Shown here: one piece after another, positions 1 through 64,000 of the stretch
Layout of the letters: each line of letters opens with the position of its first letter
How positions within the stretch are numbered: the first letter of the stretch is position 1
Origin: Saprospiraceae bacterium
GTDB taxonomy: Bacteria > Bacteroidota > Bacteroidia > Chitinophagales > Saprospiraceae
Length of the DNA stretch: 64,000 nucleotides
Assembly: GCA_020629965.1 (NCBI GenBank)
Contig: JAHDCG010000006.1
Location: forward strand, 1 to 64,000
Direction: 5' to 3'
Notes under the pieces: model-generated
What the model was told of the DNA's origin: nothing
Database searches by the model: none
Seen by the model: the letters and a program-made list of their open reading frames with translations, nothing else
Made by a program: the position numbers and the translations under genes

Positions 1-34
1 TGGGTGATGTGAACGGGAGTGCAGACCCGCAGAA

Positions 35-121
35 TTGATGACGGTTGACGGTTGATGGTTGATGGTTGACGGTTGACGGTTGACGGTTGACGGTTGACGG
101 TTGACGGTTGACGGTTGACGG
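35..121. repeat. Heptanucleotide tandem array (TTGACGG)n
   Basis: About a dozen copies of a 7-bp unit TTGACGG, two of the early units reading TTGATGG. It ends exactly where the terminator stem at 122 begins. No ORF of interest runs through it. It belongs to a class of 7-8 bp intergenic arrays seen at many other gene borders in this window. Confidence 0.9.
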
Positions 122-168
122 AAAAAAGCAGCCTTGGACTTTCTGCAAAGTTCAAGGCTGCTTTTTTT
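122..168. terminator. Bidirectional intrinsic terminator
   Basis: An 18-bp stem starting AAAGCAGCCTTGG, with one G-T pair and a 4-nt loop, is flanked by an A-run on the left and a T-run on the right, so it can work in both directions. It lies about 200 bp beyond the stop of the large minus-strand gene that ends at 375. Confidence 0.8.
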
Positions 169-249
169 ATAAAATTTATCGACGGTTAGCGAATTTGCAT
201 AGCTTTAAAATATTATTTTCCGGCAATTACCCCGATTGCGAAGAGCAAA

Positions 250-307
250 GATTTTACTTCGTAAAATCAAAATCATAACCAATCATAAAAATCAGGTTAA
301 AAAAAGA
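250..307. repeat. Dispersed repeat with small hairpin, copy 1
   Basis: Begins with a perfect hairpin (GATTTTAC, TTC loop, GTAAAATC) followed by AAATCATAACC and an AAAATCAGGTT block. A second, diverged copy with the same order of blocks is at 11981-12046. Between 308 and 374 there is only AT-rich DNA with an octamer run (ACAAATAA) next to the stop codon of the following gene. Confidence 0.6.
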
Positions 308-374
308 AAATAGTTGTCACAGAGCCGGGCGAAGCCGACAAATAAACAAATAACCGCATCAACAAATAAACACC

Positions 375-3300
375 CTACGGCTGTCTTGCAATCACCACTT
401 TAAACTGCTGCGGGGTCTCCCCTTCGGGCAATACGCGGAGGAAATACGTGCCGCCGGGTAAATCGGAAACATTCGCGCTGCCGTCGTAAATCTCGCGCAG
501 TACGACCTTTCCGTCCGTTGCCGTCAGGATGATTTCGGTGCGCACATTCGCAAATTCACCCAAATCCAACTGCAATACTGCGCTCGTCGGGTTGGGATAG
601 ACGCGGATTTTTTGCGCGGCAATTTCACCGGTCGAGGTGTCTTCGTCGGCTGTGATTTCCAAACTGTGGTACATGTCTGCCGTGCAGGTTTCGTGTACGT
701 TCATATTCGTCAAATGCAGGTGTACTTCGTACATTCCGGGCGTATCGTAAGTCGTGACGGGTGCGGAGTGGTCGGAAGTTTCGCCGTTGCCGAAATCCCA
801 GGCGCGGTGCGTCGCCGTCGGAGTTTGGTCGTGGAAGTGGACTTCTTCGCCCTCCGTTGCGGTCACGGGCGCGGTCATGTCGGGCGTCATTTTGTTGCTG
901 TAAAAAGTCGCCGTTTCCGTTTGGCAGTCGCCTTGGTAGCAGGTTTCCAAAGTCACGGTGTGCATTCCGCCGTCTGAGTAGGCGTGTACGGGAGATGCTT
1001 CCGTCGAGGTCGTGCCGTCGCCGAAATCCCACGTCCACGAGTCGATTTCCGCTTCTTCGGGCGTGGCAAAGCGACGCGTACCGTCGCAGAGGTCATCGTT
1101 AAAAACGCGCAAATTACCGTTAAAGTCGCTGCCCGAAGTACAGGCATAACTTGCCGCGAAACCGCTGCCTGTGCCGCCGCCGAAAGTGACTTCGACAATG
1201 GTTAAAGCCGAACCGCTCGACGAAATCACCCCGCCGCCGCCGGGCAATTCATTACCCGTGTAAAAACCGATAATCCCCGCATTGGTGTCCGCACCGTCAT
1301 AAATTAAAATGTAATCTTCGTCGGAATAATCGAACTCCGTAAATACCAAACCGATGGTACCCGACTCGCGCAGCAGCGTAATCGTTCCGAAATTTTCGGA
1401 TAAATAATCCGCATCCGGTCCGCCCGAGTCGTACAAATCTCCCGAACACAGACTGATGTAAGTGATTTCGTCGCCGCCCGGTATATTTTCTTCCTCGCAG
1501 GTTTTATCCAAAATGATGACCACGTCGTTTTGAATGTAAGTGTCGCAACCGACTTCGTTGCAGACTGTCAAAGACACATCGACCGTATCACTCGCCGTGA
1601 AATTGATAATCGGATTTTGCGAGTCGGAGGTAAAACCCTGTCCGAAATCCCAAAACCAACTGTCGGGCGCACCGAGACTCTCGTCGATGAAAAGAAACGG
1701 TTCGTTAATACACACACTGTCACCGATGACGCTGAAATTTGCCGTCGGCAAAATCGGGTCGGCATTACAACTAAAAGTCGCCGCAAATCCGCTCAGTTGG
1801 TTAAAGTGTCCCGTGTATTCCTGCAAAGTCAAAATGCCCGAGGTCGCAACGAGCGTTTCTCCCGCCAATTCGTTACCCGTAAAATTGCCTAAGAAATTCC
1901 CCGTAAACGGCTCACCGTCATAGACATAGAGGAAATCGGCGTGCTCTTCGTAGTTAAATTCAGAGAAAGTAATCGTTACCTCTTCCGCACCCGGCGGTGC
2001 GATAATCAGGACACCGTTGTTGCCTTCGAGATAGTCCGCCGTCGGGCCGCCCGAGTCATAGACGTTGCCTTCGCAGACCGTAATCGTTTCTGTATTATGC
2101 TCCGGCGGAATGTTTTGCGTGTAGCAATCAGTCTCGACGGTCACGTATTCCGTCAGGGTCAAAGTATCGCAACCGAGGCTGTTGCAGGCAATAAGTTGTA
2201 CCGTATAACTGCCGTCAGCGGCGTAGGTATGCTGCGGATTTTGCTCCGTCGAGGTCGTGCCGTCACCCAAATCCCAGACCCAGGTCGTTGCCGTATTCAG
2301 CGTCAAATCGTTGAACTGTACGGGTAGATTGCCGCAAACAAATTCGGGGCTTGCCGCAAAATTCGTTTGTACCGGCGCAATGACAAACAACGTAATTTGA
2401 ATATCGACGGTGGGTTGCAGCGGGTCATTTGTCAGCAAAGTCACGACTAAGTTGTAAGTGCCGGTCGCCATGCCTTCGGAGTCGATAAAAATGTCCAAAA
2501 CCTGACTGCCGTCGATGCCGACCGTGCCGCTTTCGGGCGTGACGGTCAGCACATCTTCGACCGGTGTACCTAAAGGAATACTCATCGTATTCGGATTGTC
2601 GGGTAAAGCAAAAGTGCCTTCGGCAATGACCTGACCGTTACCCGCATTTAAGACGCTGAAGAAAGTCAAAGCACCGTCGCCGAAGCTGTCGAAAAGGTTC
2701 AGCGTGTAAGTATCGCCCGTCGGTAAGCCGGTAATCGTTTCCGTATAATCGGTGAATGCGGCGTAAAAATCTTCCGAAAAGACGACTATCTCGCCCGCAC
2801 TGTTGGTGACATTCCAAGAAAACTCGCCGCCCCAATTATCGGTGGTAAAGTTAAAAATAAAACCCGACGCATCGGTCGCAGAGGCGGCAGAATAGGTCAA
2901 ATCCGCCTCGCCGACATTGCCGATATTGACGTTGAGGGTTTCGGTTTCGCCTTCGATCAATTCGACCGTAAATGTCAGGGGATCAACGGTCAGCGACGGT
3001 GCGGCTACGCCCGTGCCGGTCAGGGTGATAACGACCGGGTCGCCGGCATTATTAGTCAGCGTAATCGTTTCGCTGTAAGCGGTAATCGCCGTCGGAGTGA
3101 AGGTTACGGTGACGTTTTGAGCCTCGCCGGGGGCAAGATTTAAGTCGCCGCTCGTGCTTAAAGCAAACTCGGATTGGGTGCTTGCCAAGCCCGTGACCGT
3201 TAGATTATCCGTGCCGTCATTGGTGACGGTCAGAGATAATTCGGAGCTGCCGCCGACCTGTATTTCGCCGAAATCCAAGTCCGTTGCCGTCACGTCGATT

Positions 3301-5255
3301 TGCGGAATACCGATGACGGTCAGTGTCAGCGGAATAGTCACGGTCGGGTTATTCGGGTCGTTGGTTTGAATGACAATTTCGCCTTCGTAAACGCCGCCGT
3401 TGAGTTCGGTCGCGTCAAAGGTCAGCGTAACGTCTTCGCAAACAGCGGGACTCAATACGGAACCGATTTCGCTCGCGGTCAACCAGCTCTCGAAGCCGCC
3501 CTGTGCGGGAATACCGATGATATAAAACATTTCCGGCCCCGTTTGAAGGAAACCCTCGAAGAGAATTTCTCCGCTGATTGCATCGTACCATATCACGCTT
3601 TCGAGTGCCTGTACGCCTTCGGGTGAGTTGAGGAGCAGATAGTATTCCTCTTCTGCATCCAAACCGCTCATGGTTACGACGTAGGTTTCATTGGCGGCGA
3701 AAGTCTCTTGACTTTCCTGTACAACATTAAAATCCGTATCCAGCAATTGCCAGCTGAAATCCGCGCCGTTGTCGTTGGTCACGAAGCCGAATTGGTAGCC
3801 GACGGAGTTGACCGCTCCCGTCGCGTCGAGGTCGAGGGTCAAATCACCCGCGCCGATATTGCACAGCGTCAGCGTTTCCGTGCCCGTCGTGCCGGCATCC
3901 AGAGTGACCGCGATGCTGCCGGGCGTCCAGGTAAATTCCGGGTTTTCCTGCACGGTGACGATTTGCGTTGCTGCCGTCGCCGAGCCGTTACAGTTGCTCA
4001 CGGTCAGGTTGACCTCGTAGGTGCCGGGTGCGGTATAGACATGCGCCGGATTTTCCTGCGTACTCGTGTTGCCGTCGCCGAAATCCCAGACCCAACCGCC
4101 GGCATTTTCGCTCGTGTTGTCAAAAGTCACGGGGCTGTTGACGGGCACATTATTATTGGCGACGGAAAAAGCCGCAGTCGGTGCCTCGGAGCTGCCGTCG
4201 GCTTCCCATAATACAGAAAAACCGCTGAAATTATTTTCGTGGTCGGAGGTAAAATAAATCGCTAAAGGTGAAATGTCAAAGGTAATCGGAACACCGCCGC
4301 CGGGTAATTCCTCGCCTTGATAGACCGCTAAAGTCGTAAAGGTATTCGGGTCATAGACGTAAAAAACATCGGTATGCTCGCCCAAATTTCCTAAATTAAA
4401 ATTCAAAAAAGTCAGCGTCACACCGGAGGCATTCGGCGCGTCGATAATGAAGGCATCGTAGGCATTATTAAGATAATTACCGTCCGGCCCGCCGTTGTCA
4501 TGCAATATGCCGCTGCACAGTTGCGTCGTCTCGGTACTGTTAAAAGTCATGTTGATGCCGCCGTTGCAAATTTCCGCATCAGGTTCATAAACCAACGGTT
4601 GACTTGCCGTAAACGTGTCACAGCCGTTGTCGTTGCAGGCGGTCAGGCTGACCGTGTATTCGCCCGGTGCCGCGTAGGTGTGCGTCGGATTTTGCAAATC
4701 GGAGGTCGTGCCGTCGCCGAAATCCCAAGTCCAAGCCGTCGCAAAACCCGTAGAGTTATCGGAAAAAGCCGCCGTACCCGAGCAGGTTACAGAGGGGATG
4801 CCCGCCGCTGCCGTCGGTGCGTCCGTAAACTCGGAGCAGGCAAAATCGAGCGCGAAACCCGCCGCCTCGATGGTAAAATCGCTGCTGAAATAAATCAATG
4901 CGCCGGCACCTTCTACCGCAATCGGATTTCCGTTGTTGGGCAATGCGGAACCGGTGTAAGTGCCGATGAGGACGGGCAAACCGCTGACATCAATGCTGTA
5001 AATGCTGAGATTATCAAAATTATTTTCGAGGTCGAACTGCGTAAAAGTCAACTCGTAATAAGACCCGACGGGTGCGCTGAGGTAGGTGTAACTTTCGTTG
5101 TCACTCGTGTAATTTGCGTCCGGGCCGGCGGCATCGTAGAGAGTGCCCGAGCAGGCTTCGATGAGCAAATCGCCCTCTTCGGGAGCGAAATATTCTTCTT
5201 GCGCCGAGAGGAAAAACGGCAGAAACAAAGCTAAAATCAGTACAATTTTTTTCAT
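375..5255 (-). CDS. Giant secreted PKD/CUB-like adhesin with T9SS type A sorting domain
   Basis: 1626 residues. An N-terminal Sec signal peptide (MKKIVLILALFLPFFLSAQ) is followed by alternating modules. Four CUB-like units each start with a C-x-G-x-x-[YH]-D-x-G-G-P-D type motif, and six PKD units carry the W-W/A-W-D-F-G-D-G signature (roughly residues 150, 360, 980, 1190, 1400 and 1470). Two long choice-of-anchor/ASH-like beta regions lie near 450-950; the ASH-like one has a DLDFGEIQVG motif. The last 80 residues (VYPNPTS..., ending ...FKVVIARQP) are a Por-type sorting domain, so the protein should cross the outer membrane by the type 9 system and be displayed or released. No catalytic domain was seen. 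Adhesion or matrix function is inference. It stands alone, with a terminator on each side. Confidence 0.9.
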   Translation of the reverse strand: MKKIVLILALFLPFFLSAQEEYFAPEEGDLLIEACSGTLYDAAGPDANYTSDNESYTYLSAPVGSYYELTFTQFDLENNFDNLSIYSIDVSGLPVLIGTYTGSALPNNGNPIAVEGAGALIYFSSDFTIEAAGFALDFACSEFTDAPTAAAGIPSVTCSGTAAFSDNSTGFATAWTWDFGDGTTSDLQNPTHTYAAPGEYTVSLTACNDNGCDTFTASQPLVYEPDAEICNGGINMTFNSTETTQLCSGILHDNGGPDGNYLNNAYDAFIIDAPNASGVTLTFLNFNLGNLGEHTDVFYVYDPNTFTTLAVYQGEELPGGGVPITFDISPLAIYFTSDHENNFSGFSVLWEADGSSEAPTAAFSVANNNVPVNSPVTFDNTSENAGGWVWDFGDGNTSTQENPAHVYTAPGTYEVNLTVSNCNGSATAATQIVTVQENPEFTWTPGSIAVTLDAGTTGTETLTLCNIGAGDLTLDLDATGAVNSVGYQFGFVTNDNGADFSWQLLDTDFNVVQESQETFAANETYVVTMSGLDAEEEYYLLLNSPEGVQALESVIWYDAISGEILFEGFLQTGPEMFYIIGIPAQGGFESWLTASEIGSVLSPAVCEDVTLTFDATELNGGVYEGEIVIQTNDPNNPTVTIPLTLTVIGIPQIDVTATDLDFGEIQVGGSSELSLTVTNDGTDNLTVTGLASTQSEFALSTSGDLNLAPGEAQNVTVTFTPTAITAYSETITLTNNAGDPVVITLTGTGVAAPSLTVDPLTFTVELIEGETETLNVNIGNVGEADLTYSAASATDASGFIFNFTTDNWGGEFSWNVTNSAGEIVVFSEDFYAAFTDYTETITGLPTGDTYTLNLFDSFGDGALTFFSVLNAGNGQVIAEGTFALPDNPNTMSIPLGTPVEDVLTVTPESGTVGIDGSQVLDIFIDSEGMATGTYNLVVTLLTNDPLQPTVDIQITLFVIAPVQTNFAASPEFVCGNLPVQFNDLTLNTATTWVWDLGDGTTSTEQNPQHTYAADGSYTVQLIACNSLGCDTLTLTEYVTVETDCYTQNIPPEHNTETITVCEGNVYDSGGPTADYLEGNNGVLIIAPPGAEEVTITFSEFNYEEHADFLYVYDGEPFTGNFLGNFTGNELAGETLVATSGILTLQEYTGHFNQLSGFAATFSCNADPILPTANFSVIGDSVCINEPFLFIDESLGAPDSWFWDFGQGFTSDSQNPIINFTASDTVDVSLTVCNEVGCDTYIQNDVVIILDKTCEEENIPGGDEITYISLCSGDLYDSGGPDADYLSENFGTITLLRESGTIGLVFTEFDYSDEDYILIYDGADTNAGIIGFYTGNELPGGGGVISSSGSALTIVEVTFGGGTGSGFAASYACTSGSDFNGNLRVFNDDLCDGTRRFATPEEAEIDSWTWDFGDGTTSTEASPVHAYSDGGMHTVTLETCYQGDCQTETATFYSNKMTPDMTAPVTATEGEEVHFHDQTPTATHRAWDFGNGETSDHSAPVTTYDTPGMYEVHLHLTNMNVHETCTADMYHSLEITADEDTSTGEIAAQKIRVYPNPTSAVLQLDLGEFANVRTEIILTATDGKVVLREIYDGSANVSDLPGGTYFLRVLPEGETPQQFKVVIARQP

Positions 5256-5439
5256 CAGGATAAGTCATTTTTTGGTTTGAAAATACGAGGGCTTTCGGTT
5301 TTCCCTTTGTTTTCGAGCCTAACATGACTTTCCGATTTGGGTTTATGATTTTAGAACGATATGCCCGGCAGTTTACATTTCTTCTTAAAATTGTCGCCAA
5401 AGTGTAAGCGGGTTTTCATAACTTCGATAAATACAAACG

Positions 5440-5484
5440 AAAAAAGCAGCTTATTCGGCGTGATGCGCATAAGCTGCTTTTTAT
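5440..5484 (-). terminator. Intrinsic terminator
   Basis: Perfect stem AAAAGCAGCTTAT / ATAAGCTGCTTTT with a 14-nt loop and an AT-tail, 23 bp beyond the stop codon of the minus-strand lipoprotein gene that ends at 5507. Confidence 0.8.
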
Positions 5485-5506
5485 TTATTTGACGGCAAAA
5501 GAATTT

Positions 5507-6052
5507 CTACAACTGATTCCCCTTCGCCACGCGTTTCTTCACCTGCGTCTTGCGTATTTTCTTCAAATCGACCAACAGAATAGCGGGCGCGTCGCTGCGG
5601 TTGATGTAAAAATTTTGGTCATCATACACGACCAGGCCTCGGTTTCCGTCCCATTTGGCTACTTTTAAAATATAGCGATTACCGTTGCGACTGTCGGGGC
5701 CGAAAACGAGGGTGCGGTCTTTGGCATTATCTTCAAAACTGACGGCAAAACGGTCTTGGCGCGGCAGATAGGTCAACAAACCGGGCGTGCCTTTGGGTAT
5801 GATGATTTCTTCAATGTTGCGTCCTTGTTTCGCGGTAATTTTTCCGCCTTCGATGCGGGAGTTTGCGGCCGTCAATTGGCGGCGCAGCGTGACCGACTCC
5901 GAGAGGTAAAATTGAATGCGCTTCAGTTCTCGCTCTTCCCATTTATTTTCTTCGTAAAGTGATTGCGTAAACGGACTCAAACGCGGCGAACAGGCACTGA
6001 GTAAAAAGACACAGACGCCGGCGGCGCAAATAGTTTGCAGGATGTTTTTCAT
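5507..6052 (-). CDS. Conserved-type small lipoprotein, function unknown
   Basis: 181 residues. The N-terminus is a lipoprotein signal with lipobox LLSAC, Cys at about residue 21. The mature part starts with a charged helical stretch (residues 30-75), then a beta-rich part (80-160), and ends in a basic tail. I do not recognise a named domain. It is transcribed alone: a terminator follows it, and the next gene upstream is divergent. Role unknown; location in the periplasmic leaflet of a membrane follows from the lipobox. Confidence 0.75.
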   Translation of the reverse strand: MKNILQTICAAGVCVFLLSACSPRLSPFTQSLYEENKWEERELKRIQFYLSESVTLRRQLTAANSRIEGGKITAKQGRNIEEIIIPKGTPGLLTYLPRQDRFAVSFEDNAKDRTLVFGPDSRNGNRYILKVAKWDGNRGLVVYDDQNFYINRSDAPAILLVDLKKIRKTQVKKRVAKGNQL

Positions 6053-6099
6053 GTTAAAACAGATTTAAAAAGGTGGACACTCGAATATTTTACCAAACG

Positions 6100-6107
6100 C
6101 AAAAATA
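6100..6107 (-). promoter_or_regulatory. Possible -7 element (TATTTTTG) for the lipoprotein gene
   Basis: On the minus strand TATTTTTG matches the Bacteroidota TAnnTTTG element, 48 nt upstream of the ATG at 6052. A convincing -33 TTG at 19-21 nt was not found, so this is weak. Confidence 0.35.
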
Positions 6108-6346
6108 CAAAAATCAGCATTTGACCGACTCTGCGGGTAAGACGGCGAAAAAGTCACAAGGTTAACCGCGACAGTCAAGATAAACAACCTGCTTTCGACA
6201 ATTTAACCTTTTTTAACGTCACAAATTTCTGTTTTTTGCTCAAAAACTAATGTTTGTACATTCTATCTTTATGCCTCAATTCCTCCTTTTTTCACCCTAC
6301 TCTCCTTTCATCCGGCTGATTGTTAATCGCTAAAAACATTACTATT

Positions 6347-7042
6347 ATGGCTCTCACAACTGCTTTTCACAACAAAAAATTTTTGCTGACCTTGTCTGTC
6401 TGCGCTCTGTATTTCTGTCAAATACGAGCCGAAGTCAGCTACAGCGGCGCCCTCGTCGCCGAAGAATTTCCGGTAGGCAACATGCTCGCCTGGGAAACGG
6501 ATTTTGAAAGAAACAGCGAATTTTTCTTCGTCGAACGCTCGGAAAACGGACGTGATTTTTACAAAATCGGACAAATCGAAGCGGCCGGCGTCACCGAAGA
6601 AGGCAAAAAATACCATTACCTCGACGTCGGCATTCAAGCCGAAAAAGTCTATTACCGCCTCAAGCAGACGGACACCGACGGCACGACGAGTCTTACCGAA
6701 ATCATCACTTTGCATAAAACCCTTCTCAATGAATTTATCGTCGTGCGCATGAATACGACCGATGTAGTCGAGTCTTTTATTTGTACCATCGACAACAAAT
6801 CGGCGGGTGTGATGCAGTACAAAGTCCTTGACTTGGCAAACCGCGAAATCGAAAAAAACGAGGCTGATTTCACCGAGGGTTTGAACGAATTGAACATCGA
6901 CACCAAAGATTTGCCGGCGGGCGTGTACAAAATTCGTCTGCAAATGAACGAAGAAATCGAAGAATTGGTCATTAATCGCGTCGAAACCGAAAATAAACCC
7001 GCGCTGCGTGCCTCGAAAGAGTCGCAAAGCAACGGCGGCTAA
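6347..7042 (+). CDS. Exported beta-sandwich protein with YRLKQ module
   Basis: 231 residues from the ATG at 6347, chosen because it begins a Sec signal (FLLTLSVCALYFCQIRAE); an upstream TTG would add nine polar residues. The mature part holds the module common in T9SS cargo of Bacteroidota: W-x-T-D-F-E-x-N-S-x-x-F-x-V-E-R-S-x-N-G, ending in VYYRLKQTDTDG (about residues 40-115). After this comes a second beta domain that resembles a T9SS sorting domain in layout (...LPAGVYKIRLQ...) but is followed by a charged tail. It is a diverged paralogue of the next gene. Function unknown. Confidence 0.75.
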   Translation: MALTTAFHNKKFLLTLSVCALYFCQIRAEVSYSGALVAEEFPVGNMLAWETDFERNSEFFFVERSENGRDFYKIGQIEAAGVTEEGKKYHYLDVGIQAEKVYYRLKQTDTDGTTSLTEIITLHKTLLNEFIVVRMNTTDVVESFICTIDNKSAGVMQYKVLDLANREIEKNEADFTEGLNELNIDTKDLPAGVYKIRLQMNEEIEELVINRVETENKPALRASKESQSNGG

Positions 7043-7144
7043 GAGTTTTTTGATATTTTGGTGCGGTTTTTGCACTATATTTAGTACTTCCCGCCTTTCA
7101 AAATATATACAAACACGACCCCCGCGCACACAAACCGCAAAATC

Positions 7145-7834
7145 ATGTCAAATACATCACCGAAATTTCTCTTTTCCCTCCTTTTTCTCTTTTCTTTTTC
7201 TGCAATCAGCCACGCTTCTTGTATTTATGAGCAAGAAGTTAAAGGTGAAAACCTGCAAATCGGCACGATGCTGACCTGGAGTACTTCTTTTGAAGAAAAT
7301 AACAGTATGTTCATCGTCGAAAAATCGGAAGACGGCGTAAACTTTTCGGGTGCAGGCACGGTCAAAGCCGCCGGCGATACCGATGAAGAAAAAAAATACA
7401 ATTACCTCGATGTGATGGCAAATGCCGAACAGGTGCTGTATCGTCTCAAGCAAGTCGATTTCGACGGCTCGTTCAGCTACTCCGACATCGTGACGGTTAA
7501 GCGCGAATTTAAAAACGATTTCATGGTCGCACGCATGTCGTCCGTCACCGCTACCGAAAGTTTTGCGGTCACAATCGACGCTTTGAAAGACGGAGAAATG
7601 AGTTATAATTTAGCCAATCTGAAAGGCGAAATGATGCTCGAAGATAAAATGATTGTTGTCAACGGCTTGAATGATTTGGAAGTCAGTCTTGCGGAACAAA
7701 ACGAAGGCATCTACAAACTCAACCTCGAAATGGACGGCGAACAGGAAACTTTGGTGGTCAAAAAAGTCTTGGACGAGATTACCAAAAAGCAAAACATGGC
7801 GTCGAAAGACAAGGGGAACAGCGGCAGGAATTGA
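7145..7834 (+). CDS. Exported paralogue of the preceding gene
   Basis: 229 residues with signal peptide (FLFSLLFLFSFSAISHA). The same module is present (W-S-T-S-F-E-E-N-N-S-x-F-x-V-E-K-S-E-D-G to LYRLKQVDFDG), and the same second domain ending in a KVLDEITKK-type basic tail. The two genes lie 102 bp apart on the same strand and probably form a pair derived by duplication. A strong terminator follows at 7902. No function can be assigned; cell-surface or periplasmic location is inferred. Confidence 0.75.
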   Translation: MSNTSPKFLFSLLFLFSFSAISHASCIYEQEVKGENLQIGTMLTWSTSFEENNSMFIVEKSEDGVNFSGAGTVKAAGDTDEEKKYNYLDVMANAEQVLYRLKQVDFDGSFSYSDIVTVKREFKNDFMVARMSSVTATESFAVTIDALKDGEMSYNLANLKGEMMLEDKMIVVNGLNDLEVSLAEQNEGIYKLNLEMDGEQETLVVKKVLDEITKKQNMASKDKGNSGRN

Positions 7835-7837
7835 TTC

Positions 7838-8011
7838 TTTGTTTAAGGGTTTAGGCGTTTAATCGTTTAGACATACAGCAGGACGCCGGTTGTAAAACCG
7901 TAAAAAAGCCTCGTGATTTAAGGTCACGAGGCTTTTTTGTTTAAGAATTTAAGCGTTTAGAAATGCAGCAGTTGCGGTTATTTAAACGCCTAAACCTACT
8001 AAACGCCTTAA
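7838..8011. repeat. GTTTAGGC-type octamer array, inverted copies around a terminator
   Basis: Degenerate octamers of the form GTTTAGGC/GTTTAATC lie at 7838-7870, and their reverse complement (TAAACGCCTAAACC) lies at 7980-8011. The terminator at 7902-7938 stands between the two arms. The same arrangement recurs at 15829-15903 and 31272-31365. Confidence 0.75.
7902..7938 (+). terminator. Intrinsic terminator
   Basis: Perfect stem AAAAAGCCTCGTGA / TCACGAGGCTTTTT with a 7-nt loop and T-run, 68 bp after the stop of the exported protein gene ending at 7834. Confidence 0.9.
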
Positions 8012-8013
8012 CA

Positions 8014-8060
8014 AAAAAAGCCGTTCATTTTTCGCGCGGAAAAAAGAACGACTTTAGTTT
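8014..8060 (-). terminator. Probable terminator for the small minus-strand gene
   Basis: Stem CGTTC / GAACG extended by an A/T-rich helix around a GCGC centre, with one mismatch, flanked by A7 that reads as T7 on the minus strand. It lies 68 bp beyond the stop at 8128. Confidence 0.6.
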
Positions 8061-8127
8061 CTACTGTCAGACATAACTTTTCTTAGTTGAATAAGGGTAA
8101 TTAAATCAGGCAGGACTTTAGGAAAAT

Positions 8128-8271
8128 TCAGCAGTAACCGAGGTCACCGTCGTCGGTATAAAGGTCTTTTCTACCGACTTTGGTTTTCACGGAAGCCGCT
8201 GCATTTTCGGCAATACGGCGCAGTCTTTTGGCGCGGCGTCTTACTTCGAAATAATGCAAAATACGTTTCAT
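8128..8271 (-). CDS. Small basic 47-residue protein
   Basis: The reading frame from ATG at 8271 to TGA at 8128 encodes 47 residues: MKRILHYFEVRRRAKRLRR followed by an Ala-rich helix, a basic KTKVGRKDLYTDD stretch and C-terminal GYC. A purine-rich AAAAGGAG motif precedes the ATG, its own terminator follows, and it occupies an otherwise empty stretch; together these argue for a real gene. It is strongly basic at the N-terminus and has no signal peptide. A nucleic-acid or ribosome partner would fit the charge, but nothing shows it. Family not recognised. Confidence 0.55.
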   Translation of the reverse strand: MKRILHYFEVRRRAKRLRRIAENAAASVKTKVGRKDLYTDDGDLGYC

Positions 8272-8390
8272 GGTGATAAACTCCTTTTAAAAAATGAAAA
8301 AAAATGGTGTTGTTTAAACTTGCTTACAGGAGGTTGTTTTCGTTCGTTGTGCGGCGATATATTCGGAAAAAAAAATCCGAGCATATCAGA

Positions 8391-8483
8391 TTGTAAGGTG
8401 AAGAAGAAGTAAAAGGTTCGGAAAGAACCTCTTTTATTTCTATTTCGTGCCTAAATTGTTAGAATGACGTTTTCACCTTACAA
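8391..8483. other. Structured intergenic element: 12-bp outer stem with inner hairpin
   Basis: TTGTAAGGTGAA at 8391 pairs perfectly with TTCACCTTACAA at 8472. Inside is a second hairpin, AAAAGGTTC / GAACCTCTTTT (8410-8437), followed by an AT-rich run. It lies about 120 bp upstream of the small basic ORF in the 350-bp gap between minus-strand genes. A further small stem TCGGA / TCCGA is at 8363-8380. Could be a small RNA, an attenuator or an operator. Confidence 0.5.
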
Positions 8484-8545
8484 ATTCCATAACTTATAAC
8501 GCTAAAAACGAAAATTCGCTGCTTACCGGTTCACTTTAAAGCAAA

Positions 8546-8588
8546 AAAAATCCCCTTTTGTTCCGTTATCGGAGCAAAAAGGGATTTT
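8546..8588 (-). terminator. Intrinsic terminator
   Basis: Long stem AAAATCCC... / ...GGGATTTT with an inner TCCG/CGGA closing helix, 33 bp beyond the stop codon of the minus-strand gene ending at 8621; A-runs read as T on that strand. Confidence 0.8.
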
Positions 8589-8620
8589 GGTCGGGAAAAG
8601 TACCCGGATGCAGGGAAAGC

Positions 8621-9310
8621 CTATAATTTAGGATACTTCGCGCGTTCCGCTTTGGCAGCTTCCAGCGTCGTTTCCTGCTCGCTGATTTCTTCTTTTTTAC
8701 CGCCTTGCGCCTCCGCGTTTTCTTCCAGCATCTTTTCGGTTTCTTCAATCAACTTTTTCGCCTCTTCAATTTCTTTCAGACCGTCTTCCTTTTCTTTTTC
8801 CAACTTAGACAAGTCTTTATTCAAATCTTTCAACTTGTCTTCTTCGTTGTCCACGATGTTTTCGGTCTTTTCCGCCATGACGCGCATACTCGTGCGGTCG
8901 AGCATATTTTCTACCGCTACGGCTTGGCTCGGGTGGTCGGTTTTATTCAAAAACGCGCCGCCGAGGTCATACCAAACGGTCAAAATCGTCGTTTTTTCCG
9001 CTTCGTTTTCCGCAATGGTCGCGTAAAGGTCAACGGTGTTGTTGCTCAGTTCTTTCATTTTTACGTCATCGGCAAAAAGCTCCTTTGCTTTGTTTTTCTT
9101 GACTTTACCTTTGTATTCTTTAACGATTTTCGACCATTGATTATCGACGATTTTCGGGTCAACGTCGTTATATTTCACCACGAAAGCACTTTTCGTACCC
9201 ATGCTCATGGTTTTTTCGGTCATCACGACCTCGGGAATTTCCTGTGCCTGCACTTGTGTGAAAAGGGCGCAAACGAAAAGCAGTAAGAGAGTAGTTGAGA
9301 ATAATTTCAT
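8621..9310 (-). CDS. Exported coiled-coil protein, function unknown
   Basis: 229 residues from ATG at 9310, selected because it directly begins a signal peptide (MKLFSTTLLLLFVCALFTQVQAQ); an upstream in-frame start would add 14 residues in front of it. Residues 25-140 form a globular part with alternating beta and charged segments (QWSKIVKEYKGKVKKNKAKE). Residues 145-215 are a long heptad-rich coiled coil made almost wholly of E, K, L, D and A. The terminus is short and basic. Periplasmic or envelope location is inferred from the signal. No recognised domain. Confidence 0.75.
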   Translation of the reverse strand: MKLFSTTLLLLFVCALFTQVQAQEIPEVVMTEKTMSMGTKSAFVVKYNDVDPKIVDNQWSKIVKEYKGKVKKNKAKELFADDVKMKELSNNTVDLYATIAENEAEKTTILTVWYDLGGAFLNKTDHPSQAVAVENMLDRTSMRVMAEKTENIVDNEEDKLKDLNKDLSKLEKEKEDGLKEIEEAKKLIEETEKMLEENAEAQGGKKEEISEQETTLEAAKAERAKYPKL

Positions 9311-9670
9311 CAGTATTGGATTTATTTGTGAAAGTTTCGATTTTTTAGTCAAAACGGTGATTTAGCTGAATTAAAATGCAACGCAATCCTGCGCGGCATT
9401 CGGAATAAAGACGCGGCTTTAAAAATCGGTCACATTCACGGCTTTGCGTCGAATCCGGATTACTTTTTGAGTAGTTGGGTAGCAGGTACGGCGTACTTCT
9501 TTAAATTTTGTAAACAACACGAAATATTTCGGCATTCACCGGATTTCTGCAAAAACAAGCACCTCGTATCTTTTACCGTGCAAAAGCAAATTTCTCTCCG
9601 ACCTGTAAGACGCAGTTTTTTGACAAATTGCACAAAAAAGAAAAAATCCTTTCGTTTTCTCAAAAAGTCG

Positions 9671-9678
9671 TATCTTTG
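9671..9678 (+). promoter_or_regulatory. Promoter -7 element (TATCTTTG) for rpsP
   Basis: TATCTTTGCG matches the Bacteroidota TAnnTTTG element, with a T-rich TTTC block 18 nt upstream. Transcription from here would give a leader of about 290 nt before the S16 start codon. The stretch 9311-9670 upstream holds no gene I can support. Confidence 0.65.
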
Positions 9679-9804
9679 CGCCCGATTTGGAAAAACGAAA
9701 ATTCCGATTTGTCGGCGTGCAGTCTGATTACACATTAGCTTACGCAAAAACGATAATTGCGGTTACATTTGCTTTTTTCAAAGTTCCGTTCTTCTATAAA
9801 TCTT

Positions 9805-9960
9805 GTGATAGAGAAATTTTGAAAAACCAAAATCAATTAACAACTTGGTTTTTCAAAATTTCTGTATCACTTTCATAAGATTTGTTGAAGAACCATAAAC
9901 AAATATTTTAGAAAGCCCGCGGTCGGATATTCCGAGGAAGCGGGTTTTGGTTAAACCAAA
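9805..9960 (+). promoter_or_regulatory. Folded rpsP leader: 26-bp hairpin plus two further stems
   Basis: 9805-9830 pairs with 9845-9870 over 26 bp with one mismatch and a 14-nt loop. Next comes a compound hairpin, AAGCCCGC (9913) / GCGGGTTT (9940), with an inner TCGGA/TCCGA stem. Last is a short palindrome TTTGGTTAAACCAAA at 9946-9960, only 13 nt before the ATG and overlapping the previous 3' arm. The last two are mutually exclusive, as in an attenuator or translational switch. Autoregulation by a ribosomal protein is possible but not shown. Confidence 0.6.
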
Positions 9961-9973
9961 TAAATTTCAGACA

Positions 9974-10552
9974 ATGGCAGTAAAGATTCGTTTACAACGC
10001 AGAGGTCGCAAAAAGGCGCCTTTTTATCACATCGTTATCGCTGACGCCCGCGCGCCTCGTGACGGTGCTTTCATCGAAAAAATCGGAACGTACAATCCGA
10101 TGACCAAGCCGGCAACCATCGACCTCGATAACGATCGCGCATTCCAATGGTTAAAAGACGGTGCTCAACCCACCGACACGGCGCGCGCTATCCTGCGCTT
10201 TAAAGGTGTGATGTACCGCAAACACCTGCAACGCGGGGTGGACAAAGGTGCCCTGACCCAAGAGCAGGCAGACGCAAAATACAACGAGTGGTCGGAAGAG
10301 AAAAACGCTCGCGTACAAGCGCGCTTCGATGCGACGGCAGCAGAGAAAGAAGAATTCCGCAAAATGGTAGCGGGTAAAACTCCTGCGAAAAAAGCAGCAC
10401 CGGTCGAAGAAACCGTAGCCGCACCGACCGCAGAAGCTACCGAAGAAGCAGCTCCCGCCGAGCCGGAAAGCGAAACTTCCGCACTCGACGCGGCAGTAGA
10501 GCAGGCAGCCGTAGAAGCTGACCCGAAGGCTGAGGAGGAGAAAGAGGCTTAG
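9974..10552 (+). CDS. rpsP: 30S ribosomal protein S16
   Basis: 192 residues from ATG at 9974, which gives the invariant start [20 protein letters not shown]. The S16 core occupies roughly residues 1-85 ([17 protein letters not shown]). A long tail rich in Ala, Glu and Pro follows to the end; such acidic extensions are usual for Bacteroidota S16, which are about twice the length of Escherichia coli S16. In many bacteria rpsP is followed by rimM and trmD. Here a terminator comes directly after it, so it is monocistronic. The upstream leader is strongly folded (see 9805-9960). Confidence 0.97.
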
Positions 10553-10628
10553 GTTTTATTGAGACTTTAGATATCAGACATTAGATTTTAGACTTTTAGC
10601 GGTTTTTATCCGGTGTTTATACGATATA

Positions 10629-10664
10629 AAAAGAGGTTGTCCGTTTTTTCGGGCAGCCTCTTTG
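10629..10664. terminator. Bidirectional terminator after rpsP
   Basis: AGAGGTTGTCCG pairs with CGGGCAGCCTCT through a T6 loop, with flanking A5 and T3 runs. It can end rpsP from the left and the epimerase gene (stop at 10707, minus) from the right. The preceding 10564-10595 holds a degenerate TTAGA heptamer run. Confidence 0.75.
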
Positions 10665-10706
10665 TAATTAGTAACCGCGACCTTCAGGTCGGCATGACAA
10701 AACGAA

Positions 10707-11777
10707 TTAAAAGTCACCGTCGCTCAAACCCAAACCCGGCGCATCCGTCGGCTCCAGCCATCCGTTTTCGAGCGTAAATAACTTCCCGGCAAAGGGGTCG
10801 TTGATAAAATCCAAATGCCCGTCCAAGTCTGCAAACTGAATGTTTAAGCGGCTGAGCGCAAAGTGAATGCCCGCCGAAATGCCCAAAGCACATTCGTCGA
10901 TGCAGCCAATCATCACCTCTTTGCGGGCGGCTTTGGCAACGGAGTTGATGTGCATTCCGACCTGAATACCGCCGACTTTTTGCAGTTTGATATTCACCAT
11001 GTCCACCTTTTCGTGGCGCACGAGACGGAAGGTATCGGTCAGGGTTTTCAGACTCTCGTCCGCCATGACGGGGATGAGCGTTTCCTCCGCTACCGCCTGA
11101 TAATTTTCTTCTTTTAAAATGTGCATCGGCTGCTCGAAAATCTGAATATCCGCCTTTTCGGTTGCGGTCGCAAACTGTATCGCCTGCCCCGCCGTGTAGC
11201 CCTGATTGCCGTCGAAACGTAAAATGACATCGGGAAAACGCTCTTTCACTTTCAGCATTCGCTCGATGTCCGCCTCCAAATTCAAGCCGCCTTTGATTTT
11301 GATAATGCCGAAACCCGCCGCGACAAATTCCTCCGCTTCCGCCATTGTTTCCGCCAAATCACAAATCCCGATGGTAATACTCGTCGCAATTTTGTGTCGA
11401 TAGCCGCCCAAAAATTTATACAAAGGCACATCCGCTTTTTTAGAGACCAAATCGAAAATCGCCAAATCGACCATGGCCCGCGCCGAGGATTTGCCCGCCA
11501 AGAGCAAGGTTAAATCTTCCGCAATTTCCGCATAACCAAACGGGTCTTTCCCGAGCAAATACGGCTCGATGACCTCCGTAATCGCCGCTGCCACCGCCTC
11601 GGGGGTCTCGCCCGTCACAGGCACATCGGGCGCCGCACAGCCGTAGCCGACTAAGCCGATGTCCGTTTCCAATTTCAAAATAAAATTGACGGCAAAAGAC
11701 ACGGTTTCGTAAGCGATAACGTAGGGTTTGCGGAGTTTTAAATCCAAACGCTCGTAAGTGACGCGGGTTATTTTCAT
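10707..11777 (-). CDS. Enolase-superfamily epimerase (dipeptide epimerase / N-acetyl-D-glutamate racemase-like)
   Basis: 356 residues, the usual length for the L-Ala-D/L-Glu epimerase group of the muconate-lactonising subgroup. Visible catalytic set: K160-I-K162 (KxK acid/base), metal ligands D189 (FDGNQGY), E215 (FEQP) and D240 (ADES), the second base in K264-L-Q-K-V-G-G, and the DLDGHLD motif near 318. Such enzymes remove and return a proton alpha to a carboxylate. Family members act on dipeptides from murein recycling. The DgcA branch, encoded next to DgcN, racemises N-acetyl-D-glutamate. The DUF1611 neighbour favours the DgcA-like role here. Substrate is not proven. Confidence 0.85.
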   Translation of the reverse strand: MKITRVTYERLDLKLRKPYVIAYETVSFAVNFILKLETDIGLVGYGCAAPDVPVTGETPEAVAAAITEVIEPYLLGKDPFGYAEIAEDLTLLLAGKSSARAMVDLAIFDLVSKKADVPLYKFLGGYRHKIATSITIGICDLAETMAEAEEFVAAGFGIIKIKGGLNLEADIERMLKVKERFPDVILRFDGNQGYTAGQAIQFATATEKADIQIFEQPMHILKEENYQAVAEETLIPVMADESLKTLTDTFRLVRHEKVDMVNIKLQKVGGIQVGMHINSVAKAARKEVMIGCIDECALGISAGIHFALSRLNIQFADLDGHLDFINDPFAGKLFTLENGWLEPTDAPGLGLSDGDF

Positions 11778-11829
11778 GGGGAAAAAGGTTGAGAGGTTGT
11801 GAGGTTGGGTAGTTGTGAGGTTGGGGCGG

Positions 11830-11868
11830 CTTACTCACAGGGTGACTCGAAGTCACCTTTTGAGTAAG
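11830..11868. other. Nested perfect hairpin between epimerase and DUF1611 genes
   Basis: CTTACTCA (11830) pairs with TGAGTAAG (11861), and inside it GGTGACT pairs with AGTCACC. It lies in the 277-bp gap upstream of the epimerase start, together with a GAGGTTGTGAGGTTGG-type repeat (11787-11824). It may process or partially stop the transcript. Confidence 0.5.
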
Positions 11869-11980
11869 ACGTTCCAACCGATTTTTACATAAGCAATCGA
11901 ATAGACACAAGAAAACCGTTTTATGACTCCGCCGGAGGCGGGAGAATGTGAGGCACGAGGTGCAACCTCGCGCTAACTGC

Positions 11981-12046
11981 GATTTTACGAAGTAAAATCC
12001 AAATCATAACCTATCATAATCATCTTAAAAATCAGGTTCAAAAAAA
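11981..12046. repeat. Dispersed repeat with small hairpin, copy 2
   Basis: GATTTTAC-GAA-GTAAAATC hairpin followed by AAATCATAACC and AAAATCAGGTT blocks, as at 250-307. It ends 9 bp before the stop codon of the DUF1611 gene. Confidence 0.6.
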
Positions 12047-12054
12047 TTATATTT

Positions 12055-13131
12055 TTATCCTCTGACCAACTCCCGCAAAACATTTACCAATCCCTCCGCT
12101 CCGTGTTCCAACACATCAAAGCAAGGCAGCCCGGTTTCCTGCGTAATTTTTTCACATTCCGCCGGTATTTCCTCCGTCTTCATGTTTTCGTGATTGAGCG
12201 TGACGGCAACGACTTTTTTGCCGGAAATCGTTTCGATGGCGTTGATTTGCTCGGGCAAAGAATGCAAGCGGTAGCCGGGAAAACCGTCGTATTCCAAGCG
12301 GCGCGGCGCGTGTTGCAGCACCACGTAATCGGGGCGACCCGCCGCCAAAATCTCGAAACCGCCGGGGTACGCGGGGTTCATCAGACTGCCCTGCCCTTCG
12401 ATGACGATGACGTCGGGTTTTTCGTTTTTCCACGCCGATACGACCGCGTGCTCGATTTCGCCCGACACAAAATCATTGATGCAGGAGTCCATAATCATCG
12501 AATATTTCGCGCCCTGCATCCAGCCCGTTTGCCCGGTGCCGATCATTTCCGCCTTCAATCCGTCGTTGCGAAAACCGTGGACAATCATCCAGGCGGTCGT
12601 GCGCTTACCGACGGCGGAGTCGGTGCCGAGTACCGCCAATTTTAAGCATTCGACCTGCTCGATTTCGCCCGTAAAAAAATGCAAATCGTCGCGGTCGGGG
12701 GTCTTGCGCACGTCTTTAATCGTGCAGCCGTTTTCCGCCGCCAAGGCGTTGAGTTCCGCATCTTTGGTCAAAAAATCGTGGAGTCCGCTCGCCACGTTCA
12801 TTTTGCGGCGCAGTGCTTTTTTGATTTCGTCCTTCGCCTCTTTCGGCAAACGACCACCGTCGGGTGCCAAACCGATGACAAAGTTTTTGACTGCGACCTT
12901 TTGCGCGTCCAAAGCTCGCATCGCCGCGTCAAAATCTTTATAAATTATAATGCCGTTGGGGCGATTATCCAAAACTTTGCCCGCGTCATTGCCCGCATAT
13001 TTTGCGTCGATAACGCCGACGACTTCGTAGCGTTCGGTAAAGCGCACCAGGCCGTGCGCGGTTTTACCCTCGGGCGTATTGAATGCACCTTGACAGTAAA
13101 CTATTGCGGTGCCGGAAATTGATTTCTTCAT
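12055..13131 (-). CDS. DUF1611 P-loop protein, DgcN-like (D-glutamate N-acetyltransferase family)
   Basis: 358 residues. An N-terminal Rossmann-like part (ANY-type GVIDAKYAGNDAGKVL, residues 35-55) is followed by a P-loop domain with Walker A near 169-178 (GTDSAVGKRT), a GTGQTGWMQG loop near 198 and a VIVIEGQGSL strand. This matches the DUF1611 family. DgcN of that family, described in marine bacteria, acetylates D-glutamate, and the partner enolase-family racemase DgcA converts the product to the L form. The epimerase downstream fits that pair. It sits 77 bp downstream of the PLP-enzyme gene and 277 bp upstream of the epimerase. DgcN activity is inferred from family and context. Confidence 0.8.
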   Translation of the reverse strand: MKKSISGTAIVYCQGAFNTPEGKTAHGLVRFTERYEVVGVIDAKYAGNDAGKVLDNRPNGIIIYKDFDAAMRALDAQKVAVKNFVIGLAPDGGRLPKEAKDEIKKALRRKMNVASGLHDFLTKDAELNALAAENGCTIKDVRKTPDRDDLHFFTGEIEQVECLKLAVLGTDSAVGKRTTAWMIVHGFRNDGLKAEMIGTGQTGWMQGAKYSMIMDSCINDFVSGEIEHAVVSAWKNEKPDVIVIEGQGSLMNPAYPGGFEILAAGRPDYVVLQHAPRRLEYDGFPGYRLHSLPEQINAIETISGKKVVAVTLNHENMKTEEIPAECEKITQETGLPCFDVLEHGAEGLVNVLRELVRG

Positions 13132-13208
13132 GTTTATTCGTTGATTTGTTTATTTGTTTATTTGAGGCAAGCGGCTCTCCCCTCTCACCTTTTCCCCTCT
13201 CTCCTTTT

Positions 13209-14270
13209 TTAGTCTTTCGCTGTCAAAATCGCCACGTATCGCCCCGCTTCCAAAGGCGTTTTTTCGTGCAATTCCAACAGTCCGATGAGACCCGCCGTTG
13301 AAGCGGGCAGGATGCGGTAGCCTTCTTTTTTACGCAAAAAAGCACTCATTTCGCGCATCTCTTTGTCGCTGACGTGAAAGGCTTCGCCGCCTGAAGTCCG
13401 CACTGCGTAAAGGGCCTCTTCGCCGTCGAAACTGTGCCAATTTATCAGCGGTTCATTATATTTTGTTTCTTTAATTTTTGTGGGGTCGAGGTCTTTGCAG
13501 TACTCCAAACCGGCGGTAAACGACTGTACAATCGGATTTTTGCGGGTAGAAGACGCGGCAATCATTTTCGGAATTTGCGAAGTCTTGCCGCGTTTGTACA
13601 GCGTCACAAAACCGCGATAAATGCCCGCCAACAGCGTTCCGTTCGAGACGGGCACGGCGCAGTATTTGGGCGCGTCGCCGAGCGTGTCGTAGATTTCGTG
13701 TGCGATTTGGGCGTAGGCGGAAATTTGCAGCGGCGTATTGGCACCGCCCGGATTGGCGTCGTACCAACCTTGCTTTGCGGCCTCCGCACTGCTCGCACTC
13801 ACCACGTCTTCGTAGCTGCCGGGCAAACGCACAATAATCGCGCCGCGCTCTTTCATTTCCGTGATGCGGTCGGTGTGATAGTCCTCGGGTATGTAAACCA
13901 TGCAGCGCAGACCCGCCAAATTTGCGGCTAAAGACACCGCCACGCCGTAATTTCCGCAGGTCGCCAAAGCAATCGTGTCGTACTCGCGGCGTAGTGCATC
14001 GTGTACCTGCGCGAAGGCGATGCGGTCTTTTTGGGTGCCCGTCGGGTTATCGCCTTCATACTTGACGTAGAGTTGGCGCAGGTTAAATTCGCGCTCGGCA
14101 ACCTTCAGCCGCCCGAGACCCGTATCGCCGACCTCGGTGCTGATAATATCTTCGTAAGACTCTAAGCGGTCGGTCAGCGATTTGTCGGTGTTGCGCACAA
14201 ATTTTGCGAGATTTTCCGACTCTTCGGAGACTTTATTTTCGGCGGATTGTACGCAGTCTCTTAGGTTCAT
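13209..14270 (-). CDS. PLP-dependent fold-type II enzyme (threonine synthase / serine dehydratase-like)
   Basis: 353 residues. The PLP lysine is K81 in GDNPTGTQKDRIA, the phosphate-cofactor loop is ATCGNYGVAVS at about 103-113, and the SxxTAGLIG segment near the C-terminus closes the site. This is the tryptophan-synthase-beta superfamily. It lacks the N-terminal domain of classical threonine synthase. Possible reactions are beta-replacement or elimination on a hydroxy- or thio-amino acid; the substrate cannot be read from sequence. First gene of a likely three-gene unit with the DgcN-like and epimerase genes. A pyrimidine tract (CTCTCTCC type) abuts its stop codon. Confidence 0.8.
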   Translation of the reverse strand: MNLRDCVQSAENKVSEESENLAKFVRNTDKSLTDRLESYEDIISTEVGDTGLGRLKVAEREFNLRQLYVKYEGDNPTGTQKDRIAFAQVHDALRREYDTIALATCGNYGVAVSLAANLAGLRCMVYIPEDYHTDRITEMKERGAIIVRLPGSYEDVVSASSAEAAKQGWYDANPGGANTPLQISAYAQIAHEIYDTLGDAPKYCAVPVSNGTLLAGIYRGFVTLYKRGKTSQIPKMIAASSTRKNPIVQSFTAGLEYCKDLDPTKIKETKYNEPLINWHSFDGEEALYAVRTSGGEAFHVSDKEMREMSAFLRKKEGYRILPASTAGLIGLLELHEKTPLEAGRYVAILTAKD

Positions 14271-14280
14271 TTATTTTTTT

Positions 14281-14568
14281 GTTGAGGTGTTGAGTTGTTG
14301 AATCGTTGAATCAAATCTCATTCGGGTAATACATTTAACATGATTTGAGTGTATAACGAAAAAAGGTTAAATCGTTTTACCGAAGAGGTGTTGAATCGTT
14401 GAGGTATTGAATTGTTGAATCGAATCTCACGCTGTCACACGGCAGATACCCCGCTATAACCGATATCTAAGCAATTTTGTTAAGTGTCGAGTCACGGAGA
14501 ATTTCGCATTACAGCAATGAGTTTACGAAATGTGCGCTCAACGATTCAACAACTCAACAATTCAGCAA
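14281..14568. repeat. GTTGAATC-type repeat with 21-bp inverted arms
   Basis: TGTTGAGTTGTTGAATCGTTG at 14288-14308 has an exact reverse complement at 14539-14559. A third, direct degenerate copy is at 14388-14427. The 359-bp gap between the two minus-strand genes is filled by this structure, with no supported ORF. Confidence 0.75.
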
Positions 14569-14571
14569 TTC

Positions 14572-14607
14572 AAAAAAAAGGAGCACCCTCCGAAAAGAAT
14601 GCCCCTC
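14572..14607 (-). terminator. Probable terminator
   Basis: On the minus strand AGGGGCA pairs with TGCTCCT (one G-T pair) and is followed by T8, 23 bp beyond the stop of the lipoprotein gene ending at 14630. Confidence 0.55.
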
Positions 14608-14629
14608 AAAATAACTGTATTAAAAATCT

Positions 14630-15541
14630 TTAACGCAGACGAAAACCTACCGCGCCGATTAAACCCAAATCGGAGTAAACCAAAGCGCGGTACGCACCTT
14701 TTTCCAATTTGGTTTCCAAATCGTGTTTCATTTCAAGGCGTTGATTTGTGCCCAAAGTAACGGTTTTGCTTTCCTGTGCGATGAAGCTGTAAGCCGCGCC
14801 GCGTTTGGGTTTTATCGTTGCATTTATCGGGTTATTCGACTTAATCGGTACGCCCGTTTTTGCGTTGCGAATGACGAAATAAAGCTGCACTTCACCCTGC
14901 ACCTGCTCGGGTACGTCGTTGAGGTCGAAGTCCATGAGGACAGTGCGGGCGCGGTTATTACTGCCTGTCGTTTTGTTGTTATTTTTCAATGTTTCAAAAC
15001 GCAGGTTCGTAGCTTTTACTCCGTCGATGCGGCGTTGGTCGAGTTCTTCTTCCATGCCGCGCACCAAGAGTTTGAGGTCTTCGATTTCGTATTGCAAAGC
15101 TTCATTTGCGGCACCGGCGGCGTCCAAATCGTCAATCAGACCGTCTTTTTCGATGCCCAATTTGGTAATTTCATCCCGCATTCCGGCTACGATTTTTTCG
15201 TATTCGGCTTTGGTTTGTTGCAGTTGCGCCACCTCCGCGCCGAGGGCTGCCGCGTTCTTTTCCGCCTTGCCCGCTTTTTTGCGCATGGCGGCGACTTCCT
15301 CGTCTTTCGAGGCAATCATAGCGTTGGCTTTTTCGATGCCGGCGGTCAGCGTGTCGGCGGTTTCGACCATTTCGCCGTACAGATTTTGCAGGCTGTCGAT
15401 GCTTGACAAAAGCATTTTCTTTTCTTTTTCCAAAGCATCGACCGCTGTGGTATCGGGTTCGGAAGCGCATCCGTTGAAGAAAATACCGAAAGAAACACAC
15501 ACCGCCAAAGCGATGATAAATACCGAAAAGTTGTTTTTCAT
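14630..15541 (-). CDS. Coiled-coil lipoprotein
   Basis: 303 residues. Lipoprotein signal with lipobox FNGC (Cys at about 25). Residues 35-190 form an almost unbroken coiled coil (heptads rich in E, K, A, L). From about residue 200 a compact beta-rich C-terminal domain begins (LMDFDLNDVPEQVQGEVQLYFVI ... GLIGAVGFRLR). The layout, lipid anchor plus long coil plus small beta domain, suggests a spacer or tether in the periplasm. No family recognised. It is flanked by a terminator below and a palindromic repeat above. Confidence 0.7.
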   Translation of the reverse strand: MKNNFSVFIIALAVCVSFGIFFNGCASEPDTTAVDALEKEKKMLLSSIDSLQNLYGEMVETADTLTAGIEKANAMIASKDEEVAAMRKKAGKAEKNAAALGAEVAQLQQTKAEYEKIVAGMRDEITKLGIEKDGLIDDLDAAGAANEALQYEIEDLKLLVRGMEEELDQRRIDGVKATNLRFETLKNNNKTTGSNNRARTVLMDFDLNDVPEQVQGEVQLYFVIRNAKTGVPIKSNNPINATIKPKRGAAYSFIAQESKTVTLGTNQRLEMKHDLETKLEKGAYRALVYSDLGLIGAVGFRLR

Positions 15542-15590
15542 TTTAGGGAAAATTGATTTGAGTATGTATTAAATCAGAGCGTTTGTTCGC

Positions 15591-15667
15591 TTCGTAGCGT
15601 CGATTTTAATCGACCTGCTATTACTTTAAAAGTTAAATAGCCTATCGACTAAAGTCGATGCTACGAA
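15591..15667. repeat. 75-bp dispersed palindromic element, copy 1
   Basis: Outer arms TTCGTAGC / GCTACGAA enclose two small hairpins: TCGATTTTAATCGA on the left and TCGACTAAAGTCGA on the right, joined by CCTGCTATTACTTTAAAAG. A second copy with the same three-part plan is at 25281-25358. It lies in the 410-bp gap upstream of the lipoprotein gene. Confidence 0.8.
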
Positions 15668-15741
15668 CAGGCAAAACATATTTCTCTGTTTGTTTTTGCA
15701 CACTTACTTGATTTTTATTTGAGTTAAATTTCAAAAAAACA

Positions 15742-15809
15742 GGCGGAAAGTTCACCGTTACAAACCATTTTGAAAGACGACGAAGGCTTCAAATTAATTT
15801 CTTTCCGCC
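15742..15809. other. Stem-loop element, terminator-like on both strands
   Basis: GGCGGAAAG at 15742 pairs with CTTTCCGCC at 15801. The 50-nt interior holds a second stem, TTTGAA / TTCAAA. T8 follows on the plus strand and T7 on the minus strand. It may end the 15952-16635 gene. Confidence 0.5.
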
Positions 15810-15828
15810 ATAGAGTTTTTTTTGTTTT

Positions 15829-15903
15829 GTTTAGGCGTTTATGCGTTTAATCGTTTAGGTGCGACGGGCGATTAAACGCCTAAACTTGCTAAACTTTTAA
15901 ACA
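15829..15903. repeat. GTTTAGGC octamer array with inverted arm
   Basis: Three to four units of GTTTAGGC/GTTTATGC/GTTTAATC are followed after a GTGCGACGGGC centre by the complement (ATTAAACGCCTAAACTTGC). Same family as 7838-8011 and 31272-31365. Confidence 0.75.
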
Positions 15904-15951
15904 ACAAAGACGACCGTTTTATTTTCGGTCACAATTTTTTTTCCAATCACT

Positions 15952-16635
15952 TTACGCCTCGACTTCCGCTGCTTCCGCGATGACCAAATCGAAGGCGACT
16001 TCTTCCGAGTTCATCGGTAAATCGTGCATCCAATACTCCGAAGAAAAGGTTTTGATTTTGAAAACGCCGTTGCCTTGTGCTTCGACATCCGACCGCCAGA
16101 TAATTTTCTCCGCATCGTAAAAAGGCAGTTCGCCGCTCAGTTGCTCCTCGTACAGACGGGCGATAACCGAGTGACCGCCGAGTGCCGGTGCGAGGGCGCG
16201 GAGGATGATTTCTGCGGTAGGTTGCGCGTCGTTTTTGAGGGTCAAAGTCAGTTCGACCTCCACCGCTTTACAGCTCGGAAATTTGCCGTTGTAGGCTTTG
16301 TACAGAAATTGATTGACGTTGTAGAGTTCGTGCTGCAACTCGATTTCGGGGTACTCTTCGGGGATTTTGTCCTCCTGCATATCGTGCGCGAGTTGCTGTA
16401 TTTGTCCGTCGCTGAGGTGCTCGGACAGGCGGTATTTCAACACGATTTCCGCGCTCTGCTGCGGGTCTTCGTCGGAGAGAGCCATGCGGGTCATTTCGAC
16501 GACCTCGGCATCGGTCACGCCGTCTGCCAAACCCGTTTCTTCCAAGATATTTTTGTAGTCTTGTTGCGACCACGCGCCGGGCATTTCGTCGATGAGTTTA
16601 CGCCCGTGAATTTGAATTGTACCTGAAATTTTCAT
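15952..16635 (-). CDS. Cytoplasmic hypothetical protein
   Basis: 227 residues with no signal peptide or membrane segment. Residues 20-115 are helical and acidic (DPQQSAEIVLKYRLSEHLSDGQIQQLAHDM). Residues 120-225 are mixed alpha/beta (PSCKAVEVELTLTL, SSEYWMHDLPMNSEEVAFDLVIAEA). No family recognised. The neighbours do not help: an unrelated lipoprotein lies downstream and a T9SS protein upstream. The start codon is the first ATG, and the protein then reads MKISGTIQIHGRKLIDEMPG. A possible terminator element lies at 15742-15809. Confidence 0.65.
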   Translation of the reverse strand: MKISGTIQIHGRKLIDEMPGAWSQQDYKNILEETGLADGVTDAEVVEMTRMALSDEDPQQSAEIVLKYRLSEHLSDGQIQQLAHDMQEDKIPEEYPEIELQHELYNVNQFLYKAYNGKFPSCKAVEVELTLTLKNDAQPTAEIILRALAPALGGHSVIARLYEEQLSGELPFYDAEKIIWRSDVEAQGNGVFKIKTFSSEYWMHDLPMNSEEVAFDLVIAEAAEVEA

Positions 16636-16766
16636 ATTGCTGTCTTTTTAGATTTTTCGTTTCCGAAACCCTCACGTTTTTGTGAAAATCGGAATAAAGA
16701 CAGGGGAAAGAAAATCGGTCACATGGTTGGGTGAGATTTTTTTTGTTTTTATTGCAAACAGCAACG

Positions 16767-18218
16767 TTACTTGCTGATTTTTCCTGAAAAAACTCCTGTT
16801 TGGCTTTCTATTTTGTAAAAATAAAGTCCGCTCGGGAAATAATCCGGGATGTCGATTTGGTAATTGTCCGCTTCGGATAATAAAGGATGAGACAATAAGA
16901 GTTTACCTGCTGCATTAAACAAAAAGAAGTGTGCTTCACCCAAAAAACCTTCTTTATTATCAATAGCTACATAATTGACGAAGGGATTTGGAAATACTTT
17001 AGGTACAAATTTTCTCTTTGTATCGGTTACAGAAACCTCGGTACAAGGATTAGTCAACAAATTAGGTAGATTGTAAATAAATGCCGTCTCGTCAGTATCT
17101 TCTAAAACCGGTTCTTCGGGGATAACGACATCTTCGGGCTCGACCGCATCGGGGTTTTTGATTTCATATAAGTATCGTCCGATAGTACCGTAAATACTTC
17201 CGTTAGGTGCTCTTTGCAAAAGGGAAAGGTGACCGTCTTTACCGAATGTGGCGATAAGAGTTTTCGAGTTTTGAATTACTGCAGCATCTGTACTTGTCAA
17301 ATCGAAGCGATATATTTTTGTAATGTTGTTACTCTCAGGTTCACTTGTGTAGAAATAATCACCTTGCGGAGAAAATGTTCCCGATATTGTTTCGGGAGCA
17401 GAGGGGAGGGTTACAGGATTTGAAACGATGCCGTTCAGATTGTCGAAGTCAAAAAGCTGTAATTCATTTCTGAAGAAAAAAGCAATTTTCTTTCCGTCCG
17501 GAGATGCAAAAATACCGTTTAAATTATCGTATTGCTCTCCCGCACTATAGACATTTGAAACTGACAGACCGGCGTTTGAGCCTATGGGATTTCCTATGCC
17601 TGTTTCAGAAATCTTCCATGCAGTAAATTGATTTGAGTCATAAACATGTGTTAATAACCACACCGTACCACATTCACCTGATACAGCGGTCATCGCTCCT
17701 GTCAGATTTTCTCCCAACAAAATATTCTTCTCTTCATCTGCAATATCTCCTTTTCCTGCATCAAGACTCATATCTACAACAGAGTACTGTAAAATTCCGG
17801 GAATATATTCGAAACCGGAGTCAGAAAATCCATACATGCCGTTAGCTAAAACAAAAAGATAATAGCGATGCGGTTCAGTCGGAAATTGAACAGCGGTTAC
17901 AGGTTGAAAAGAAAAACTTGTCGGTGAGAATTCGTTGATAAAAGCATTATCCAAGTTATTCCCGTTAGGCGTAATTAAGCCGTTAGCATTCGTTAAACTA
18001 TCTCCGGAAGAAGTAAAGAGCAAATTACCAAGGTTGTCGGAAACGCTCACATTATAGCCTTGATTTATAGAATAGGAGTCATAAAAATCAACCGTAGGCG
18101 GATTGTTACTTAGGTTTAAAAGATGTTGTGCATTGAGATACCAATTGCTGTTTTCTTGCCACGCAAAAGCGGAGCAAGTATAAAAAAGCAAAATAATTAC
18201 TATAATTTGAGTTTTCAT
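16767..18218 (-). CDS. Secreted beta-propeller-like protein with T9SS sorting domain
   Basis: 483 residues. Signal peptide ends at AFAW/QEN. Residues 60-370 contain repeated short beta blades of the kind used in WD40-like/PD40 propellers (FASPDGKKIAFFFRNELQLFDF, FSPQGDYFYTSEPESNNITKIYRFDL). A linker rich in acidic residues and proline (residues 355-375) precedes the C-terminal T9SS domain (PKVFPNPFVNYVAID ... GLYFYKIESQTGVFSGKISK). The likely fate is display on or release from the cell surface. It lies 73 bp downstream of the dockerin-like lipoprotein gene and is probably cotranscribed from the promoter at 19029. Confidence 0.8.
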   Translation of the reverse strand: MKTQIIVIILLFYTCSAFAWQENSNWYLNAQHLLNLSNNPPTVDFYDSYSINQGYNVSVSDNLGNLLFTSSGDSLTNANGLITPNGNNLDNAFINEFSPTSFSFQPVTAVQFPTEPHRYYLFVLANGMYGFSDSGFEYIPGILQYSVVDMSLDAGKGDIADEEKNILLGENLTGAMTAVSGECGTVWLLTHVYDSNQFTAWKISETGIGNPIGSNAGLSVSNVYSAGEQYDNLNGIFASPDGKKIAFFFRNELQLFDFDNLNGIVSNPVTLPSAPETISGTFSPQGDYFYTSEPESNNITKIYRFDLTSTDAAVIQNSKTLIATFGKDGHLSLLQRAPNGSIYGTIGRYLYEIKNPDAVEPEDVVIPEEPVLEDTDETAFIYNLPNLLTNPCTEVSVTDTKRKFVPKVFPNPFVNYVAIDNKEGFLGEAHFFLFNAAGKLLLSHPLLSEADNYQIDIPDYFPSGLYFYKIESQTGVFSGKISK

Positions 18219-18291
18219 AGCCGGGAGTTTATATCTTCAAAAATGAGTTAAAGTTGAAAACACACGTTTCAACTTTGACTCGAATTAAATT

Positions 18292-18832
18292 TTAAACTAA
18301 TTCATCACAGGGAAGAGACAAAACCACTCTTATCGCAATGATTCTATCCAAGTTAGTTAATTGAGGACTCCCTACACCGGCGTAAAATGAAATGTAACCG
18401 AATAAAGAAGATGCAGTAGAAGGCGGGTCTATACCTAAGATAACTCTAACAGCAAGAACAGTGTCGTATGCAGTTAAAATTCCGTTATCGTTCATGTCGC
18501 CGAGAAACTGATAAACAGGATCATCACATCGGGGAGAGGCAACGTTACCGTTCAATAGACTTGCTTGCGCTGCGTCGTATTGTTCTTGCGTAATACCTAT
18601 TTCTTCCAATGATATGGTAGGTACACCATTTTCCTCAAAAATTCGATTTAGGTCTTCGAGAGAGGTGTATTCTACAACTACATCTTGACCGTGTCGAGCG
18701 ATATAATCGCTATGTAATTGTTGAATGTCAATTTCACTGCTCATCGAGTCGGCAGACGGAGTGTCCTGTTTGCTACAGGATGAAAAAGAGCCCAAAAAGA
18801 GCCCAAAATAGGAAAGGTTTGGTAAAATTCAT
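18292..18832 (-). CDS. Lipoprotein with dockerin-like repeats; signal peptide out of frame
   Basis: The only ATG that starts a signal peptide (18832, MNFTKPFLFWALFGLFF) is in a different frame from the body of the protein, which reads SSCSKQDTPSAD from 18786 down. The join falls in two tandem copies of the 11-mer GGGCTCTTTTT. Three copies, or one T fewer, would make a continuous lipoprotein with lipobox FSSC. Alternatively translation starts at TTG 18795, without a signal. The C-terminal half has two dockerin-type repeats: GDMNDNGILTAYDTVLAVRV (calcium loop D-N-N-G-D) and TNLDRIIAIRVVLSL. Cohesin partner not seen. Confidence 0.7.
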
Positions 18833-18861
18833 GATTACTGAGTTTAATTAAAAAAATTGGA

Positions 18862-18898
18862 GAACAAATAATATTTCTATGAGAAATATTATTTGTTC
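18862..18898. other. Perfect 17-bp palindrome with 3-nt loop
   Basis: GAACAAATAATATTTCT and its exact complement are separated by ATG. It lies 30 nt upstream of the lipoprotein start at 18832, within the leader predicted from the promoter at 19029. As RNA it would form a strong hairpin near the ribosome entry site; as DNA it could be an operator. Confidence 0.7.
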
Positions 18899-19028
18899 AA
18901 ATTAAAGCAGATAGTATGTATCAGCTTTTTTTGCGAACACTTCGGTAAAAAAGTGCCTATATTTAATGTAAACTCTTTCTCGGTATGGTTTTTTGAGAAA
19001 GGTTTAGCCGTGTTCTATATTTCCATCA

Positions 19029-19059
19029 CAAACATACAATTATTTCCTTAGATATTCAA
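19029..19059 (-). promoter_or_regulatory. Bacteroidota-type promoter for the lipoprotein/T9SS pair
   Basis: Minus strand: TTG at 19059-19057, then exactly 20 nt, then TATGTTTG at 19036-19029. This fits the TTG-N19/20-TAnnTTTG consensus. The start of transcription would be near 19022, giving a leader of about 190 nt that contains at least two hairpins, one of them CTTTCTC/GAGAAAG near 18975-19003. Confidence 0.7.
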
Positions 19060-19143
19060 TTTTTTACTAATTTATATTTGATATTCAGTCGAGTGATTGC
19101 CCGATTTCAATTTTAATCAAATCATACAACATCTTTTTTTTTT

Positions 19144-19252
19144 AAAATTATATTCTGCCAAAATTTATCAATTTAGCAACTTTTGGCGAATTATAAATTT
19201 ATATTTTGCCAAAAGTTACCCTTTTGACCTACTTTTGGCAGAATATAAATTT
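19144..19252. repeat. AT-rich nested palindrome with four TTTTGGC half-sites
   Basis: Four copies of a TTTTGGC-x-AATATAAATTT block in alternating direction: complement at 19144-19163, direct at 19180, complement ending at 19215, direct at 19232-19252. The central pair forms a 36-bp near-palindrome, and the outer pair is almost perfectly complementary. It lies directly downstream of the YtxH-like gene (minus). The rest of 18900-19271 is AT-rich and shows no gene. Confidence 0.7.
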
Positions 19253-19271
19253 TCATAATATAAAAATACAC

Positions 19272-19610
19272 CTACAATCCCTCCGAAAACTTCTCCCCCT
19301 CCTCCTGCAAATCAATCGTCTTCCCCGTCATCCGTACTTTCTTTTTCATGTTGTTTACAAAGTCGGTCGCATAGTTTCTGCCCTGCGCCAATGAGGACTT
19401 GACCTGCTTGGAAACCGTATCGAATTGCTCGCTCGTTTTTTGCGAAATATTGGTCGCCCGGTCGCTGACGGTCGCTCCGAATTCATTGATTTTATCACTC
19501 GAATCTTTCCGAAATGCCTTGCCTTCTTCGCTGTTCAGCCACCAACCCGCCGCCAAACCTACCGCGAAACCGACAATAAATTTTGTGTGGTCTTCCTGAT
19601 TATTTTGCAT
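19272..19610 (-). CDS. YtxH-like small protein
   Basis: 112 residues. A hydrophobic segment with glycines (FIVGFAVGLAAGWWLN, residues 11-26) is followed by EEGKAFRKDSSDKINEFG and an amphipathic helix, the arrangement of YtxH/DUF883-type envelope stress proteins. The rest is a helical, charged tail (QKTSEQFDTVSKQVKSSLAQ). It is probably membrane associated. Members are often general-stress induced, but no such control is visible here. It stands apart from the next gene by 91 bp. Confidence 0.7.
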   Translation of the reverse strand: MQNNQEDHTKFIVGFAVGLAAGWWLNSEEGKAFRKDSSDKINEFGATVSDRATNISQKTSEQFDTVSKQVKSSLAQGRNYATDFVNNMKKKVRMTGKTIDLQEEGEKFSEGL

Positions 19611-19701
19611 GTATTTTGTTGTTTTATGCTTAGTTTTATTGACGAAAATATCTCACTACTCCTCTCTATGCAAAGCAAACGAAGGGGGAAAATGTTTGCT
19701 T

Positions 19702-20079
19702 CTAAACGTCGTATTTTTTTAATTGAAAACAAGAGTAAGTACCCAATATCAACTCTGCGCAAAAGCCGAAAATATATCCTTCGCTCGGCAATCCGTCAAA
19801 AACCATACTGAGCAATCTGCCCGCCGCGAGTGACAGCATGAAGAGAATGTTAAGCAGCGTAGCCGGTCGCCAAAATCGCGGCTTTAAAATACCCGCCGAC
19901 CACACCGCACACACGCCGAGGTAAAGACACATCACGGCGCGCAGCATATTGGCAAGGTCGGTGGTTGTGACGGGAATTTCCAAAAAATGCGGCAACAGAA
20001 CACTCGGCGCGGCGCCGTAAATAACCGCCGTCGGTACGACGATAAGGAGCGAAATAACGAGATGCAGATGCTTGGACAT
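19702..20079 (-). CDS. DUF4345-like four-helix membrane protein
   Basis: 125 residues, nearly all in four hydrophobic segments (about 5-25, 45-65, 72-92 and 100-118). The pattern YGAAPSVLLPHFL ... LRAVMCLYLGVCAVWSAGI ... AAGRLLSMVFDGLPS fits the DUF4345 family of small inner-membrane proteins with unknown role. No neighbour suggests a function. Confidence 0.65.
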   Translation of the reverse strand: MSKHLHLVISLLIVVPTAVIYGAAPSVLLPHFLEIPVTTTDLANMLRAVMCLYLGVCAVWSAGILKPRFWRPATLLNILFMLSLAAGRLLSMVFDGLPSEGYIFGFCAELILGTYSCFQLKKYDV

Positions 20080-20201
20080 TTTTTATTTTTTTACGATAAA
20101 TTTTGTAAAATCTCGTTCATTTCAAGCAAACAAAACATTTTTTTGCAAAGAAAATTAATACACCGTCAGGAAATTGTTCCCCTCACCCACCCACCCACCA
20201 A

Positions 20202-21782
20202 CTAATCCTTTCGGTATTTTTCCGGCATCGCGCTCGCATTCCCGTCGCGTACCGCCATGTAGTGCGAAGACATAATTTCGACGCCGGCTTCGTTGAAAAC
20301 GTCTTGAATGTTGGCGTGCAAATCGGAATAAATGCGCGGCGTGCGTTGGCTGTCTTTGGTATAAACGTTGAGTTCGTACTCGACGTACCAATCGTTAAGG
20401 GCTTTTTGCAGTACGAAAGGTTCGGGTGTTTTTTCTACGGCGGCGGTGCGTTTGGCGGCGTCAATCATCAGTTGCTGCACCTGCTGCCACGGCACATCGT
20501 AGCCGATGGTTATCGAGGTAAAAAGGATAAGCCCGTGCTCCTGTGAGAGGCTGCTGTAATTGACGATGCCGCCGCCCAAAAGGATGCCGTTGGGGATGGT
20601 AATTTCTTCGTTTTTGGTAGTTTTTACCCGCGTGACCAACAGGTTTTTGCCGACGACATTGCCGTTGATGTCGCCGATTTTGACGCGGTCGCCGACGGTA
20701 AAAGGGCGCATATAGGTCAAAATAATGCCTGAAATGACATTGCCGATGACGCCCGCCGAACCCAAGGAAAGCAGCAAACCGACGAAAACCGAAATGCCCT
20801 GAAAAGCATCGCTGCCCGACCCCGGCAGGTACGGAAAAATGATGACTAAAGTGAAAACGATTATCAAAACCCGAAACAAATTGAAGGTCGGAATCGCCCA
20901 ATCGGGATAAAAACTGCCGACCTTGATGCGCTCCGATTTGACCTGCAAAGCGACGTGCCGCATTCCCGCCAACAGATAGCGCACCGCCACCGAAATGATG
21001 ACGATAAACAGCAAACCGGGCAGAAAAGCGGTGATGCCTTCGCCCAAAAATTTTAACGGACGCAGCACGTATTCCATGAGTCTCTCACCGAAACCGCGGG
21101 TGTACGAAATTTGGCTGAACATAAACGGCAAATACAAATACAGGAAAAAACCGATGACCGTGAAGCGCAGCATGCGCAGCAGGAAAAGCAGAAAAGTCCG
21201 CTCGGTCTCGGGCGTAATCGAGGAAAAAAGATGCACAAAGCGGTTGTCTTTGAATAAGACGTTGTGCGACAGGGTTTTGAGATTGCGGCGGAAGTAATCG
21301 AAAAGGCGATTGACAATTTGCCATACCAAAAAGAAGCCGAGCAGAGCCAAGAAAAACAAGCCGAAATCTTTGGACAAATTGCCGACCGAGGTGTCGTTGT
21401 AGTCGTCCAAAAGTGCCTGCTTGATGATGCGGCGGTGATTTTCGGCGACCTGCTCGACGGTACTGTTTTCCGCCTCGGCGTCCGCGCTCGTCACGCTCGC
21501 AATGACATCGAAACGCTGCATAATATCGGCGCGGTCGGTAAAGGTCAGCACCCGCAGACTGTCGAACTCGGCGGGAGGCAGTTTAGACAGCCGCCGAAGA
21601 TTTTTGCTGACCAATTCCGCGCGCATTTTGGCGGAAAAGGCACCGATGTTACCGGTTATCGTGTAAAGCGTATCGTTGTTGAAAAGGACGGGAACGGGCG
21701 TTTGCTGCGCCGACAATTTGCCGAAACACAGTAAAAGGAGCAGAAAAAGAAGCAGTCGAAACGAGCAGTTTTTATCTTTCAA
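20202..21782 (-). CDS. Mechanosensitive ion channel, MscS family
   Basis: 526 residues. A signal-like N-terminus (ending KLSAQ) is followed by a periplasmic part (residues 30-130), several transmembrane segments (about 138-158, 195-225, 245-270 and 295-320) and then the conserved MscS pore and beta domain. The pore helix is LSLGSAGVIGNVISGIILTY, followed by MRPFTVGDRVKIGDINGNVV, the hallmark of the family. The C-terminal alpha/beta domain (FTSITIGYDVPWQQVQQLMIDAA) is complete. It should open on membrane tension during osmotic downshock. The extended N-terminal region is like MscK-type or plant-like MscS relatives. Likely monocistronic, with a possible promoter at 21822. Confidence 0.92.
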   Translation of the reverse strand: MKDKNCSFRLLLFLLLLLCFGKLSAQQTPVPVLFNNDTLYTITGNIGAFSAKMRAELVSKNLRRLSKLPPAEFDSLRVLTFTDRADIMQRFDVIASVTSADAEAENSTVEQVAENHRRIIKQALLDDYNDTSVGNLSKDFGLFFLALLGFFLVWQIVNRLFDYFRRNLKTLSHNVLFKDNRFVHLFSSITPETERTFLLFLLRMLRFTVIGFFLYLYLPFMFSQISYTRGFGERLMEYVLRPLKFLGEGITAFLPGLLFIVIISVAVRYLLAGMRHVALQVKSERIKVGSFYPDWAIPTFNLFRVLIIVFTLVIIFPYLPGSGSDAFQGISVFVGLLLSLGSAGVIGNVISGIILTYMRPFTVGDRVKIGDINGNVVGKNLLVTRVKTTKNEEITIPNGILLGGGIVNYSSLSQEHGLILFTSITIGYDVPWQQVQQLMIDAAKRTAAVEKTPEPFVLQKALNDWYVEYELNVYTKDSQRTPRIYSDLHANIQDVFNEAGVEIMSSHYMAVRDGNASAMPEKYRKD

Positions 21783-21821
21783 AGTCGTGGTGTTGGTAAT
21801 GCAATCGATTTTAAAAGACGC

Positions 21822-21829
21822 AAAACTAA
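21822..21829 (-). promoter_or_regulatory. Possible -7 element (TAGTTTTG) for the MscS gene
   Basis: TAGTTTTG on the minus strand matches TAnnTTTG, 40 nt upstream of the ATG at 21782. The -33 region lacks a clear TTG at the expected distance. Confidence 0.4.
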
Positions 21830-21872
21830 CATATTAAAATTGAACAGATGTTTCTTTTTGGCGAAAATTAGT

Positions 21873-23627
21873 TTATCGCAAGACCGTTAAATCCTGCGCC
21901 CGCACGTTTGTTTGCTCCTCCCCCGCCGCATCGACGACCGTGTATTGAATCACCGCCACATAAACACCTTCCCCGAGATTTTCGCCGGCGTAGCACAACT
22001 CCGGATCATCGGTTTCGTGCAGCAAATTTCCCCAACGGTCGTACAGTCTGAAGGCAAATTCCGTCATTTCACAAAAGCCCTCCGGTCGCCAGCAATCATT
22101 CACACCGTCGTCGTTCGGGCTGAAAGCCGTCGGCAGATATAAAGCGCAGGGACATTCCTCGATTTCTAACACATAATCACGAATCAAGGTCGGCTCGCAA
22201 TCGCGCCGCGCCGCACGAAAAGTACCCGGTCGGTCGAGTGTCGTCGGTCTGCCGAACAATCCGCTGCCTGCCTCCCAAGTGAAGCCGTCGGGCAGGGTTA
22301 CCTGCCAAGACTCACGGCATGCAAGCACGGTATCTTGTACGGAATAAAGAATTTCGCTCGGTCGTCCGCAGGCGTGTTGCAGGTCGATTTCGACTTCGAC
22401 GGGCAGAAAAACAGCGTCGGTTTCGGAAGTAAAAACGGCTTCGTTTGCCGTGATGACGGACTCGATGAGCGCGGGTTCATTGTCGTTCGGCAGCAAGTTG
22501 TCAATTGCTTCGACGGTAATGCACTCGGCGTCTTCCGTCGGGTCGATACGCATGATAATATCCGCCGCGCTGAGGCTGTCGGTGAAATCCTGCTGTGCTT
22601 TTCCGTTGATGAACAACACGCCGTCCGAGCGCAATTCGTAGTGCAAAAAATCCGTATCAATCGGATAATCGACGCGGTAAACGGTTTGCTCGGAGATGCT
22701 GCCGTCGGGCGCGATTTTGAGCGTAGCGGGACGCACACCTTCGGGGGTTTCAGTGCCGTAGCCGACCATAATTTGCCCGTCGGGCAGTTTGATAAAGTCA
22801 GGCACGCGGTGAAAAGCGGGAAATTTATCACTCGTCCAAACCAAATTTCCGAAATAGTCGATTTTAATAAAAAAGGCAAACCCGCTGTCGTTGATGCGAA
22901 AGAGACAACCGCCCTCCGTCTCGACCGGATGCGAAATCGGCATCGAACCGACGTAATCGGCAAAGGTGCGTGCCCAGGTGACTTCGCCCGCTGCATCGAG
23001 CTTGAGTACTTGATTTTTGACTTGGTGCATAGCCCCGCCGTCGGCGGTAAAGACGGTGCCCCCGTAGCTTGCATTCGGCAGGTACAGTTTGGCGGAGAGA
23101 ATATCTAAATTTTCGTCAACAATGACGGCGTAGCTGCGTGCTTCACTTTGCGAGCCGAGCAACAGTCCCGAAAAAATGAATCGACCCGCCTTGTAATCGA
23201 CCGAAAAAGATAAATTATCAAACTCCGCACCGTCGTATCTGCGGTAGGCAATGCGCTCGCCGTTTTCGTTAAACTTGGCAAAATAAATAAAAGCTTTTCC
23301 GTCGATGCCCGCCCCTCCGAAAATATAGATTTCGTCTTTTTCGGTGATAATAATGTCATCGACGGAGTGAAAAATGTGATTGCCGTAGTAGCTGTAAGAC
23401 CAAACAATGTCGCCGCAGTCGTCGAGGCGCATCATGAATACCTCGTTTTGCGTGCCGTCGGCAAAAGGGGTCAGCGACAAGTCCATGACCAGCAAATCGC
23501 CGTTGGAAAATTGCTCGATTTGCTGATAATTTCCGTTGGCGGGCGCGCGCAGGAGTTTGAGATAGCTTTGGGCAAAAGCCGTTTGGCAGGCAAGAAAGAG
23601 CAGCAGCAGCAGGATAATTTTTTGCAT
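21873..23627 (-). CDS. Secreted protein with gliding-motility-type C-terminal domain (T9SS type B)
   Basis: 584 residues. Signal peptide MQKIILLLLLFLACQTAFAQ. Residues 25-370 contain short repeats like those of beta-propellers (SNGDLLVMDLS, LPDGQIMVGYGTETPEG). A SprB-type or HYR-like spacer follows (CRESWQVTLPDGFTWEAGSG). The last 90 residues are a textbook CHU_C/gliding-motility-associated domain: LYLPTAFSPNDDGVNDCWRPEG ... FRLYDRWGNLLHET. Such type B domains send the protein out through T9SS, and it commonly remains on the surface with a PorP/SprF-like partner. No such partner gene is adjacent. Function beyond surface exposure is unknown. Confidence 0.88.
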   Translation of the reverse strand: MQKIILLLLLFLACQTAFAQSYLKLLRAPANGNYQQIEQFSNGDLLVMDLSLTPFADGTQNEVFMMRLDDCGDIVWSYSYYGNHIFHSVDDIIITEKDEIYIFGGAGIDGKAFIYFAKFNENGERIAYRRYDGAEFDNLSFSVDYKAGRFIFSGLLLGSQSEARSYAVIVDENLDILSAKLYLPNASYGGTVFTADGGAMHQVKNQVLKLDAAGEVTWARTFADYVGSMPISHPVETEGGCLFRINDSGFAFFIKIDYFGNLVWTSDKFPAFHRVPDFIKLPDGQIMVGYGTETPEGVRPATLKIAPDGSISEQTVYRVDYPIDTDFLHYELRSDGVLFINGKAQQDFTDSLSAADIIMRIDPTEDAECITVEAIDNLLPNDNEPALIESVITANEAVFTSETDAVFLPVEVEIDLQHACGRPSEILYSVQDTVLACRESWQVTLPDGFTWEAGSGLFGRPTTLDRPGTFRAARRDCEPTLIRDYVLEIEECPCALYLPTAFSPNDDGVNDCWRPEGFCEMTEFAFRLYDRWGNLLHETDDPELCYAGENLGEGVYVAVIQYTVVDAAGEEQTNVRAQDLTVLR

Positions 23628-23987
23628 GACAATATGAAGTTGACGGTCGGCATTTGGTGGTTGACAGAAACAATTTTACAACCACGAGGTATCTTCAAAT
23701 CGACCCAAAGCATTCCGAAGTTAAAAAGAACTTGCAATTTATCTTTTCAGACAGAAAATAACGGAATTTTGTTGTAAGAAAAGATGAAAAGGGTCGGAAG
23801 ACTTGCATCTCTGTCGTGAGTACGGCTCTGTTTCCGGCAGGATTTTTACAAATCATTATGCGTAAGTATTTGATTTTAAATGAAATTTTCTACCTTACGC
23901 TTCAAATGCCGCCCTGCGGAGAAAACTATACCTTTTCGGAAGTCACTACACACTTTTTTTCGGGCTTCCGCAAAAGACATACTAACG
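23628..23987. other. Gene-free stretch between divergent genes
   Basis: The 360 bp between the T9SS type B gene (minus) and the methyltransferase (plus) hold no repeat family and no supported ORF. The methyltransferase frame is open upstream to 23880 but lacks conserved residues there. No clear TAnnTTTG promoter was found. Confidence 0.5.
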
Positions 23988-25160
23988 ATGAGAAATTACA
24001 CAACACAACCTCTCCGGCAGTCCGTGCCCGGCAGCGACCGCTTGCGTCCGTTGCTCAAATGGGCGGGCGGCAAAACGCAGGAATTGAAGTATATTCTGCC
24101 TGCCCTTCCCGCTGATTTTTCGGCGTATTACGAGCCTTTCGTGGGCGGCGGTGCGGTCTATACGGCCGTGCAAGCCGAGGCATCTTACATTAACGATAAG
24201 TCCGCCGAACTCATCGCGCTGTACCGCAGTATTCACGCGCGTCGGCGCACGGCATTTTTTGCTTTGTTGTATGAATTGGAAGAAAATCGGCAAAAGATGT
24301 GTCGCTTTTTTCTCGAACAGGAGGAAGAATTGACAGATTTGTACAGTCTCTTTTTTGTTCATAAAATCAACAAAGAGTCGCTCGAAAATCGCATTTCCCT
24401 TTTTGTCAAAAACAATTCGCTGCCGCTGCTGCGCTTGTTTTCCGATAATTTTTCTGCGGAGCGCGACCGTTTTTTGCAGGAAGTAAAAACGAATTTGCTG
24501 CGCAAATTTTGCCGCATGAAAACCCTCGAAAATCAAAAAGGCAGACTGCCGGCCGGCGACATCGCAGACAACATCGAAACGGCACTGCATTCGGCGTTTT
24601 ATATGCAGATGCGCCGCTTGTACAATCTGCCGAAAAGTCGCATTTCGCCCGCCCTTGCTTCGGTCGTTTTCTTCTACATTCGTGCCTTTGCTTACAGCGG
24701 CATGTTTCGTTACAATTCCAAAGGCCTGTTCAACGTACCCTACGGCGGCATCGCTTACAACGGTAAAGATTTTAAAAAACAAATCGATTATCTGCGCTCA
24801 CCGGAAGTACGCGCCCTGCTGAAAAATACAAAAATCGAGCGCAGCGACTTCTCCGACTTTTTACAAAAACACCCGCCGACCGCCGATGATTTTATCTTTC
24901 TCGACCCGCCTTACGATACGGAGTTTTCGACCTACGCCAAAAATACTTTTGATCGGCAAGACCAAATTCGTCTCGCGGATTATTTAATCAAAGACTGCCC
25001 CGCCAAATGGATGATGGTGATTAAAAAAACGGATTTTATCGCGGATTTGTATTTCGATAAAGGCTTGAATATCAACGTTTTCGACAAGAAATATTTGGTA
25101 AGTTTTATGAACAGGAACGACAAAAAAACAGAGCATTTGATGATTCGGAATTACGGATGA
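23988..25160 (+). CDS. Dam-type adenine-N6 DNA methyltransferase (D12 class), orphan
   Basis: 390 residues from ATG 23988, preferred because conserved sequence begins soon after. SAM-binding motifs are LLKWAGGKT (residues 22-30) and YYEPFVGGGAVY (48-59); the catalytic motif is DPPY at about 306-309. Order and motifs fit the alpha-group/Dam D12 family. Dam proteins are about 270-280 residues; this one has roughly 110 extra residues between the SAM site and the HSAFYMQMRRLYN segment, probably part of target recognition. No restriction endonuclease gene is adjacent, so it looks solitary and may act in regulation or phage defence by modification. The target site cannot be read. Confidence 0.88.
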   Translation: MRNYTTQPLRQSVPGSDRLRPLLKWAGGKTQELKYILPALPADFSAYYEPFVGGGAVYTAVQAEASYINDKSAELIALYRSIHARRRTAFFALLYELEENRQKMCRFFLEQEEELTDLYSLFFVHKINKESLENRISLFVKNNSLPLLRLFSDNFSAERDRFLQEVKTNLLRKFCRMKTLENQKGRLPAGDIADNIETALHSAFYMQMRRLYNLPKSRISPALASVVFFYIRAFAYSGMFRYNSKGLFNVPYGGIAYNGKDFKKQIDYLRSPEVRALLKNTKIERSDFSDFLQKHPPTADDFIFLDPPYDTEFSTYAKNTFDRQDQIRLADYLIKDCPAKWMMVIKKTDFIADLYFDKGLNINVFDKKYLVSFMNRNDKKTEHLMIRNYG

Positions 25161-25280
25161 TTTTTAGACAGGATTTTGGACAGGATTTTTTGGATTTTTT
25201 CTCGTTTTACCTTGACAGCATTTATTTGATGCGAAAAAAATTGATTGAGTGTGTAACAAGTCAGGTGCGATTACCCGACT

Positions 25281-25358
25281 CGTAGCGTCCCGATTTTAGT
25301 CGGGACCTGCTGTTACTTTTAAAATTAAAACAGCTTATCGACTAAAGTCGATGCTACG
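25281..25358. repeat. 75-bp dispersed palindromic element, copy 2
   Basis: CGTAGCGTCCCGATTTTAGTC on the left, ATCGACTAAAGTCGATGCTACG on the right, joined by CCTGCTGTTACTTTTAAAATT. Homologous to 15591-15667. The left small hairpin has an extra CC/GG pair with both sides changed together, so pairing is kept. Upstream, 25170-25200 holds a GGACAGGATTTT direct repeat. Confidence 0.8.
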
Positions 25359-25367
25359 GTACGAGAA

Positions 25368-25401
25368 AGCCGCCGGCACGTCCCAAAACGTACCGGCGGC
25401 T
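25368..25401. terminator. GC-rich hairpin, probable terminator
   Basis: AGCCGCCGG-c-ACGT pairs with ACGT-a-CCGGCGGCT around a short loop. There is no T-run on the plus side, only a pyrimidine array; the minus side has TTCTCGT. It may stop transcription of the TonB receptor gene (minus) or of the methyltransferase gene (plus). Confidence 0.45.
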
Positions 25402-25453
25402 CTCCTCTCTCCTCTCTCCTCTCTCCTCTCTCCTCTCTCCTCTCTCCTCTCTC
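25400..25453. repeat. (CTCTCCT)n heptamer array
   Basis: About seven perfect units of the 7-mer CTCTCCT, ending at the base before the stop codon of the TonB receptor gene. The same array with the same TCTCTCCTAAAA border is at 35437-35483, and a degenerate one abuts the stop of the PLP enzyme at 13184-13206. Confidence 0.9.
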
Positions 25454-27964
25454 CTAAAACCTCAACTTCACCCCCAACAAAAAGTTAGCCGGCGCCTGCG
25501 GGTACAAGCCCGTCAGATTGAACTGATTTTCATTGTCCGTATCCGTTTCTTTTTGCCCGTAGGGGTCGCCCTCGATCGGGTCGAAAGACGCGACGCGAAA
25601 GCGGTAAATCCAACCGGCTGCGCTGTAACGCGTGCTTGTAAAGTTGCGCACCAAGAAATTTATCGTCACTTCTTTGATGTACTTTTTCGGGCGCAAAGTA
25701 TAGCGCAAACCCGTGTCCGCCGTCCAATAAGAAGGCAAAGCCGCGTCTTCGTTCGAGCTGTTATCCAAGAATTGTTTTCCGACAAATTTATTGGCGAGTG
25801 AGAAAGTCAAGTCTTGTCCTTCCGCGTTCGGCAGCAAGTGCACGAGCATTTCCGCGCCGCTGACAATCGACGGTGACAAAGCCAAATCCGTGTCTTCGCG
25901 CAGCACGGCATCCTGTGCACCGGTGTCCCAGTTGTCGATGTATTCCGTGAAAGAGGCGATGCGATTCTGACTCAGAGTCAGGTTTCCGTTAAACTCCAAA
26001 TAGTCCGATAGTTTCGCGCCGCCGACCACCTCTACACCCGCGCGGTACGCCTCGGGTACGTTGGTGCGCACGTAAGAGCCGACGTCGGTGAGCTGCCCCG
26101 TCGGTACGAGCGCGTTTTCGTAATCCATGTAGTAAAAGTTCACGTTGAGCGCAGCATTTTTCCATGCTTTGCGGACACCGATTTCGGTATCGTACAGCGT
26201 TTCGTGCTGCGGTATGTCGGTGATGCCGTCTCCGTCCGTGTCGCCTGCGTCGGTGAAATCGCTGCGGTTCGGCTCGCGGTTGGCGACTGCGAAAGAGGCG
26301 TAGGCGGACAGATTTTTCGCAAAATTGTAATTCAAACCGACTTTCGGATTGACGAAGTTATAGGTGTGCTGTTGTGTAATGTCCAGCAAAGTATTGTCGA
26401 TGCCGTCGATGCGGTAGTCGAGGGCGCGGTATTGCACATCCAAAAAGGCATTCAGCGCGGGCGTGACGGCAAAGTTTGTTTTGGAGTAAATATTAAAATC
26501 CGTTTTTTCGCCCGTGTTGTCGTAGTAGCGATTGCCCTGCTCGGTGTCGCCGGTGTAACGCGCCCAAATGACCTCGCCGTAGTGGTCGCCGATGTAGCGA
26601 TTCCAAGCCCCGCCGAGGGTGGTGCTGATTTTTTGGTTGTCGCTGCGGTAAGTGACGTTGTAAGTCGCGCCGTAAAAATGATTATCCAACCAACGGCGTT
26701 GAATGAGGTCGGGAGAAAAATTCGTGACGGTATCGACCAAAGGCGGAAATTCCAAACCGAAATCCGGATAATTCGCGCCGCCTTCATACAACTCAAAAAA
26801 GCCGAAGCCTCGGGTATAATGCAGCGCGGCATTGGCGTCGAGGTTGCGCGAGAGTTGACGACCGTAGAGCAGTTGATAGTGCTTTTGCGTGTAATCATCG
26901 ACCTCGTTGTCGTGCGGCTCACCGGGTTTGGCGGTGCCGGCGGAGTTGAAGCGGCGCAAATCGGGGTCGTCGCCGTATTGCAGCGGCACACCGTTCCAAG
27001 CCTGATAAGTGACTTCGTGACCCGCAAAATGATTGAGCCGCAGCACGTCTTTTTCGCCGTGATAAGCGGCGGTCAGAAAGTAAGAATTGAGATCGACCGA
27101 AGCGCGGTCGATGTAGCCGTCGGAAGTCAAAGAAGAGGCTCTGCCCTCGAAGGAAAATTTGTCGTTAAGCATACCGGAACCGAACTGCACGTTACCTTTC
27201 AGCGTCCCGAAAGAGCCGACCGAACCGTTGACTTCCGTGAAGGCGACGGGGTCCGGATTGGCGGTTCCGATGTTGATGGTCGCACCGAAAGCACCCGCTC
27301 CGTTGGTCGAAGTACCGACACCGCGCTGCACCTGCACACTGCTCGTCGAAGAACTCAAATCGGGCATATTCACCCAAAAAACGCCCTGCGACTCGCTGTC
27401 ATTGACGGGAATGCCGTTAATGGTGACGTTGATGCCCGTCGGCTCGACCCCGCGAATGCGAATGCCCGTGTAGCCGATGCCCGTGCCCGCATCCGAAGTG
27501 ACAACGGCGGAGGGCGTGTAGCGCAGCAGATAGGGCATGTCCTGACCGAGGTTGCGCTCTTCGAGTTTTTCCTCATCGACGTCGGTGAAGGCGAAAGGTG
27601 CATTTTCACCGGCGCGGGTTGCGGAGACGATGACCTCCTCGGCGGCGTAGCTTTTTTCGGCTAAATTGACGGAGACTTGCTGGCGTTTTTCACCGACGGG
27701 AAAAACTGCCGCTTTGCGCATGGTCTCGTAGCCTAAGTAACTGAAAATCAGCTCGTAACTCGCACCGGCGGTCAGATTTTGCAAACTGTATTTGCCTTGT
27801 AAGTCCGTAACCGTGCCCGTCGTCGTGCCGGCGATGAGGACGGAGGCACCGACCAAAGGTTCGTCATTTTCGGACGTAACGGTGCCGTAGATTTGCGCTG
27901 TTTGTGCCGTCAAAAAGACGGGTAACAACAGCGCGAAAATTGCTGTAAATAATTTAAAATTCAT
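25454..27964 (-). CDS. TonB-dependent outer-membrane receptor under a TPP riboswitch; probable thiamine (precursor) uptake
   Basis: 836 residues. Signal peptide ending FLTAQ; carboxypeptidase-like regulatory domain at 22-105 (YGTVTSENDEPLVGASVLIAG); plug domain at about 110-235 (IRIRGVEPTGINVTINGIPV, QVQRGVGTSTNGAGAFGATI); then a 22-strand-type barrel ending in the aromatic LLGVKLRF. It should import a ligand across the outer membrane with TonB-ExbBD energy. The upstream TPP riboswitch (28078-28219) ties it to thiamine, its phosphates or a pyrimidine/thiazole precursor, as proposed for Bacteroidota thiamine receptors. Only the receptor is in this locus; the inner-membrane transporter must be elsewhere. 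Confidence 0.92.
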   Translation of the reverse strand: MNFKLFTAIFALLLPVFLTAQTAQIYGTVTSENDEPLVGASVLIAGTTTGTVTDLQGKYSLQNLTAGASYELIFSYLGYETMRKAAVFPVGEKRQQVSVNLAEKSYAAEEVIVSATRAGENAPFAFTDVDEEKLEERNLGQDMPYLLRYTPSAVVTSDAGTGIGYTGIRIRGVEPTGINVTINGIPVNDSESQGVFWVNMPDLSSSTSSVQVQRGVGTSTNGAGAFGATINIGTANPDPVAFTEVNGSVGSFGTLKGNVQFGSGMLNDKFSFEGRASSLTSDGYIDRASVDLNSYFLTAAYHGEKDVLRLNHFAGHEVTYQAWNGVPLQYGDDPDLRRFNSAGTAKPGEPHDNEVDDYTQKHYQLLYGRQLSRNLDANAALHYTRGFGFFELYEGGANYPDFGLEFPPLVDTVTNFSPDLIQRRWLDNHFYGATYNVTYRSDNQKISTTLGGAWNRYIGDHYGEVIWARYTGDTEQGNRYYDNTGEKTDFNIYSKTNFAVTPALNAFLDVQYRALDYRIDGIDNTLLDITQQHTYNFVNPKVGLNYNFAKNLSAYASFAVANREPNRSDFTDAGDTDGDGITDIPQHETLYDTEIGVRKAWKNAALNVNFYYMDYENALVPTGQLTDVGSYVRTNVPEAYRAGVEVVGGAKLSDYLEFNGNLTLSQNRIASFTEYIDNWDTGAQDAVLREDTDLALSPSIVSGAEMLVHLLPNAEGQDLTFSLANKFVGKQFLDNSSNEDAALPSYWTADTGLRYTLRPKKYIKEVTINFLVRNFTSTRYSAAGWIYRFRVASFDPIEGDPYGQKETDTDNENQFNLTGLYPQAPANFLLGVKLRF

Positions 27965-28077
27965 TGAAATGTAAGTAAACTCTGTTGAATAATGCCGAAA
28001 GTCAGGGGTTGACTCCGGTTTTATCCAAACCTTCGCGGGGAAGCGATTCCGCTCGGAGAGAAGCGGAAAGAAGCATC

Positions 28078-28219
28078 CTCATTTCCCTTCCCGGGATTAT
28101 CCGGGCAGGTTCGAAGGGTATTATCTCAGGACTTATTTTGAGATTTTAGATGTTAGACGTTAGATTTTAGACTGCTGTCTTTACCTGATTTCTCGTAAAA
28201 AAAGTCCACCCCTAATGAG
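28078..28219 (-). promoter_or_regulatory. TPP riboswitch (THI element) with enlarged P3 arm
   Basis: Minus strand, in order: P1 strand CTCATT (28219-28214); GGGGTGG; P3 base GGACTT; about 67 nt of insert; AAGTCC; the invariant CTGAGA; ATACCC; TTCGAACCTG; CCCGGATAATCCCGGG (P4/P5 core); AAGGGAA; and closing P1 strand AATGAG (28083-28078). All the universally conserved blocks of the aptamer are present. A hairpin TTCCGCT/AGCGGAA follows at about 28043-28066 and may be the expression platform. The P3 insert contains TTAGAYG heptamers (28141-28172). Confidence 0.92.
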
Positions 28220-28225
28220 CAGGGG

Positions 28226-28233
28226 CAAAGGTA
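28226..28233 (-). promoter_or_regulatory. Promoter -7 element (TACCTTTG) ahead of the TPP riboswitch
   Basis: TACCTTTG on the minus strand lies just upstream of the first aptamer stem, so the transcript would begin at about 28219, right at P1. A TTG lies upstream but at a shorter spacing (15 nt) than usual. Confidence 0.7.
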
Positions 28234-28302
28234 GGGAAAATCGGAAGGCAATTGATTTTTTACGCTGATTATTATGATTCTTTAAGATTTACGCTGAACG
28301 GC

Positions 28303-31248
28303 TTATACTCTTACTAACTTAAAAATCACCCGCTCCCCTCCTTCCCCCGTCACCTCCAGAAAATAAACACCGCGCGCTAAATCGCCTACCGAAAAATTCA
28401 GAAAATGACTGCCGATTGCAAGTTCTTCGTGCAGCAGATTTTTGAGCAGGATGCCGCGCCCGTCGTACACATTCAGCGTGACCGCCGTCGGTAAAGTCAG
28501 CGCAAAACGCACATCGAGCAGGTCTTGTACGGGGTTGGGAAAGACGTTGAGGTCGAGAAAAAATTCGCCGGCGTAGGCTGCCGGGGCGGGAATATTCGTC
28601 GCGCCGGGACTGCCGAAAGGGTGTACGGATTTCCAATTTTTTTGCCGGTCCGTGTCCAAGTCGGGGCGCAGTAATTCCAGAGTGCCGCCGTTGCCGTTCG
28701 CGGTCTGCGGCTGCGGCGGGGCGGAGGTGTAGGTCATATTTCCTCTGCTTTCGCCGCGTTCGTTGTACAGCGTGACGGTGCCTTTATCTTCGGGCAGATT
28801 GAAATTGAAATCGGCATTCAGCGGCTCGATTTCGGGATAAACGGCGCGAAATTTTTCGCCGTCTTTCGAAATTATCAGATAGCCTTTACCGGGGATGAGC
28901 GTACCGGCGGGCAGCACCAAACTGTCCGGACTCGCCGCCTCGCGCAACACCCAACCCGAAATATCGACTTCGTGGTCGAGGTCATTATACAGTTCTATCC
29001 AGTCTTCGGTGTTCCGGTTTTCGGCGGAGTGATAGTTGACTTCGTTGATATTCACACCTTTGTCGGGGCTGACAAAATTTCTGAAAACGGGGATGAGCGT
29101 AAAGTCTTTTTTCAGGTCAAAAACCAAAGTCGGATCGGTACTCAATGTGTCGCCTTCCCAGTGCAGAAAAACGGCGTTCGGCTCGGCTTGTGCGGTCACA
29201 ACAATCGGTACGGTTTCAAAATAATCACCGCTCCAGCTTTCTTCCTGTATGTCCAATCGATTGTTAATCAACACTTTACCGTGTGCAAAATCGGGGCTTT
29301 GCAAATCTAAAGTATGATAAGCGGGCAATGCCAACTCGTCGAGCATGTAGCCTTTTATCCACTCGGGGCGTTCGGTTGCGAAGAGGGTCAAACGGTCGTG
29401 ATGCTCTGCAAATTCCGCAAAATCTCCGTCCCAACGCTCATAATGCGCGGGCAGTTCCGCGATAACACTCGCCTTCGTTTCGGCGATGCGGGCGAGTACA
29501 TTTTCGGGCAGAAAACGGGAATTTAACTCGTCCGCAAAACGATTTACAAAAATGTTGCGAAACTCGGTGCTCTCCAGCAGTTTTCGGAAAAGAAAAGTGG
29601 ACCATGCGGGATTTGACCAGGAGGTCGGTTCGGTTACCAAAGCAAATTCGAGCGTATTGTGGCCGTGCGCATTCGGAAACCAGCCGGCAAAACCAAAATC
29701 AGTATCGTATAATATCCACCGCCATTTTCGCCCCGGCGCGCGCCAAAATTTGATATTATTGCCGGGCCAGTCCATGTTGGCCGCGTAGATTTGTGCCGTT
29801 TGATACATCGCATAATTTTCAATATCTATTTGTTCTTCAATGTATTCATAAACCTCGGGGTCGGCGGCGGTGCCGTTTTCCAGTATTTCCAACATCTCAA
29901 AATAGGCGGTATTATCACCGTCCACCACGGTACCGTCAAATACCAAAAGGTCGATTTCTTCCGGCTCGACGTCGTAACGCGAGGCTAAAAAATGCTTACT
30001 GACTTTTTCACGCATATTATACATACCCCAATATTCGCCGTTGAGATAAGTCGCCGCCGAGCGGTGCGCCTGTATTTCGATGCCCGCGCCCTCCAGCAAT
30101 CCGGTGTACATAATGTCGCGAATATTGGAAGCCAAAAAATCGTTGCCCGAGTTGCGCAGCACTATCGACTGAAATTCATCAAAATCGCGAGTCTCGAAAA
30201 ACGGGTAGTTTATCTCCTCCGTGCCGTATTGTTTACGCGCAAAGAACGCCAAAGAACGCTGAGGATTCGAGCGACTGTAACCGCCGAAAATCTTTACGCC
30301 GGCGTCAAATTCCGTGTGATCCGTGCCGTCCGGTTCGTAAAAAGAAAAATGCGCGGGACGCTCCCAATCCTGATGAAAATTGGCACCGCTGTACGGCGGG
30401 TCGGATGCATAGGTGTAGCCGAAAGCATAAATTCCCGTATTTTCGTCGAAAAAATTATCGGGTTCGGTGATAATCGAAACTACGGGCAAAGTGTGCGACA
30501 CATCGACCAAAAAAGCGCGTGACCGAGTGCGCGAAGGCAGATAATTTTCGAGAAAAACCCGCGCACGCAGCACCGTTTTTTCATTGAGTTGTAAACCTGC
30601 GGCGGGAAAAACCGCCGAGTTTTCGTCGGGCAAAAGCGCGTCGGTCGTGTAGCGAATGATACCGCCCGGCACTCCGGTCGTGAGTTGCAACACCAACGGT
30701 GCGCAGACACCGCCGGGGTGCGAAAAGCTGATATCGTCGGGTAAAATGCCCGCAAAACCCTGCGCGGGATTGGCATTTCCGGGCGTCGTTTCGGACAAGA
30801 CAGCCGGTTCGTTTCCGCCCGCCGGCAGACCGTAGGCATAGTACTGCAAACCGCCGGGCAGAGTCAACGTGTGCGCCTCCGTGCCGTCGGGTCGGTAGAG
30901 GTGCAACGTTTCGCCGTTGTCCGAAATTTTAAAATCGGTGTGCAAATTAAAAGTATTCTCCGTGCGATTTTTGTCGGAAGCCCACACGCGCAAATAACTG
31001 CCGGGGAAAAGATTTTTGTCGGGAAAAATCCACGGTTCGCTGCCCTCGGGGTCGTCGGTTATCGACCAACCGGCGAGGTTGACGACGGCATCGCCGGGAT
31101 TGTGAATTTCAAACCAATCGGGGCTGTCGCCGTCTTGGTCGAGACGGTCGTGATTGGCGGAGACCGCCTCGTTAATCAGCAAATTTTGCGCTTGATTATT
31201 CAGGGAAAAAAGAAAAAACGGGAATAAAAGTATAATTCGGGTAAGCAT
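28303..31248 (-). CDS. CotH-kinase-like surface protein with lamin-tail domains and T9SS sorting domain (copy A)
   Basis: 981 residues. Signal peptide (ends NNQA). First lamin-tail domain at about 22-130 (NEAVSANHDRLDQDGDSPDWFEIHNPG); chitobiase-like beta domain at about 175-245 (GGIIRYTTDALLPDENS); CotH kinase-like domain at about 255-640 with the spaced motifs LRNSGNDF, YLNGEYWGMYNMREKVSKHF and PGRKWRWILYDTDFGF; a second lamin-tail domain at about 745-850 (NEVNYHSAENRNTEDWIELYND). The C-terminal T9SS domain (NVFPNPVQDLLDVRF) ends the protein. CotH proteins of spores phosphorylate coat proteins; whether this extracellular type is active is not known. Tandem paralogue of the next gene, also 981 residues. 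Confidence 0.88.
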   Translation of the reverse strand: MLTRIILLFPFFLFSLNNQAQNLLINEAVSANHDRLDQDGDSPDWFEIHNPGDAVVNLAGWSITDDPEGSEPWIFPDKNLFPGSYLRVWASDKNRTENTFNLHTDFKISDNGETLHLYRPDGTEAHTLTLPGGLQYYAYGLPAGGNEPAVLSETTPGNANPAQGFAGILPDDISFSHPGGVCAPLVLQLTTGVPGGIIRYTTDALLPDENSAVFPAAGLQLNEKTVLRARVFLENYLPSRTRSRAFLVDVSHTLPVVSIITEPDNFFDENTGIYAFGYTYASDPPYSGANFHQDWERPAHFSFYEPDGTDHTEFDAGVKIFGGYSRSNPQRSLAFFARKQYGTEEINYPFFETRDFDEFQSIVLRNSGNDFLASNIRDIMYTGLLEGAGIEIQAHRSAATYLNGEYWGMYNMREKVSKHFLASRYDVEPEEIDLLVFDGTVVDGDNTAYFEMLEILENGTAADPEVYEYIEEQIDIENYAMYQTAQIYAANMDWPGNNIKFWRAPGRKWRWILYDTDFGFAGWFPNAHGHNTLEFALVTEPTSWSNPAWSTFLFRKLLESTEFRNIFVNRFADELNSRFLPENVLARIAETKASVIAELPAHYERWDGDFAEFAEHHDRLTLFATERPEWIKGYMLDELALPAYHTLDLQSPDFAHGKVLINNRLDIQEESWSGDYFETVPIVVTAQAEPNAVFLHWEGDTLSTDPTLVFDLKKDFTLIPVFRNFVSPDKGVNINEVNYHSAENRNTEDWIELYNDLDHEVDISGWVLREAASPDSLVLPAGTLIPGKGYLIISKDGEKFRAVYPEIEPLNADFNFNLPEDKGTVTLYNERGESRGNMTYTSAPPQPQTANGNGGTLELLRPDLDTDRQKNWKSVHPFGSPGATNIPAPAAYAGEFFLDLNVFPNPVQDLLDVRFALTLPTAVTLNVYDGRGILLKNLLHEELAIGSHFLNFSVGDLARGVYFLEVTGEGGERVIFKLVRV

Positions 31249-31271
31249 AATTTCAGTCGGAATTATTTTGA

Positions 31272-31365
31272 TGTTGTTTAGGCGTTTAGGCGTTTAGGCG
31301 TTTAGGCGTTTAAAATGCCCGGTTTTTCTTAAACGCTTAAACCTCCTAAACGCTTAAACCGCAAA
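31272..31365. repeat. GTTTAGGC octamer array with inverted arm
   Basis: Five uninterrupted GTTTAGGC units, a short centre (AATGCCCGGTTTTTC), then the complementary units TAAACGCTTAAACC and CTAAACGCTTAAACC. It fills the gap between the two CotH genes and may fold into a long hairpin on the transcript. Confidence 0.85.
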
Positions 31366-31369
31366 GAAT

Positions 31370-34315
31370 CTACATTTTCACAATTTTAAAAATCTTTCGC
31401 TCCTCGCCTTCCGCCGTCAGTTCCAAAAAATGAAAGCCCGTCGGCACATCATCGGTGTGGAAAATCAAAAAGTTGTCGCCGACGGCAAGGGTCTCGCGCA
31501 GCAATTCTTTGACCAAAGTACCGCGACTGTCATACATACGCAAAGCGACAGCGGCGGGCAAAGTCATTTTAAAACGCACATCCAGTACCTCGCCAACCGG
31601 ATTCGGAAAAATATTGACCTCCGTAAAAACATCGCCGTAGTAAGCCGGCGGCGCGGGGATATTCGTCGCGCCCGGACTGCCGAACGGGTGTACGGATTCC
31701 CAGTTTTTCTGCATCTGCGCGTCCAAATCGGGGCGCAGCAACTCTAAAGTGCCGCCCTGACCGCGGGCCGCCTGTGACCACGGCGGAGAGGCGGCGTAAC
31801 TTGCCGTTGCTTTTTCTTCACCGGTGTGATTTGACAATGAAAATGTACACTTTTCGTCCGGCAGACTCAAAGCGGGTTCGGTTTGCACAACTCTGACTCC
31901 GGAATAAACGGTACTAAACCGGGTCGCATTTTGCGCCAAAACCAAGTAGCCTTTATCCGCAATTATCGTTCTTTCCGGCACCGTAAATTCTCCTTCACCT
32001 TCCGTTTCGCGCAGCGTCCAACCCGAAATATCGGCAGCAAAATCGTTATCGTTGTAAAGTTCTATCCAATCGCCCGCATCACGATTTGCGGCGGATTGAT
32101 AGTTGATTTCGTTGATAATAATACCGTCGGCAGGCTGCTCGAAAACTCTGAAAACAGGGATAAGTTTGGTATCGCTTTTCAAATCAAAAATCAGCGTTTC
32201 CTCGCTGCTTGTAATGTCTCCTTCCCAACCCAAAAATATCGCTCCCGGCTCGGCAATCGCCGTTACCGTTATCGGTACGGTCTCAAAATAATCGCCGCGC
32301 CAATTTTCCTCTTGAATATCCAAACGATTGTTAATCAGCACTTTGCCGCGCTCATAATCGACATTTTCAAGGTGCAATTCGTGGTGCGCCGGCAGCTCGA
32401 AAACTTCTTCGATGTGCTGCTTCAGCCAAAACGGACGCCGCTCGGCAAAGAGGTTCATTTTATCCGTTTGCCAATCGAACATCCAGATTCCTTCGCCCCA
32501 ACGGTCGTAGTGCGCGGGCACTTCGTCGGCGATAATTTCCTGCGTTTTTTCAATTTGCGCCAGAACATTTTCGGGCAAAAACCGCGAGTTCATTTCATCC
32601 GCAAAGCGATTGATGAAGGCATCACGGAAATCCGGATTTTCGACCGTTTTACGCAGCAGAAAAGTGGACCAAGGCGGGTTAGGCCAATTCGGACCGTCGG
32701 GTTCGAGCGCAAAAGCAAGCGTGTTATTGCCGTGGTCTGCGTTGCCGAAATTAGAAAAACCGAAATCCGTATCGTACAAAATCCATCGCCATTTGCGACC
32801 CGGGGCTTTCCAAAATTTAATATTATTGCCGGGCCAGTCGTCGTTATCGGCGTAGATTTGTGCAACCTGATACATCATAAAATTGTCGAGGTCGATGCGC
32901 TCCGCAACGTAGTCATAAACAAGCGGATTTGCCAAAGAATTATTTTCCATAAACTCCAAAAGCTCGTAGTATTCCGTATTGTCACCGTCCACGACCTCAC
33001 CGCCGAAATCCAAAATCGTCACCTCGTCGGCATCGACGTCAAAACGCGAAGCCAAGAAATGCCTGCTGACTTTTTCGCGCAAGTGATACATGCCCCAATA
33101 CTCGCCGTTGAGGTAAGCCGCCACCGAGCGGTGCGCCTGTATTTCCAAGTCCGCCCCCTCCAGCAAGCCGGTGAACATAATGTCACGGAAGTTGCTGCGC
33201 AGCCAATCGTTACCGGAATTGCGCAGCACCAAAGACTGAAAATCGGAGAACTCGCGGGTGTCAAAAAACGGATAATTAAACCCCTCCGTGCCGTAGCGAT
33301 TGCGGGCGAAAAGCGATAAGGAACGTTGGTCGTTTGCCCGCGACCAACCACCGAAAATTTTAGTGCCGCAGTCAAATTCTACCTTCCCGTTGCCGTCGTT
33401 TTCGTAGAAAGAAAAATGCAGCGGACGCTCCCAATCTTCCCAAAAATTGGCACCGAAATTCGGTTGATTTTCGCTGTAATCGTTTCCGAGCACGTAAATT
33501 CCGGTCTCGTCATCGAAAAAATTATCGGGTTCGGTGATGAGCGAAACGACGGGTAAACTGTGTGACTCGTTGACGAGAAAAAAGCGGGATTGCGTTTTGG
33601 AAGGCAAATAACCGTCCCGAAAAACGCGGGCGCGAATGACTTTTTTGGCGGTAATCGCCAAGCCGCCGGACGGGAAAATGTCAGAGTTTGCGTCGGGTAA
33701 AGTCGCGTCGGTGGTGTAGCGAATGTGGCTGTTCGGCACTTCGGTCGTCAGTTTCAGGGACAAAGGATTGCTGCTGCCGCCGGGGTGCGAAAACTCGATA
33801 TCGGCGGGCACGACACCGATAAAACCCTGCGCGGGATTGGCGGCACCGGGCGTCGTTTCGGGCAAGACCGCACCTTGATTTGTACCCGCCGGCAAGCCGA
33901 AGGCGTAGTATTCCAAAGCGGCGGGCACGACTAAAGTGTGCGCAACATTGCCGTCGGGGCGACGTAAATACAGCGTCTCGCCGCCGCCGGAGATTTTAAA
34001 ATCGGTGTGCAAATGACCGGCGTTATTCGTGCGGTTTTTGTCCGATGCCCATACGCGCAGATAGCCGCCGGCGGCGAGGTTCATATTCGGAAAAATCCAC
34101 GGTTCGGCGTTTTCGGGGTCGTCGGTGAGAGACCAATTTGCGAGGTTGACGGGTGCGTCTCCGGGGTTGTAAATTTCCAACCAATCGGGGCTGTCGCCGT
34201 CTTCGTCCGACAGGTCGAAGTTAGCCGACACCGCTTCGTTGATACGCAGGGTTTGGGCTTGGCTCTTCGAGCAAAAAGCAACGCAGAAAGAGAGTAATAA
34301 AATTCGATACAGCAT
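31370..34315 (-). CDS. CotH-kinase-like surface protein with lamin-tail domains and T9SS sorting domain (copy B)
   Basis: 981 residues with the same order as copy A: signal peptide (ends KSQAQ), lamin-tail (NEAVSANFDLSDEDGDSPDW), chitobiase-like beta domain, CotH domain (LRNSGNDW, YLNGEYWGMYHLREKVSRHF, PGRKWRWILYDTDFGF), second lamin-tail (NEINYQSAANRDAGDWIELYND) and T9SS domain (NIFPNPVGEVLDVRF). Identity with copy A is high throughout, highest in the CotH core. The equal length shows an old duplication without net indels. First gene of the pair; only 121 bp of repeat DNA separates them. Possible roles are surface modification or binding; unproven. Confidence 0.88.
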   Translation of the reverse strand: MLYRILLLSFCVAFCSKSQAQTLRINEAVSANFDLSDEDGDSPDWLEIYNPGDAPVNLANWSLTDDPENAEPWIFPNMNLAAGGYLRVWASDKNRTNNAGHLHTDFKISGGGETLYLRRPDGNVAHTLVVPAALEYYAFGLPAGTNQGAVLPETTPGAANPAQGFIGVVPADIEFSHPGGSSNPLSLKLTTEVPNSHIRYTTDATLPDANSDIFPSGGLAITAKKVIRARVFRDGYLPSKTQSRFFLVNESHSLPVVSLITEPDNFFDDETGIYVLGNDYSENQPNFGANFWEDWERPLHFSFYENDGNGKVEFDCGTKIFGGWSRANDQRSLSLFARNRYGTEGFNYPFFDTREFSDFQSLVLRNSGNDWLRSNFRDIMFTGLLEGADLEIQAHRSVAAYLNGEYWGMYHLREKVSRHFLASRFDVDADEVTILDFGGEVVDGDNTEYYELLEFMENNSLANPLVYDYVAERIDLDNFMMYQVAQIYADNDDWPGNNIKFWKAPGRKWRWILYDTDFGFSNFGNADHGNNTLAFALEPDGPNWPNPPWSTFLLRKTVENPDFRDAFINRFADEMNSRFLPENVLAQIEKTQEIIADEVPAHYDRWGEGIWMFDWQTDKMNLFAERRPFWLKQHIEEVFELPAHHELHLENVDYERGKVLINNRLDIQEENWRGDYFETVPITVTAIAEPGAIFLGWEGDITSSEETLIFDLKSDTKLIPVFRVFEQPADGIIINEINYQSAANRDAGDWIELYNDNDFAADISGWTLRETEGEGEFTVPERTIIADKGYLVLAQNATRFSTVYSGVRVVQTEPALSLPDEKCTFSLSNHTGEEKATASYAASPPWSQAARGQGGTLELLRPDLDAQMQKNWESVHPFGSPGATNIPAPPAYYGDVFTEVNIFPNPVGEVLDVRFKMTLPAAVALRMYDSRGTLVKELLRETLAVGDNFLIFHTDDVPTGFHFLELTAEGEERKIFKIVKM

Positions 34316-34434
34316 AATTCAAGCAAAAGTTTGGAAGCAAACTATGGATTTTTATTGAAAAGAACGGAAAATAAATGCGCATTTATCGGCAGACTTACGA
34401 TTATTACGATATTGCGACAAATTATAAAACTCAA

Positions 34435-35028
34435 ATGATTGAAGTAAAAATAGCCTGCCACGGCGACAGTTTGACGGAGGGCTACGGCATTCCGCACCGC
34501 CTGCGCTGGAGCGATTTATTAGCCGAAAATTCGGAAACGGAATTTATCAATACCGGTATTTCGGGCGACACGACGGCGGGGATGTTGGCGCGTTTTTATC
34601 CGATGGTGTTGGCACAAAACCCGACGCACGTCATCATCACGGGCGGCACGAATGATGTATCGCTGCACCTCCCGCAGCGCGACATTATCGCCAACCTGCT
34701 GACGATGGTGCGACAGGCGCGGCACTTCGATATTATCCCGATTTTGGGTATTCCGCCGCCGTTTATTTTTGCCTTCGATGCGGTCGAGAAAAGCGAACTG
34801 TTTTTAGAACCGCAGTTGTTTTTTAAAGAACTGAAAGTTTTACAGAAAAACGTCGCTCAAATCGCCGCCGAAAAGGACGTGGACATCATCGACTTCTCCA
34901 ACGGCATGGTCGCCGAACTGTTTTTGGAAGACGGTCTGCACCCCAACGAAATCGGACACCAAATGATGGCAATGAATGCTTTGGTGACGCTGAAGGAGGT
35001 GATACCGCAGGTGTTTGGAGGAATGTGA
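34435..35028 (+). CDS. SGNH/GDSL esterase or lysophospholipase
   Basis: 197 residues from ATG 34435, which starts MIEVKIACHGDSLTEG; an upstream ATG would add 20 residues without conservation. Block I is GDSLTEGYG (catalytic Ser), a Gly oxyanion residue follows in NTGISGDT, block III is GGTNDV (Asn), and the Asp-His pair is DGLHPNEIG near the end. All four SGNH residues are thus present. It lacks a signal peptide, so it is probably cytoplasmic, unlike TesA. It acts on short esters or thioesters by family; the true substrate is unknown. Confidence 0.88.
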   Translation: MIEVKIACHGDSLTEGYGIPHRLRWSDLLAENSETEFINTGISGDTTAGMLARFYPMVLAQNPTHVIITGGTNDVSLHLPQRDIIANLLTMVRQARHFDIIPILGIPPPFIFAFDAVEKSELFLEPQLFFKELKVLQKNVAQIAAEKDVDIIDFSNGMVAELFLEDGLHPNEIGHQMMAMNALVTLKEVIPQVFGGM

Positions 35029-35072
35029 TTTTAGATGATAGATGTTAGATTTTAGATGTTAGACGTTAGACC
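35028..35072. repeat. TTAGAYG heptamer run
   Basis: Degenerate seven-base units (TTAGATG, TTAGACG, TTAGATT) start at the stop codon of the esterase gene. Same unit as inside the TPP riboswitch (28141-28172) and after rpsP (10564-10595). Confidence 0.7.
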
Positions 35073-35130
35073 GGTGCTTTGACTTATCCCCTTGCTTGAG
35101 CCGGCTTTTAATTTTTGATTTCATAATATT

Positions 35131-35350
35131 TAAGTAATTGCTTAGGTGTCTGACGCTGATTTCGGTAAAAGTGGGAAATATTACGAATAAATCTAAGGTT
35201 CAAGCGAGGAAAAGCGTTCCCGACTGAAGTACGGGACAGGCTGACACCGATGTTATGATTAACGCCGGTGTCAGACACTTTTTTTCTGTCGGATTTCGAT
35301 ATAACATAATTTTTTCGATACTTGCTTAAATTAAGTGTCAGACACCTAAG
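35131..35350. mobile_element. Possible MITE/REP-like element with inverted termini
   Basis: Outer arms CTTAGGTGTCTGAC (35141) and GTCAGACACCTAAG (35337) are perfect complements, and pairing continues imperfectly on both sides. Inside, CTGACACCG (35240) pairs with CGGTGTCAG (35264), and the GTGTCAGACAC motif occurs twice. No transposase gene is inside. It fills most of the 466-bp gap between the esterase and thioesterase genes. Confidence 0.6.
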
Positions 35351-35436
35351 TAGTTACACATTTAATAAAATCAAGGATGAACGAAAGAACCGAGACAAGG
35401 AGAAATTTTGATGAGAAGCAGGAATATGTGCCCTCT

Positions 35437-35483
35437 CTACTCCCTCCTCTCTCCTCTCTCCTCTCTCCTCTCTCCTCTCTCCT
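35437..35483. repeat. (CTCTCCT)n heptamer array
   Basis: About six units ending TCTCTCCTAAAA, 11 bp upstream of the thioesterase ATG. Same unit and border as 25400-25453. As it lies in the translation-initiation region, copy number could affect expression. Confidence 0.85.
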
Positions 35484-35494
35484 AAAATAAAAAC

Positions 35495-35941
35495 ATGCAA
35501 GAACAACTAAAAAAATATCCCGTCCGCATTCAAATCCCCGTAGCCTGGGGCGACATGGACGCAGCGGCGCACGTCAACAATACCGTCTATCTGAAATGGG
35601 GCGAAACGGCGCGGATTGCTTACTTCGAGGCGGCGGGCATCGACATCGGCTTTAAGTCGGCAGCAGGACCGATACTCGCTTGGCAGGACTGCAAATATAT
35701 TTTTCCGATGACTTTTCCGGATACGGCTGTCGTCGGTATTCGCTGCACGGAAATACAAAGCGACCGTCTGTTTTTCGAGGCGGCGATGTTTACGGAAAAG
35801 CACGGGCGCATTGCGGCGATAAATAAGTTTTGTATCGTGCCTTATGATTTTCAAAAGTTAGTGAAGGTGGAGATTCCGGAGGCGTGGTTGAGGGGGATCG
35901 AGGGGTTGGAAGGAGGTGAAATTAAAAGTTCCGGAATATGA
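35495..35941 (+). CDS. Hotdog-fold acyl-CoA thioesterase
   Basis: 148 residues. The 4-hydroxybenzoyl-CoA thioesterase/YbgC pattern is clear: VAWGDMDAAAHVNNTVYLKWGETARIAYFEAAG at residues 12-44, with the catalytic-type Asp (D17) and the H-V-N-N-T motif. Members hydrolyse acyl-CoA esters in the cytoplasm. The stop codon overlaps the next start (ATGA at 35938), so the two genes are translationally coupled. The substrate is unknown. Confidence 0.88.
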   Translation: MQEQLKKYPVRIQIPVAWGDMDAAAHVNNTVYLKWGETARIAYFEAAGIDIGFKSAAGPILAWQDCKYIFPMTFPDTAVVGIRCTEIQSDRLFFEAAMFTEKHGRIAAINKFCIVPYDFQKLVKVEIPEAWLRGIEGLEGGEIKSSGI

Positions 35942-36435
35942 AAATCATTACTCTTGCCGGCTCGGCGCGTGCGGACGGCTCTAATTTGAAACTGTTACGG
36001 GCTTTGCCGGCAACTTTTCCCGCGCACGATTTTGTTGAATTTTCGGGAAAGGATTTACCGCTTTTTTATGACGGGTGTGCGCCGAATGCGGTTGCGCGGG
36101 AATGGCAAAATGCCGTGAAAAACGTGGATGCGTTGTTGATTTGTACGCCGGAATATTTGCACAATCTGCCGGCTTTGGTCAAAAATGCGCTCGAATGGTT
36201 GACGGCGGGCGGAGAGCTTGCGGGCAAAAAAGTTATTCCCGTCACCTTGACGCCGAGTGCGCCGCGCGGTGAAAAGGCGATGCAGTCGCTGCTGTGGAGT
36301 TTGCAGGCTTTGGATGCACAAATTTTGCCTTCGGTAGCCTTGTATCGAGAGGATGTGGTTTATGATGCGGCAGGTGAGTTGGGGGATTGTGCGGGGCGGG
36401 AGATTTTGGGGGCGATTTTTTCCTCTCGGCATTAG
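35938..36435 (+). CDS. NADPH-dependent FMN reductase-like flavoprotein
   Basis: 165 residues. The flavodoxin-like fold with the FMN phosphate loop GSARADGSNLKLLRAL (residues 7-22) and the second motif LLICTPEYLHNLPALVKNALEWL (76-98) match the YieF/ChrR/azobenzene reductase family. It should bind FMN and reduce quinones, nitro compounds or flavins with NAD(P)H. It overlaps the thioesterase gene by four bases. The C-terminal region lacks extra domains. Confidence 0.88.
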   Translation: MKIITLAGSARADGSNLKLLRALPATFPAHDFVEFSGKDLPLFYDGCAPNAVAREWQNAVKNVDALLICTPEYLHNLPALVKNALEWLTAGGELAGKKVIPVTLTPSAPRGEKAMQSLLWSLQALDAQILPSVALYREDVVYDAAGELGDCAGREILGAIFSSRH

Positions 36436-36439
36436 AAAC

Positions 36440-36489
36440 CGACTCGGCGCTCACATACCGGGCTGAAGTGCTTCGTGCCGTTGGCACTT
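36440..36489 (-). repeat. Dispersed repeat (GCCAACGGCA...CTTCAGCCCGGTATGT), copy 1
   Basis: On the minus strand the order is AGTGCCAACGGCACGAAGC, ACTTCAGCCCGGTATGT, GAGCGCCGA. It matches 41582-41628 at most positions, in the opposite orientation. Function unknown; it may be a remnant of a mobile repeat. Confidence 0.65.
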
Positions 36490-36508
36490 GTATAAGGTTG
36501 TTCCGGTC

Positions 36509-36835
36509 TCAATGAATGAGACCTCTGTCAATCGGCGTACTTTTCTCGTACAGCACTATCGGGTCAATCTCAAACGCATAAATTACTCGGTTTCCGTTCT
36601 CGTCTGCTGACTCGATTTCTATATTTTTCCACCTCAAAGTTCCTTCAATCAATTCGACTTTTTGAAATTCCGTGAGTGACTCGGACAGTAAATATTCCTT
36701 GTCGTTCGGTGTGACTTTCCATGCCTTAAAAAGACTTTCAAAATCAAGCACCCTTGACTCGCCGTTATTGAAAACACAGCAAATTTTATAGCCTTCGGTT
36801 TTTTGTATTTCTAAAATGCGTTTTATTTCTCTCAT
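36509..36835 (-). CDS. DUF2442-like small protein
   Basis: 108 residues. The early part, YKICCVFNNGESRVLDFESLF, followed by a short linker and a WKN...VLYE end resembles the DUF2442 family (two beta-rich halves), with an insert of about 10 residues (ESADENGNRVIYAF). It starts one base after the trehalase stop codon, so the two are probably one transcript. A hairpin GGTCTCA/TGAGACC (36505-36522) covers its stop codon. Role unknown; DUF2442 proteins are often encoded next to unrelated genes or toxin-like pairs. Confidence 0.65.
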   Translation of the reverse strand: MREIKRILEIQKTEGYKICCVFNNGESRVLDFESLFKAWKVTPNDKEYLLSESLTEFQKVELIEGTLRWKNIEIESADENGNRVIYAFEIDPIVLYEKSTPIDRGLIH

Positions 36836-36836
36836 G

Positions 36837-38378
36837 TCATTCGGTTTTCGTCCCCTCCGCCAAAGCCAAAAACACCCCGTTCGTCCATCCGAAGCCGTCC
36901 TGTACCGGATATTCGCCGCCGCCGCTGAGGAGCGAGATGTCTTCTACGTTGTATTTTTCCAACATTTTGCCGGTTTCTTTAAAGACTTTGCGATTGAGTG
37001 CGAGCCAATTTTTGGTGATTTTTTTTGCTAAATCTTCCTGCCGGTAATTGCGCAAACCCTGCACGGCTATCCATTGCAGCGGTGCCCAGCCGTTGGGGGC
37101 GTCCCATTGTTGCCCGCTTTCCACGGTCGAGGTGACTAAGCCGCCGGGGCGCAAAAAGTCTTGTTGCAATGTTTGGGCGCAGCGTTCGGCGCGGTATTTT
37201 TTTGCGGCTTCACAGAATAAGGGATAGACGCCGGCAAGACTTTTTACATTCAACAGTTTCTTTGCGGGAAAATGATAATCGCAGTAAACGCCGGCCACCG
37301 TATTCCAAAAATAACGATTGATGACGCTGAAACGAGTCTTGGATTTGCGAATGAAAAGCACTTGGTTTTCGCGGTCACGCTTAGCTTTGTAAGCCTTGAC
37401 GAGCGTGGTTTCCAGTTTGTACATCAGGCAATTTAAGTCCACCGGAATAATCTCGGAAGTACGAATGCCGGTCAGTTGCAAGTCTTCTTGCAGCCACCGC
37501 GAGCTAAAATCCCAACCCGACTCGCAGGCAGCTCTGACGTCTAAGAAAAAGTCCTCGGCAGCTCTGCCCGACTCCGCTAAATTCTCGGTATCCTCGCCGT
37601 ACATTTCTTCGCGGGCACGTTGGTCGCGGTCGTAGTAGCGGTTCAGCTTGTCTTTTTTACCGAGCAAAACGACACGCTCCCCTACGCGATTATTTTCATC
37701 CAAATCTTCCGCGCCCTCCATCCAAAAATCGTACTCTTTGCGCAGCGCGGGCAGGTATTTGACGTAGATTTCTTTGCCTTTCGCTTCCGCCAATAATTCG
37801 ACCATGAGGGCAAAAAACGGCGGTTGCGAACGCCCCGTGTAGTAAGTCCGATTGCCGTTGGGTATGAAGCCGACCGTGTCGATGAGGTGCGCAAAATTGT
37901 CGAGCATCGCCTCGATTAAGTCGAAGCGACCGCTGACTTTCAAACCCAACATTGTAAAGTAAGAATCCCAGTAATAAATCTCGTTAAAACGACCGCCGGG
38001 CACGATATAAGGGTGCGGCAACGGAATGAGCGAACTGCCTTCCCCGGGTGTATCGGCGGGTCGGTACAGCACGTCCCACAGCCGCTCGATGTGTTGCTCG
38101 ACGGACTGCGAGGTGTCGCTCTCAAAGTCATCGGCGGGCGTAGCGGCGGTCTTAAAATGCTTGTTGAAAAAGGCTTTTAAATCGAAGCCCGGCTTATCTT
38201 TTTCGGCGGCGTATTTATCCAAAATGACGGGCGGCGCAGCTTGCGGCACGGCGTCGGTGATGACCTTGCCGTCGGGGTGTACGGGCAGTTCGTGCAAAGC
38301 GACGAAGAGGTCTCCGAAGATTTCTTTGGGTGATTTTAGGTTGGTTGCCGGTTGTCCGTTGTCGGTTGTCGGTTTCAT
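36837..38378 (-). CDS. Trehalase (GH37), cytoplasmic
   Basis: 513 residues. The two trehalase signatures are PGGRFNEIYYWDSYFTMLGL (about residues 125-145) and QWDAPNGWAPLQWIAVQGL (about 425-445). Family catalytic residues, an Asp in the WMEGAEDLDENNR / SGWDFSSRW region and a Glu near the end, appear to be present. It hydrolyses alpha,alpha-trehalose to two glucose molecules. No signal peptide, so it acts on internal trehalose. A sugar MFS transporter gene precedes it. The first 13 residues (MKPTTDNGQPATN) are encoded by a GTTGTCG-type repeat running through the start codon, and the conserved sequence begins only after them. Confidence 0.93.
   Translation of the reverse strand: MKPTTDNGQPATNLKSPKEIFGDLFVALHELPVHPDGKVITDAVPQAAPPVILDKYAAEKDKPGFDLKAFFNKHFKTAATPADDFESDTSQSVEQHIERLWDVLYRPADTPGEGSSLIPLPHPYIVPGGRFNEIYYWDSYFTMLGLKVSGRFDLIEAMLDNFAHLIDTVGFIPNGNRTYYTGRSQPPFFALMVELLAEAKGKEIYVKYLPALRKEYDFWMEGAEDLDENNRVGERVVLLGKKDKLNRYYDRDQRAREEMYGEDTENLAESGRAAEDFFLDVRAACESGWDFSSRWLQEDLQLTGIRTSEIIPVDLNCLMYKLETTLVKAYKAKRDRENQVLFIRKSKTRFSVINRYFWNTVAGVYCDYHFPAKKLLNVKSLAGVYPLFCEAAKKYRAERCAQTLQQDFLRPGGLVTSTVESGQQWDAPNGWAPLQWIAVQGLRNYRQEDLAKKITKNWLALNRKVFKETGKMLEKYNVEDISLLSGGGEYPVQDGFGWTNGVFLALAEGTKTE
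38343..38376. repeat. GTTGTCG heptamer repeat overlapping the trehalase start
   Basis: Units GGTTGCC, GGTTGTCC, GTTGTCG, GTTGTCG in tandem on the plus strand. It occupies codons 1-13 of trehalase, read in the minus direction. Same unit as at 41486-41513 after guaB. Confidence 0.7.
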
Positions 38379-38513
38379 GTTAGGTGGTGGTTTTTATCGT
38401 TTTCTCGTTAATTGATTTTCCTCTGCCCTCTCTTTAATCCGAGAGTACTGTCATGCAACATGTGATTTAGTTGAGGGTTACTCGGTTCGCAATTTAACCG
38501 GTTTCCCGTTTTA

Positions 38514-39767
38514 TCAGGCAGGATTTGATTTTTGCAGACTTGCATTGCGTTCTTCTTCCGCATTTGTCAGTTTATACAAAAAAAACAGTGCGAGCAGTAA
38601 GCCGCCGAGCGGTATCAGCGTGTACGAAAATGCTGTTTCGGCACCGACATTTTTAAATAAATACCCAATCAAACGCGAGCCGAGAGTGCCGCCGATTGCC
38701 GAAAAAATGATAATCAAACCCGACATCGGACTGTGTAATTTTTTGGGTAAAGCACTCAGTACCGCCGAGTTAATGAGCGGATAAATCGGTGCAATAAACA
38801 AACCGATAATCGGAAAAGCAAAACCGATGAGCGGGATGTCGGTAAAGGATTCGATTTCTCCCACGTTTGCCGTGACCGCGCGCGGTAAGACGAACACGAC
38901 CATTGCCATTGCCGCCGCAATGCAGCCGACCAGTATCCAAAACCACGAGATATATTTTGATAAAGTACCCGCCAAAATACGCCCTACCCCGAGCGAAATT
39001 GCCAAAATACTCGCCATCATAATCGCCGTGTTTTCGGGTAAATCGAGGACGCGCTCGTTGAAAGTCGGCAGCCAGGTCATAATACCCTGCTCGACCATGA
39101 CGAATAAAAACGCCGCGATGACAAAGACAATGACCAATAATCTGCCCATTAATTTTGCCATCTCCGCAAAGTCTTCGGCGAGATTGCTGCCGGGAATTTC
39201 GGGTTTGTCGAATTTTGAAAACAATAAAAAGACAAAGGAAAGTGCCGACAGCGCAGCTAACAGCCAATAGACATTGAGCCACGCATTGGGCTCGCCTTCA
39301 AGGTTAAAAGCGGGGAAAAGGAAATACGCCAGAGCAATGCCGAACATGAAAAAACCTTCGATGTTGGACATCAGGCTGTTGTGCTCGGCCTTGGTCTGCG
39401 TAACCAAACCGATGGTCGAATACACCGAAACTTTTATCAAAGCAAAGGACACGCCGACCGCCGCAAAAAGCAATTTGGCGGAGGTAAATGAATTGCCGAA
39501 ATACATGCCCATACAAGCAAACGTCACGATACCCAAACCAATCAACATCGCATTTTTGTAACCGATACGCGGCAAAAACGAAGCGACCAAAAAGGACACA
39601 ATCGCAATCGGCATATCTTTAAAAAGTTCTAAAGTACTCGCTGCGACCTCGTCCACACCGTACACTTTTTGGCTTTTTAAAATGACGATGCCGACGCTGT
39701 TCAGCAAAATGGCAAACACAAAATAATTGATAAACAGCGCGATTTTGACGCGTAGATTTTGACTCAT
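38514..39767 (-). CDS. MFS sugar transporter (FHS/fucose-permease type)
   Basis: 417 residues with about 12 hydrophobic segments and a charged central loop (FDKPEIPGSNLAEDFAEMAKLMGR, near 190-215). The profile and the loop motif PRIGYKNAMLIGLGIV fit FHS-type symporters. It precedes trehalase (38378) on the same strand with a 135-bp gap, so uptake of a glucose-containing sugar or of glucose release products is plausible. A near-consensus -7 (TACTTTCG) lies about 50 bp upstream of its start. Substrate not determined. Confidence 0.82.
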   Translation of the reverse strand: MSQNLRVKIALFINYFVFAILLNSVGIVILKSQKVYGVDEVAASTLELFKDMPIAIVSFLVASFLPRIGYKNAMLIGLGIVTFACMGMYFGNSFTSAKLLFAAVGVSFALIKVSVYSTIGLVTQTKAEHNSLMSNIEGFFMFGIALAYFLFPAFNLEGEPNAWLNVYWLLAALSALSFVFLLFSKFDKPEIPGSNLAEDFAEMAKLMGRLLVIVFVIAAFLFVMVEQGIMTWLPTFNERVLDLPENTAIMMASILAISLGVGRILAGTLSKYISWFWILVGCIAAAMAMVVFVLPRAVTANVGEIESFTDIPLIGFAFPIIGLFIAPIYPLINSAVLSALPKKLHSPMSGLIIIFSAIGGTLGSRLIGYLFKNVGAETAFSYTLIPLGGLLLALFFLYKLTNAEEERNASLQKSNPA

Positions 39768-39964
39768 TGGCTTAGTTTGAATATTTAAAAAGCAACGGTT
39801 TCTTCCCGGTTTTCCGACGAAAGTAGTATAAAAATATCAAAACGGGGAAAATAATTTTTCGCAAAGAACAAAATTTGCTTTTCGGTATTTCGGCTTTGCG
39901 TAAACGAACGATAATTTTATAAAAAAATAACAGGCAATATTTTTCGGATTATCGGCTTTGCCTG

Positions 39965-39972
39965 TACCTTTG
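39965..39972 (+). promoter_or_regulatory. Promoter -7 element (TACCTTTG) for guaB, immediately at the start codon
   Basis: TACCTTTGCGC matches TAnnTTTG, with a T-rich block 20 nt upstream. It ends three bases before the ATG at 39976, so the RNA would have almost no leader. Confidence 0.6.
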
Positions 39973-39975
39973 CGC

Positions 39976-41484
39976 ATGGAAACAGTAAAAGCAGCCGCAA
40001 ACGGTCTTTTGACCGCTACTCAAGAGAAATTTTTACAGGAAGCCTTGACCTTCGATGATGTCTTGCTCGTTCCTGCCTACAGCGAAATCCTTCCGCGCGA
40101 AGTCGATTTATCCTCGCAATTCACAAAAAATTTAAAGCTCAACGCACCCATCGTGTCCGCCGCGATGGACACCGTGACCGAGGCAAAATTAGCCATTGCC
40201 CTCGCCCGTCAGGGCGGCATCGGTATCATCCACAAAAACATGACGATAGAGCAGCAGGCCGAGCAGGTGCGCTCCGTCAAACGCTCGGAAAGCGGGATGA
40301 TTATCGACCCGGTCACGCTGTCTAAGCACGCGTTGGTCGGTGAGGCCCTGGCGTTGATGAAGCAGTTTCGTATCGGCGGCATTCCGATTGTCGATAACAA
40401 TAAAAAACTCGTCGGTATCTTAACGAACCGCGATTTGCGCTTCGAGAAAAACGTAAACCGCCCGATCAAGGAACTGATGACCGCCGAAAATTTGATAACC
40501 GCCCCGACGGGTACGAGTTTGGAGTCGGCAAAGGCGATTTTGCAGACCAATAAAATCGAAAAACTGCCCGTCACTGACTCCGAAAATACCCTCGTCGGTC
40601 TCATCACCTACAAGGATATTATGAAAGTCCAAAACTATCCGAATGCCTGCAAAGACAGCTACGGCAGACTGATAGTCGGCGCGGCGGTCGGCGTGACGCA
40701 CGACATGATGAACCGCGTGGACGCGCTCAAAGCGGTGGGCGTGGACGCGATTTGCATCGACACGGCACACGGTCACTCCGTCGGCGTGCTGAATGCGGTG
40801 CGCGCGGTCAAAGAAAAATACGGCGATGATTTGCAGGTTGTCGGCGGCAACGTAGCCACCGGCGCGGGTGCCAAAGCCCTCGCGGATGCGGGCGCGGACG
40901 GCGTGAAGGTCGGTGTGGGACCGGGCAGTATCTGCACGACGCGCATCGTGGCGGGAGTGGGTGTGCCGCAGTTGACCGCGATATTTAACGCGGCGCAGGC
41001 TCTGCAAGGCACGGGCGTACCCGTCATCGGCGACGGCGGTATTCGCTACACGGGCGACATTGCGAAGGCGATAGCGGCGGGTGCGAGTACGATAATGGCG
41101 GGCGGTTTATTTGCCGGCGTGGACGAGGCTCCGGGCGAAACGGTCATTTATCAGGGCAGAAAATTTAAAATCTACCGCGGCATGGGCAGCATCGGCGCGA
41201 TGGAACTCGGTTCGAAAGACCGCTATTTTCAGGACGTGGAAGACGACATCAAAAAATTGGTACCGGAGGGCATCGAGGGTCGCGTGGCGTTTAAAGGTAC
41301 ATTGGCGGAGGTAACGGTACAGTACCTCGGCGGTCTGCGCGCGAGTATGGGCTACTGCGGCGCGGCGACGATTGCAGAGATGCAAAACGCGAAATTTACG
41401 CGCATGACGGCGGCAGGTATTCACGAGAGTCACCCGCACGATATTACGATTACGAAGGAGGCGCCGAATTATTCAATGCGGTAG
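39976..41484 (+). CDS. guaB: Inosine-5'-monophosphate dehydrogenase
   Basis: 502 residues from ATG 39976. Conserved start [15 protein letters not shown]; two CBS domains at about 110-225; catalytic loop [11 protein letters not shown] with the active-site Cys at about 320; phosphate site [19 protein letters not shown]; flap with [10 protein letters not shown]. It oxidises IMP to XMP with NAD, the committed step to GMP. Full length compared with bacterial IMPDHs. An upstream TTG at 39958 would overlap the promoter and is not used. Monocistronic; a repeat follows its stop codon. Confidence 0.97.
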
Positions 41485-41485
41485 T

Positions 41486-41513
41486 TCGTTGTCGGTTGTC
41501 GGTTGTCCGGCGG
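41486..41513. repeat. GTTGTCG heptamer repeat
   Basis: GTTGTCG units directly after the guaB stop codon, the last one reading GTTGTCCG. Same unit as in the trehalase start. Confidence 0.7.
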
Positions 41514-41581
41514 CTTTTGAGAATTACGGAGCGGGAAGTGACTTTTGGGGTTGCTTGTCGCTTTTTTTATTTGCGTAAAAA

Positions 41582-41628
41582 TGCCAACGGCATGAGACAC
41601 TTCAGCCCGGTATGTAAATGCCGGGCGG
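41582..41628 (+). repeat. Dispersed repeat (GCCAACGGCA...CTTCAGCCCGGTATGT), copy 2
   Basis: TGCCAACGGCATGAGA, CACTTCAGCCCGGTATGT, AAATGCCGGGC. Homologous to the minus-strand copy at 36440-36489. It ends 27 bp before the promoter of the next gene. Confidence 0.65.
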
Positions 41629-41654
41629 AGTATGCGGGAGAAAAATTTACAAGG

Positions 41655-41684
41655 TTGATAATTTTAAAAAATCAGGTACCTTTG
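41655..41684 (+). promoter_or_regulatory. Consensus Bacteroidota promoter
   Basis: TTG at 41655-41657, exactly 19 nt, then TACCTTTG at 41677-41684. This is a full match to the Bacteroidota primary-sigma consensus. Transcription should start near 41691, about 11 nt before the ATG of the HTH gene. Confidence 0.8.
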
Positions 41685-41701
41685 GTAAAAATAAAGAGAT
41701 T

Positions 41702-42153
41702 ATGCGAGAGAAAATAATCAACGCAGGCGGCATCAACGGCAACGACTCGGAAGAAATTGAAACAAGTCCCGAAGCTTTGAAATATTTACGCCAAACCATA
41801 GAGCGTCACGCTGCGAATACGGAAGAAATTACAAAAAGAAAAATGGCTGTGCGTGTGATAAAGCACGAGATGAAAGCCTGCTTAAATAAGAAAATCTTTG
41901 ACCAAACGAAGACCGCGAGGTATTGAAAGGAAAAATGTTTATCAAATTTAACCTCAAAAACAAAACCCTCGCCCGCTACCTCGACCTCAAAGAACCCGAC
42001 CTCAGTGCCGTCCTCAACGGCAAGCGCAGAATAAATATCGACTTGGCTTTGAAATTGGAGCAATATTTTGGTATTGAAGCGGAAATTTGGCTGAGTATTC
42101 AGTTGAAAAACGAGGTTATCGGCGGCGCGGGAAAAGGGAGGGGAGAAGTATGA
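41702..42153 (+). pseudogene. HTH (XRE/HigA-like) antitoxin-type regulator, split by a one-base frameshift
   Basis: Frame 1 from ATG 41702 encodes 74 residues of a helical part (EALKYLRQTIERHAANTEEITKRK) and stops at 41926. The helix-turn-helix part is read in the next frame from 41935: LARYLDLKEPDLSAVLNGKRRINIDLALKLEQYFGIEAEIWL, typical of HigA-type antitoxins. One extra A in the CCAAACG run at 41903-41908 joins them into one 150-residue protein (FDQNEDREVLKGKMFIKFN). As read, the HTH part could be made alone as a 72-residue protein. No toxin gene of the usual type is adjacent. The promoter in front is intact. Confidence 0.65.
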
Positions 42154-42254
42154 GCGGTACGAAGCGGAGAATTTTCGGGGCGAGTAAAAAAAGCAGCTTA
42201 TTATTTCGGGAGTCACGTTTTTTTATGTTGCTTAGACACTCCTTCTCGCAAGTT

Positions 42255-42716
42255 TCAGATTAAATCATCTAAAGATTCTTCCGCTTTTTTCGGATTATCG
42301 ATTTCCTTAAAAATTTGTTTAAATTTTCTCTTGCATTGTCCGAGAATAGGATCGGAACTGCTGTACTTCCCTCGTTCTTCCGGACTCCACGTTTTGTACA
42401 TTTCGGCTACTTCGTCGCAGCAACATTTCAAGGAACGTTTACTTTCTTTTGCATAGCACCCGACATCTTTTAATTCGCTTTTATTGACAGCGTCGTTCAC
42501 CGCCGTTTCTTTTTCTGGAGTGACGGGCGGCAGGGGTATGACAGGTATTGTTGTCGTGTCTGTTGTCTTATTTTCAGTTCCGGCGGCGGCGGCTTGAGTG
42601 TTGAGAGTACCTGTTACCTCTGTTTCGGCAGCGGGCGGTTCGGGGTCGGCATTACAACCGTAAAGAGTAAGAGATAACAATGAGAGAAGTAAGAGAACAG
42701 GTTGACATGTTTTCAT
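42255..42716 (-). CDS. Lipoprotein at the end of the T6SS-linked ABC module (TagQ-like position)
   Basis: 153 residues. Lipoprotein signal with lipobox LYGC (Cys at about 21), then a Pro/Thr/Ala-rich linker (residues 22-75) and a compact Cys-rich domain with SLKCCCDEVAEMYKTW and GQCKRKFKQIFKEID. It is the last gene of the minus-strand run, 25 bp after the permease gene. In Pseudomonas H1-T6SS the order lipoprotein TagQ, TagR, permease TagS, ATPase TagT feeds the PpkA kinase. I infer a similar position here, but no sequence similarity to TagQ can be claimed. TssQ, also a lipoprotein in Bacteroidota T6SS, is another possibility. Confidence 0.65.
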   Translation of the reverse strand: MKTCQPVLLLLSLLSLTLYGCNADPEPPAAETEVTGTLNTQAAAAGTENKTTDTTTIPVIPLPPVTPEKETAVNDAVNKSELKDVGCYAKESKRSLKCCCDEVAEMYKTWSPEERGKYSSSDPILGQCKRKFKQIFKEIDNPKKAEESLDDLI

Positions 42717-42741
42717 AATTATGCTTTATTTCGGAAAGAAT

Positions 42742-44316
42742 TTATCTTTCATAAATGAGATTTCCCGGTGTGTCTCCGAGAATTTTTTTGATGGTTTGTG
42801 AAGAAATGAAAATACTGATGCAAAGTAAAGCAACCACTGCAGCGGCTACCCAATAATTAAAAATATTGAACTGACTTTCATCGACCATGACAAACCGCTC
42901 GATGCGGTCGATAAAAACCGAAAGCACAAAAGCAATCACGACTGAAAGAGTCAGAAAAGTAAAAATAATTTTGAGATAAATCGTATTTAAAAATCGATTA
43001 CTTAAGCCAAAAGCCTTACAAGTACCCAAATTCGACCGGATTTTAAAAAGATGGGCGCGCAGCAAACTGTTGACAAATAAAATAATACTCAAGATACCGA
43101 AAGCAAGTAAAATCAAAGAAATAATCAGGGTCAGACGACTGACCAGAGCAAAATTTTCTTTAGCTTCTACCTGACTCATATCTATATCGACATTGTAGTT
43201 TGCTTTTATATCGTCTCTGAAGCGCCGAATATCATCTAAGCGATTAAAATTAAAAGCAAGATAATAGTAATCTTCCGAGTCTAATTTATCGCAAAAACCT
43301 GTGCCGCATTCCGGCTTTATAAACTCGGAAAGAGGGTTGTCGCCCCTTTTGGAAATCTGTATGAAAGTCATCAAGCTGTCTCGTGCCGGGGTCTGTGAGG
43401 GCAAAAAATCTACTTCGCAGTACAGGTATTTTTTTTCGTCTGCGCTAAATGCTTCCGTAGTTCTGACCTCGGGCGGTTCGATGTCCGGAAAGTAACGCGT
43501 CATTTCTTGCCTCAATTCGGTTGCGTCGAGCTTGTCATTCACTAAAAAAACAAAACTACTCGCTCCTTCATTTTCTTTGCGCAAATATTGCCCGCAGTTT
43601 TTGCGCCCGTCTCTTTTCGCATTTTTAATATTGTAAAACTCGGGCGAGGTAACAAAATCGCAAAACTTCGGAAGTTCTTTGATGACTGCCACCACCTCCA
43701 CGGGTATGAAATTATCTCCTTCTCTGATAAAAATATGCCCAACGTTTTCATTCTGCGGATTGTAGCCGAGCCGTTGCATCATTTCTGCCGTCAGAATAAT
43801 TTCGCAGTTTTGTAAGCCCGTTGCGGTAAAATCGTGCGCGTTCGATTTCCACAAAAGATTTTCTACGGATATTACTTTTTCTAAAATCGGGTCTTTGCCG
43901 TCCGGACTTCTGCCCCAAGCCGCATAGGCTAACGTATCGGTCGAGTTTGTCAAGGGGTCGAAATCACGATGAAACACCTCCATACTGTAAATAACCCAGC
44001 CCGTCACATCGTCGAGTTGTAGCTTTTCTTTCATCTCACCGCTACCGTAGCGTTGCTGAATATCACCCGCCTGCCGTGAAATATACTCTTCGGAAATACT
44101 CAAATCTACCCAATTGGTAAACGGATTATTCATTTTTCTTTCTAAGTTTTGCATACTGCCTACGGCAAAACCCAGAGCTACCAGTGTGAGAAACAGAATT
44201 AAAATCAACATCAGAACAATGCGCCGCCCTTCTCCCGCCAGAGTTTTGTATTCGTTGAGAAAAAACAATTTTTCAAAGTCCGAGCGCACCCCTAATAATT
44301 GCAAAATTAGTTTCAT
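42742..44316 (-). CDS. FtsX/MacB-type ABC transporter permease (TagS-like position)
   Basis: 524 residues. One N-terminal transmembrane helix (about 33-53), a large periplasmic domain (about 55-395), and three C-terminal helices (about 400-420, 445-470 and 488-510). This is the FtsX-like 4-helix plan of type VII ABC systems, which do mechanical or signalling work across the membrane rather than classical transport. Stop and start of permease and ATPase are two bases apart. Inside a T6SS locus with kinase and FHA genes this fits the TagS permease role. No membrane-fusion protein gene is present. Confidence 0.82.
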   Translation of the reverse strand: MKLILQLLGVRSDFEKLFFLNEYKTLAGEGRRIVLMLILILFLTLVALGFAVGSMQNLERKMNNPFTNWVDLSISEEYISRQAGDIQQRYGSGEMKEKLQLDDVTGWVIYSMEVFHRDFDPLTNSTDTLAYAAWGRSPDGKDPILEKVISVENLLWKSNAHDFTATGLQNCEIILTAEMMQRLGYNPQNENVGHIFIREGDNFIPVEVVAVIKELPKFCDFVTSPEFYNIKNAKRDGRKNCGQYLRKENEGASSFVFLVNDKLDATELRQEMTRYFPDIEPPEVRTTEAFSADEKKYLYCEVDFLPSQTPARDSLMTFIQISKRGDNPLSEFIKPECGTGFCDKLDSEDYYYLAFNFNRLDDIRRFRDDIKANYNVDIDMSQVEAKENFALVSRLTLIISLILLAFGILSIILFVNSLLRAHLFKIRSNLGTCKAFGLSNRFLNTIYLKIIFTFLTLSVVIAFVLSVFIDRIERFVMVDESQFNIFNYWVAAAVVALLCISIFISSQTIKKILGDTPGNLIYER

Positions 44317-44318
44317 GT

Positions 44319-45167
44319 TTAATTTTTTACTTGTCCGCTCAAAAATGCACTGAGATACAGACCGGGATTTTCGATAATTTCATTTTTGCTCGTCATGTAT
44401 TGATTATTCCTGCGGTACAAAATATCGGTATTGTCAATGACTCCGACGCTTTCGCTGTTGCCTGTATTTCTAACGGTAATCGGTAGGATGACATCCGCAA
44501 AATGCACAGCAAGTTCCAAATCGTGCGATACGATGATGCCCGTTTTATTTTCCTCCGCAACTATTTTTTTTAGTGTACCCATCAGTTCGTGCGCGGTATT
44601 TTTATCCAGATTGCCGGTCGGTTCGTCACCGAATAAAACCTGAAAATCAGCCGTCACCGCTCGCACGAAAGCCAATCGCTGCCGCTGCCCGCCCGAGAGT
44701 TCGGTTATTTTTTTATCAAAAATTTCCTTTCCCAAAGACAAACCTTGCATGACTTTCAGTACCGTGAGCCGCGCTTCTTCGATTGGCGTACCTTTTATCA
44801 AAAGACTCATCATCATATTTTCTCCCGCACCGAAATTGGGCATCAGATTGGTATTTTGAAAAATAAAGCTAAAATTCTTCTTTCTGAACTCGGACGAAAC
44901 AGTGTTTGTTTCTCGCCAAATTGTTTTCAGTTCCGTGCCCTCGTCATTTTCCTCTGCAAAAAATCGCATACTCAAATCCGCACTATTGCCGATCGTGTTG
45001 TTCATTAGTCCCAGAGTTTCGATAAAAGTGCTTTTGCCGATACCGGATCTGCCGATGACAAACATTAAAGCACCACGCGGTATTTCCAAATCACGGATAT
45101 GCAGCACAGGTCGCCCCGGCAGATATTCACAAGTCAGATTTTTTATTTTGAAAACGGGTTTATTCAT
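44319..45167 (-). CDS. ABC transporter ATP-binding protein (TagT-like position)
   Basis: 282 residues. Walker A GRSGIGKST (about 39-47), signature LSGGQRQR, Walker B VLFGDEPTGNLD and the switch SHD in IIVSHDLELAVHFAD. This is the LolD/MacB/FtsE type of ATPase. It has a C-terminal extension of about 45 residues (NTDILYRRNNQYMTSKNEIIENPG). It drives the FtsX-like permease encoded directly downstream. TagT of Pseudomonas is a comparable ATPase whose activity promotes kinase activation in the T6SS signalling path; the equation of function is inference. Confidence 0.88.
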   Translation of the reverse strand: MNKPVFKIKNLTCEYLPGRPVLHIRDLEIPRGALMFVIGRSGIGKSTFIETLGLMNNTIGNSADLSMRFFAEENDEGTELKTIWRETNTVSSEFRKKNFSFIFQNTNLMPNFGAGENMMMSLLIKGTPIEEARLTVLKVMQGLSLGKEIFDKKITELSGGQRQRLAFVRAVTADFQVLFGDEPTGNLDKNTAHELMGTLKKIVAEENKTGIIVSHDLELAVHFADVILPITVRNTGNSESVGVIDNTDILYRRNNQYMTSKNEIIENPGLYLSAFLSGQVKN

Positions 45168-45200
45168 TTTTCTTTTTTAGAAAAATACGAGATTTGAAAG

Positions 45201-47777
45201 TTAAAAAACCTGGTCTAAAGTCAGCCAGTAGTATCGATTACTTTCGTCGGTTTCAAAGCGAAATTCGTAGCGGTCGTTCAGTTTGTTTATTCTGTCCAGC
45301 TCGAGTTTGACATCGTTAAAGCGTTTGATGAGCGCATCGACTTCTTGGTTATTCACTTTTTTTTCATCGCGTATATCACCGATCCGGATGTTAAAGGAAA
45401 TTTCTGCATCCAGGCCTTCTTTATTTAATCCCTGCATGATTTCCAGTACATCTTTACGCGTCAAATCTTCTATTTCCTTATCGCTCTTAAAGGTTTGACC
45501 GGCAAACTTCTGTACCAGACTTTTGTAAATTTTGAAAAGGCTTTTTCGTTTCTCATCGTAAGAGCCGCTGTTGGCAATTTGATTGATATTGCGTTCAATG
45601 AGATTTTGATATTTCAAAAAATCACTCTCCGGCATAAACAACACGTAGGAATACAGAGGATACCGCGCTCCTTGTCCTTTCAACGGAATAAATATTTCGG
45701 TGTAGAGACTCAACTTCATATTATTTGCCTCCGAAACGGTATTATCCGATGCGCCGGTACTTTGCATGTGATCTTCCAAAGCCGTTGCCATTCCGCTCAG
45801 AATGCCCGGAATGTCGATATTACCTTCTTTATACATTTTCGGAACGTCGTTTATGCCGCCGCCCTTTAGTGCTTGATTGAGTGCTTTATAAATTGCATCA
45901 TTGTACTGTAATGAGGCAGACAACATATCGTTTACCCCCTCTGCGAGTCGGCTGCCCGTTACCGACTGCAATTTGGCGGGCAGTATCAGAGTGCCGGGCT
46001 TACTGCTCTTGACATCGACCCGCTCTACTCCGACGGGAGTAGCCATAACAGGTACTTGTAACTGCATACCCGCCCCTAATTTTTTCCATTTACTGTCCGT
46101 GCTTTGTTTGTTATAAATGTACTTAGCGGTTTCCAAAATCAGATATTGAGATTGTATCGCAAAGGCAGTTCCTGTCATGCGCTCACCGTCATTATGCAAC
46201 TGCACACTGTGTAAATGCGCTCCGATTTCGGTTAATTCCCGAAAAATTTCCGCTTTGTCGGTTATCAGAGACGGCTCGTTACCGGCCTCTGCCGCCGACC
46301 GCCGCCCCGGCTCTATGGAATAGTCACCGCAACTGCCGAGCATAAAAATAATATTTGTTTGATTTTTATTGAATCCGGCGATTTGAATACTTTTTTTTAA
46401 GCCGTAATACCGCGCCGTGTAATCGTCTTGGTCTCGACGATTAACAAAATCAGCATTGCTGATAAACTCGGCAACGCTCTCCCCGTCCGTAGTCAGCTTT
46501 TTATATTCCGTAATCCGGTCTCCCTCGGGCACATCCCGATAAATCAAAGCACCGAAGCGCACGTTTACCGCCTGTCCGAGTTCCTTGTTGCGGCTGAGAC
46601 CACGTATCATGTCGGCAATGTTTTCTTTAAAAGCGTGGGTTTTATCCGTTCCTTCCGTCACAAAAAACACATTGACATTTTTATTTTTGCTGCTCATCTT
46701 AGTCAGTACGCCTTTCATCAGCGCCAACTCTTTTTCTTCCATTTCTCCCTCTATTTCAATGCCGCCGTTACTGTTGCTCAAAAGTTTGATGCGCCCGATG
46801 GTGCCCGACCGAAAAAACTCCGCACCGTCGATATTGTCTTTTCCAAACATAGGAAAGCGCATCACGCTCCCGTTAAAGCGACGCGGATTGGAAGATGCCA
46901 TATCTTTGGGGTTAAACTTAACCGGGTCGTTCGCCCAATATGCTCCGGATTTACTGCCGCCGTTGACGTAGCCCTTTACGTCGCTCTCTTTGCCGAAACC
47001 GCAAAATTGATACTGCGGATTTACCTTGCGTTCCATAAAAGCACTCTCATCAAAGTTGGGTTCCAGACTCAGTCGCGTATTCCACTCCTGTACTCTTCGC
47101 TCGCTCACCCAGCCCGGCAGTTTCGACTCGACATTCATGATATTCATGTTCTCCTCTTCTCCAATCAGCAACATGCCGTTTTCCTTTTTATAAACAAAAT
47201 AATAATCATAAATAGAGCGGTCGCCAATCATGTTTCTGCTCGTGGGTTCGGTAAAAATATCGACGGTCAAAGATTTCATGTTTTTTTTGCGTTCAATTAC
47301 CGATTTTATATCATCTGCCCGGTTTAGCAAAAATGCCTTTTTGTTGATGTCCGTTCTTCTGTCCACTAAACCCGCATACCACAGCAGCATATTTTTCTTT
47401 TGTATCCAGCCTAATTCGTTGATATTCTGCGCTTTGAGTTTTTTACCGGGCGAGTTTGCCAAGGCTATTTTTATCCGGCCGTCTTTTTCGTCCGTCACAT
47501 AAAAATGCGATTTAAAGTCTGCATTCATCACTACTTTGCTCGATACGTCGGGCGACTCGAAAATCGGATTAACGGCGCGGTCGCTGAAAACCAGCCAAGG
47601 ATTGTCCGATTTGTTACCGGTATTTTCGTAGAGTTGTTTTTCTACGGCTTGCTTACCCATGTCGAAGTAATCTTTGGGCCTTTCGAATGCCTCCGGCAGA
47701 CCGTATATCTTCTTTTGTGCATAAGAGTCCGTAAAAACGAAGAGAGACAGAAAAGTAAAAACAGTAAATCTTAACAT
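45201..47777 (-). CDS. tssR: TssR-like T6SSiii protein (exported, large)
   Basis: 858 residues from ATG 47777, which begins a signal peptide (MLRFTVFTFLSLFVFTDSYAQ); an earlier ATG would place 39 odd residues ahead. Blocks I associate with TssR of Bacteroidota T6SS: SH3-like segments (residues 40-130), GWIQKKNMLLWYAGLVDRRT, a second similar block ending in GWVSERRVQEW, and a von Willebrand-like alpha/beta part at about 355-530 (NVNVFFVTEGTDKTHAF, TNIIFMLGSCGDYS). The C-terminal third is helical. TssR is one of the envelope proteins that appear to replace TssJ/L/M in T6SSiii. It is upstream of the ABC genes. Confidence 0.65.
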   Translation of the reverse strand: MLRFTVFTFLSLFVFTDSYAQKKIYGLPEAFERPKDYFDMGKQAVEKQLYENTGNKSDNPWLVFSDRAVNPIFESPDVSSKVVMNADFKSHFYVTDEKDGRIKIALANSPGKKLKAQNINELGWIQKKNMLLWYAGLVDRRTDINKKAFLLNRADDIKSVIERKKNMKSLTVDIFTEPTSRNMIGDRSIYDYYFVYKKENGMLLIGEEENMNIMNVESKLPGWVSERRVQEWNTRLSLEPNFDESAFMERKVNPQYQFCGFGKESDVKGYVNGGSKSGAYWANDPVKFNPKDMASSNPRRFNGSVMRFPMFGKDNIDGAEFFRSGTIGRIKLLSNSNGGIEIEGEMEEKELALMKGVLTKMSSKNKNVNVFFVTEGTDKTHAFKENIADMIRGLSRNKELGQAVNVRFGALIYRDVPEGDRITEYKKLTTDGESVAEFISNADFVNRRDQDDYTARYYGLKKSIQIAGFNKNQTNIIFMLGSCGDYSIEPGRRSAAEAGNEPSLITDKAEIFRELTEIGAHLHSVQLHNDGERMTGTAFAIQSQYLILETAKYIYNKQSTDSKWKKLGAGMQLQVPVMATPVGVERVDVKSSKPGTLILPAKLQSVTGSRLAEGVNDMLSASLQYNDAIYKALNQALKGGGINDVPKMYKEGNIDIPGILSGMATALEDHMQSTGASDNTVSEANNMKLSLYTEIFIPLKGQGARYPLYSYVLFMPESDFLKYQNLIERNINQIANSGSYDEKRKSLFKIYKSLVQKFAGQTFKSDKEIEDLTRKDVLEIMQGLNKEGLDAEISFNIRIGDIRDEKKVNNQEVDALIKRFNDVKLELDRINKLNDRYEFRFETDESNRYYWLTLDQVF

Positions 47778-47895
47778 GACTATTGATTTTTTCGGTATTA
47801 AATTATGTTCTGAAATTTTAGTATTCGACTGTTCCGAGCAGGTATCGGAAAACAATCTGAAAGCAATACAAGCCAAAAACTGCATTGCATTCAAG

Positions 47896-49443
47896 TTAAG
47901 GTTGCGTACTCAGTTTTTGGTAAAGACCGATGCGCAGCCCATAGCTGAACCCCGTCATGCTATCGACGTAACAGCCCGGCAGACTGCCCGCATAGACATC
48001 GGAAAAGCGAAACGGCTCGGCGGCAACGGAACTGACCGGGTCATGCGCCAAAAAAGAACCGAAACGATAAGTTAAATCCAAACCGGCCATCAGTCCGAAA
48101 CCCGGATTGTCATCGGAAAAGTCAATGTAAGCCGTCGGCGAAAATTGAAAAGCAAAACCGCTGCCCTTAATTTGCGGAGCGGGTGTACCCTCCAAGGGCA
48201 TATTGCCCACTCTATAAGCGGCGAAGCCGTCACTTTGGTCGAGTAAACCGGAATCTACGGCAGCTCCCGTACCGCTGCCGCGCAAGATTCTGAATTCGGA
48301 AACATTACCGTCGTTCGGCGAGCCCGGGTCGTCGATGTACAATCGTGCGTCGTACAGGGCATTTCCGCTCAGACTGCCGCTGCCACCGAGAGTAAAGGCG
48401 GGTATCAAGCGTGCGTACAGATATACCAAAGCGGTTTTCTTTTTCAGCAGACGATAGCTCACCCCGACCGGAATTTCCAAAACCCCGAAACGCAAAGTTT
48501 CATCGGCGGTTACCGGCCCTACCAAACGCCGATAGGGAGCGGAAGTATTGTCGATTTCTTTGACAGCAACGGTGTCGAATTCTAACGAAAAAGAACGCAG
48601 AGCCGTCTTAAGTTGATAAGAGCTGTAACGCAGACCGAAACTAAGAGCGAGCTTTCGGTCGGAATTGCCGCCGGCGGTAATAAATTTATCGGTCATAAAT
48701 TCAGCGCCGACAGAAAAATCTAAACCGCCGCTGAAATCCAAACCTGCGGAAGCGTGGTTTTGCGTCCAAAAAGCAGAGTTTGTCGCATTGAATGCAGTGG
48801 TGCCGACGCCCGCAGAAAAACTTATAATCCGGGTGTAATTATCTGCGGCTTGTGTCTCTTCCGCAGGGGCGATTTTACCGATGTCGGCTCGGCTCAAATC
48901 TTCTTCAAAAATATCGAAGTACATTTTTTGTAAAACTTCTCTTCCCGCACCCGTACCGATCGACTCGCCGTTGCTGTTGAGAGCGGTAAACATCCTTTTA
49001 CGCACGGACACCACGGGAATGTAGAAACCGACGGCATCTTTTTTTATTTCAATTAACTCCGCACTTTCAATGACGGACTGCACGCCTTTCAAACGTAACA
49101 GATTATAAACCTCCAGTGAGTAGGCTTTAAAAGGATACAACTCGGCGGGTATGTATTCCATGTAATCCTTCATAACTCGTGCACTCGGTGTGAATAATTT
49201 ATTGAACCGCTCGACTGAGGCTTCCGTGACTCGCCTCGTTTCGCTGTCCGTCATTTTAGAAAGAGCGGCGTAATCGTTCAGCACGGTTTCGACGGTTGTA
49301 ATTATTTGCTCGATTTGCTCCTCGGTAAGCGCATCGGGTTTAGATAAATCGGGAGCGATGCGTAATTTCAAATTTTGCCCGAAGCCGTGTGTAACGCAAC
49401 TAAACAGAAAAAGACAAATTATCAGATGACACTTTGATTTCAT
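47896..49443 (-). CDS. Exported protein with C-terminal beta-barrel-like domain, T6SS locus
   Basis: 515 residues from ATG 49443, chosen because it starts the signal peptide (CHLIICLFLFSCVTHGFGQ). Residues 25-200 form a mixed helical domain (LTEEQIEQIITTVETVLNDYAAL). From about 205 to the end the protein is a row of amphipathic beta strands with alternating aromatic residues (IISFSAGVGTTAFN, FRFSDVYAGSLPG, FSYGLRIGLYQKL), like an outer-membrane barrel of 8-12 strands. In this locus it may be an outer-membrane part of the envelope complex. No match to a named Tss protein can be claimed. Confidence 0.6.
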   Translation of the reverse strand: MKSKCHLIICLFLFSCVTHGFGQNLKLRIAPDLSKPDALTEEQIEQIITTVETVLNDYAALSKMTDSETRRVTEASVERFNKLFTPSARVMKDYMEYIPAELYPFKAYSLEVYNLLRLKGVQSVIESAELIEIKKDAVGFYIPVVSVRKRMFTALNSNGESIGTGAGREVLQKMYFDIFEEDLSRADIGKIAPAEETQAADNYTRIISFSAGVGTTAFNATNSAFWTQNHASAGLDFSGGLDFSVGAEFMTDKFITAGGNSDRKLALSFGLRYSSYQLKTALRSFSLEFDTVAVKEIDNTSAPYRRLVGPVTADETLRFGVLEIPVGVSYRLLKKKTALVYLYARLIPAFTLGGSGSLSGNALYDARLYIDDPGSPNDGNVSEFRILRGSGTGAAVDSGLLDQSDGFAAYRVGNMPLEGTPAPQIKGSGFAFQFSPTAYIDFSDDNPGFGLMAGLDLTYRFGSFLAHDPVSSVAAEPFRFSDVYAGSLPGCYVDSMTGFSYGLRIGLYQKLSTQP

Positions 49444-49489
49444 GATGGATTTTTTTTGTAAAAAAGATGAAAGAAGAAAATAAATCGAC

Positions 49490-50141
49490 TCAAGGCTGCA
49501 CGACAAAAGGCTCGATACGTTGCCGTATTCCGCGCTGATAAAGCATCAAATAATATACGCCCGCCGTGCCGCCGTTCAGTTCGATGTCGGTGCGCAGCAA
49601 GTCGTTTTCGGTTCTTACTTTTGTAATTTTACAACCTGACCTAAAGTATTGACAATCAACACTTCATATTCGCTGTCGGGAAAAAGCCGGTTGACCTCCA
49701 AGCGGAAACTACCGTCGTTGGGATTGGGAAACAAGGAAAATTTGCCGGCATCTTCACCGAGATAAATCGTGCCGGCATCGTGGCGGTAAGTCGCGGTCGT
49801 CGCACAGCCTTCGACGGAGCAGTCCCCCGTCCATGCTTTGCACCAATAAATCCGGTCGGGGTCGTACAGGGTACCGGCCACATAGGATTGGAAAACTTCT
49901 CCTTCCAAAGTAACCAAACCGTCCGCATTCCCGTCGCCCGACTCGAAATAGCCCCATTGGTAGCAGTTGACTTATCCGGTTGAAATTCATCAAACAAGCG
50001 TCGCAGCGTTTTCGGATATTCGGACGGTCGTGTTTTGACGTAATGAATTTGCTTTTCAATCGTTCTTTTTCCCGAACCGCTGATGTACGCGCCGGGGTAT
50101 TTTTCAAGAAGTCTTTGAATGCTTAGTTTGATGTCTGCCAT
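49490..50141 (-). pseudogene. Disrupted gene ending in a T9SS sorting domain, inside the T6SS locus
   Basis: ATG 50141 opens a frame with a helical start (MADIKLSIQRLLEKYPGAY... to FDEFQPDKS). Sense then passes to a second frame (NCYQWGYFESGDGNADGLVT ... FSLFPNPNDGSFRLEV), and at 49620 back to another (KVRTENDLLRTDIELNG ... GVYYLMLYQRGI), each switch needing one added base in an A/T run. Read through, the C-terminal 80 residues are a complete T9SS type A sorting domain. There is no signal peptide, so the cargo could not be exported as it stands. It may be a remnant of a longer T9SS protein, or carry two base-calling errors. Confidence 0.7.
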
Positions 50142-50173
50142 AGTTCTAATTTTTTAAGAAATAAGTTTTTTGT

Positions 50174-50722
50174 TTATTGACTCTTCTCCAAAGCCTCGAT
50201 TATCGGTTTCCAATATTTACCTTTTTGCAAAAGCCGAATGCTCAAAAATACCTTGCGTTCTTCCGCTTTCATATCGGCGAGCATCGACTTCGCATCTCTT
50301 GCTTCGATTGCTTTGTGCGCCGCTTTTTTTAAGGATGTCACCACGCTTCGGTTGTCTTTTCGGTAGCTGTGAATCTTTGCCGTTAAGTATTCCGGGCGGT
50401 AGTTGCTCCGATTTTCCGGTTTGTCGATTTCCTGCTGCAGAGTTCGCAAGAGCAGTCCCAATGTCGCCGGGTCTTGCTGTGCCGTCTCTATTTTTTCTTC
50501 CGTTGTCTCATAGCGATTGACAATTATAGCTGTTGTATCATCTATCTTATCCTCTACGTCCGGCGTTGAAAAATCCGGATTATTTTGATACCACCATGCC
50601 CCCGCCCCGGCGCCGATAAGCACGAAAAGGCACAGTATCCGCAGAGGAAAAAAATTGCGCTTCGGCTCTCCTGTCTTAGGCTGAAACCTGCTGACCGGAG
50701 GGAGCGCGGGCGGCAGTGTCAC
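50174..50722 (-). CDS. Single-pass membrane protein coupled to the kinase gene
   Basis: 182 residues. Proline-rich cytoplasmic start (MTLPPALPPVSRFQPKTGEP), one transmembrane helix at about 27-45 (LRILCLFVLIGAGAGAWWY), then a helical, charged periplasmic part (LLRTLQQEIDKPENRSNYRPE; DAKSMLADMKAEERKVFLS). Its ATG overlaps the kinase stop by four bases, so the products are made together. A sensor or anchor for the kinase is a natural reading: PpkA of Pseudomonas has a periplasmic domain on the same chain, whereas here kinase and membrane part would be two proteins. No family recognised. Confidence 0.65.
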   Translation of the reverse strand: MTLPPALPPVSRFQPKTGEPKRNFFPLRILCLFVLIGAGAGAWWYQNNPDFSTPDVEDKIDDTTAIIVNRYETTEEKIETAQQDPATLGLLLRTLQQEIDKPENRSNYRPEYLTAKIHSYRKDNRSVVTSLKKAAHKAIEARDAKSMLADMKAEERKVFLSIRLLQKGKYWKPIIEALEKSQ

Positions 50723-51843
50723 CTCTTCGGCCGGTCGGTCGGTCGGGTTTTCGGGCGAAAAACCTGGGTGACGTTGGTTTTCGGTGTTCCGTATTTCTCC
50801 CCCTCCGGTCTGCCGACAGCAGGTGTCTGCTGCCGCCCCGGCATTACCTCGGTGGTGTCCGATTGATTTCCGTTTGCAAAATGCGACGAGTTTTCGTCGA
50901 GCATTTTATTTTGTCCGGCGGGCAGTATTTCCGTTTTGTCTTCATCCGAAGCCGGGCCGTTTTGCGGAGTTTGTCGAAGGTTGATATTTTCGGACTCCAT
51001 GAGCATACCGAGTAGTTCTTCCGCCGTTTGCGCTCTCTCTTCGGGTGCAAAAACAAAGCAGCGTTTAATCATTTCTCTGAACGGCGACGGGATATTTTCC
51101 AGTTTTGCGGGCAATTCGAGATTAACGATTTTACGGCTCACTTCAAGTTGCGATTGCGTGCTTTTGTTCTCACCGTTGCTGCGTCCGCGAAAAGGTAATT
51201 CGCCGGTCAAAATGCGATAAATAATGACGCCCGTTGCCCACAAATCGACGTTTTTGTAAATTTTTCCGTTTTGAATTTGCTCCGGAGCGGCGTAGGCGTA
51301 AGACAAACCGATGGCAGAATTGGTAATCGTATTTTCGCCGCCGGTCTGCCGGCTCAGACCGAAATCGGTGATTTTGGGTGTCCAAACCCCGTCTTCCCGA
51401 TGCAGCAAAATATTTTGTGCCTTGAGGTCGCGGTGTATGACGTCGTTTTTATGCAGAAAAGCCACGCCGTTCAGTATGCCTTTAATTATCAGGGTTTTAT
51501 CTTCTAAACTAAGGTCTTCTTTTTTTAAAAACTGTTCTAAATTACCGTACTCATAAAATCTTAAAACCGCAAAATCCATCATTCCCGTAAAACCCGTATC
51601 AAAGCGGTAGCCGGCATCGTAGCGGGCGATATTGCGGTGCAACGGCAGCCTGTTGACCAACTCTACTTCTTTTTGCAGCGTAAATTTGTCCCACTCCGGA
51701 CGCACGTCCGATACCTTGAGGGCGACGTAGTGATTTTTCGCGTGGTCAAACACCTTATACACCCTCCCGAATCCTCCGGCACCGATGTACTGCTTGTTGC
51801 GGTATCGACTTTCGAAGGCATTGTAGGTTAATTTTGCTGACAT
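50719..51843 (-). CDS. Hanks-type Ser/Thr protein kinase (PpkA-like role)
   Basis: 374 residues. Complete kinase domain at about 18-275: glycine loop GAGGFG (21-26), Lys43 in ALKVS, catalytic HRDLKAQN (Asp139), DFGLS (Asp160) and APEQ. A low-complexity tail rich in Thr, Asp, Glu and Asn (DEDKTEILPAG, SDTTEVMPG) follows; the two T-E-[IV]-[LM]-P sites look like phosphorylation or FHA-binding sites. No transmembrane helix. In T6SS loci such a kinase phosphorylates an FHA protein to start assembly, and the PP2C phosphatase reverses it. All three are encoded here within about 5 kb. Confidence 0.9.
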   Translation of the reverse strand: MSAKLTYNAFESRYRNKQYIGAGGFGRVYKVFDHAKNHYVALKVSDVRPEWDKFTLQKEVELVNRLPLHRNIARYDAGYRFDTGFTGMMDFAVLRFYEYGNLEQFLKKEDLSLEDKTLIIKGILNGVAFLHKNDVIHRDLKAQNILLHREDGVWTPKITDFGLSRQTGGENTITNSAIGLSYAYAAPEQIQNGKIYKNVDLWATGVIIYRILTGELPFRGRSNGENKSTQSQLEVSRKIVNLELPAKLENIPSPFREMIKRCFVFAPEERAQTAEELLGMLMESENINLRQTPQNGPASDEDKTEILPAGQNKMLDENSSHFANGNQSDTTEVMPGRQQTPAVGRPEGEKYGTPKTNVTQVFRPKTRPTDRPKR

Positions 51844-51871
51844 TGTTTTGTTTTTTTTGGATTTGGAAAGC

Positions 51872-52036
51872 TAAGGAACGCGAAACAAAAAGATTCAAAA
51901 TTTTGGCTTGTTCTTTTTTCCGATTACTGCGTTAAAAAGCCTCGCCGTAGCTAAGGCTATACCTACTTTTTTTGCCTTGAACTCGAAAAAAACAGCTGCA
52001 CCTACTTTTCTGAATCTACTCATATCGCGTTCCTAA
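51872..52036. mobile_element. MITE-like inverted-repeat element within the T6SS gene run
   Basis: AGGAACGCGA (51874-51883) and TCGCGTTCCT (52025-52034) are perfect terminal complements, followed inwards by AGATTCA and TGAATCT. The centre has several GCCTCGCCGTAGCTAAGGC-like short palindromes. No ORF. It occupies the 202-bp gap between the kinase gene and the gene ending at 52046. Confidence 0.65.
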
Positions 52037-52045
52037 AACGAGTGC

Positions 52046-52549
52046 TTACCAAACACCTCGAAAAATATCATCGTAATCCGGAAATTTAGTGATATAACAC
52101 CTGATTTTTTTCATGATAATAACCTGCGAAGCCTTTCCGCCTTTAGGATATGCATCAGTTTTCGAGTGTGGTATTGCGGGTAGTATTTTTACCAATTTTT
52201 CTTTTCGCATATTACTCAACCAACTTCTTTTTGCATTATTGATTTTAACAGGAAGTCGCTTTCCGGCGTAAGTCTCTTCGTAATCCGCTTCGCTCCATTT
52301 CATTTTACCCTCGTCGTACGTGACAAAATTATCCGTAGAAAACTCTGCCCACCCTCCCAATCTGAAGTTTTGATAGACGGGTAGTTCCAATGCAAAACAA
52401 ATCCACGCTCCCTCCTTCAGTCTGTGCTGCGGCAATCCCAATTCTTCTCCGATTTGTCGGAGGGTTAACCCTCTTATAAAATATTCTTCGGTAAAACATC
52501 CGTTCGCATATATAATATCGCCGGTTTTATTTTCCTTCATTTGATTCAT
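52046..52549 (-). CDS. Hypothetical protein in T6SS locus
   Basis: 167 residues (ATG 52549, or a second ATG three codons later). No signal or membrane helix. The N-terminal half is hydrophobic and aromatic (IRGLTLRQIGEELGLPQHRLK; WAEFSTDNFVTYDEGKMKWSEADYEETYAGKRLPVKI). The C-terminal half is strongly basic (NNAKRSWLSNMRKEKLVKILP, KTDAYPKGGKASQVIIMKK). It stands between the OmpA-domain and kinase genes, just above the MITE-like element. It could be an accessory regulator or a small effector; neither is supported. Confidence 0.55.
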   Translation of the reverse strand: MNQMKENKTGDIIYANGCFTEEYFIRGLTLRQIGEELGLPQHRLKEGAWICFALELPVYQNFRLGGWAEFSTDNFVTYDEGKMKWSEADYEETYAGKRLPVKINNAKRSWLSNMRKEKLVKILPAIPHSKTDAYPKGGKASQVIIMKKIRCYITKFPDYDDIFRGVW

Positions 52550-52591
52550 AACTGTATTTTTATTCTGTTTTGTTAATTCAGCCTGATTTTT

Positions 52592-53458
52592 TTACCACAA
52601 ATTCTCTCCCAACCCGAAAGGGTCGTCCGCTTTTGAATAAATAACAAGCATGACGCTTTGATTCAGCCGCAGAGAAAAATCGCTGTCACCACCGCCGCCG
52701 TAAGAGATATTGCGATAGTCCTTTTGTTGTATATCATACCGTGCCGCCAAGTCGAGGTTTAATTGCGGCGGTGCATCTCCGAAATACACAAACTCCGTTT
52801 GCAGACCGCTTACGCGATGATTTTCTATAAACTCGATAATGCTCTCCGCACGTCGCCGACTCAACTGTTTATTCGCATCCGCATTTCCTACTTTGCTCGC
52901 TCTGCCGATGATTAAAATACCGTAGTCTTCCGCATTTTTTTTCAAAAAGCTCAAAAAAGCATCCAGACGGCTTTCCTGTAAGCGCGTTAATTTATTTTGC
53001 CCCGAATTGTAGAAAAGCGGCAACAGCGTCAGCTCTTCCAACTGCAAATGATGATAAGCCAAAGTGCTGCGTAAAACAGGCGCAAAACAACGGTCGCCGC
53101 CATCGGCACGGCTGTAAAAATGCGCCGCACGTTCTTTACCGGCCGCGATATTTTGCAGTTCCGTACACATTTTCTCAAAACAGTTCGCGTCATAATTTTC
53201 AAAAACAGTCACCAATTCCCGCACGGGAATTAACTCGAACATACCGCCCAGCACATTTTTTTGTTCTAAAAAACAATCTTTAAAATCCGTTGGTACCGTC
53301 TCTGTCGGTTCGGGTTCGATGACGGGCGGCGGCGGCAAAACCACAGCGGCTTTCGGCTGCATAAATCCGTACAGCGCCCAAACCGAGCAGGCGGTTACTA
53401 TCAACCACAGCGGAAAATAAATCCACATTTTGCTGAGTCCTTCGGAGGTATTACTCAT
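52592..53458 (-). CDS. OmpA-domain inner-membrane protein of the T6SS locus
   Basis: 288 residues. One N-terminal transmembrane helix (about 12-32, MWIYFPLWLIVTACSVWALYGF), a proline-rich spacer (AAVVLPPPPVIEPEPTETVP), a helical domain, and a C-terminal OmpA-like domain (LIIGRASKVGNADANKQLSRRRAESIIEF), with the N-x-x-LS-x-x-RA pattern but Ser in place of the usual peptidoglycan-binding Asp in the first motif. It probably ties the inner membrane to the cell wall, as extended TssL or TagL do in other T6SS. Its start overlaps the PP2C stop by four bases, so the two are translated together. Confidence 0.8.
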   Translation of the reverse strand: MSNTSEGLSKMWIYFPLWLIVTACSVWALYGFMQPKAAVVLPPPPVIEPEPTETVPTDFKDCFLEQKNVLGGMFELIPVRELVTVFENYDANCFEKMCTELQNIAAGKERAAHFYSRADGGDRCFAPVLRSTLAYHHLQLEELTLLPLFYNSGQNKLTRLQESRLDAFLSFLKKNAEDYGILIIGRASKVGNADANKQLSRRRAESIIEFIENHRVSGLQTEFVYFGDAPPQLNLDLAARYDIQQKDYRNISYGGGGDSDFSLRLNQSVMLVIYSKADDPFGLGENLW

Positions 53459-54513
53459 TTTATCGGTATTTCTTGTTTACTTTTCAAGGTATCGAACAGC
53501 GCCGGCGATGCGGAAAACGTATCTGCCGGCAAAAGCACTTTTGACTCCGAGACGGGCATTTCGATTTCTGCCGGTTCTATTTCATCCAAAATCTCTGAGG
53601 GGCTTTTACTTCTTACCTCTGTCGGCTTATCGGTATTTTTTGTTGTGAGCGCACCCGCAGCCGCAAAAACCAAAAACAGCAGAAAAATACCCGTTGCCGC
53701 CGTGAAAATCTTTCGCCGATTTTCTTCCAAAAATCCGTGTACCCGGATTTCTCTTTTCCCCCCGACTTCGCCGACGTGCAGCAGCCAAGCCGAGAAGTTA
53801 TCCTTAGAGTTGCGCTCGCATTCCTCTCTGATACGTTGCATTTTATCGGAGTCGGAGAGTCGTGTACCACCCAAAACGGTTTGTAAATCGCGGTCGGTCA
53901 AACTTTCGCAAACCCCGTCCGAACACATAAAAAATAAGTCGTCTTTTTTGACATCGATAATAAACCTGATTTCGGTTTTTTCGTGACTTCCCCTCCCCGT
54001 CACGGCTTTAGTGACGACGTTTCGTTTGGGGTGTGTGCGTGCTTCCGCTTCATTGATAATGCCCTTTGCCACCAGTTCATTCACGAAAGAATGGTCTTCG
54101 GTTTTAAAGATTATATCTCCGTTTCTGAACTGATAAATCCGGCTGTCGCCGAGATGGGCGGCGGTGACTTTCTCCCTTCCGAAATGCAGTAAGGTCAACG
54201 TCGTAGCAATTCCTGTGCTCTCGCCCAGCTCGGTCATACGCTTGTTTATTCTGTTTTCGGCAAGGTGAACGGCTTTGTCGATGTCATCGGCATCTACGGT
54301 TTCTTTACCGAGCAAATAATCGGAAATTACCCGACAGGTTATTTCGCTCGCCACTTCCCCTTTTTTCAGACCGCCTACTCCGTCGCAAACCATAAAAAGA
54401 CGGTGCTCCGACTCCGGACGTAAATCTTCCTGCAAAGGCCAAATACTGTCCTCGTTATTTTCTCGCTGCCCGATTTCATTCAGACTTTGCGGCGGGTGCA
54501 GGTTAATCTTCAT
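53455..54513 (-). CDS. PP2C-family Ser/Thr phosphatase with one transmembrane helix (PppA-like role)
   Basis: 352 residues. PP2C/PPM motifs with metal ligands: QRENNEDS (Asp22), CDGVGG (Asp44), HLGDSRIYQ (122-128), CSDGVCESL (Asp199) and SKDNFS (Asp238), so the catalytic set is complete. A transmembrane helix at about 269-289 and a periplasmic tail of about 60 residues follow, which is unusual: Pseudomonas PppA is soluble. It should remove phosphate from the FHA protein or the kinase, opposing activation. Overlaps the OmpA-domain gene by four bases. Confidence 0.9.
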   Translation of the reverse strand: MKINLHPPQSLNEIGQRENNEDSIWPLQEDLRPESEHRLFMVCDGVGGLKKGEVASEITCRVISDYLLGKETVDADDIDKAVHLAENRINKRMTELGESTGIATTLTLLHFGREKVTAAHLGDSRIYQFRNGDIIFKTEDHSFVNELVAKGIINEAEARTHPKRNVVTKAVTGRGSHEKTEIRFIIDVKKDDLFFMCSDGVCESLTDRDLQTVLGGTRLSDSDKMQRIREECERNSKDNFSAWLLHVGEVGGKREIRVHGFLEENRRKIFTAATGIFLLFLVFAAAGALTTKNTDKPTEVRSKSPSEILDEIEPAEIEMPVSESKVLLPADTFSASPALFDTLKSKQEIPIK

Positions 54514-54618
54514 ACTCTTTGTTTTTATGAGTCATTTTCCCTTTAGGCTTAGAATTTTCCGCAATAACTTTCCTGCGATGAGCCACCGGAAGAATTTATA
54601 TCACGCAAAAAATCCGCT

Positions 54619-55277
54619 TTAGGTCGTTTGTAGTTTTAAGCCCACATTTCCGATACGCACCGACATTCCGTCGCGCATCGGCACGCGCTCATAGTCCTGC
54701 AATCGCAAACTGCGCCCGCTGAGAAATACACCGTTGGTGCTCGGCGTACCTTCGGCGTGACCGATATCGTAAATAAAATATTCTTTTTGCCCTCAGCGTC
54801 CACAAAAATTTCGACCACGCAATGCCGACGACTTACCGTGCGATCTTCGATTACCAAATCGGTATTTTTTCGACCTATGACGTTTCTGCCTTCCCGCAGT
54901 TGCAGCCTGACTCCGGAATCCGTCACCAAACACCCGACATTGGTTTCCGCCGCCGTATTTTCCGCACCAAACGAGTTACGTGGCGGAACGACAGGCGGCA
55001 GGCTCTCGGGCGCATCGTAGCGAGCAGCCACGGGTGACTCCTGCTCCGGCACTCCGTATCCTGTCGGGGGCGGCAGGTTAACCTTTTCAGATAAAGGCGG
55101 CGGTGCGTCATAGTTGCCCGGGCTGTCGGTCGATGCGGCATAACTTCCCTCGGATTCTGCCTGCGGGGCAGGAAAATGCCAGGTACTACAGTTTTCACAA
55201 ACGACCTGCATCGCGCCCGCCGGTACGATTATTTCCGTTTCGCAATTCGGATTGGTACAGGGTATTGTTCTTTGCAC
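54619..55277 (-). CDS. FHA-domain protein with zinc ribbon (Fha1-like role); frameshift near C-terminus
   Basis: N-terminal zinc ribbon with CTNPNC and CENC (Cys 7, 12, 27 and 30), a Pro-rich linker (50-95), then an FHA domain: EGRNVIGRKNTDLVIEDRTVSRRHCVVEI, the phosphothreonine-binding face. As read, the frame breaks at the A5 run at 54784-54788 and gives a nonsense tail ending at 54636. One added A continues the FHA strands (YFIYDIGHAEGTPSTNGVFL, then RMRDGMSVRIGNVG-type sense) to a stop at 54619, as expected for a full domain. In H1-T6SS, phosphorylated Fha1 triggers assembly. Likely either a sequencing error or a switched-off regulator. Confidence 0.75.
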
Positions 55278-55335
55278 TTGCTGCTTTTTTGTTGAATGAA
55301 CTAATGAGCGATTTCTTCGGCTCGAAGAGGTTTTA

Positions 55336-56385
55336 TTATCCGCTCGATATTTTTCTTTCTCCCATTCTCGGTGCCGGAGCCTGCTTAGTTACCGGTCCGT
55401 TTAAAGTCGAAATCAACGAGGTAGTAAACTGCTGAATGTCTCCGATAATGAGTGCCGTTTCTTCTCTCGACACCGTTTTTCGAGCCGAGAGGTTACGAAT
55501 GTTGGCACGCAAATCGTTTATTTGTCCGTTTTTCAATACATTACGGACAAAATCACGATCGGAAGACTCGATGAGTCCGTCGGTCAGTCCCGCCAGATTG
55601 CCGAAATAAACCGCTAATTCTACGGGTGACAAATCCGGCAACCTCCAATTGAACCAGCCCTGATTGCTGCGGATGAAATGCACCAAAGGCAGACAAAAAT
55701 CCGTGCGGGCGGTATCTTTTCTGCGATTTTCATTGATGACGTGCGCCGCTATTCTGACAATGTTTTCGAGCTGATTTTGCAAAAACAGATACCACTTTTG
55801 CAACAGAGGAAATCCGCTCACCGTCAGCGAGGGCGGAATATATCCCTCGACAACTTTGCCGTCTTGCCATTCGGCAATTTTCATGCGCACCGCCGCCGGA
55901 TTTTTTGCCGCGTCGATTTGATGATGAGAAATACACTCCAGACGATAATCCGGACACAAATACGGATGCCGAATCGGGCGCGTTTGCGGAATACCTGCCG
56001 GTACCCTGCGCTGCGCATCGACACTCAAATATAAATGGTAGCGCACCCCCGGATTAGGTACAAACTCGGCAAAAGGTGCCTGCAACGGCAACTTTTGACT
56101 ACTGATATTTCCCGGTAAAATTTCCACTCGGTAGCCGCCCGGCAAAATCGCCCGACAGGCCTGCAAAATGACCCGTACAGAATGCGGTGCCATACCTTGG
56201 GCACTTTGTACCGTAAACGGACTGTCGGGCAACAAACCAAAGCCGCCCGCTGCCAAAGCGGCGGCGGCACGAGAGTCGCGCACAGCATCTTCGATGCTGT
56301 TTTCCAAATGTCGAAAATGATCGGCACTCAGTTTCATCCCGTTTTCCCAGTAGGTCGGGAAGCTGTTAATGTCCGGAAATATCAT
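55336..56385 (-). CDS. tssK: T6SS baseplate protein TssK
   Basis: 349 residues. The N-terminus FPTYWENGMKLSADHFRHLEN matches the W-x-x-G-M-x-x-x-x-x-H-F-x-x-x-E pattern of TssK. A beta-rich first half follows (LPGGYRVEILPGN, YHLYLSVDAQRRVPAGIPQTRP), then a helical middle (LLQKWYLFLQNQLENIVRIAAHVI). TssK connects the baseplate (TssE, F, G) to the membrane complex. The gene starts 5 bp after the TssN gene ends, so they are one transcript. Length and layout fit a Bacteroidota TssK, shorter than the proteobacterial 440-450 residues. Confidence 0.85.
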   Translation of the reverse strand: MIFPDINSFPTYWENGMKLSADHFRHLENSIEDAVRDSRAAAALAAGGFGLLPDSPFTVQSAQGMAPHSVRVILQACRAILPGGYRVEILPGNISSQKLPLQAPFAEFVPNPGVRYHLYLSVDAQRRVPAGIPQTRPIRHPYLCPDYRLECISHHQIDAAKNPAAVRMKIAEWQDGKVVEGYIPPSLTVSGFPLLQKWYLFLQNQLENIVRIAAHVINENRRKDTARTDFCLPLVHFIRSNQGWFNWRLPDLSPVELAVYFGNLAGLTDGLIESSDRDFVRNVLKNGQINDLRANIRNLSARKTVSREETALIIGDIQQFTTSLISTLNGPVTKQAPAPRMGERKISSG

Positions 56386-56389
56386 ATTT

Positions 56390-57373
56390 TTATCTGTTAA
56401 TAATCACCGTTTTATCCGTATCCTCGCCGTAGTCGGCCGCATAATTCAAGCCTGCCGCTTTGCTGCCGTCTCCCGGGATTCTGCGCGCCGATATGATGTC
56501 TCTTTTTTGTATTTTATTCTGTTTGATTGACAAATCCGGATTGATAAATCGCGGATTTCGGTGCCAGGTCATCGGATTGTACCAGATTCTTTTGACGGAA
56601 AAAAGCCAACAAAACTGTGGTGTGCCGTCGTATTCGTCGCCCATATCCTGAATCGAACCGAGGTCTGCCCTTTTGCGTCTTTCCTGCATCGCCAACCGAA
56701 AAATCATTCCGACGGTAACTTCCTTCGGGGCTTCTATCCACGGGCGAGCGGGCCGGGCACGCAGGTCATATTCATCGGTCAGGCTACGGCGTACTTCAAA
56801 ATTTACCTGCATCAGGTCACGCCGGGGCCACTCTTCGGCGTTGACGGGTTCGAGCGGAAAAATCCAAGGATTTTCAACCGTGCGGAACGGCATTTGCCCC
56901 GCAAAATCATGCAGTTTGAAAAGCAAAAAAGGCAATAAAAAAATCAGAGGGGCGTCCGGTATGCCTGCGCTCACGTCTTTACTGTATTCGATAATACCTA
57001 CGGACTGAGGCGCCGCGACAAAAACAGTTGCCGTTAAAAGCCCGGACACGGTAACGAAGAGAAACTCGGTCAAAAAAGCATCCTGTTTAAAATCCGTCGG
57101 ATGTCGAACAGTCCACGGGCGTCGATACAAAGCGTAAACATTGATACCTCCCAACAGCAAAACGGTCGCACGGCTTACCCAAATCACATGCGGGGTATCT
57201 GCTGCAAGCCAATAAGCGAGTATGCTGACAAGAAAAGTCAACAAGGCCAATATCAACTTGTAAATACCGGCGTATTTGTCGAGTTTTCTTTTTTTGCGCT
57301 TAGCAAAAAACAGCAATGCCGCTCCGAAAACAAAGAGCAGAAGACACCATATTATGACTGTGGTTTCGCGCAT
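56390..57373 (-). CDS. tssN: T6SSiii inner-membrane protein TssN
   Basis: 327 residues. About five transmembrane helices in the first half (about 5-23, 38-57, 65-83, 104-122 and 138-155) are followed by a soluble domain with ENPWIFPLEPVNAEEWPRRDLMQVNFEV and FSVKRIWYNPMTWHRNPRF. The layout and the NPWIFP block match TssN, a subunit found only in Bacteroidota T6SS, where TssL/TssM are absent. Its C-terminal tail holds a T-V-I-I-N-R end. Directly upstream of TssK and downstream of TssG in the same run. Confidence 0.75.
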   Translation of the reverse strand: MRETTVIIWCLLLFVFGAALLFFAKRKKRKLDKYAGIYKLILALLTFLVSILAYWLAADTPHVIWVSRATVLLLGGINVYALYRRPWTVRHPTDFKQDAFLTEFLFVTVSGLLTATVFVAAPQSVGIIEYSKDVSAGIPDAPLIFLLPFLLFKLHDFAGQMPFRTVENPWIFPLEPVNAEEWPRRDLMQVNFEVRRSLTDEYDLRARPARPWIEAPKEVTVGMIFRLAMQERRKRADLGSIQDMGDEYDGTPQFCWLFSVKRIWYNPMTWHRNPRFINPDLSIKQNKIQKRDIISARRIPGDGSKAAGLNYAADYGEDTDKTVIINR

Positions 57374-57401
57374 TTTTATCTATCGAATTTTCGGTTCTTT
57401 T

Positions 57402-58322
57402 TTATGTTTTGTTAAATTGTACATTGTAACCCAAAACAGCCTTATCAAGAATAAAATTTAAAGTATCGTCGGTCACGATTATTTTTGTAATGACGGGCAT
57501 TTCTAAAGGAATGAAGTAACTGTACAGCAACTCTTCCAAAAGTATGAGCCGCTTACCGCCGGGCAAATAATCGAATAAATCCGCGTCCGTTATGCCTTTT
57601 ACCGACACTTCCAAAACGGGCATATCATCCCGAAACTCCTCGCCGATAATCGCATCTACTCCTAACTGCAAAGACTCGTTGCGCTGTCCGGAGTCGGGTA
57701 TTTTCGGTACGGCGGGCGCGGAAAAGTTTAAGTCCACGGGTTTCTGCAAAACAGCTTCCAGACACAATCCTGTCAAATCCCAATTACCGACTATGCGCTG
57801 CGCTGCGGGCAGCAAACAACAAAGCAGAAAAACTTGCCGCTCGTCCAAACAATCCCGAAATTTATCTAAGCCCCACAGATTCGAAATAAAATCAGGAAAC
57901 CGTTCCGTGTATTTTTGCTCCTTTCTTTCCGCCTCGACTCGCGGATGAAACATTGCCTGCTCGTACGGAAGAAAAAATTTACGTGCTTCTTTTATTTGTC
58001 GCGTGAAGGCTTTAGTGCGTTCGATTGCACTTTCATAATCATTTTCCGTGCGCAGAAAAAGGTGCTTCGGCAAGGTGTCATAAAGTCCTTTTCGATTGAC
58101 TTCGATGTACAAAACATCTTCGTGGTCGTAGTATTTTTTTCTGATTTCCGCTACATCCTTTCCTGCTCTGCGCCCGTTGCTGCCGAGAGGTGCGACTACC
58201 GTGCGCTCCAAGTCAAAACCTTCCGTCATACCTTCGGCTTGCGCCAAAAGGGTAGCGGTTAAAGTTTCCGCTCGCATATCGAAAGCGGCGAAAATCGCCT
58301 GTATGTCGTCATCGTCTTTCAT
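57402..58322 (-). CDS. tssG: T6SS baseplate protein TssG
   Basis: 306 residues from ATG 58322, which overlaps the TssF stop (ATGA); this start is preferred to the in-frame ATG 31 codons upstream, lying inside TssF. The pattern follows ImpH/VasB/TssG: early acidic helix (MKDDDDIQAIFAAFDMRAETLTA), the strand region VLYIEVNRKGLYDTLPKHLFLR, FLPYEQAMFHPRVEAERKEQ, and the end PVITKIIVTDDTLNFILDKAVLGYNV. It forms the baseplate wedge with TssF and TssE. The position directly after TssF is the usual one for this pair. Confidence 0.78.
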   Translation of the reverse strand: MKDDDDIQAIFAAFDMRAETLTATLLAQAEGMTEGFDLERTVVAPLGSNGRRAGKDVAEIRKKYYDHEDVLYIEVNRKGLYDTLPKHLFLRTENDYESAIERTKAFTRQIKEARKFFLPYEQAMFHPRVEAERKEQKYTERFPDFISNLWGLDKFRDCLDERQVFLLCCLLPAAQRIVGNWDLTGLCLEAVLQKPVDLNFSAPAVPKIPDSGQRNESLQLGVDAIIGEEFRDDMPVLEVSVKGITDADLFDYLPGGKRLILLEELLYSYFIPLEMPVITKIIVTDDTLNFILDKAVLGYNVQFNKT

Positions 58323-60220
58323 ACCGTCACAGCATTTGTTTCCTGCATCAACTGTACCCGTATCGGCAGCGCGGAAGTCGATTTTGCTTCCAACAGCTTT
58401 TGTATCTGCCGACACAAGCTGCCCCAGTCTTCTTTTATCGCAGATGTAGCGGGGCGTATATTTACTTCCAGCAGTCGTGTCATTCCGAAGTTAAATCGGG
58501 GGTCGATGCCGACTCCGTCCGTTATTTTTATATCCGCCGCTTTCTCCTGTAAAAAAGATTGACAAAATACTTTGACGTCTTCCCGAGTGACTATACGGTC
58601 ACGACTGAGCAGAGCACTCTTCAGCGCGTAAAGCTGTTGGGTAGAGTCGAGCGGTGCTCTGCCGCCCCCGGCTGCAGTCAGCAGGCAGGAAGTCTCTTCT
58701 TCCGGTTCCGATTTATGTTTTGAGATGCAGCGCAGAATTGTTTTTGCCGAAATGTCATTAGCTTCTTCGCCTCTCGACGTCCAATATTCGGTGCGTACCC
58801 GCATGCCCGCTGCCACTCCGGCGTGCAACAGGACGTAGATGTCTCGCGTCGGCTTTTCGGCTACGGCGGTTTTGCTGATGCGTTTGCCCAGCAGTCGATG
58901 TACGTCTTCGAGAGAAAGCGCACCGGCGGCGGCCTCCGTCAGTTCTTTGTGCTTATAATTATCTTGCAGAATGCTGACAACATAAGCCAATCTTTGCCAA
59001 GCGTTGTAATCATCCCAGCGACCTACGCCGCCGTGGCGCAAGGTGTAAGAAGGTTTTCGTTCTTCTTTAAAATCGGCGAAAGGTTTAAAAGTGTAAAGAG
59101 AATATTCCGGCGGTTTTTCTTCGTAAACCCGACGCATGGCTAAAAAATCTTCTTCGGGTTTCAGGGCAATCCACTTAATGGAATTGTTACGCAAATAGTG
59201 ATGTTCTCCCGGTTTGTCACCGTTTAATCTGCGATTGACTACCGGAAAAACATTAAACCGGACGGTCAGGGAAGTTGCCGGATTGCTAATCGAAACGGGA
59301 TAAGCTAAGTCGATTTCTAACCGGTACAAAAGACTTTCCGCAGCAGTACCCGCGCTTTTAAAGTATTCCGTAAATTCTTTCTCGGTTTTGGTGCCGGCAA
59401 ATTTTTTCTGCAAAAAATCTCGCGCGCTTTCCGGAGTAATTCCTTCAATTTCGGAGTCGGCAAAGGTCAAAAAATGATGCTCGTAATAAGCGCGAATTTG
59501 CCTTTGCAGCTTTTCGTTTCCGTTGAGATAATCCTCTAAAATCAACTCATTTTGCGCAATACCCTTGCGAGGTTGTAATTCGATACCCTGCAGACGTACT
59601 CGACTGCCGGGCACAGCAGAAAAAAAAGTATCTTTCTCTGCGTCATCTCCGCTTTTCAAATCAAAAAACAAGGTAGCCCCCTGCCAATCGACGGGTAGGT
59701 CGGCGGCGGAAAATCCGACAAAGACGCGGCTGACTTCCTCGCCCTCCGCGCTGCGTGATTTGCGGCGCTGTTTTGTTCTTTTTCCGAGGCTGAAGAGGCG
59801 TTTTTCCGTAGCAATCATTTTTACTTCCGCGGGCAGTAATTTTTGCGGAAAGACCGGCGTAAAGCAAATATTCGTCCGGTCGTCTTCCGCAAATTCAGTT
59901 TCAAAAACGGTGATTTCGTCAATAATGAGCGACTCGGAAGACGGGCGAGCGGTAGCCAAAGCGTGCGCGGGTACGGGCAAGTGATAATGCTCGGGCAGCA
60001 GTACGCGTGCCAGCCGTTTTTGTAGTCTGCTTTCGGTATCGTCGAGGTGTCGATACACTCGCTCCAGTTCAGAGGCAAGAGCACCGGACATGAATCGCAC
60101 TATCGGGTCGAACTGCTGACCGAGGTCACGTTCTACGTCTTCGTACTCGACCTCGTAAATGTCGGCAGCACGAAAAAGTATAGACCGATAGAGGTCTTCT
60201 GCGGTTATTTTTTGACTCAT
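58319..60220 (-). CDS. tssF: T6SS baseplate protein TssF
   Basis: 633 residues, the normal size for ImpG/VasA/TssF. The N-terminal region LYRSILFRAADIYEVEYEDVERDLGQQFDPIVRFMSGALASELERVYRHLDDTESRLQKRLARVLLPEHY is very characteristic. A beta-rich middle (LPVDWQGATLFFDLKSG; PVSISNPATSLTVRFNVFPVVNRRL) and the TssF end (AAGGGRAPLDSTQQLYALKSALLSRDRIVTREDVKVFC) follow. TssF builds the baseplate wedge with TssG and TssE around VgrG. It is the first baseplate gene in this run, following a terminator at 60357. Confidence 0.92.
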   Translation of the reverse strand: MSQKITAEDLYRSILFRAADIYEVEYEDVERDLGQQFDPIVRFMSGALASELERVYRHLDDTESRLQKRLARVLLPEHYHLPVPAHALATARPSSESLIIDEITVFETEFAEDDRTNICFTPVFPQKLLPAEVKMIATEKRLFSLGKRTKQRRKSRSAEGEEVSRVFVGFSAADLPVDWQGATLFFDLKSGDDAEKDTFFSAVPGSRVRLQGIELQPRKGIAQNELILEDYLNGNEKLQRQIRAYYEHHFLTFADSEIEGITPESARDFLQKKFAGTKTEKEFTEYFKSAGTAAESLLYRLEIDLAYPVSISNPATSLTVRFNVFPVVNRRLNGDKPGEHHYLRNNSIKWIALKPEEDFLAMRRVYEEKPPEYSLYTFKPFADFKEERKPSYTLRHGGVGRWDDYNAWQRLAYVVSILQDNYKHKELTEAAAGALSLEDVHRLLGKRISKTAVAEKPTRDIYVLLHAGVAAGMRVRTEYWTSRGEEANDISAKTILRCISKHKSEPEEETSCLLTAAGGGRAPLDSTQQLYALKSALLSRDRIVTREDVKVFCQSFLQEKAADIKITDGVGIDPRFNFGMTRLLEVNIRPATSAIKEDWGSLCRQIQKLLEAKSTSALPIRVQLMQETNAVTV

Positions 60221-60356
60221 TACAGCGAGTTGTATAAGCCGAAAAAAGAGCGGTTAAATAAAACTTCGCCTCCGAAAAGAAGACGCTACTCATCGACAAG
60301 TCCGCTCTGTGCGACGTGCATCGAGTGACTAACCGGGAGTGTATTTTGTTTTATTT

Positions 60357-60384
60357 GAAAAATCTTCTTTCGGGATGATTTTTC
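60357..60384 (-). terminator. Probable terminator between accessory genes and the TssF operon
   Basis: GAAAAATC-x-TC pairs with GA-x-GATTTTTC around a short loop, with the A-run reading as T on the minus strand, 26 bp beyond the stop at 60410. It divides the locus: TssF probably has its own promoter in 60221-60356, but no TAnnTTTG was seen there. Confidence 0.55.
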
Positions 60385-60409
60385 TTTTTCTGATTTAATT
60401 TTCCTTATC

Positions 60410-60925
60410 CTATTCAATAATTTTTACCCATCCGTTATTTCTTTTGACTACATAGTCGGCGTTCAATGCGTGCGGTAAGATGTCGAGTCGAGTATGTCGC
60501 GCAGCGTCTCGAGTTCTGCCGAAATTGTATGTCTCCTGAAAGTCGTCGCTCGTCAGGGCATCTATTCTTTTTCCGTCTTTACGAATGATGATTTCAAACT
60601 CACCGCCGAGACCGGTCACAGTGTCATCACGCAAAAACTTGCGGCTGTACGCTTTTTCTAAGCCTGCTTGGCTCTTGATATAGTTGAGGGCGGGCATGTG
60701 AAAAAAGTTTTTCTTGGCAGCGGTTTCGTACCACAAGTTTCCCAAGTTATCCAGAAAGGCAGACCCCGAAGTGCGGGTCAGGCTCGTCACTTCATTTTTT
60801 ATGTTAAAATGATTTCTGTTTAAGTGATAAAACATAAATTCATCGCTGTACCACGGGGTCAGGTCGTTTGCTTCTTTGTCACAGATTATTTTTATTCTGT
60901 CCGCGCTAAATTGATAGTCGTGCAT
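60410..60925 (-). CDS. Hypothetical protein in T6SS locus, effector/accessory candidate
   Basis: 171 residues. No signal peptide. The sequence is alpha/beta with many basic and aromatic residues (MHDYQFSADRIKIICDKEAND; NLWYETAAKKNFFHMPALNYIKSQ; KFLRDDTVTGLGGEFEIIIRKDGKRIDALTSDDFQETYNFGRTRDAARHTRLDILPHALNADYV). No motif I can name. It lies between the DUF3592 gene and TssF, in the part of the locus with DUF2169 and PAAR-like genes, where effector or immunity genes often sit. The assignment is by position only. Confidence 0.5.
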   Translation of the reverse strand: MHDYQFSADRIKIICDKEANDLTPWYSDEFMFYHLNRNHFNIKNEVTSLTRTSGSAFLDNLGNLWYETAAKKNFFHMPALNYIKSQAGLEKAYSRKFLRDDTVTGLGGEFEIIIRKDGKRIDALTSDDFQETYNFGRTRDAARHTRLDILPHALNADYVVKRNNGWVKIIE

Positions 60926-60955
60926 TTGATTTTTATTTAGAGGTTTCTTTTTTTT

Positions 60956-61351
60956 TCAAAAATTTGCGGCGTACCAATAGTACCACGCCGAAATGAGCAG
61001 TAAAACCGCAGCAAAACAACTCAGTACCATCGGTAAAAAAAACAGACCGCCAAACGAAGTCATCTTCATTTTGTCGGGGTTGTTGCGATTGCAAATGACG
61101 GTATGTCGTGTGCCTTCACTGCCGCCCCAGTGTGCAGCCGGTACATCGATGGTGTTTTCGTAGTCTCTGCCGTTTACCGTGTAAGCAAAAACCGGAAAAA
61201 ACTCGCCGTTTGCGCTCGGTCTGACGCTGACAACCGTTGCCGTCACCTTGATACCGGTTTTGATGAATAACATCGTGCGGCTAAAGGTGAAGCCGGTCAG
61301 AAACAGAAATCCGCAGCCCAACAGCGGCAATATTATTTTGTAGAGCATCAT
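60956..61351 (-). CDS. DUF3592-like membrane protein
   Basis: 131 residues. Two hydrophobic segments (about 4-27 and 103-127) flank an extracytoplasmic beta domain (VTATVVSVRPSANGEFFPVFAYTVNGRDYEN ... VICNRNNPDKMKM), the DUF3592 arrangement. The family is widespread and uncharacterised. In T6SS loci small two-helix membrane proteins may be immunity proteins against periplasmic or membrane-acting effectors, but this is inference. It lies 31 bp upstream of the neighbouring unknown gene and 31 bp downstream of the DUF2169 gene. Confidence 0.65.
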   Translation of the reverse strand: MMLYKIILPLLGCGFLFLTGFTFSRTMLFIKTGIKVTATVVSVRPSANGEFFPVFAYTVNGRDYENTIDVPAAHWGGSEGTRHTVICNRNNPDKMKMTSFGGLFFLPMVLSCFAAVLLLISAWYYWYAANF

Positions 61352-61382
61352 GCTTATGACTTTAAAAAATCAGTCTTTCGGT

Positions 61383-62604
61383 TTACCATTTTACTTCAAA
61401 AGGCATGCTTTTCAACTCTGCTTCGGAGTAAGGTCTGATAGCTTTTACGCTTCCTTTCCACAGCAGAGTCAGGCGATTTTCTTCGGGTCGTATGACTACG
61501 GTGTGCAGCACGGGTACGGTTTGAATGAGTTTTCCGTTGCGGCCGTCTGCATAAAGAGCCGGCACTTTCCCCGGTAGGCGAAAATCAAACATATTTTTTT
61601 CGGGGTGCATATTTATCAGTCTGCCGCTTTCGTCACCGCGCAGATAATCACTTTGCATACCGAGCGAGGCACCATTGGTGCACAGCCAATCAAAATTCTG
61701 CGGCGGCTTTTTTTCCTGCAAAAAATCACCGTCATACGCTCCTCTTCGGTTTTCCGTGAAGGTGCTGTTCAGTCGCACGGTCGGGGTCGGCAGTCCGAAA
61801 TAAGTGAGCCGCGGAAACCACGTCAGATTCATCCAATCGGTACAGGCCGGTACCGGCATTTTTGCCCAAGAGTATCTGTCGCCCGCCGCGATGCGGGTCG
61901 GGGACAGTAACTCTGCGGGGTCTTCTAAGTTGGGCAATTCGAGACTGTCGAGTCCGGCTCGGGATAAATCTACCAAGTAGCCTTTGCCCCAACTCTTTCA
62001 AGTCGGTTGCCGTATCATCAATCGTGGATAAATCTACCAAGTAGCCTTTGCCCGCCGGATTGCGCGGGTATTTGTACGGGCTGCCCGCCTGCCAATCGAT
62101 GCCCGCTCTTTCATACTCGGCAGCCTCGGCGGGGTCGTGGATTTCGAGTGCGTACTCCCCCGTTTTGTCCCAACCGCCGTAAGCGTAATCATAACGCAGG
62201 GGTATTTTTTCAAAATAATCGGGTTCGGAAAAGATTACTTTGCCGCTTTGCCCGAGCGTCGCTTTTCGATTGCCGCTGACGGTAATCGATTTTCTTGTTT
62301 TTCCCAAATAGACTTCGGCGGTCAGTTTGCGTGTCGGTTTTCTGAGTTGTGCATTACCTTTGACTATGATGTCGGTTTTCTTCTTATAAGCATACAAGTC
62401 GAGGTCTGCCGCCAATATTTCCTCCTTACTGTCATCGTAGTATGCTAAATCATCCTGTAACGGTATGGTCTCCGCGTGTCGAAAACAACTGCCGTCGGGG
62501 GCGATGCCGTAGGTGATTTTAGCAATGACCGATAAGACCGGGTCGCCGTTTTCGTCTTGCCCCGATATTTGCCGGGCAGTACAACCTTGCGGAAATTCGT
62601 TCAT
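61383..62604 (-). pseudogene. DUF2169 T6SS adaptor-like protein, split by a 64-bp insert between 28-bp direct repeats
   Basis: The first part, from ATG 62604, reads as DUF2169 up to GIDWQAGSPYKYPRNPAGKGYLVDLS (about 190 residues), then continues in a wrong frame. The second part reads VDLSRAGLDSLELPNLEDPAELLSP ... ALKSMPFEVKW in the shifted frame. A 28-bp stretch starting GGATAAATCTACC occurs at 61962 and again at 62026; removing the 64 bp between them restores one protein of about 385 residues. DUF2169 proteins assist loading of PAAR-linked effectors on VgrG in some T6SS. A PAAR-like gene lies directly upstream and a second DUF2169 gene before it. Confidence 0.75.
61962..62053. repeat. 28-bp direct repeat pair, 64 bp apart, inside a DUF2169 gene
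   Basis: Exact copies at 61962-61989 and 62026-62053, with 36 bp of unique sequence between them. The offset of 64 is not a multiple of three, so the copy number sets the reading frame of the gene. Confidence 0.85.
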
Positions 62605-62620
62605 GCCGATTTTTGGTTTT

Positions 62621-63514
62621 TTAAAATTGTTCTCCTCCGGAAAAAAAGTTGCCTATGGCGTTGATGCCGGAGGTCATGATATTGTTGGCGGCGTAAGAGG
62701 GAGCTTTACTTACGGAAGTAAATATACCCGCTGCTTCCTGCGCGCCTGTTCCTTCTAAGGAATCATCAGTCATACGCCCGATGTTATCGCCGATAGAGGA
62801 GTCTAAATCAAAACCTGTTTTATTTTTGACAACATCTTTTATTTTATCAAACCCCAAACCCGTTAATGCATTGACAGACTCGCCTGTAACTTCTTCCGCC
62901 ATTGTTTTACCTAATTTGCTTTTCGTTACCGCTTCCCAGGCAGATTTGGTTACTGCCGAATTTGCTAATTTTCCGATAATTTTTTTCCCCATATAATCAC
63001 CCGGCTTTCCCAAAGCCTTTCCGACAAGCAAGTCTGTGGTAATATTGACATAACCCGCCAAAAAATCGCCGATTGTCATACCCGCCATGACCGTGTTGGG
63101 CGCAATGACAACGCCGGTCGGCAGATTCATCGGGTCGTTGCAGTTCATATTATTATTGACTACCACAGCATTGGAAACCGCAACTACTTGATTTTCGACC
63201 TTTACCGTACTCGCTCCGAAGAATGACTTTGAAGAACTGTTGTAGATAATAAAGGGCAATTTCAGATTAATCGGATTGCCGACGTGTATCAGCATTCTGC
63301 CTATATCCGTACCTTTTTGCATTGCGGGAAAATGCCAAGCAAAAGTTTTTTTACAGATTTTAGCTTTTGTAAAAAAAGGCAGCCCTCCTAATACCTGCAA
63401 CCAAAAATACGGCAGAAACGGCGGCACCGGCGGTATCGGCGGCGGCGGTAAATGCGTGTGTAAGTCTATCGACGTACACGGATGAATCGGCAATAACAGA
63501 GTCGAGGCTATCAT
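62621..63514 (-). CDS. PAAR-like (DUF4150-type) spike protein with C-terminal helical extension
   Basis: 297 residues. The N-terminal half resembles PAAR-like repeat proteins: HPCTSIDLHTHLPPPPIPPVPPFLPYF, QKGTDIGRMLIHVGN, FFGASTVKVENQVVAVSNAVVVNNNMNCNDPMNLPTGVV. A hydrophobic, Ala/Gly-rich region (TVMAGMTIGDFLAGYVNITTDLLVGKA) and a helical tail (EEVTGESVNALTGLGFDKIKDVVKNKTGFDLD) with no obvious enzyme follow. PAAR proteins cap the VgrG spike, and extensions carry effectors. It is encoded between two DUF2169 genes with gaps of 16 and 10 bp, so they are surely one unit. The effector nature of the tail is unproven. Confidence 0.65.
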   Translation of the reverse strand: MIASTLLLPIHPCTSIDLHTHLPPPPIPPVPPFLPYFWLQVLGGLPFFTKAKICKKTFAWHFPAMQKGTDIGRMLIHVGNPINLKLPFIIYNSSSKSFFGASTVKVENQVVAVSNAVVVNNNMNCNDPMNLPTGVVIAPNTVMAGMTIGDFLAGYVNITTDLLVGKALGKPGDYMGKKIIGKLANSAVTKSAWEAVTKSKLGKTMAEEVTGESVNALTGLGFDKIKDVVKNKTGFDLDSSIGDNIGRMTDDSLEGTGAQEAAGIFTSVSKAPSYAANNIMTSGINAIGNFFSGGEQF

Positions 63515-63524
63515 ATTTTCGAGT

Positions 63525-64000
63525 TTATTCGTCTTCGGTAATCAGACATATTCGTTTTTCTAAGGGTTTCATAATGTAGCGAAACGGAAACCGATAGGTT
63601 ATTTCCGCCCTGCCGTGACTCGGAAAAATGAGTACTTGGTCGGTTAAAAGTTCTCGTCGGTGTTCTTTTTCGCCCAGCTTTAAAATAAAGCGCAGGTTGT
63701 TCGCGGGGATTTCAAAGTTTAATTTTCCGTTGCGCGTGACTCCTTCGATGCCGATTTTATCTCCCGCCGTTATTTTCTCCGCTATCATCTCCGGAAATGC
63801 CGAATTGTAAAATTTCGGGTCGAGTCTTTTCATCTGTAAGCCTTCGTATTCCACGTTGCCTTTCATGCGCAGGGTGTTCATCGGGCACTGCGCCGGGCTT
63901 ACGGGCTGCGGGTAGTCGTTCCATCTTTGTACGGGGTATTTGACGTTTTCCAAATTAGCCAAAGGCTTTCCTTCCGCTTCTTCAGCCGAGCGATAAAATC
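63525..64000 (-). CDS. DUF2169 T6SS adaptor-like protein, cut by the window edge
   Basis: The C-terminal 158 residues of a longer protein; the frame stays open to the edge (FYRSAEEAEGKPLANLENVKY), so its start is outside. The DUF2169 end is clear: MNTLRMKGNVEYEGLQMKRLDPKFYNSAFPEMIAEKITAGDKIGIEGVTRNGKLNFEIP ... TDQVLIFPSHGRAEITYRFPFRY. It would assist the PAAR-like protein encoded 10 bp downstream. It is the intact relative of the disrupted gene at 61383-62604. Confidence 0.75.
   Translation of the reverse strand, partial: FYRSAEEAEGKPLANLENVKYPVQRWNDYPQPVSPAQCPMNTLRMKGNVEYEGLQMKRLDPKFYNSAFPEMIAEKITAGDKIGIEGVTRNGKLNFEIPANNLRFILKLGEKEHRRELLTDQVLIFPSHGRAEITYRFPFRYIMKPLEKRICLITEDE

Follow-up and report, generated by a model that had tools for sequence, protein, structure and literature searches.

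A covarying leader beside the rpsP start codon in Saprospiraceae, a candidate S16 autoregulatory element, and a dispersed hairpin repeat upstream of it

The DNA analysed, hereafter the window, is a stretch of 64,000 nucleotides from a Saprospiraceae bacterium. It carries rpsP, encoding ribosomal protein S16, at 9974–10552 on the plus strand (Pfam PF00886, E 2.2e-26), with its AUG at 9974; the upstream features described below lie on the same strand. An earlier note on this DNA was right in that rimM and trmD do not adjoin the gene, which is flanked by an open reading frame without Pfam match and by an MR_MLE enzyme. A crude rimM pattern occurred downstream of rpsP in 1 of 75 family loci, versus 13 of 33 other Bacteroidia loci. 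The MR_MLE (enolase-superfamily) enzyme adjoins a DUF1611 protein downstream of rpsP (10707–13131, minus strand), a recurrent gene pairing.

Upstream of rpsP, the word TATCTTTG at 9671–9678 fits TAnnTTTG, which we take to be the −7 box of the Bacteroidota type, and the same word is found directly before the leader in relatives. A possible second promoter box, TACATTTG at 9764–9771, is also present in the leader of the congener. The earlier note had described a 26-bp hairpin, a compound stem and a short palindrome sharing bases with the latter between the promoter and the start codon, and all three structures were recovered at these places. At −102.1 kcal/mol, the whole stretch 9671–9985 (315 nt) folds better than each of 100 shuffles (z −8.45). 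Most of this signal is due to the hairpin at 9788–9894 (z −10.8, 0 of 200 shuffles). The proximal stem region 9905–9985 alone gave a z of −2.98 (2 of 200 shuffles as low), and the fold of the 109 nt at 9679–9787 was not significant (z −1.45, 20 of 200 shuffles as low). The region combines a family-wide rpsP leader with an unrelated dispersed hairpin that makes the leader look larger.

The conserved leader spans 9906–9976, where it is matched by R1, a covariance model of the proximal rpsP leader, with 62 bits (E 2.7e-9). Its stems P1 and P2 are stacked, P3 is a small hairpin, and P0, next to the AUG, is an A-U closing stem. P1, supported by covariation and RNAalifold, pairs 9915–9920 with 9940–9945, and encloses an internal loop (9921–9922 and 9936–9939) and the P2 hairpin UCGGA/UCCGA (9923–9935); P1/P2 (9915–9945) is the compound stem of the earlier note. 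P3, GGUU/AACC at 9949–9957, is its short palindrome UUUGGUUAAACCAAA (9946–9960), and base sharing is indeed seen, as the UUU of the palindrome can pair with the AAA at 9912–9914 or with its own AAA. P0 is formed by GAAA (9911–9914) and UUUC (9965–9968), with 5 nt between the latter and the AUG. In the window, P1 is followed by UUUU, so that the AAA at 9912–9914 can pair either with this extension of P1 or with the UUU of P0; these are the competing stems of the earlier note. This UUUU is local to the window, most relatives carrying GGGUAUGG or a similar word. P1 and P2 are predicted to be firm, with median pair probabilities of 1.0 and 0.99. P0, which has four pairs in the window, has a probability of 0.18 there, the P0-closed fold lying 0.8 kcal/mol above the optimum; across 47 leaders its median probability is 0.68, and it exceeds 0.5 in 26 of them.

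Among 40 relatives, rpsP was identified in 37. Most family members share the same layout upstream of the gene: the TAnnTTTG box, GUUAAAA, a stem with an inner stem, GUAA, the return of the stem, a GGUU..AACC hairpin and UUUUAAC right before the AUG. From an alignment of 23 leaders built from sequence alone, RNAalifold yielded P1 and P2 unaided, with compensatory changes in 9 of 9 pairs. P0 and P3 were first proposed by eye, and their pair changes were counted afterwards. Over P0–P3, two-sided changes were found in 17 of 22 pairs of the 23 leaders, and the covariation score was 0.474, versus 0.189 (s.d. 0.018) for shuffled alignments and no more than 0.144 with the partner strand slid. With 47 leaders, in an alignment fitted to the model structure, 20 of 22 pairs covaried, including 5 of 7 in P0, and the score was 0.593, versus 0.206 (s.d. 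0.012) when shuffled and at most 0.114 when slid. The compensatory changes that the earlier note had named as support for its reading are therefore abundant in the proximal leader. Within the otherwise variable P1, a C-C/G-G step is constant, one pair in 45 and the neighbouring pair in 36 of the 47 leaders; the internal loop likewise retains a 5′-side G in 41 of the 47 and a 3′-side A in 40. From their conservation, these positions are candidate protein contact sites.

In the genome of the window, the rpsP leader is the sole match of R1 with an E-value below 1, the next best having an E of 1.7. Of 150 family genomes, 112 had exactly one match and 38 had none at E 0.001. All 30 loci that were fetched, 7 of which come from genomes used to build R1, precede rpsP (28 by script, two checked separately). 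Two features of ribosomal protein leaders, a compensatory structure in the 5′ leader and a consistent place upstream of a ribosomal protein gene, are present. Of 395 genomes sampled across the phylum, only 3 were matched by R1, and these are Saprospiraceae. At E up to 1, it matched 44 of the 51 nearest relatives versus 1 of 23 more distant rpsP loci; the matches include Saprospira grandis, Aureispira and, weakly (E 0.011), Lewinella cohaerens. The leaders missed by R1, among them those of the 7 near relatives without a match at E 1, look by eye like variants of the same leader. The earlier note had held this leader to be unusual for rpsP. Judging from these comparisons, its proximal part is the usual one within Saprospiraceae, and another S16 leader had already been predicted for Flavobacteria (RF03138; PMC7247131).

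A subgroup of ten family leaders differs in that GAGAUNNUAUCUC-like hairpins replace the GGUU/AACC of P3 and the closing stem is shifted.

The motif TAnnTT[TC]G was found upstream of rpsP in all 75 family loci, and in 71 of them the nearest box precedes the AUG by 76–95 nt. From this spacing, the 5′ end of the mRNA is expected near the 5′ strand of P0. In the four other loci the distance is 37, 102, 164 (congener) and 210 nt (window). Only the window, where it occupies 9679–9905, and the congener have a long extension before the leader among the 75 loci; that of the congener is similar in length and mostly different in sequence. The leader length of 290 nt is a peculiarity of the genus.

What was described as a 26-bp hairpin is a core of 19 + 6 bp, and 41 pairs form at 9788–9894 once a 6-nt bulge on the 3′ arm is allowed. 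A DNA search of the same genome revealed 8 further places resembling this segment, after the window itself, its other strand and one match limited to the query's promoter end were subtracted from 11 matches. Of 13 genomes searched with a second repeat query, 2 gave matches, and these two belong to this genus. With a covariance model made from 18 copies, there were 22 matches in the genome of the window and 95 in the congener, numbers in which a palindrome tends to be counted once per strand; in the other 36 genomes, matches were confined to 4 and were weak and scattered. The repeat is about 107 bp long with a conserved bulge of 6–7 nt on the 3′ arm (copies in L187–L212 and L251–L302), and its arms covary between copies in 23 of 41 pairs. 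The rpsP leader of the congener contains no copy. Because the hairpin is dispersed in the genus and absent from this leader, it is a repeat copy, presumably acquired later, and no part of the conserved leader. The single 290-nt architecture proposed in the earlier note does not hold, since its strongest hairpin is a dispersed repeat and 9679–9787 is not significantly folded.

In two copies of the congener, the outer 5′ arm of the repeat is replaced by a small palindrome, CCCGYTRYACGGGACAAGYA, which suggests that a second repeat family may be nested in the first.

Neighbouring genes, taken from simple ORF calls, were assigned for 61 copies of the repeat, 60 of which could be classified: 30 lie between co-directional, 22 between divergent and 4 between convergent genes, and 4 lack a neighbour on one side. 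A facing start codon is at most 40 nt away in 35 of the 52 copies that have one. Of the 30 co-directional copies, 19 lie closer to the start than to the stop (binomial p 0.20), and a test for uniformity of their relative position gave p 0.007. An impression gained from 23 copies, that the repeat always lies in 5′ leaders, was discarded as too strong, as a stop codon lies no more than 40 nt from 8 of the 30 co-directional copies, and 4 copies are convergent. Genes beside the copies include those of S18, a NifU-type scaffold, ribulose-phosphate epimerase and PdxJ; the copies before the S18 and NifU-type genes are among those at most 40 nt from the start. MITEs and REP-type palindromes are short, non-coding, palindromic, dispersed, mostly intergenic and lineage-restricted, and the repeat shares these traits; as in MITEs, 9788–9894 has multiple dispersed copies with inverted-repeat arms and no ORF. 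It differs from them in its enrichment just before start codons. No target-site duplication was seen by eye among 23 copies. The repeat behaves as a mobile palindrome that is tolerated, or used, in leaders.

An S16 leader was predicted in Flavobacteria by Eckert and Weinberg in 2020 and is now Rfam family RF03138 (PMC7247131). Like the Saprospiraceae leader, it lies before rpsP in Bacteroidota and has an internal-loop hairpin enclosed by an A-U closing stem immediately upstream of the AUG, and S16 is the proposed ligand of both. However, it comprises 35 positions instead of 72, and its single 5-bp apical hairpin with a CGAGA loop is not what the Saprospiraceae stems form, as it has neither the P1–internal loop–P2 stack nor P3. 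Whereas rimM is the usual second gene according to that paper (PMC7247131), it is mostly absent from the Saprospiraceae loci. RF03138 matched the leader of the window neither at the gathering score nor at E up to 10, and none of 20 rpsP loci of relatives, with two Bacteroidia loci that it does match serving as positive controls; conversely, R1 did not match these two loci at E up to 1. A search of 150 genomes with RF03138 gave no match and carries no weight, as the controls were silent as well. The whole of Rfam, applied to the window at the gathering score and to the leader at E up to 10, gave sub-threshold matches only, mostly of microRNA models on the hairpin. The two S16 leaders may be distant cousins; in each, an A-U stem closes the structure next to the AUG. 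The S4 leaders of Bacteroidia and Flavobacteria (PMC7247131) are also lineage-restricted hairpin leaders of the same phylum without rRNA resemblance; they concern another gene and another protein, and the likeness is one of description. A literature search lying mostly outside subscription journals found, in the text accessible to it, no S16 or Saprospiraceae leader beyond the Flavobacteria prediction.

In seven other Bacteroidia loci, small hairpins such as GGACGAGUUCC or GGGUUUCGGACCC precede the AUG of rpsP. They escape the S16-Flavobacteria model and are possibly further variants of S16 leaders.

A conserved structure with compensatory changes is present once per genome before rpsP, and in most relatives it directly follows the promoter box. 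It is best read as a new class of S16 autoregulatory leader acting on translation, with S16 as the presumed ligand: the last 70 nt before the AUG probably form a family-specific S16 leader, in which free S16 would most likely close P0 and block translation. We infer the ligand, the direction of control and the blocked step. The stable P1 and P2 would display the constant C-C/G-G step and the purine-rich internal loop; P0, marginal alone and with its 3′ strand just upstream of the AUG, would close upon binding of the ligand, most likely free S16; surplus S16 would thereby keep the 30S subunit off the rpsP mRNA, a negative feedback on translation. In the predicted folds, firm P1/P2 and a marginal P0 that is cheaply forced would have the look of a ligand-closed gate. 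This mechanism would have no need of the 26-bp hairpin. R1 found nothing inside a 16S gene of the family at E up to 10, a crude test, and no 16S gene was found in the genome of the window; rRNA mimicry therefore lends no support to S16 as ligand. The regulated type of leader suggested by the earlier note survives for the proximal 70 nt, which are conserved and have alternative stems by the start codon, and is lost for the 290 nt, which are not one leader.

The great stability of P1/P2, and their proximity to the inferred mRNA 5′ end in most relatives, where a hairpin would protect against decay, would also suit a constitutive element that sets translation or mRNA stability without sensing S16. 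Such an element is rather unlikely, however, as the covariation of P0 beside the AUG would be superfluous for a mere 5′ cap hairpin, and a general stabiliser should occur elsewhere than before rpsP. It is improbable that two layers of control exist, in which a new S16-sensing translational switch would be accompanied by the hairpin, no longer just a mobile relic, as a spreading RNA operator before dozens of start codons (S16, S18, NifU-type scaffold, ribulose-phosphate epimerase, PdxJ), its pairing being kept by selection and read by one factor, such as RNase III, to form a genus-specific post-transcriptional regulon. A riboregulator made of the entire 290 nt, in which the 26-bp hairpin would compete with or gate the proximal stems, has slightly lower odds still: one inferred transcript holds all stems, the extension and leader of the congener fold better than shuffles (z −3.08) and the hairpin arms coevolve, but the hairpin is found at many other genes, does not occur before rpsP in the congener and does not depend on the proximal stem for its folding, and only two of the 75 loci have a comparable extension.

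Transcription attenuation with P1/P2 as a terminator is very improbable: the GC-rich stem followed by UUUU exists in the window only, GGGUAUGG replaces the U run in most relatives, and a scan showed no terminator-like site on the plus strand here; this candidate was rejected. Control by an upstream ORF (AUGGUUAAACCAAAUAAAUUUUAA, encoding MVKPNKF*) was likewise rejected after a survey of the 75 loci and is the least credible of these explanations. The exact peptide occurs in 4 of the 75, with close variants in several more, but AUGG is missing from the last 50 nt in 37, others encode only MV* or unrelated peptides, and the window has a UUG in frame with rpsP and no stop.

Unlike that of most ribosomal proteins, the control of S16 is nearly unexplored; according to a 2024 review, there is no information on how the operon containing rpsP is regulated (PMC10931766). 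A covariance model for the S16 leader would annotate most Saprospiraceae genomes. A second, structurally different S16 leader in a related lineage would make it possible to compare cleanly how unrelated RNAs are recognised by the same protein. The pair would also bear on how translation is blocked where little use is made of Shine-Dalgarno sequences.

Follow-up and report, generated by a model that had tools for sequence, protein, structure and literature searches.

The DNA analysed here, a window of 64,000 nt, carries on its minus strand the blocks of a TPP aptamer whose P3 arm contains tandem copies of a seven-base unit, which raises the question of what such an arm is and where it came from. 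The first-pass annotation had offered two answers, namely that a repeat able to change its copy number inside P3 tunes folding, or that P3 is simply a tolerated landing site for a repeat family. We consider it very probable that this is the TPP riboswitch of a gene for a TonB-dependent receptor of the thiamine type, and that its P3 acquired a whole lineage-specific dispersed heptad element.

All of the aptamer blocks that had been read from the minus strand were found at their places, including CTGAGA, ATACCC, GAACCTG, and GGATAATCC, and exactly 67 nt separate the P3 arms GGACTT and AAGTCC, as had been claimed. The aptamer and its located parts are as follows:

28067..28223, minus strand: TPP riboswitch aptamer (RF00059), 105 of 105 model positions, 67 nt between the basal P3 arms
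28219-28214, minus strand: 5' block of P1, CTCATT (sequence match)
28212-28206, minus strand: block GGGGTGG (sequence match)
28202..28207, minus strand: 5' arm of basal P3, GGACTT (predicted pairing probability 0.95)
28129..28134, minus strand: 3' arm of basal P3, AAGTCC (sequence match)
28083-28078, minus strand: 3' block of P1, AATGAG (sequence match)

In a local covariance-model scan, RF00059 matched the aptamer over 105/105 positions with 49.8 bits (E 5.8e-9), and the alignment placed 66 inserted nt in the loop of P3, whereas an Rfam search of the whole window at the gathering threshold, which is 54.3 for RF00059, gave no match. The model check suggested by the first-pass annotation came out full-length and significant locally but yielded nothing at the curated cut-off, under which the score probably falls because of the long P3. 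Rfam matches of CRISPR-DR57, suhB, sR38, and Xanthine that overlap the aptamer are far under their own cut-offs and are attributed to chance. The CUGAGA, ACCC, and GAACCUG blocks occur together with the P1, P2, P3, and P4/P5 helices, all of which are formed in the minimum-energy fold, with a predicted pairing of 0.93-0.99. Judged by sequence and predicted structure, 28067-28223 on the minus strand is a true TPP riboswitch, and it would be expected to be functional, with ligand sensing intact despite the insert.

The gene downstream of the aptamer is encoded on the same strand:

25454..27964, minus strand: TonB-dependent outer-membrane receptor of 836 aa, with TonB barrel, plug, and CarbopepD_reg_2 domains

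This receptor is probably the gene regulated by the aptamer, with thiamine or a precursor as its probable substrate. A TPP aptamer is located a few hundred bases upstream in many of the 80 loci with receptor homologues, which supports a thiamine-type outer-membrane receptor. A (CTCTCCT)x8 array lies directly past the stop codon of the receptor gene (window 25400-25455).

One copy of a dispersed element makes up most of the sequence that separates the P3 arms, next to a stretch that does not belong to it:

28136..28187, plus strand: dispersed-element copy of ~52 bp, TTTTGAGAT-(TTAGAYN)x4-GCTGTYTTNACYTG, inside P3 and antisense to the riboswitch RNA
28188..28201, minus strand: part of P3 outside the element, TTTTTACGAGAAAT; its TTTT and GAGA pair with TCTCAAAA at the end of the element, which lengthens the P3 stem

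The copy is complete, with the full sequence TTTTGAGATTTTAGATGTTAGACGTTAGATTTTAGACTGCTGTCTTTACCTG, and its four heptads are imperfect, reading TTAGATG, TTAGACG, TTAGATT, and TTAGACT. The heptads first noticed in P3 are real, since the window contains 10 matches to TTAGAYGTTAGAYG with up to two mismatches, compared with 1.09 expected and at most five in shuffles, but the insert is the whole of a longer element. In the host genome (G000; 6.52 Mb, 99.4% complete, 0.32% contamination, the one genome for the species), the P3 arm used as a BLAST query has at least 45 matches including itself, at least ~39 of which are strong, spanning roughly 33-52 nt at 88-100% identity. Among named relatives, those nearest to G000 belong to the Saprospiraceae. 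Genome-wide, TTAGAYGTTAGAYG has 700 matches with up to one mismatch versus seven for the reversed control, and a 21-base core pattern has 372 matches in G000, 75 in G001, the other genome of the genus, and five in 39 further relatives; these copy numbers come from pattern and BLAST searches, and the BLAST-derived counts are lower bounds.

The anatomy of the element, drawn from 66 distinct copies, comprises a GAGAT edge, TTAGAYN units, the last of which is most often TTAGACT, and a weaker far edge near GCCGTTTTGACTTG. The number of units is four in 39/66 copies, the modal value, and ranges from three to eight. Over all copies the edges are weakly conserved, at ~0.7-1.3 bits per position for GAGA and 0.0-0.8 for the far edge, and they look more uniform in the 20 loci that were picked for their similarity to the P3 copy than in the rest. 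Several candidate properties of the element were rejected. Its own-fold z is ~0 on both strands, which does not fit a self-folding hairpin or terminator. Insertion into pre-existing hairpins was discarded as well, the true flanks having a mean of -13.5 kcal/mol and mismatched flanks -14.0 kcal/mol; flank complementarity thus gives no sign that P3 was targeted for being a hairpin. Mobilisation of the REP/RAYT type is not favoured, with an element that is non-palindromic and a genome in which only one Y1_Tnp domain was found (30.6 bits).

The related heptad units that had been reported at 10.57 and 35.03 kb were found, both of them at gene edges:

10567..10594, plus strand: element copy of four units, at a stop codon
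35031..35072, plus strand: element copy of five units plus one degenerate unit, at a stop codon (GDSL lipase gene)

Gene-edge placement was sampled with these two copies and loci L001-L030 and L191-L210. The GAGAT end stands just upstream of a start codon in 26/66 copies (ORFs of at least 100 codons), with ATG in 24 and the start codon mostly 11-16 nt from the first heptad, and at a stop codon in 24/66, the start or stop edge together accounting for 50/66. The GAGAT end lies at a median of 6 nt from the ORF edge and the opposite end at 113 nt (57 copies, Wilcoxon p ~1e-6); the ORFs are mechanical, and the stop codons of the element in all frames inflate the stop-side effect but do not account for the ATG within 11-16 nt. 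Many of the frames that follow start-adjacent copies resemble what we take to be thymidine kinase, MutL, GTP cyclohydrolase, ClpX, and DNA polymerase III. Heptads with a stop codon close all three reading frames, and this could be relevant where a copy borders a gene. The P3 copy is exceptional, being 173 nt from the TonB gene and so not at a gene edge. Lineage-specific heptad elements of Bacteroidota, set at gene edges, could act on translation or on gene boundaries, with the P3 of TPP riboswitches as a repeatedly used second site; we hold this wider proposal to be unlikely, and, if true, the P3 arm would represent heptad elements co-opted as part of a regulatory RNA.

Other short-unit arrays occur in the window. 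A near-perfect (TGACGGT)x12 heptamer array is located at 39-121, and a (CCTCTCT)x7.4 array (35432-35483) ends ~12 nt ahead of an ATG at 35495. Repeats of 8 nt of the GTTTARGC type are located at 31276-31312, 7841-7869, and 15829-15859, one of them just upstream of a CotH gene, and there may be an octamer family beside the heptamers in the window. Two adjacent CotH-kinase proteins (28303-31248 and 31370-34315) are both exactly 981 aa long and carry lamin-tail domains as well as a sorting tail of the type IX system.

Comparison of P3 with the orthologue in the sister species G001, which the first-pass annotation had proposed, reveals arms that are not identical. The two aptamers differ in one base outside P3, and the G001 TonB receptor (L081) is 65% identical to that of the window. 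The G001 P3 has 95 nt unrelated to the window's, with TTCAAATTC-type units answered by TTTGAATTT, and its content recurs at dispersed places in G001, some of it in both orientations, which is what a hairpin element would give. Read from the sequences, near-identical orthologous cores carry different dispersed elements in P3, and the history of the two arms is likely one of independent capture or of replacement. In the sister species, the stretch from the aptamer to the TonB gene additionally contains a further hairpin as well as a heptad-like run, GTGATTCGTCATTCGTAATTC (L061, ~2205-2285, minus strand), both absent from the window.

In the mechanism proposed here, a dispersed heptad element has come to lie in the loop side of P3, whose length is free, leaving the ligand-binding core and the basal helix of P3 unchanged, so that ligand sensing would be kept and the insert may be nearly neutral. 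Other Bacteroidota carry different, mutually unrelated heptad arrays in P3, often as hairpins, and P3 has thus tolerated such arrays recurrently.

In 95 aptamers, the length of P3 ranges from 8 to 104 nt, with a median of 18, while P4/P5 stays within 13-19 nt and J does not exceed 4 nt; P3 is the only length-free part of the aptamer. The first four positions of P3 are paired in 85-100% of 91 aptamers, by several pair types. Pattern searches at the level of the order, the family, and the class, covering up to 400 genomes at each level, yielded further long arms; the pattern demands exact core letters, so that the long-arm counts are lower bounds. Among 21 distinct P3s of at least 66 nt with basal pairing, a 7-nt period is significant in 10 (p < 0.01, dinucleotide shuffles) and borderline in four more (0.01-0.02), and lags other than seven are significant in 0-4 of the 21; among 58 P3s of 20-65 nt, the 7-nt period is significant in one. 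The heptads themselves differ, and include GTTATTY (G472), TTCATCA/CGATRAA (G617, G242), AGTCCTC (G575), AATTTGA (L123), TTTTAGC (G967), CTTAAAA (G737), and TTGAGAA (L096). The very long P3 arms of L221, L223, and L228 look as if built from 8-nt units, e.g., GGGAAATT in L228.

The P3 content is clearly dispersed in its own genome in G000, G001, G472, G617, and G250, is similar to a few places in its own genome in G596, G388, and G661, and is met once, as the arm itself, in G574, G660, G014, G279, and G370. The arms of G014, G279, and G370 are non-periodic and form a contrast set, and the single-occurrence arms as a whole may be local expansions or old. Since the sister species carries a different insert and other lineages carry other heptads, it is well supported, at the level of sequence, that lineage-specific heptad elements have repeatedly been tolerated in P3, with about a dozen cases in Bacteroidota, and the earlier idea of a landing site is borne out by G001 and these other lineages.

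The effect of the insert was assessed on the predicted fold. The core is predicted to pair as well around the native insert as around a GAAA loop (P1 0.96, P2 0.93, P3 0.95, P5 0.99). Core pairing is 0.958 with the native insert versus a mean of 0.697 with dinucleotide-shuffled inserts, 2% of which are as good, and a mean of 0.63 is obtained when other dispersed copies with their own flanks are swapped into P3. The good native value arises because the non-element TTTTTACGAGA pairs with the element end. This predicted fold fits selection that keeps P3 closed around the insert, as one case seen post hoc. When the number of heptads is set from 0 to 10, P1 (0.91-0.96) and P5 (0.99) remain nearly constant, and only P2 and the closure of P3 vary, the latter non-monotonically from 0.30 to 0.95 in this simple model.

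These predictions bear on a contingency-type tuning of the riboswitch, in which the number of heptads in P3 would vary between cells and adjust folding speed or switching. Tandem heptads can slip, the dispersed copies do range in unit number, and the closure of P3 does respond to it in the model; however, the unit number of the P3 copy, four, is the modal one, its imperfect heptads hinder slippage, the sister P3 differs by element and not by number, and P1 and P5 pairing hardly shift. The claim that copy number tunes folding is thus not upheld, and we regard it as highly improbable. Functional co-option, where a long P3 or a heptad-binding protein would improve or add regulation and the arm would be retained for that reason, could account for a native insert that closes P3 better than 98% of shuffles and for the heptad P3s of relatives, whose folds are more stable than those of shuffles (z -2.4 to -8.4), and it has been proposed that a translational regulator binds heptad repeats located at start codons (PMC4679880). 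Nevertheless, selection merely for a closed P3 accounts for the same data, the heptad sequences are completely different between lineages, and the arms of most relatives are short, so that co-option appears quite unlikely.

The arm could also have expanded in place, with local heptamer slippage making P3 grow and its likeness to the genome-wide family being a matter of convergence. This would agree with the simple local P3 arrays of some relatives, e.g., (TTGAGAA)3 in L096, and with the several long P3s that are unique in their own genome. However, the match in the window does not end with the heptads but continues into GAGAT on one side and GCTGTYTTNACYTG on the other, which slippage would not yield, and the different P3 of the sister species suggests arrival of the element by insertion and not growth in place; expansion in place is, in our judgement, very unlikely.

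Acquisition of a whole dispersed element by P3, the reading preferred here, accounts for the origin of long P3 arms in some bacterial TPP riboswitches. With about a dozen lineages as natural replicates, such inserts allow asking how a conserved ligand-binding RNA survives foreign repeats. Riboswitches of this kind are missed by standard Rfam thresholds, as that of the window is uncalled at the gathering score. Moreover, the findings suggest that heptad elements at gene edges form a large class in Bacteroidota that has been little described, and they extend the cyanobacterial theme of heptad repeats in structured RNAs to riboswitches.

No bacterial TPP riboswitch with a dispersed element as its P3 was found in the literature searched, nor was any paper on heptad elements in a riboswitch found in the open-access literature. 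Dispersed STRR heptamers were reportedly described by Vioque in 1997 inside a tolerated region of cyanobacterial RNase P RNA; that system is alike in having dispersed heptamers in a structured RNA, while the RNA, the phylum, and the repeat differ. Direct repeats of TAACTGA occur in Beggiatoaceae, Cyanobacteria, and a few Bacteroidetes, where they form intergenic arrays that cluster a short way (a few nt) ahead of start codons and in some cases directly follow stop codons, and the paper that describes them makes no mention of riboswitches (MacGregor, PMC4679880). The TTAGAYN element shares this gene-edge placement, but its unit is different (reverse complement NRTCTAA), its modal number is four, and it has its own edges. 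Fungal TPP riboswitches have a long and variable P3 of ~150 nt on average, and the Rfam TPP model loses those with a P3 above ~60 nt (PMC11683625); compared with RF00059, including its fungal members, the aptamer blocks and architecture are the same here, whereas P3 can be recognised as a copy of an element dispersed in the genome. In the Nostoc trnL intron, the P6b arm is built on 7-nt repeats, the classes of which have been switched independently (PMC4476775). The P3 arms resemble the P6b of this cyanobacterial group I intron in being a peripheral RNA arm with 7-nt repeats on both sides of the stem and in the replacement of one class by another, but P6b belongs to a self-splicing intron and has two repeat classes, whereas the P3 arms differ in almost every lineage.
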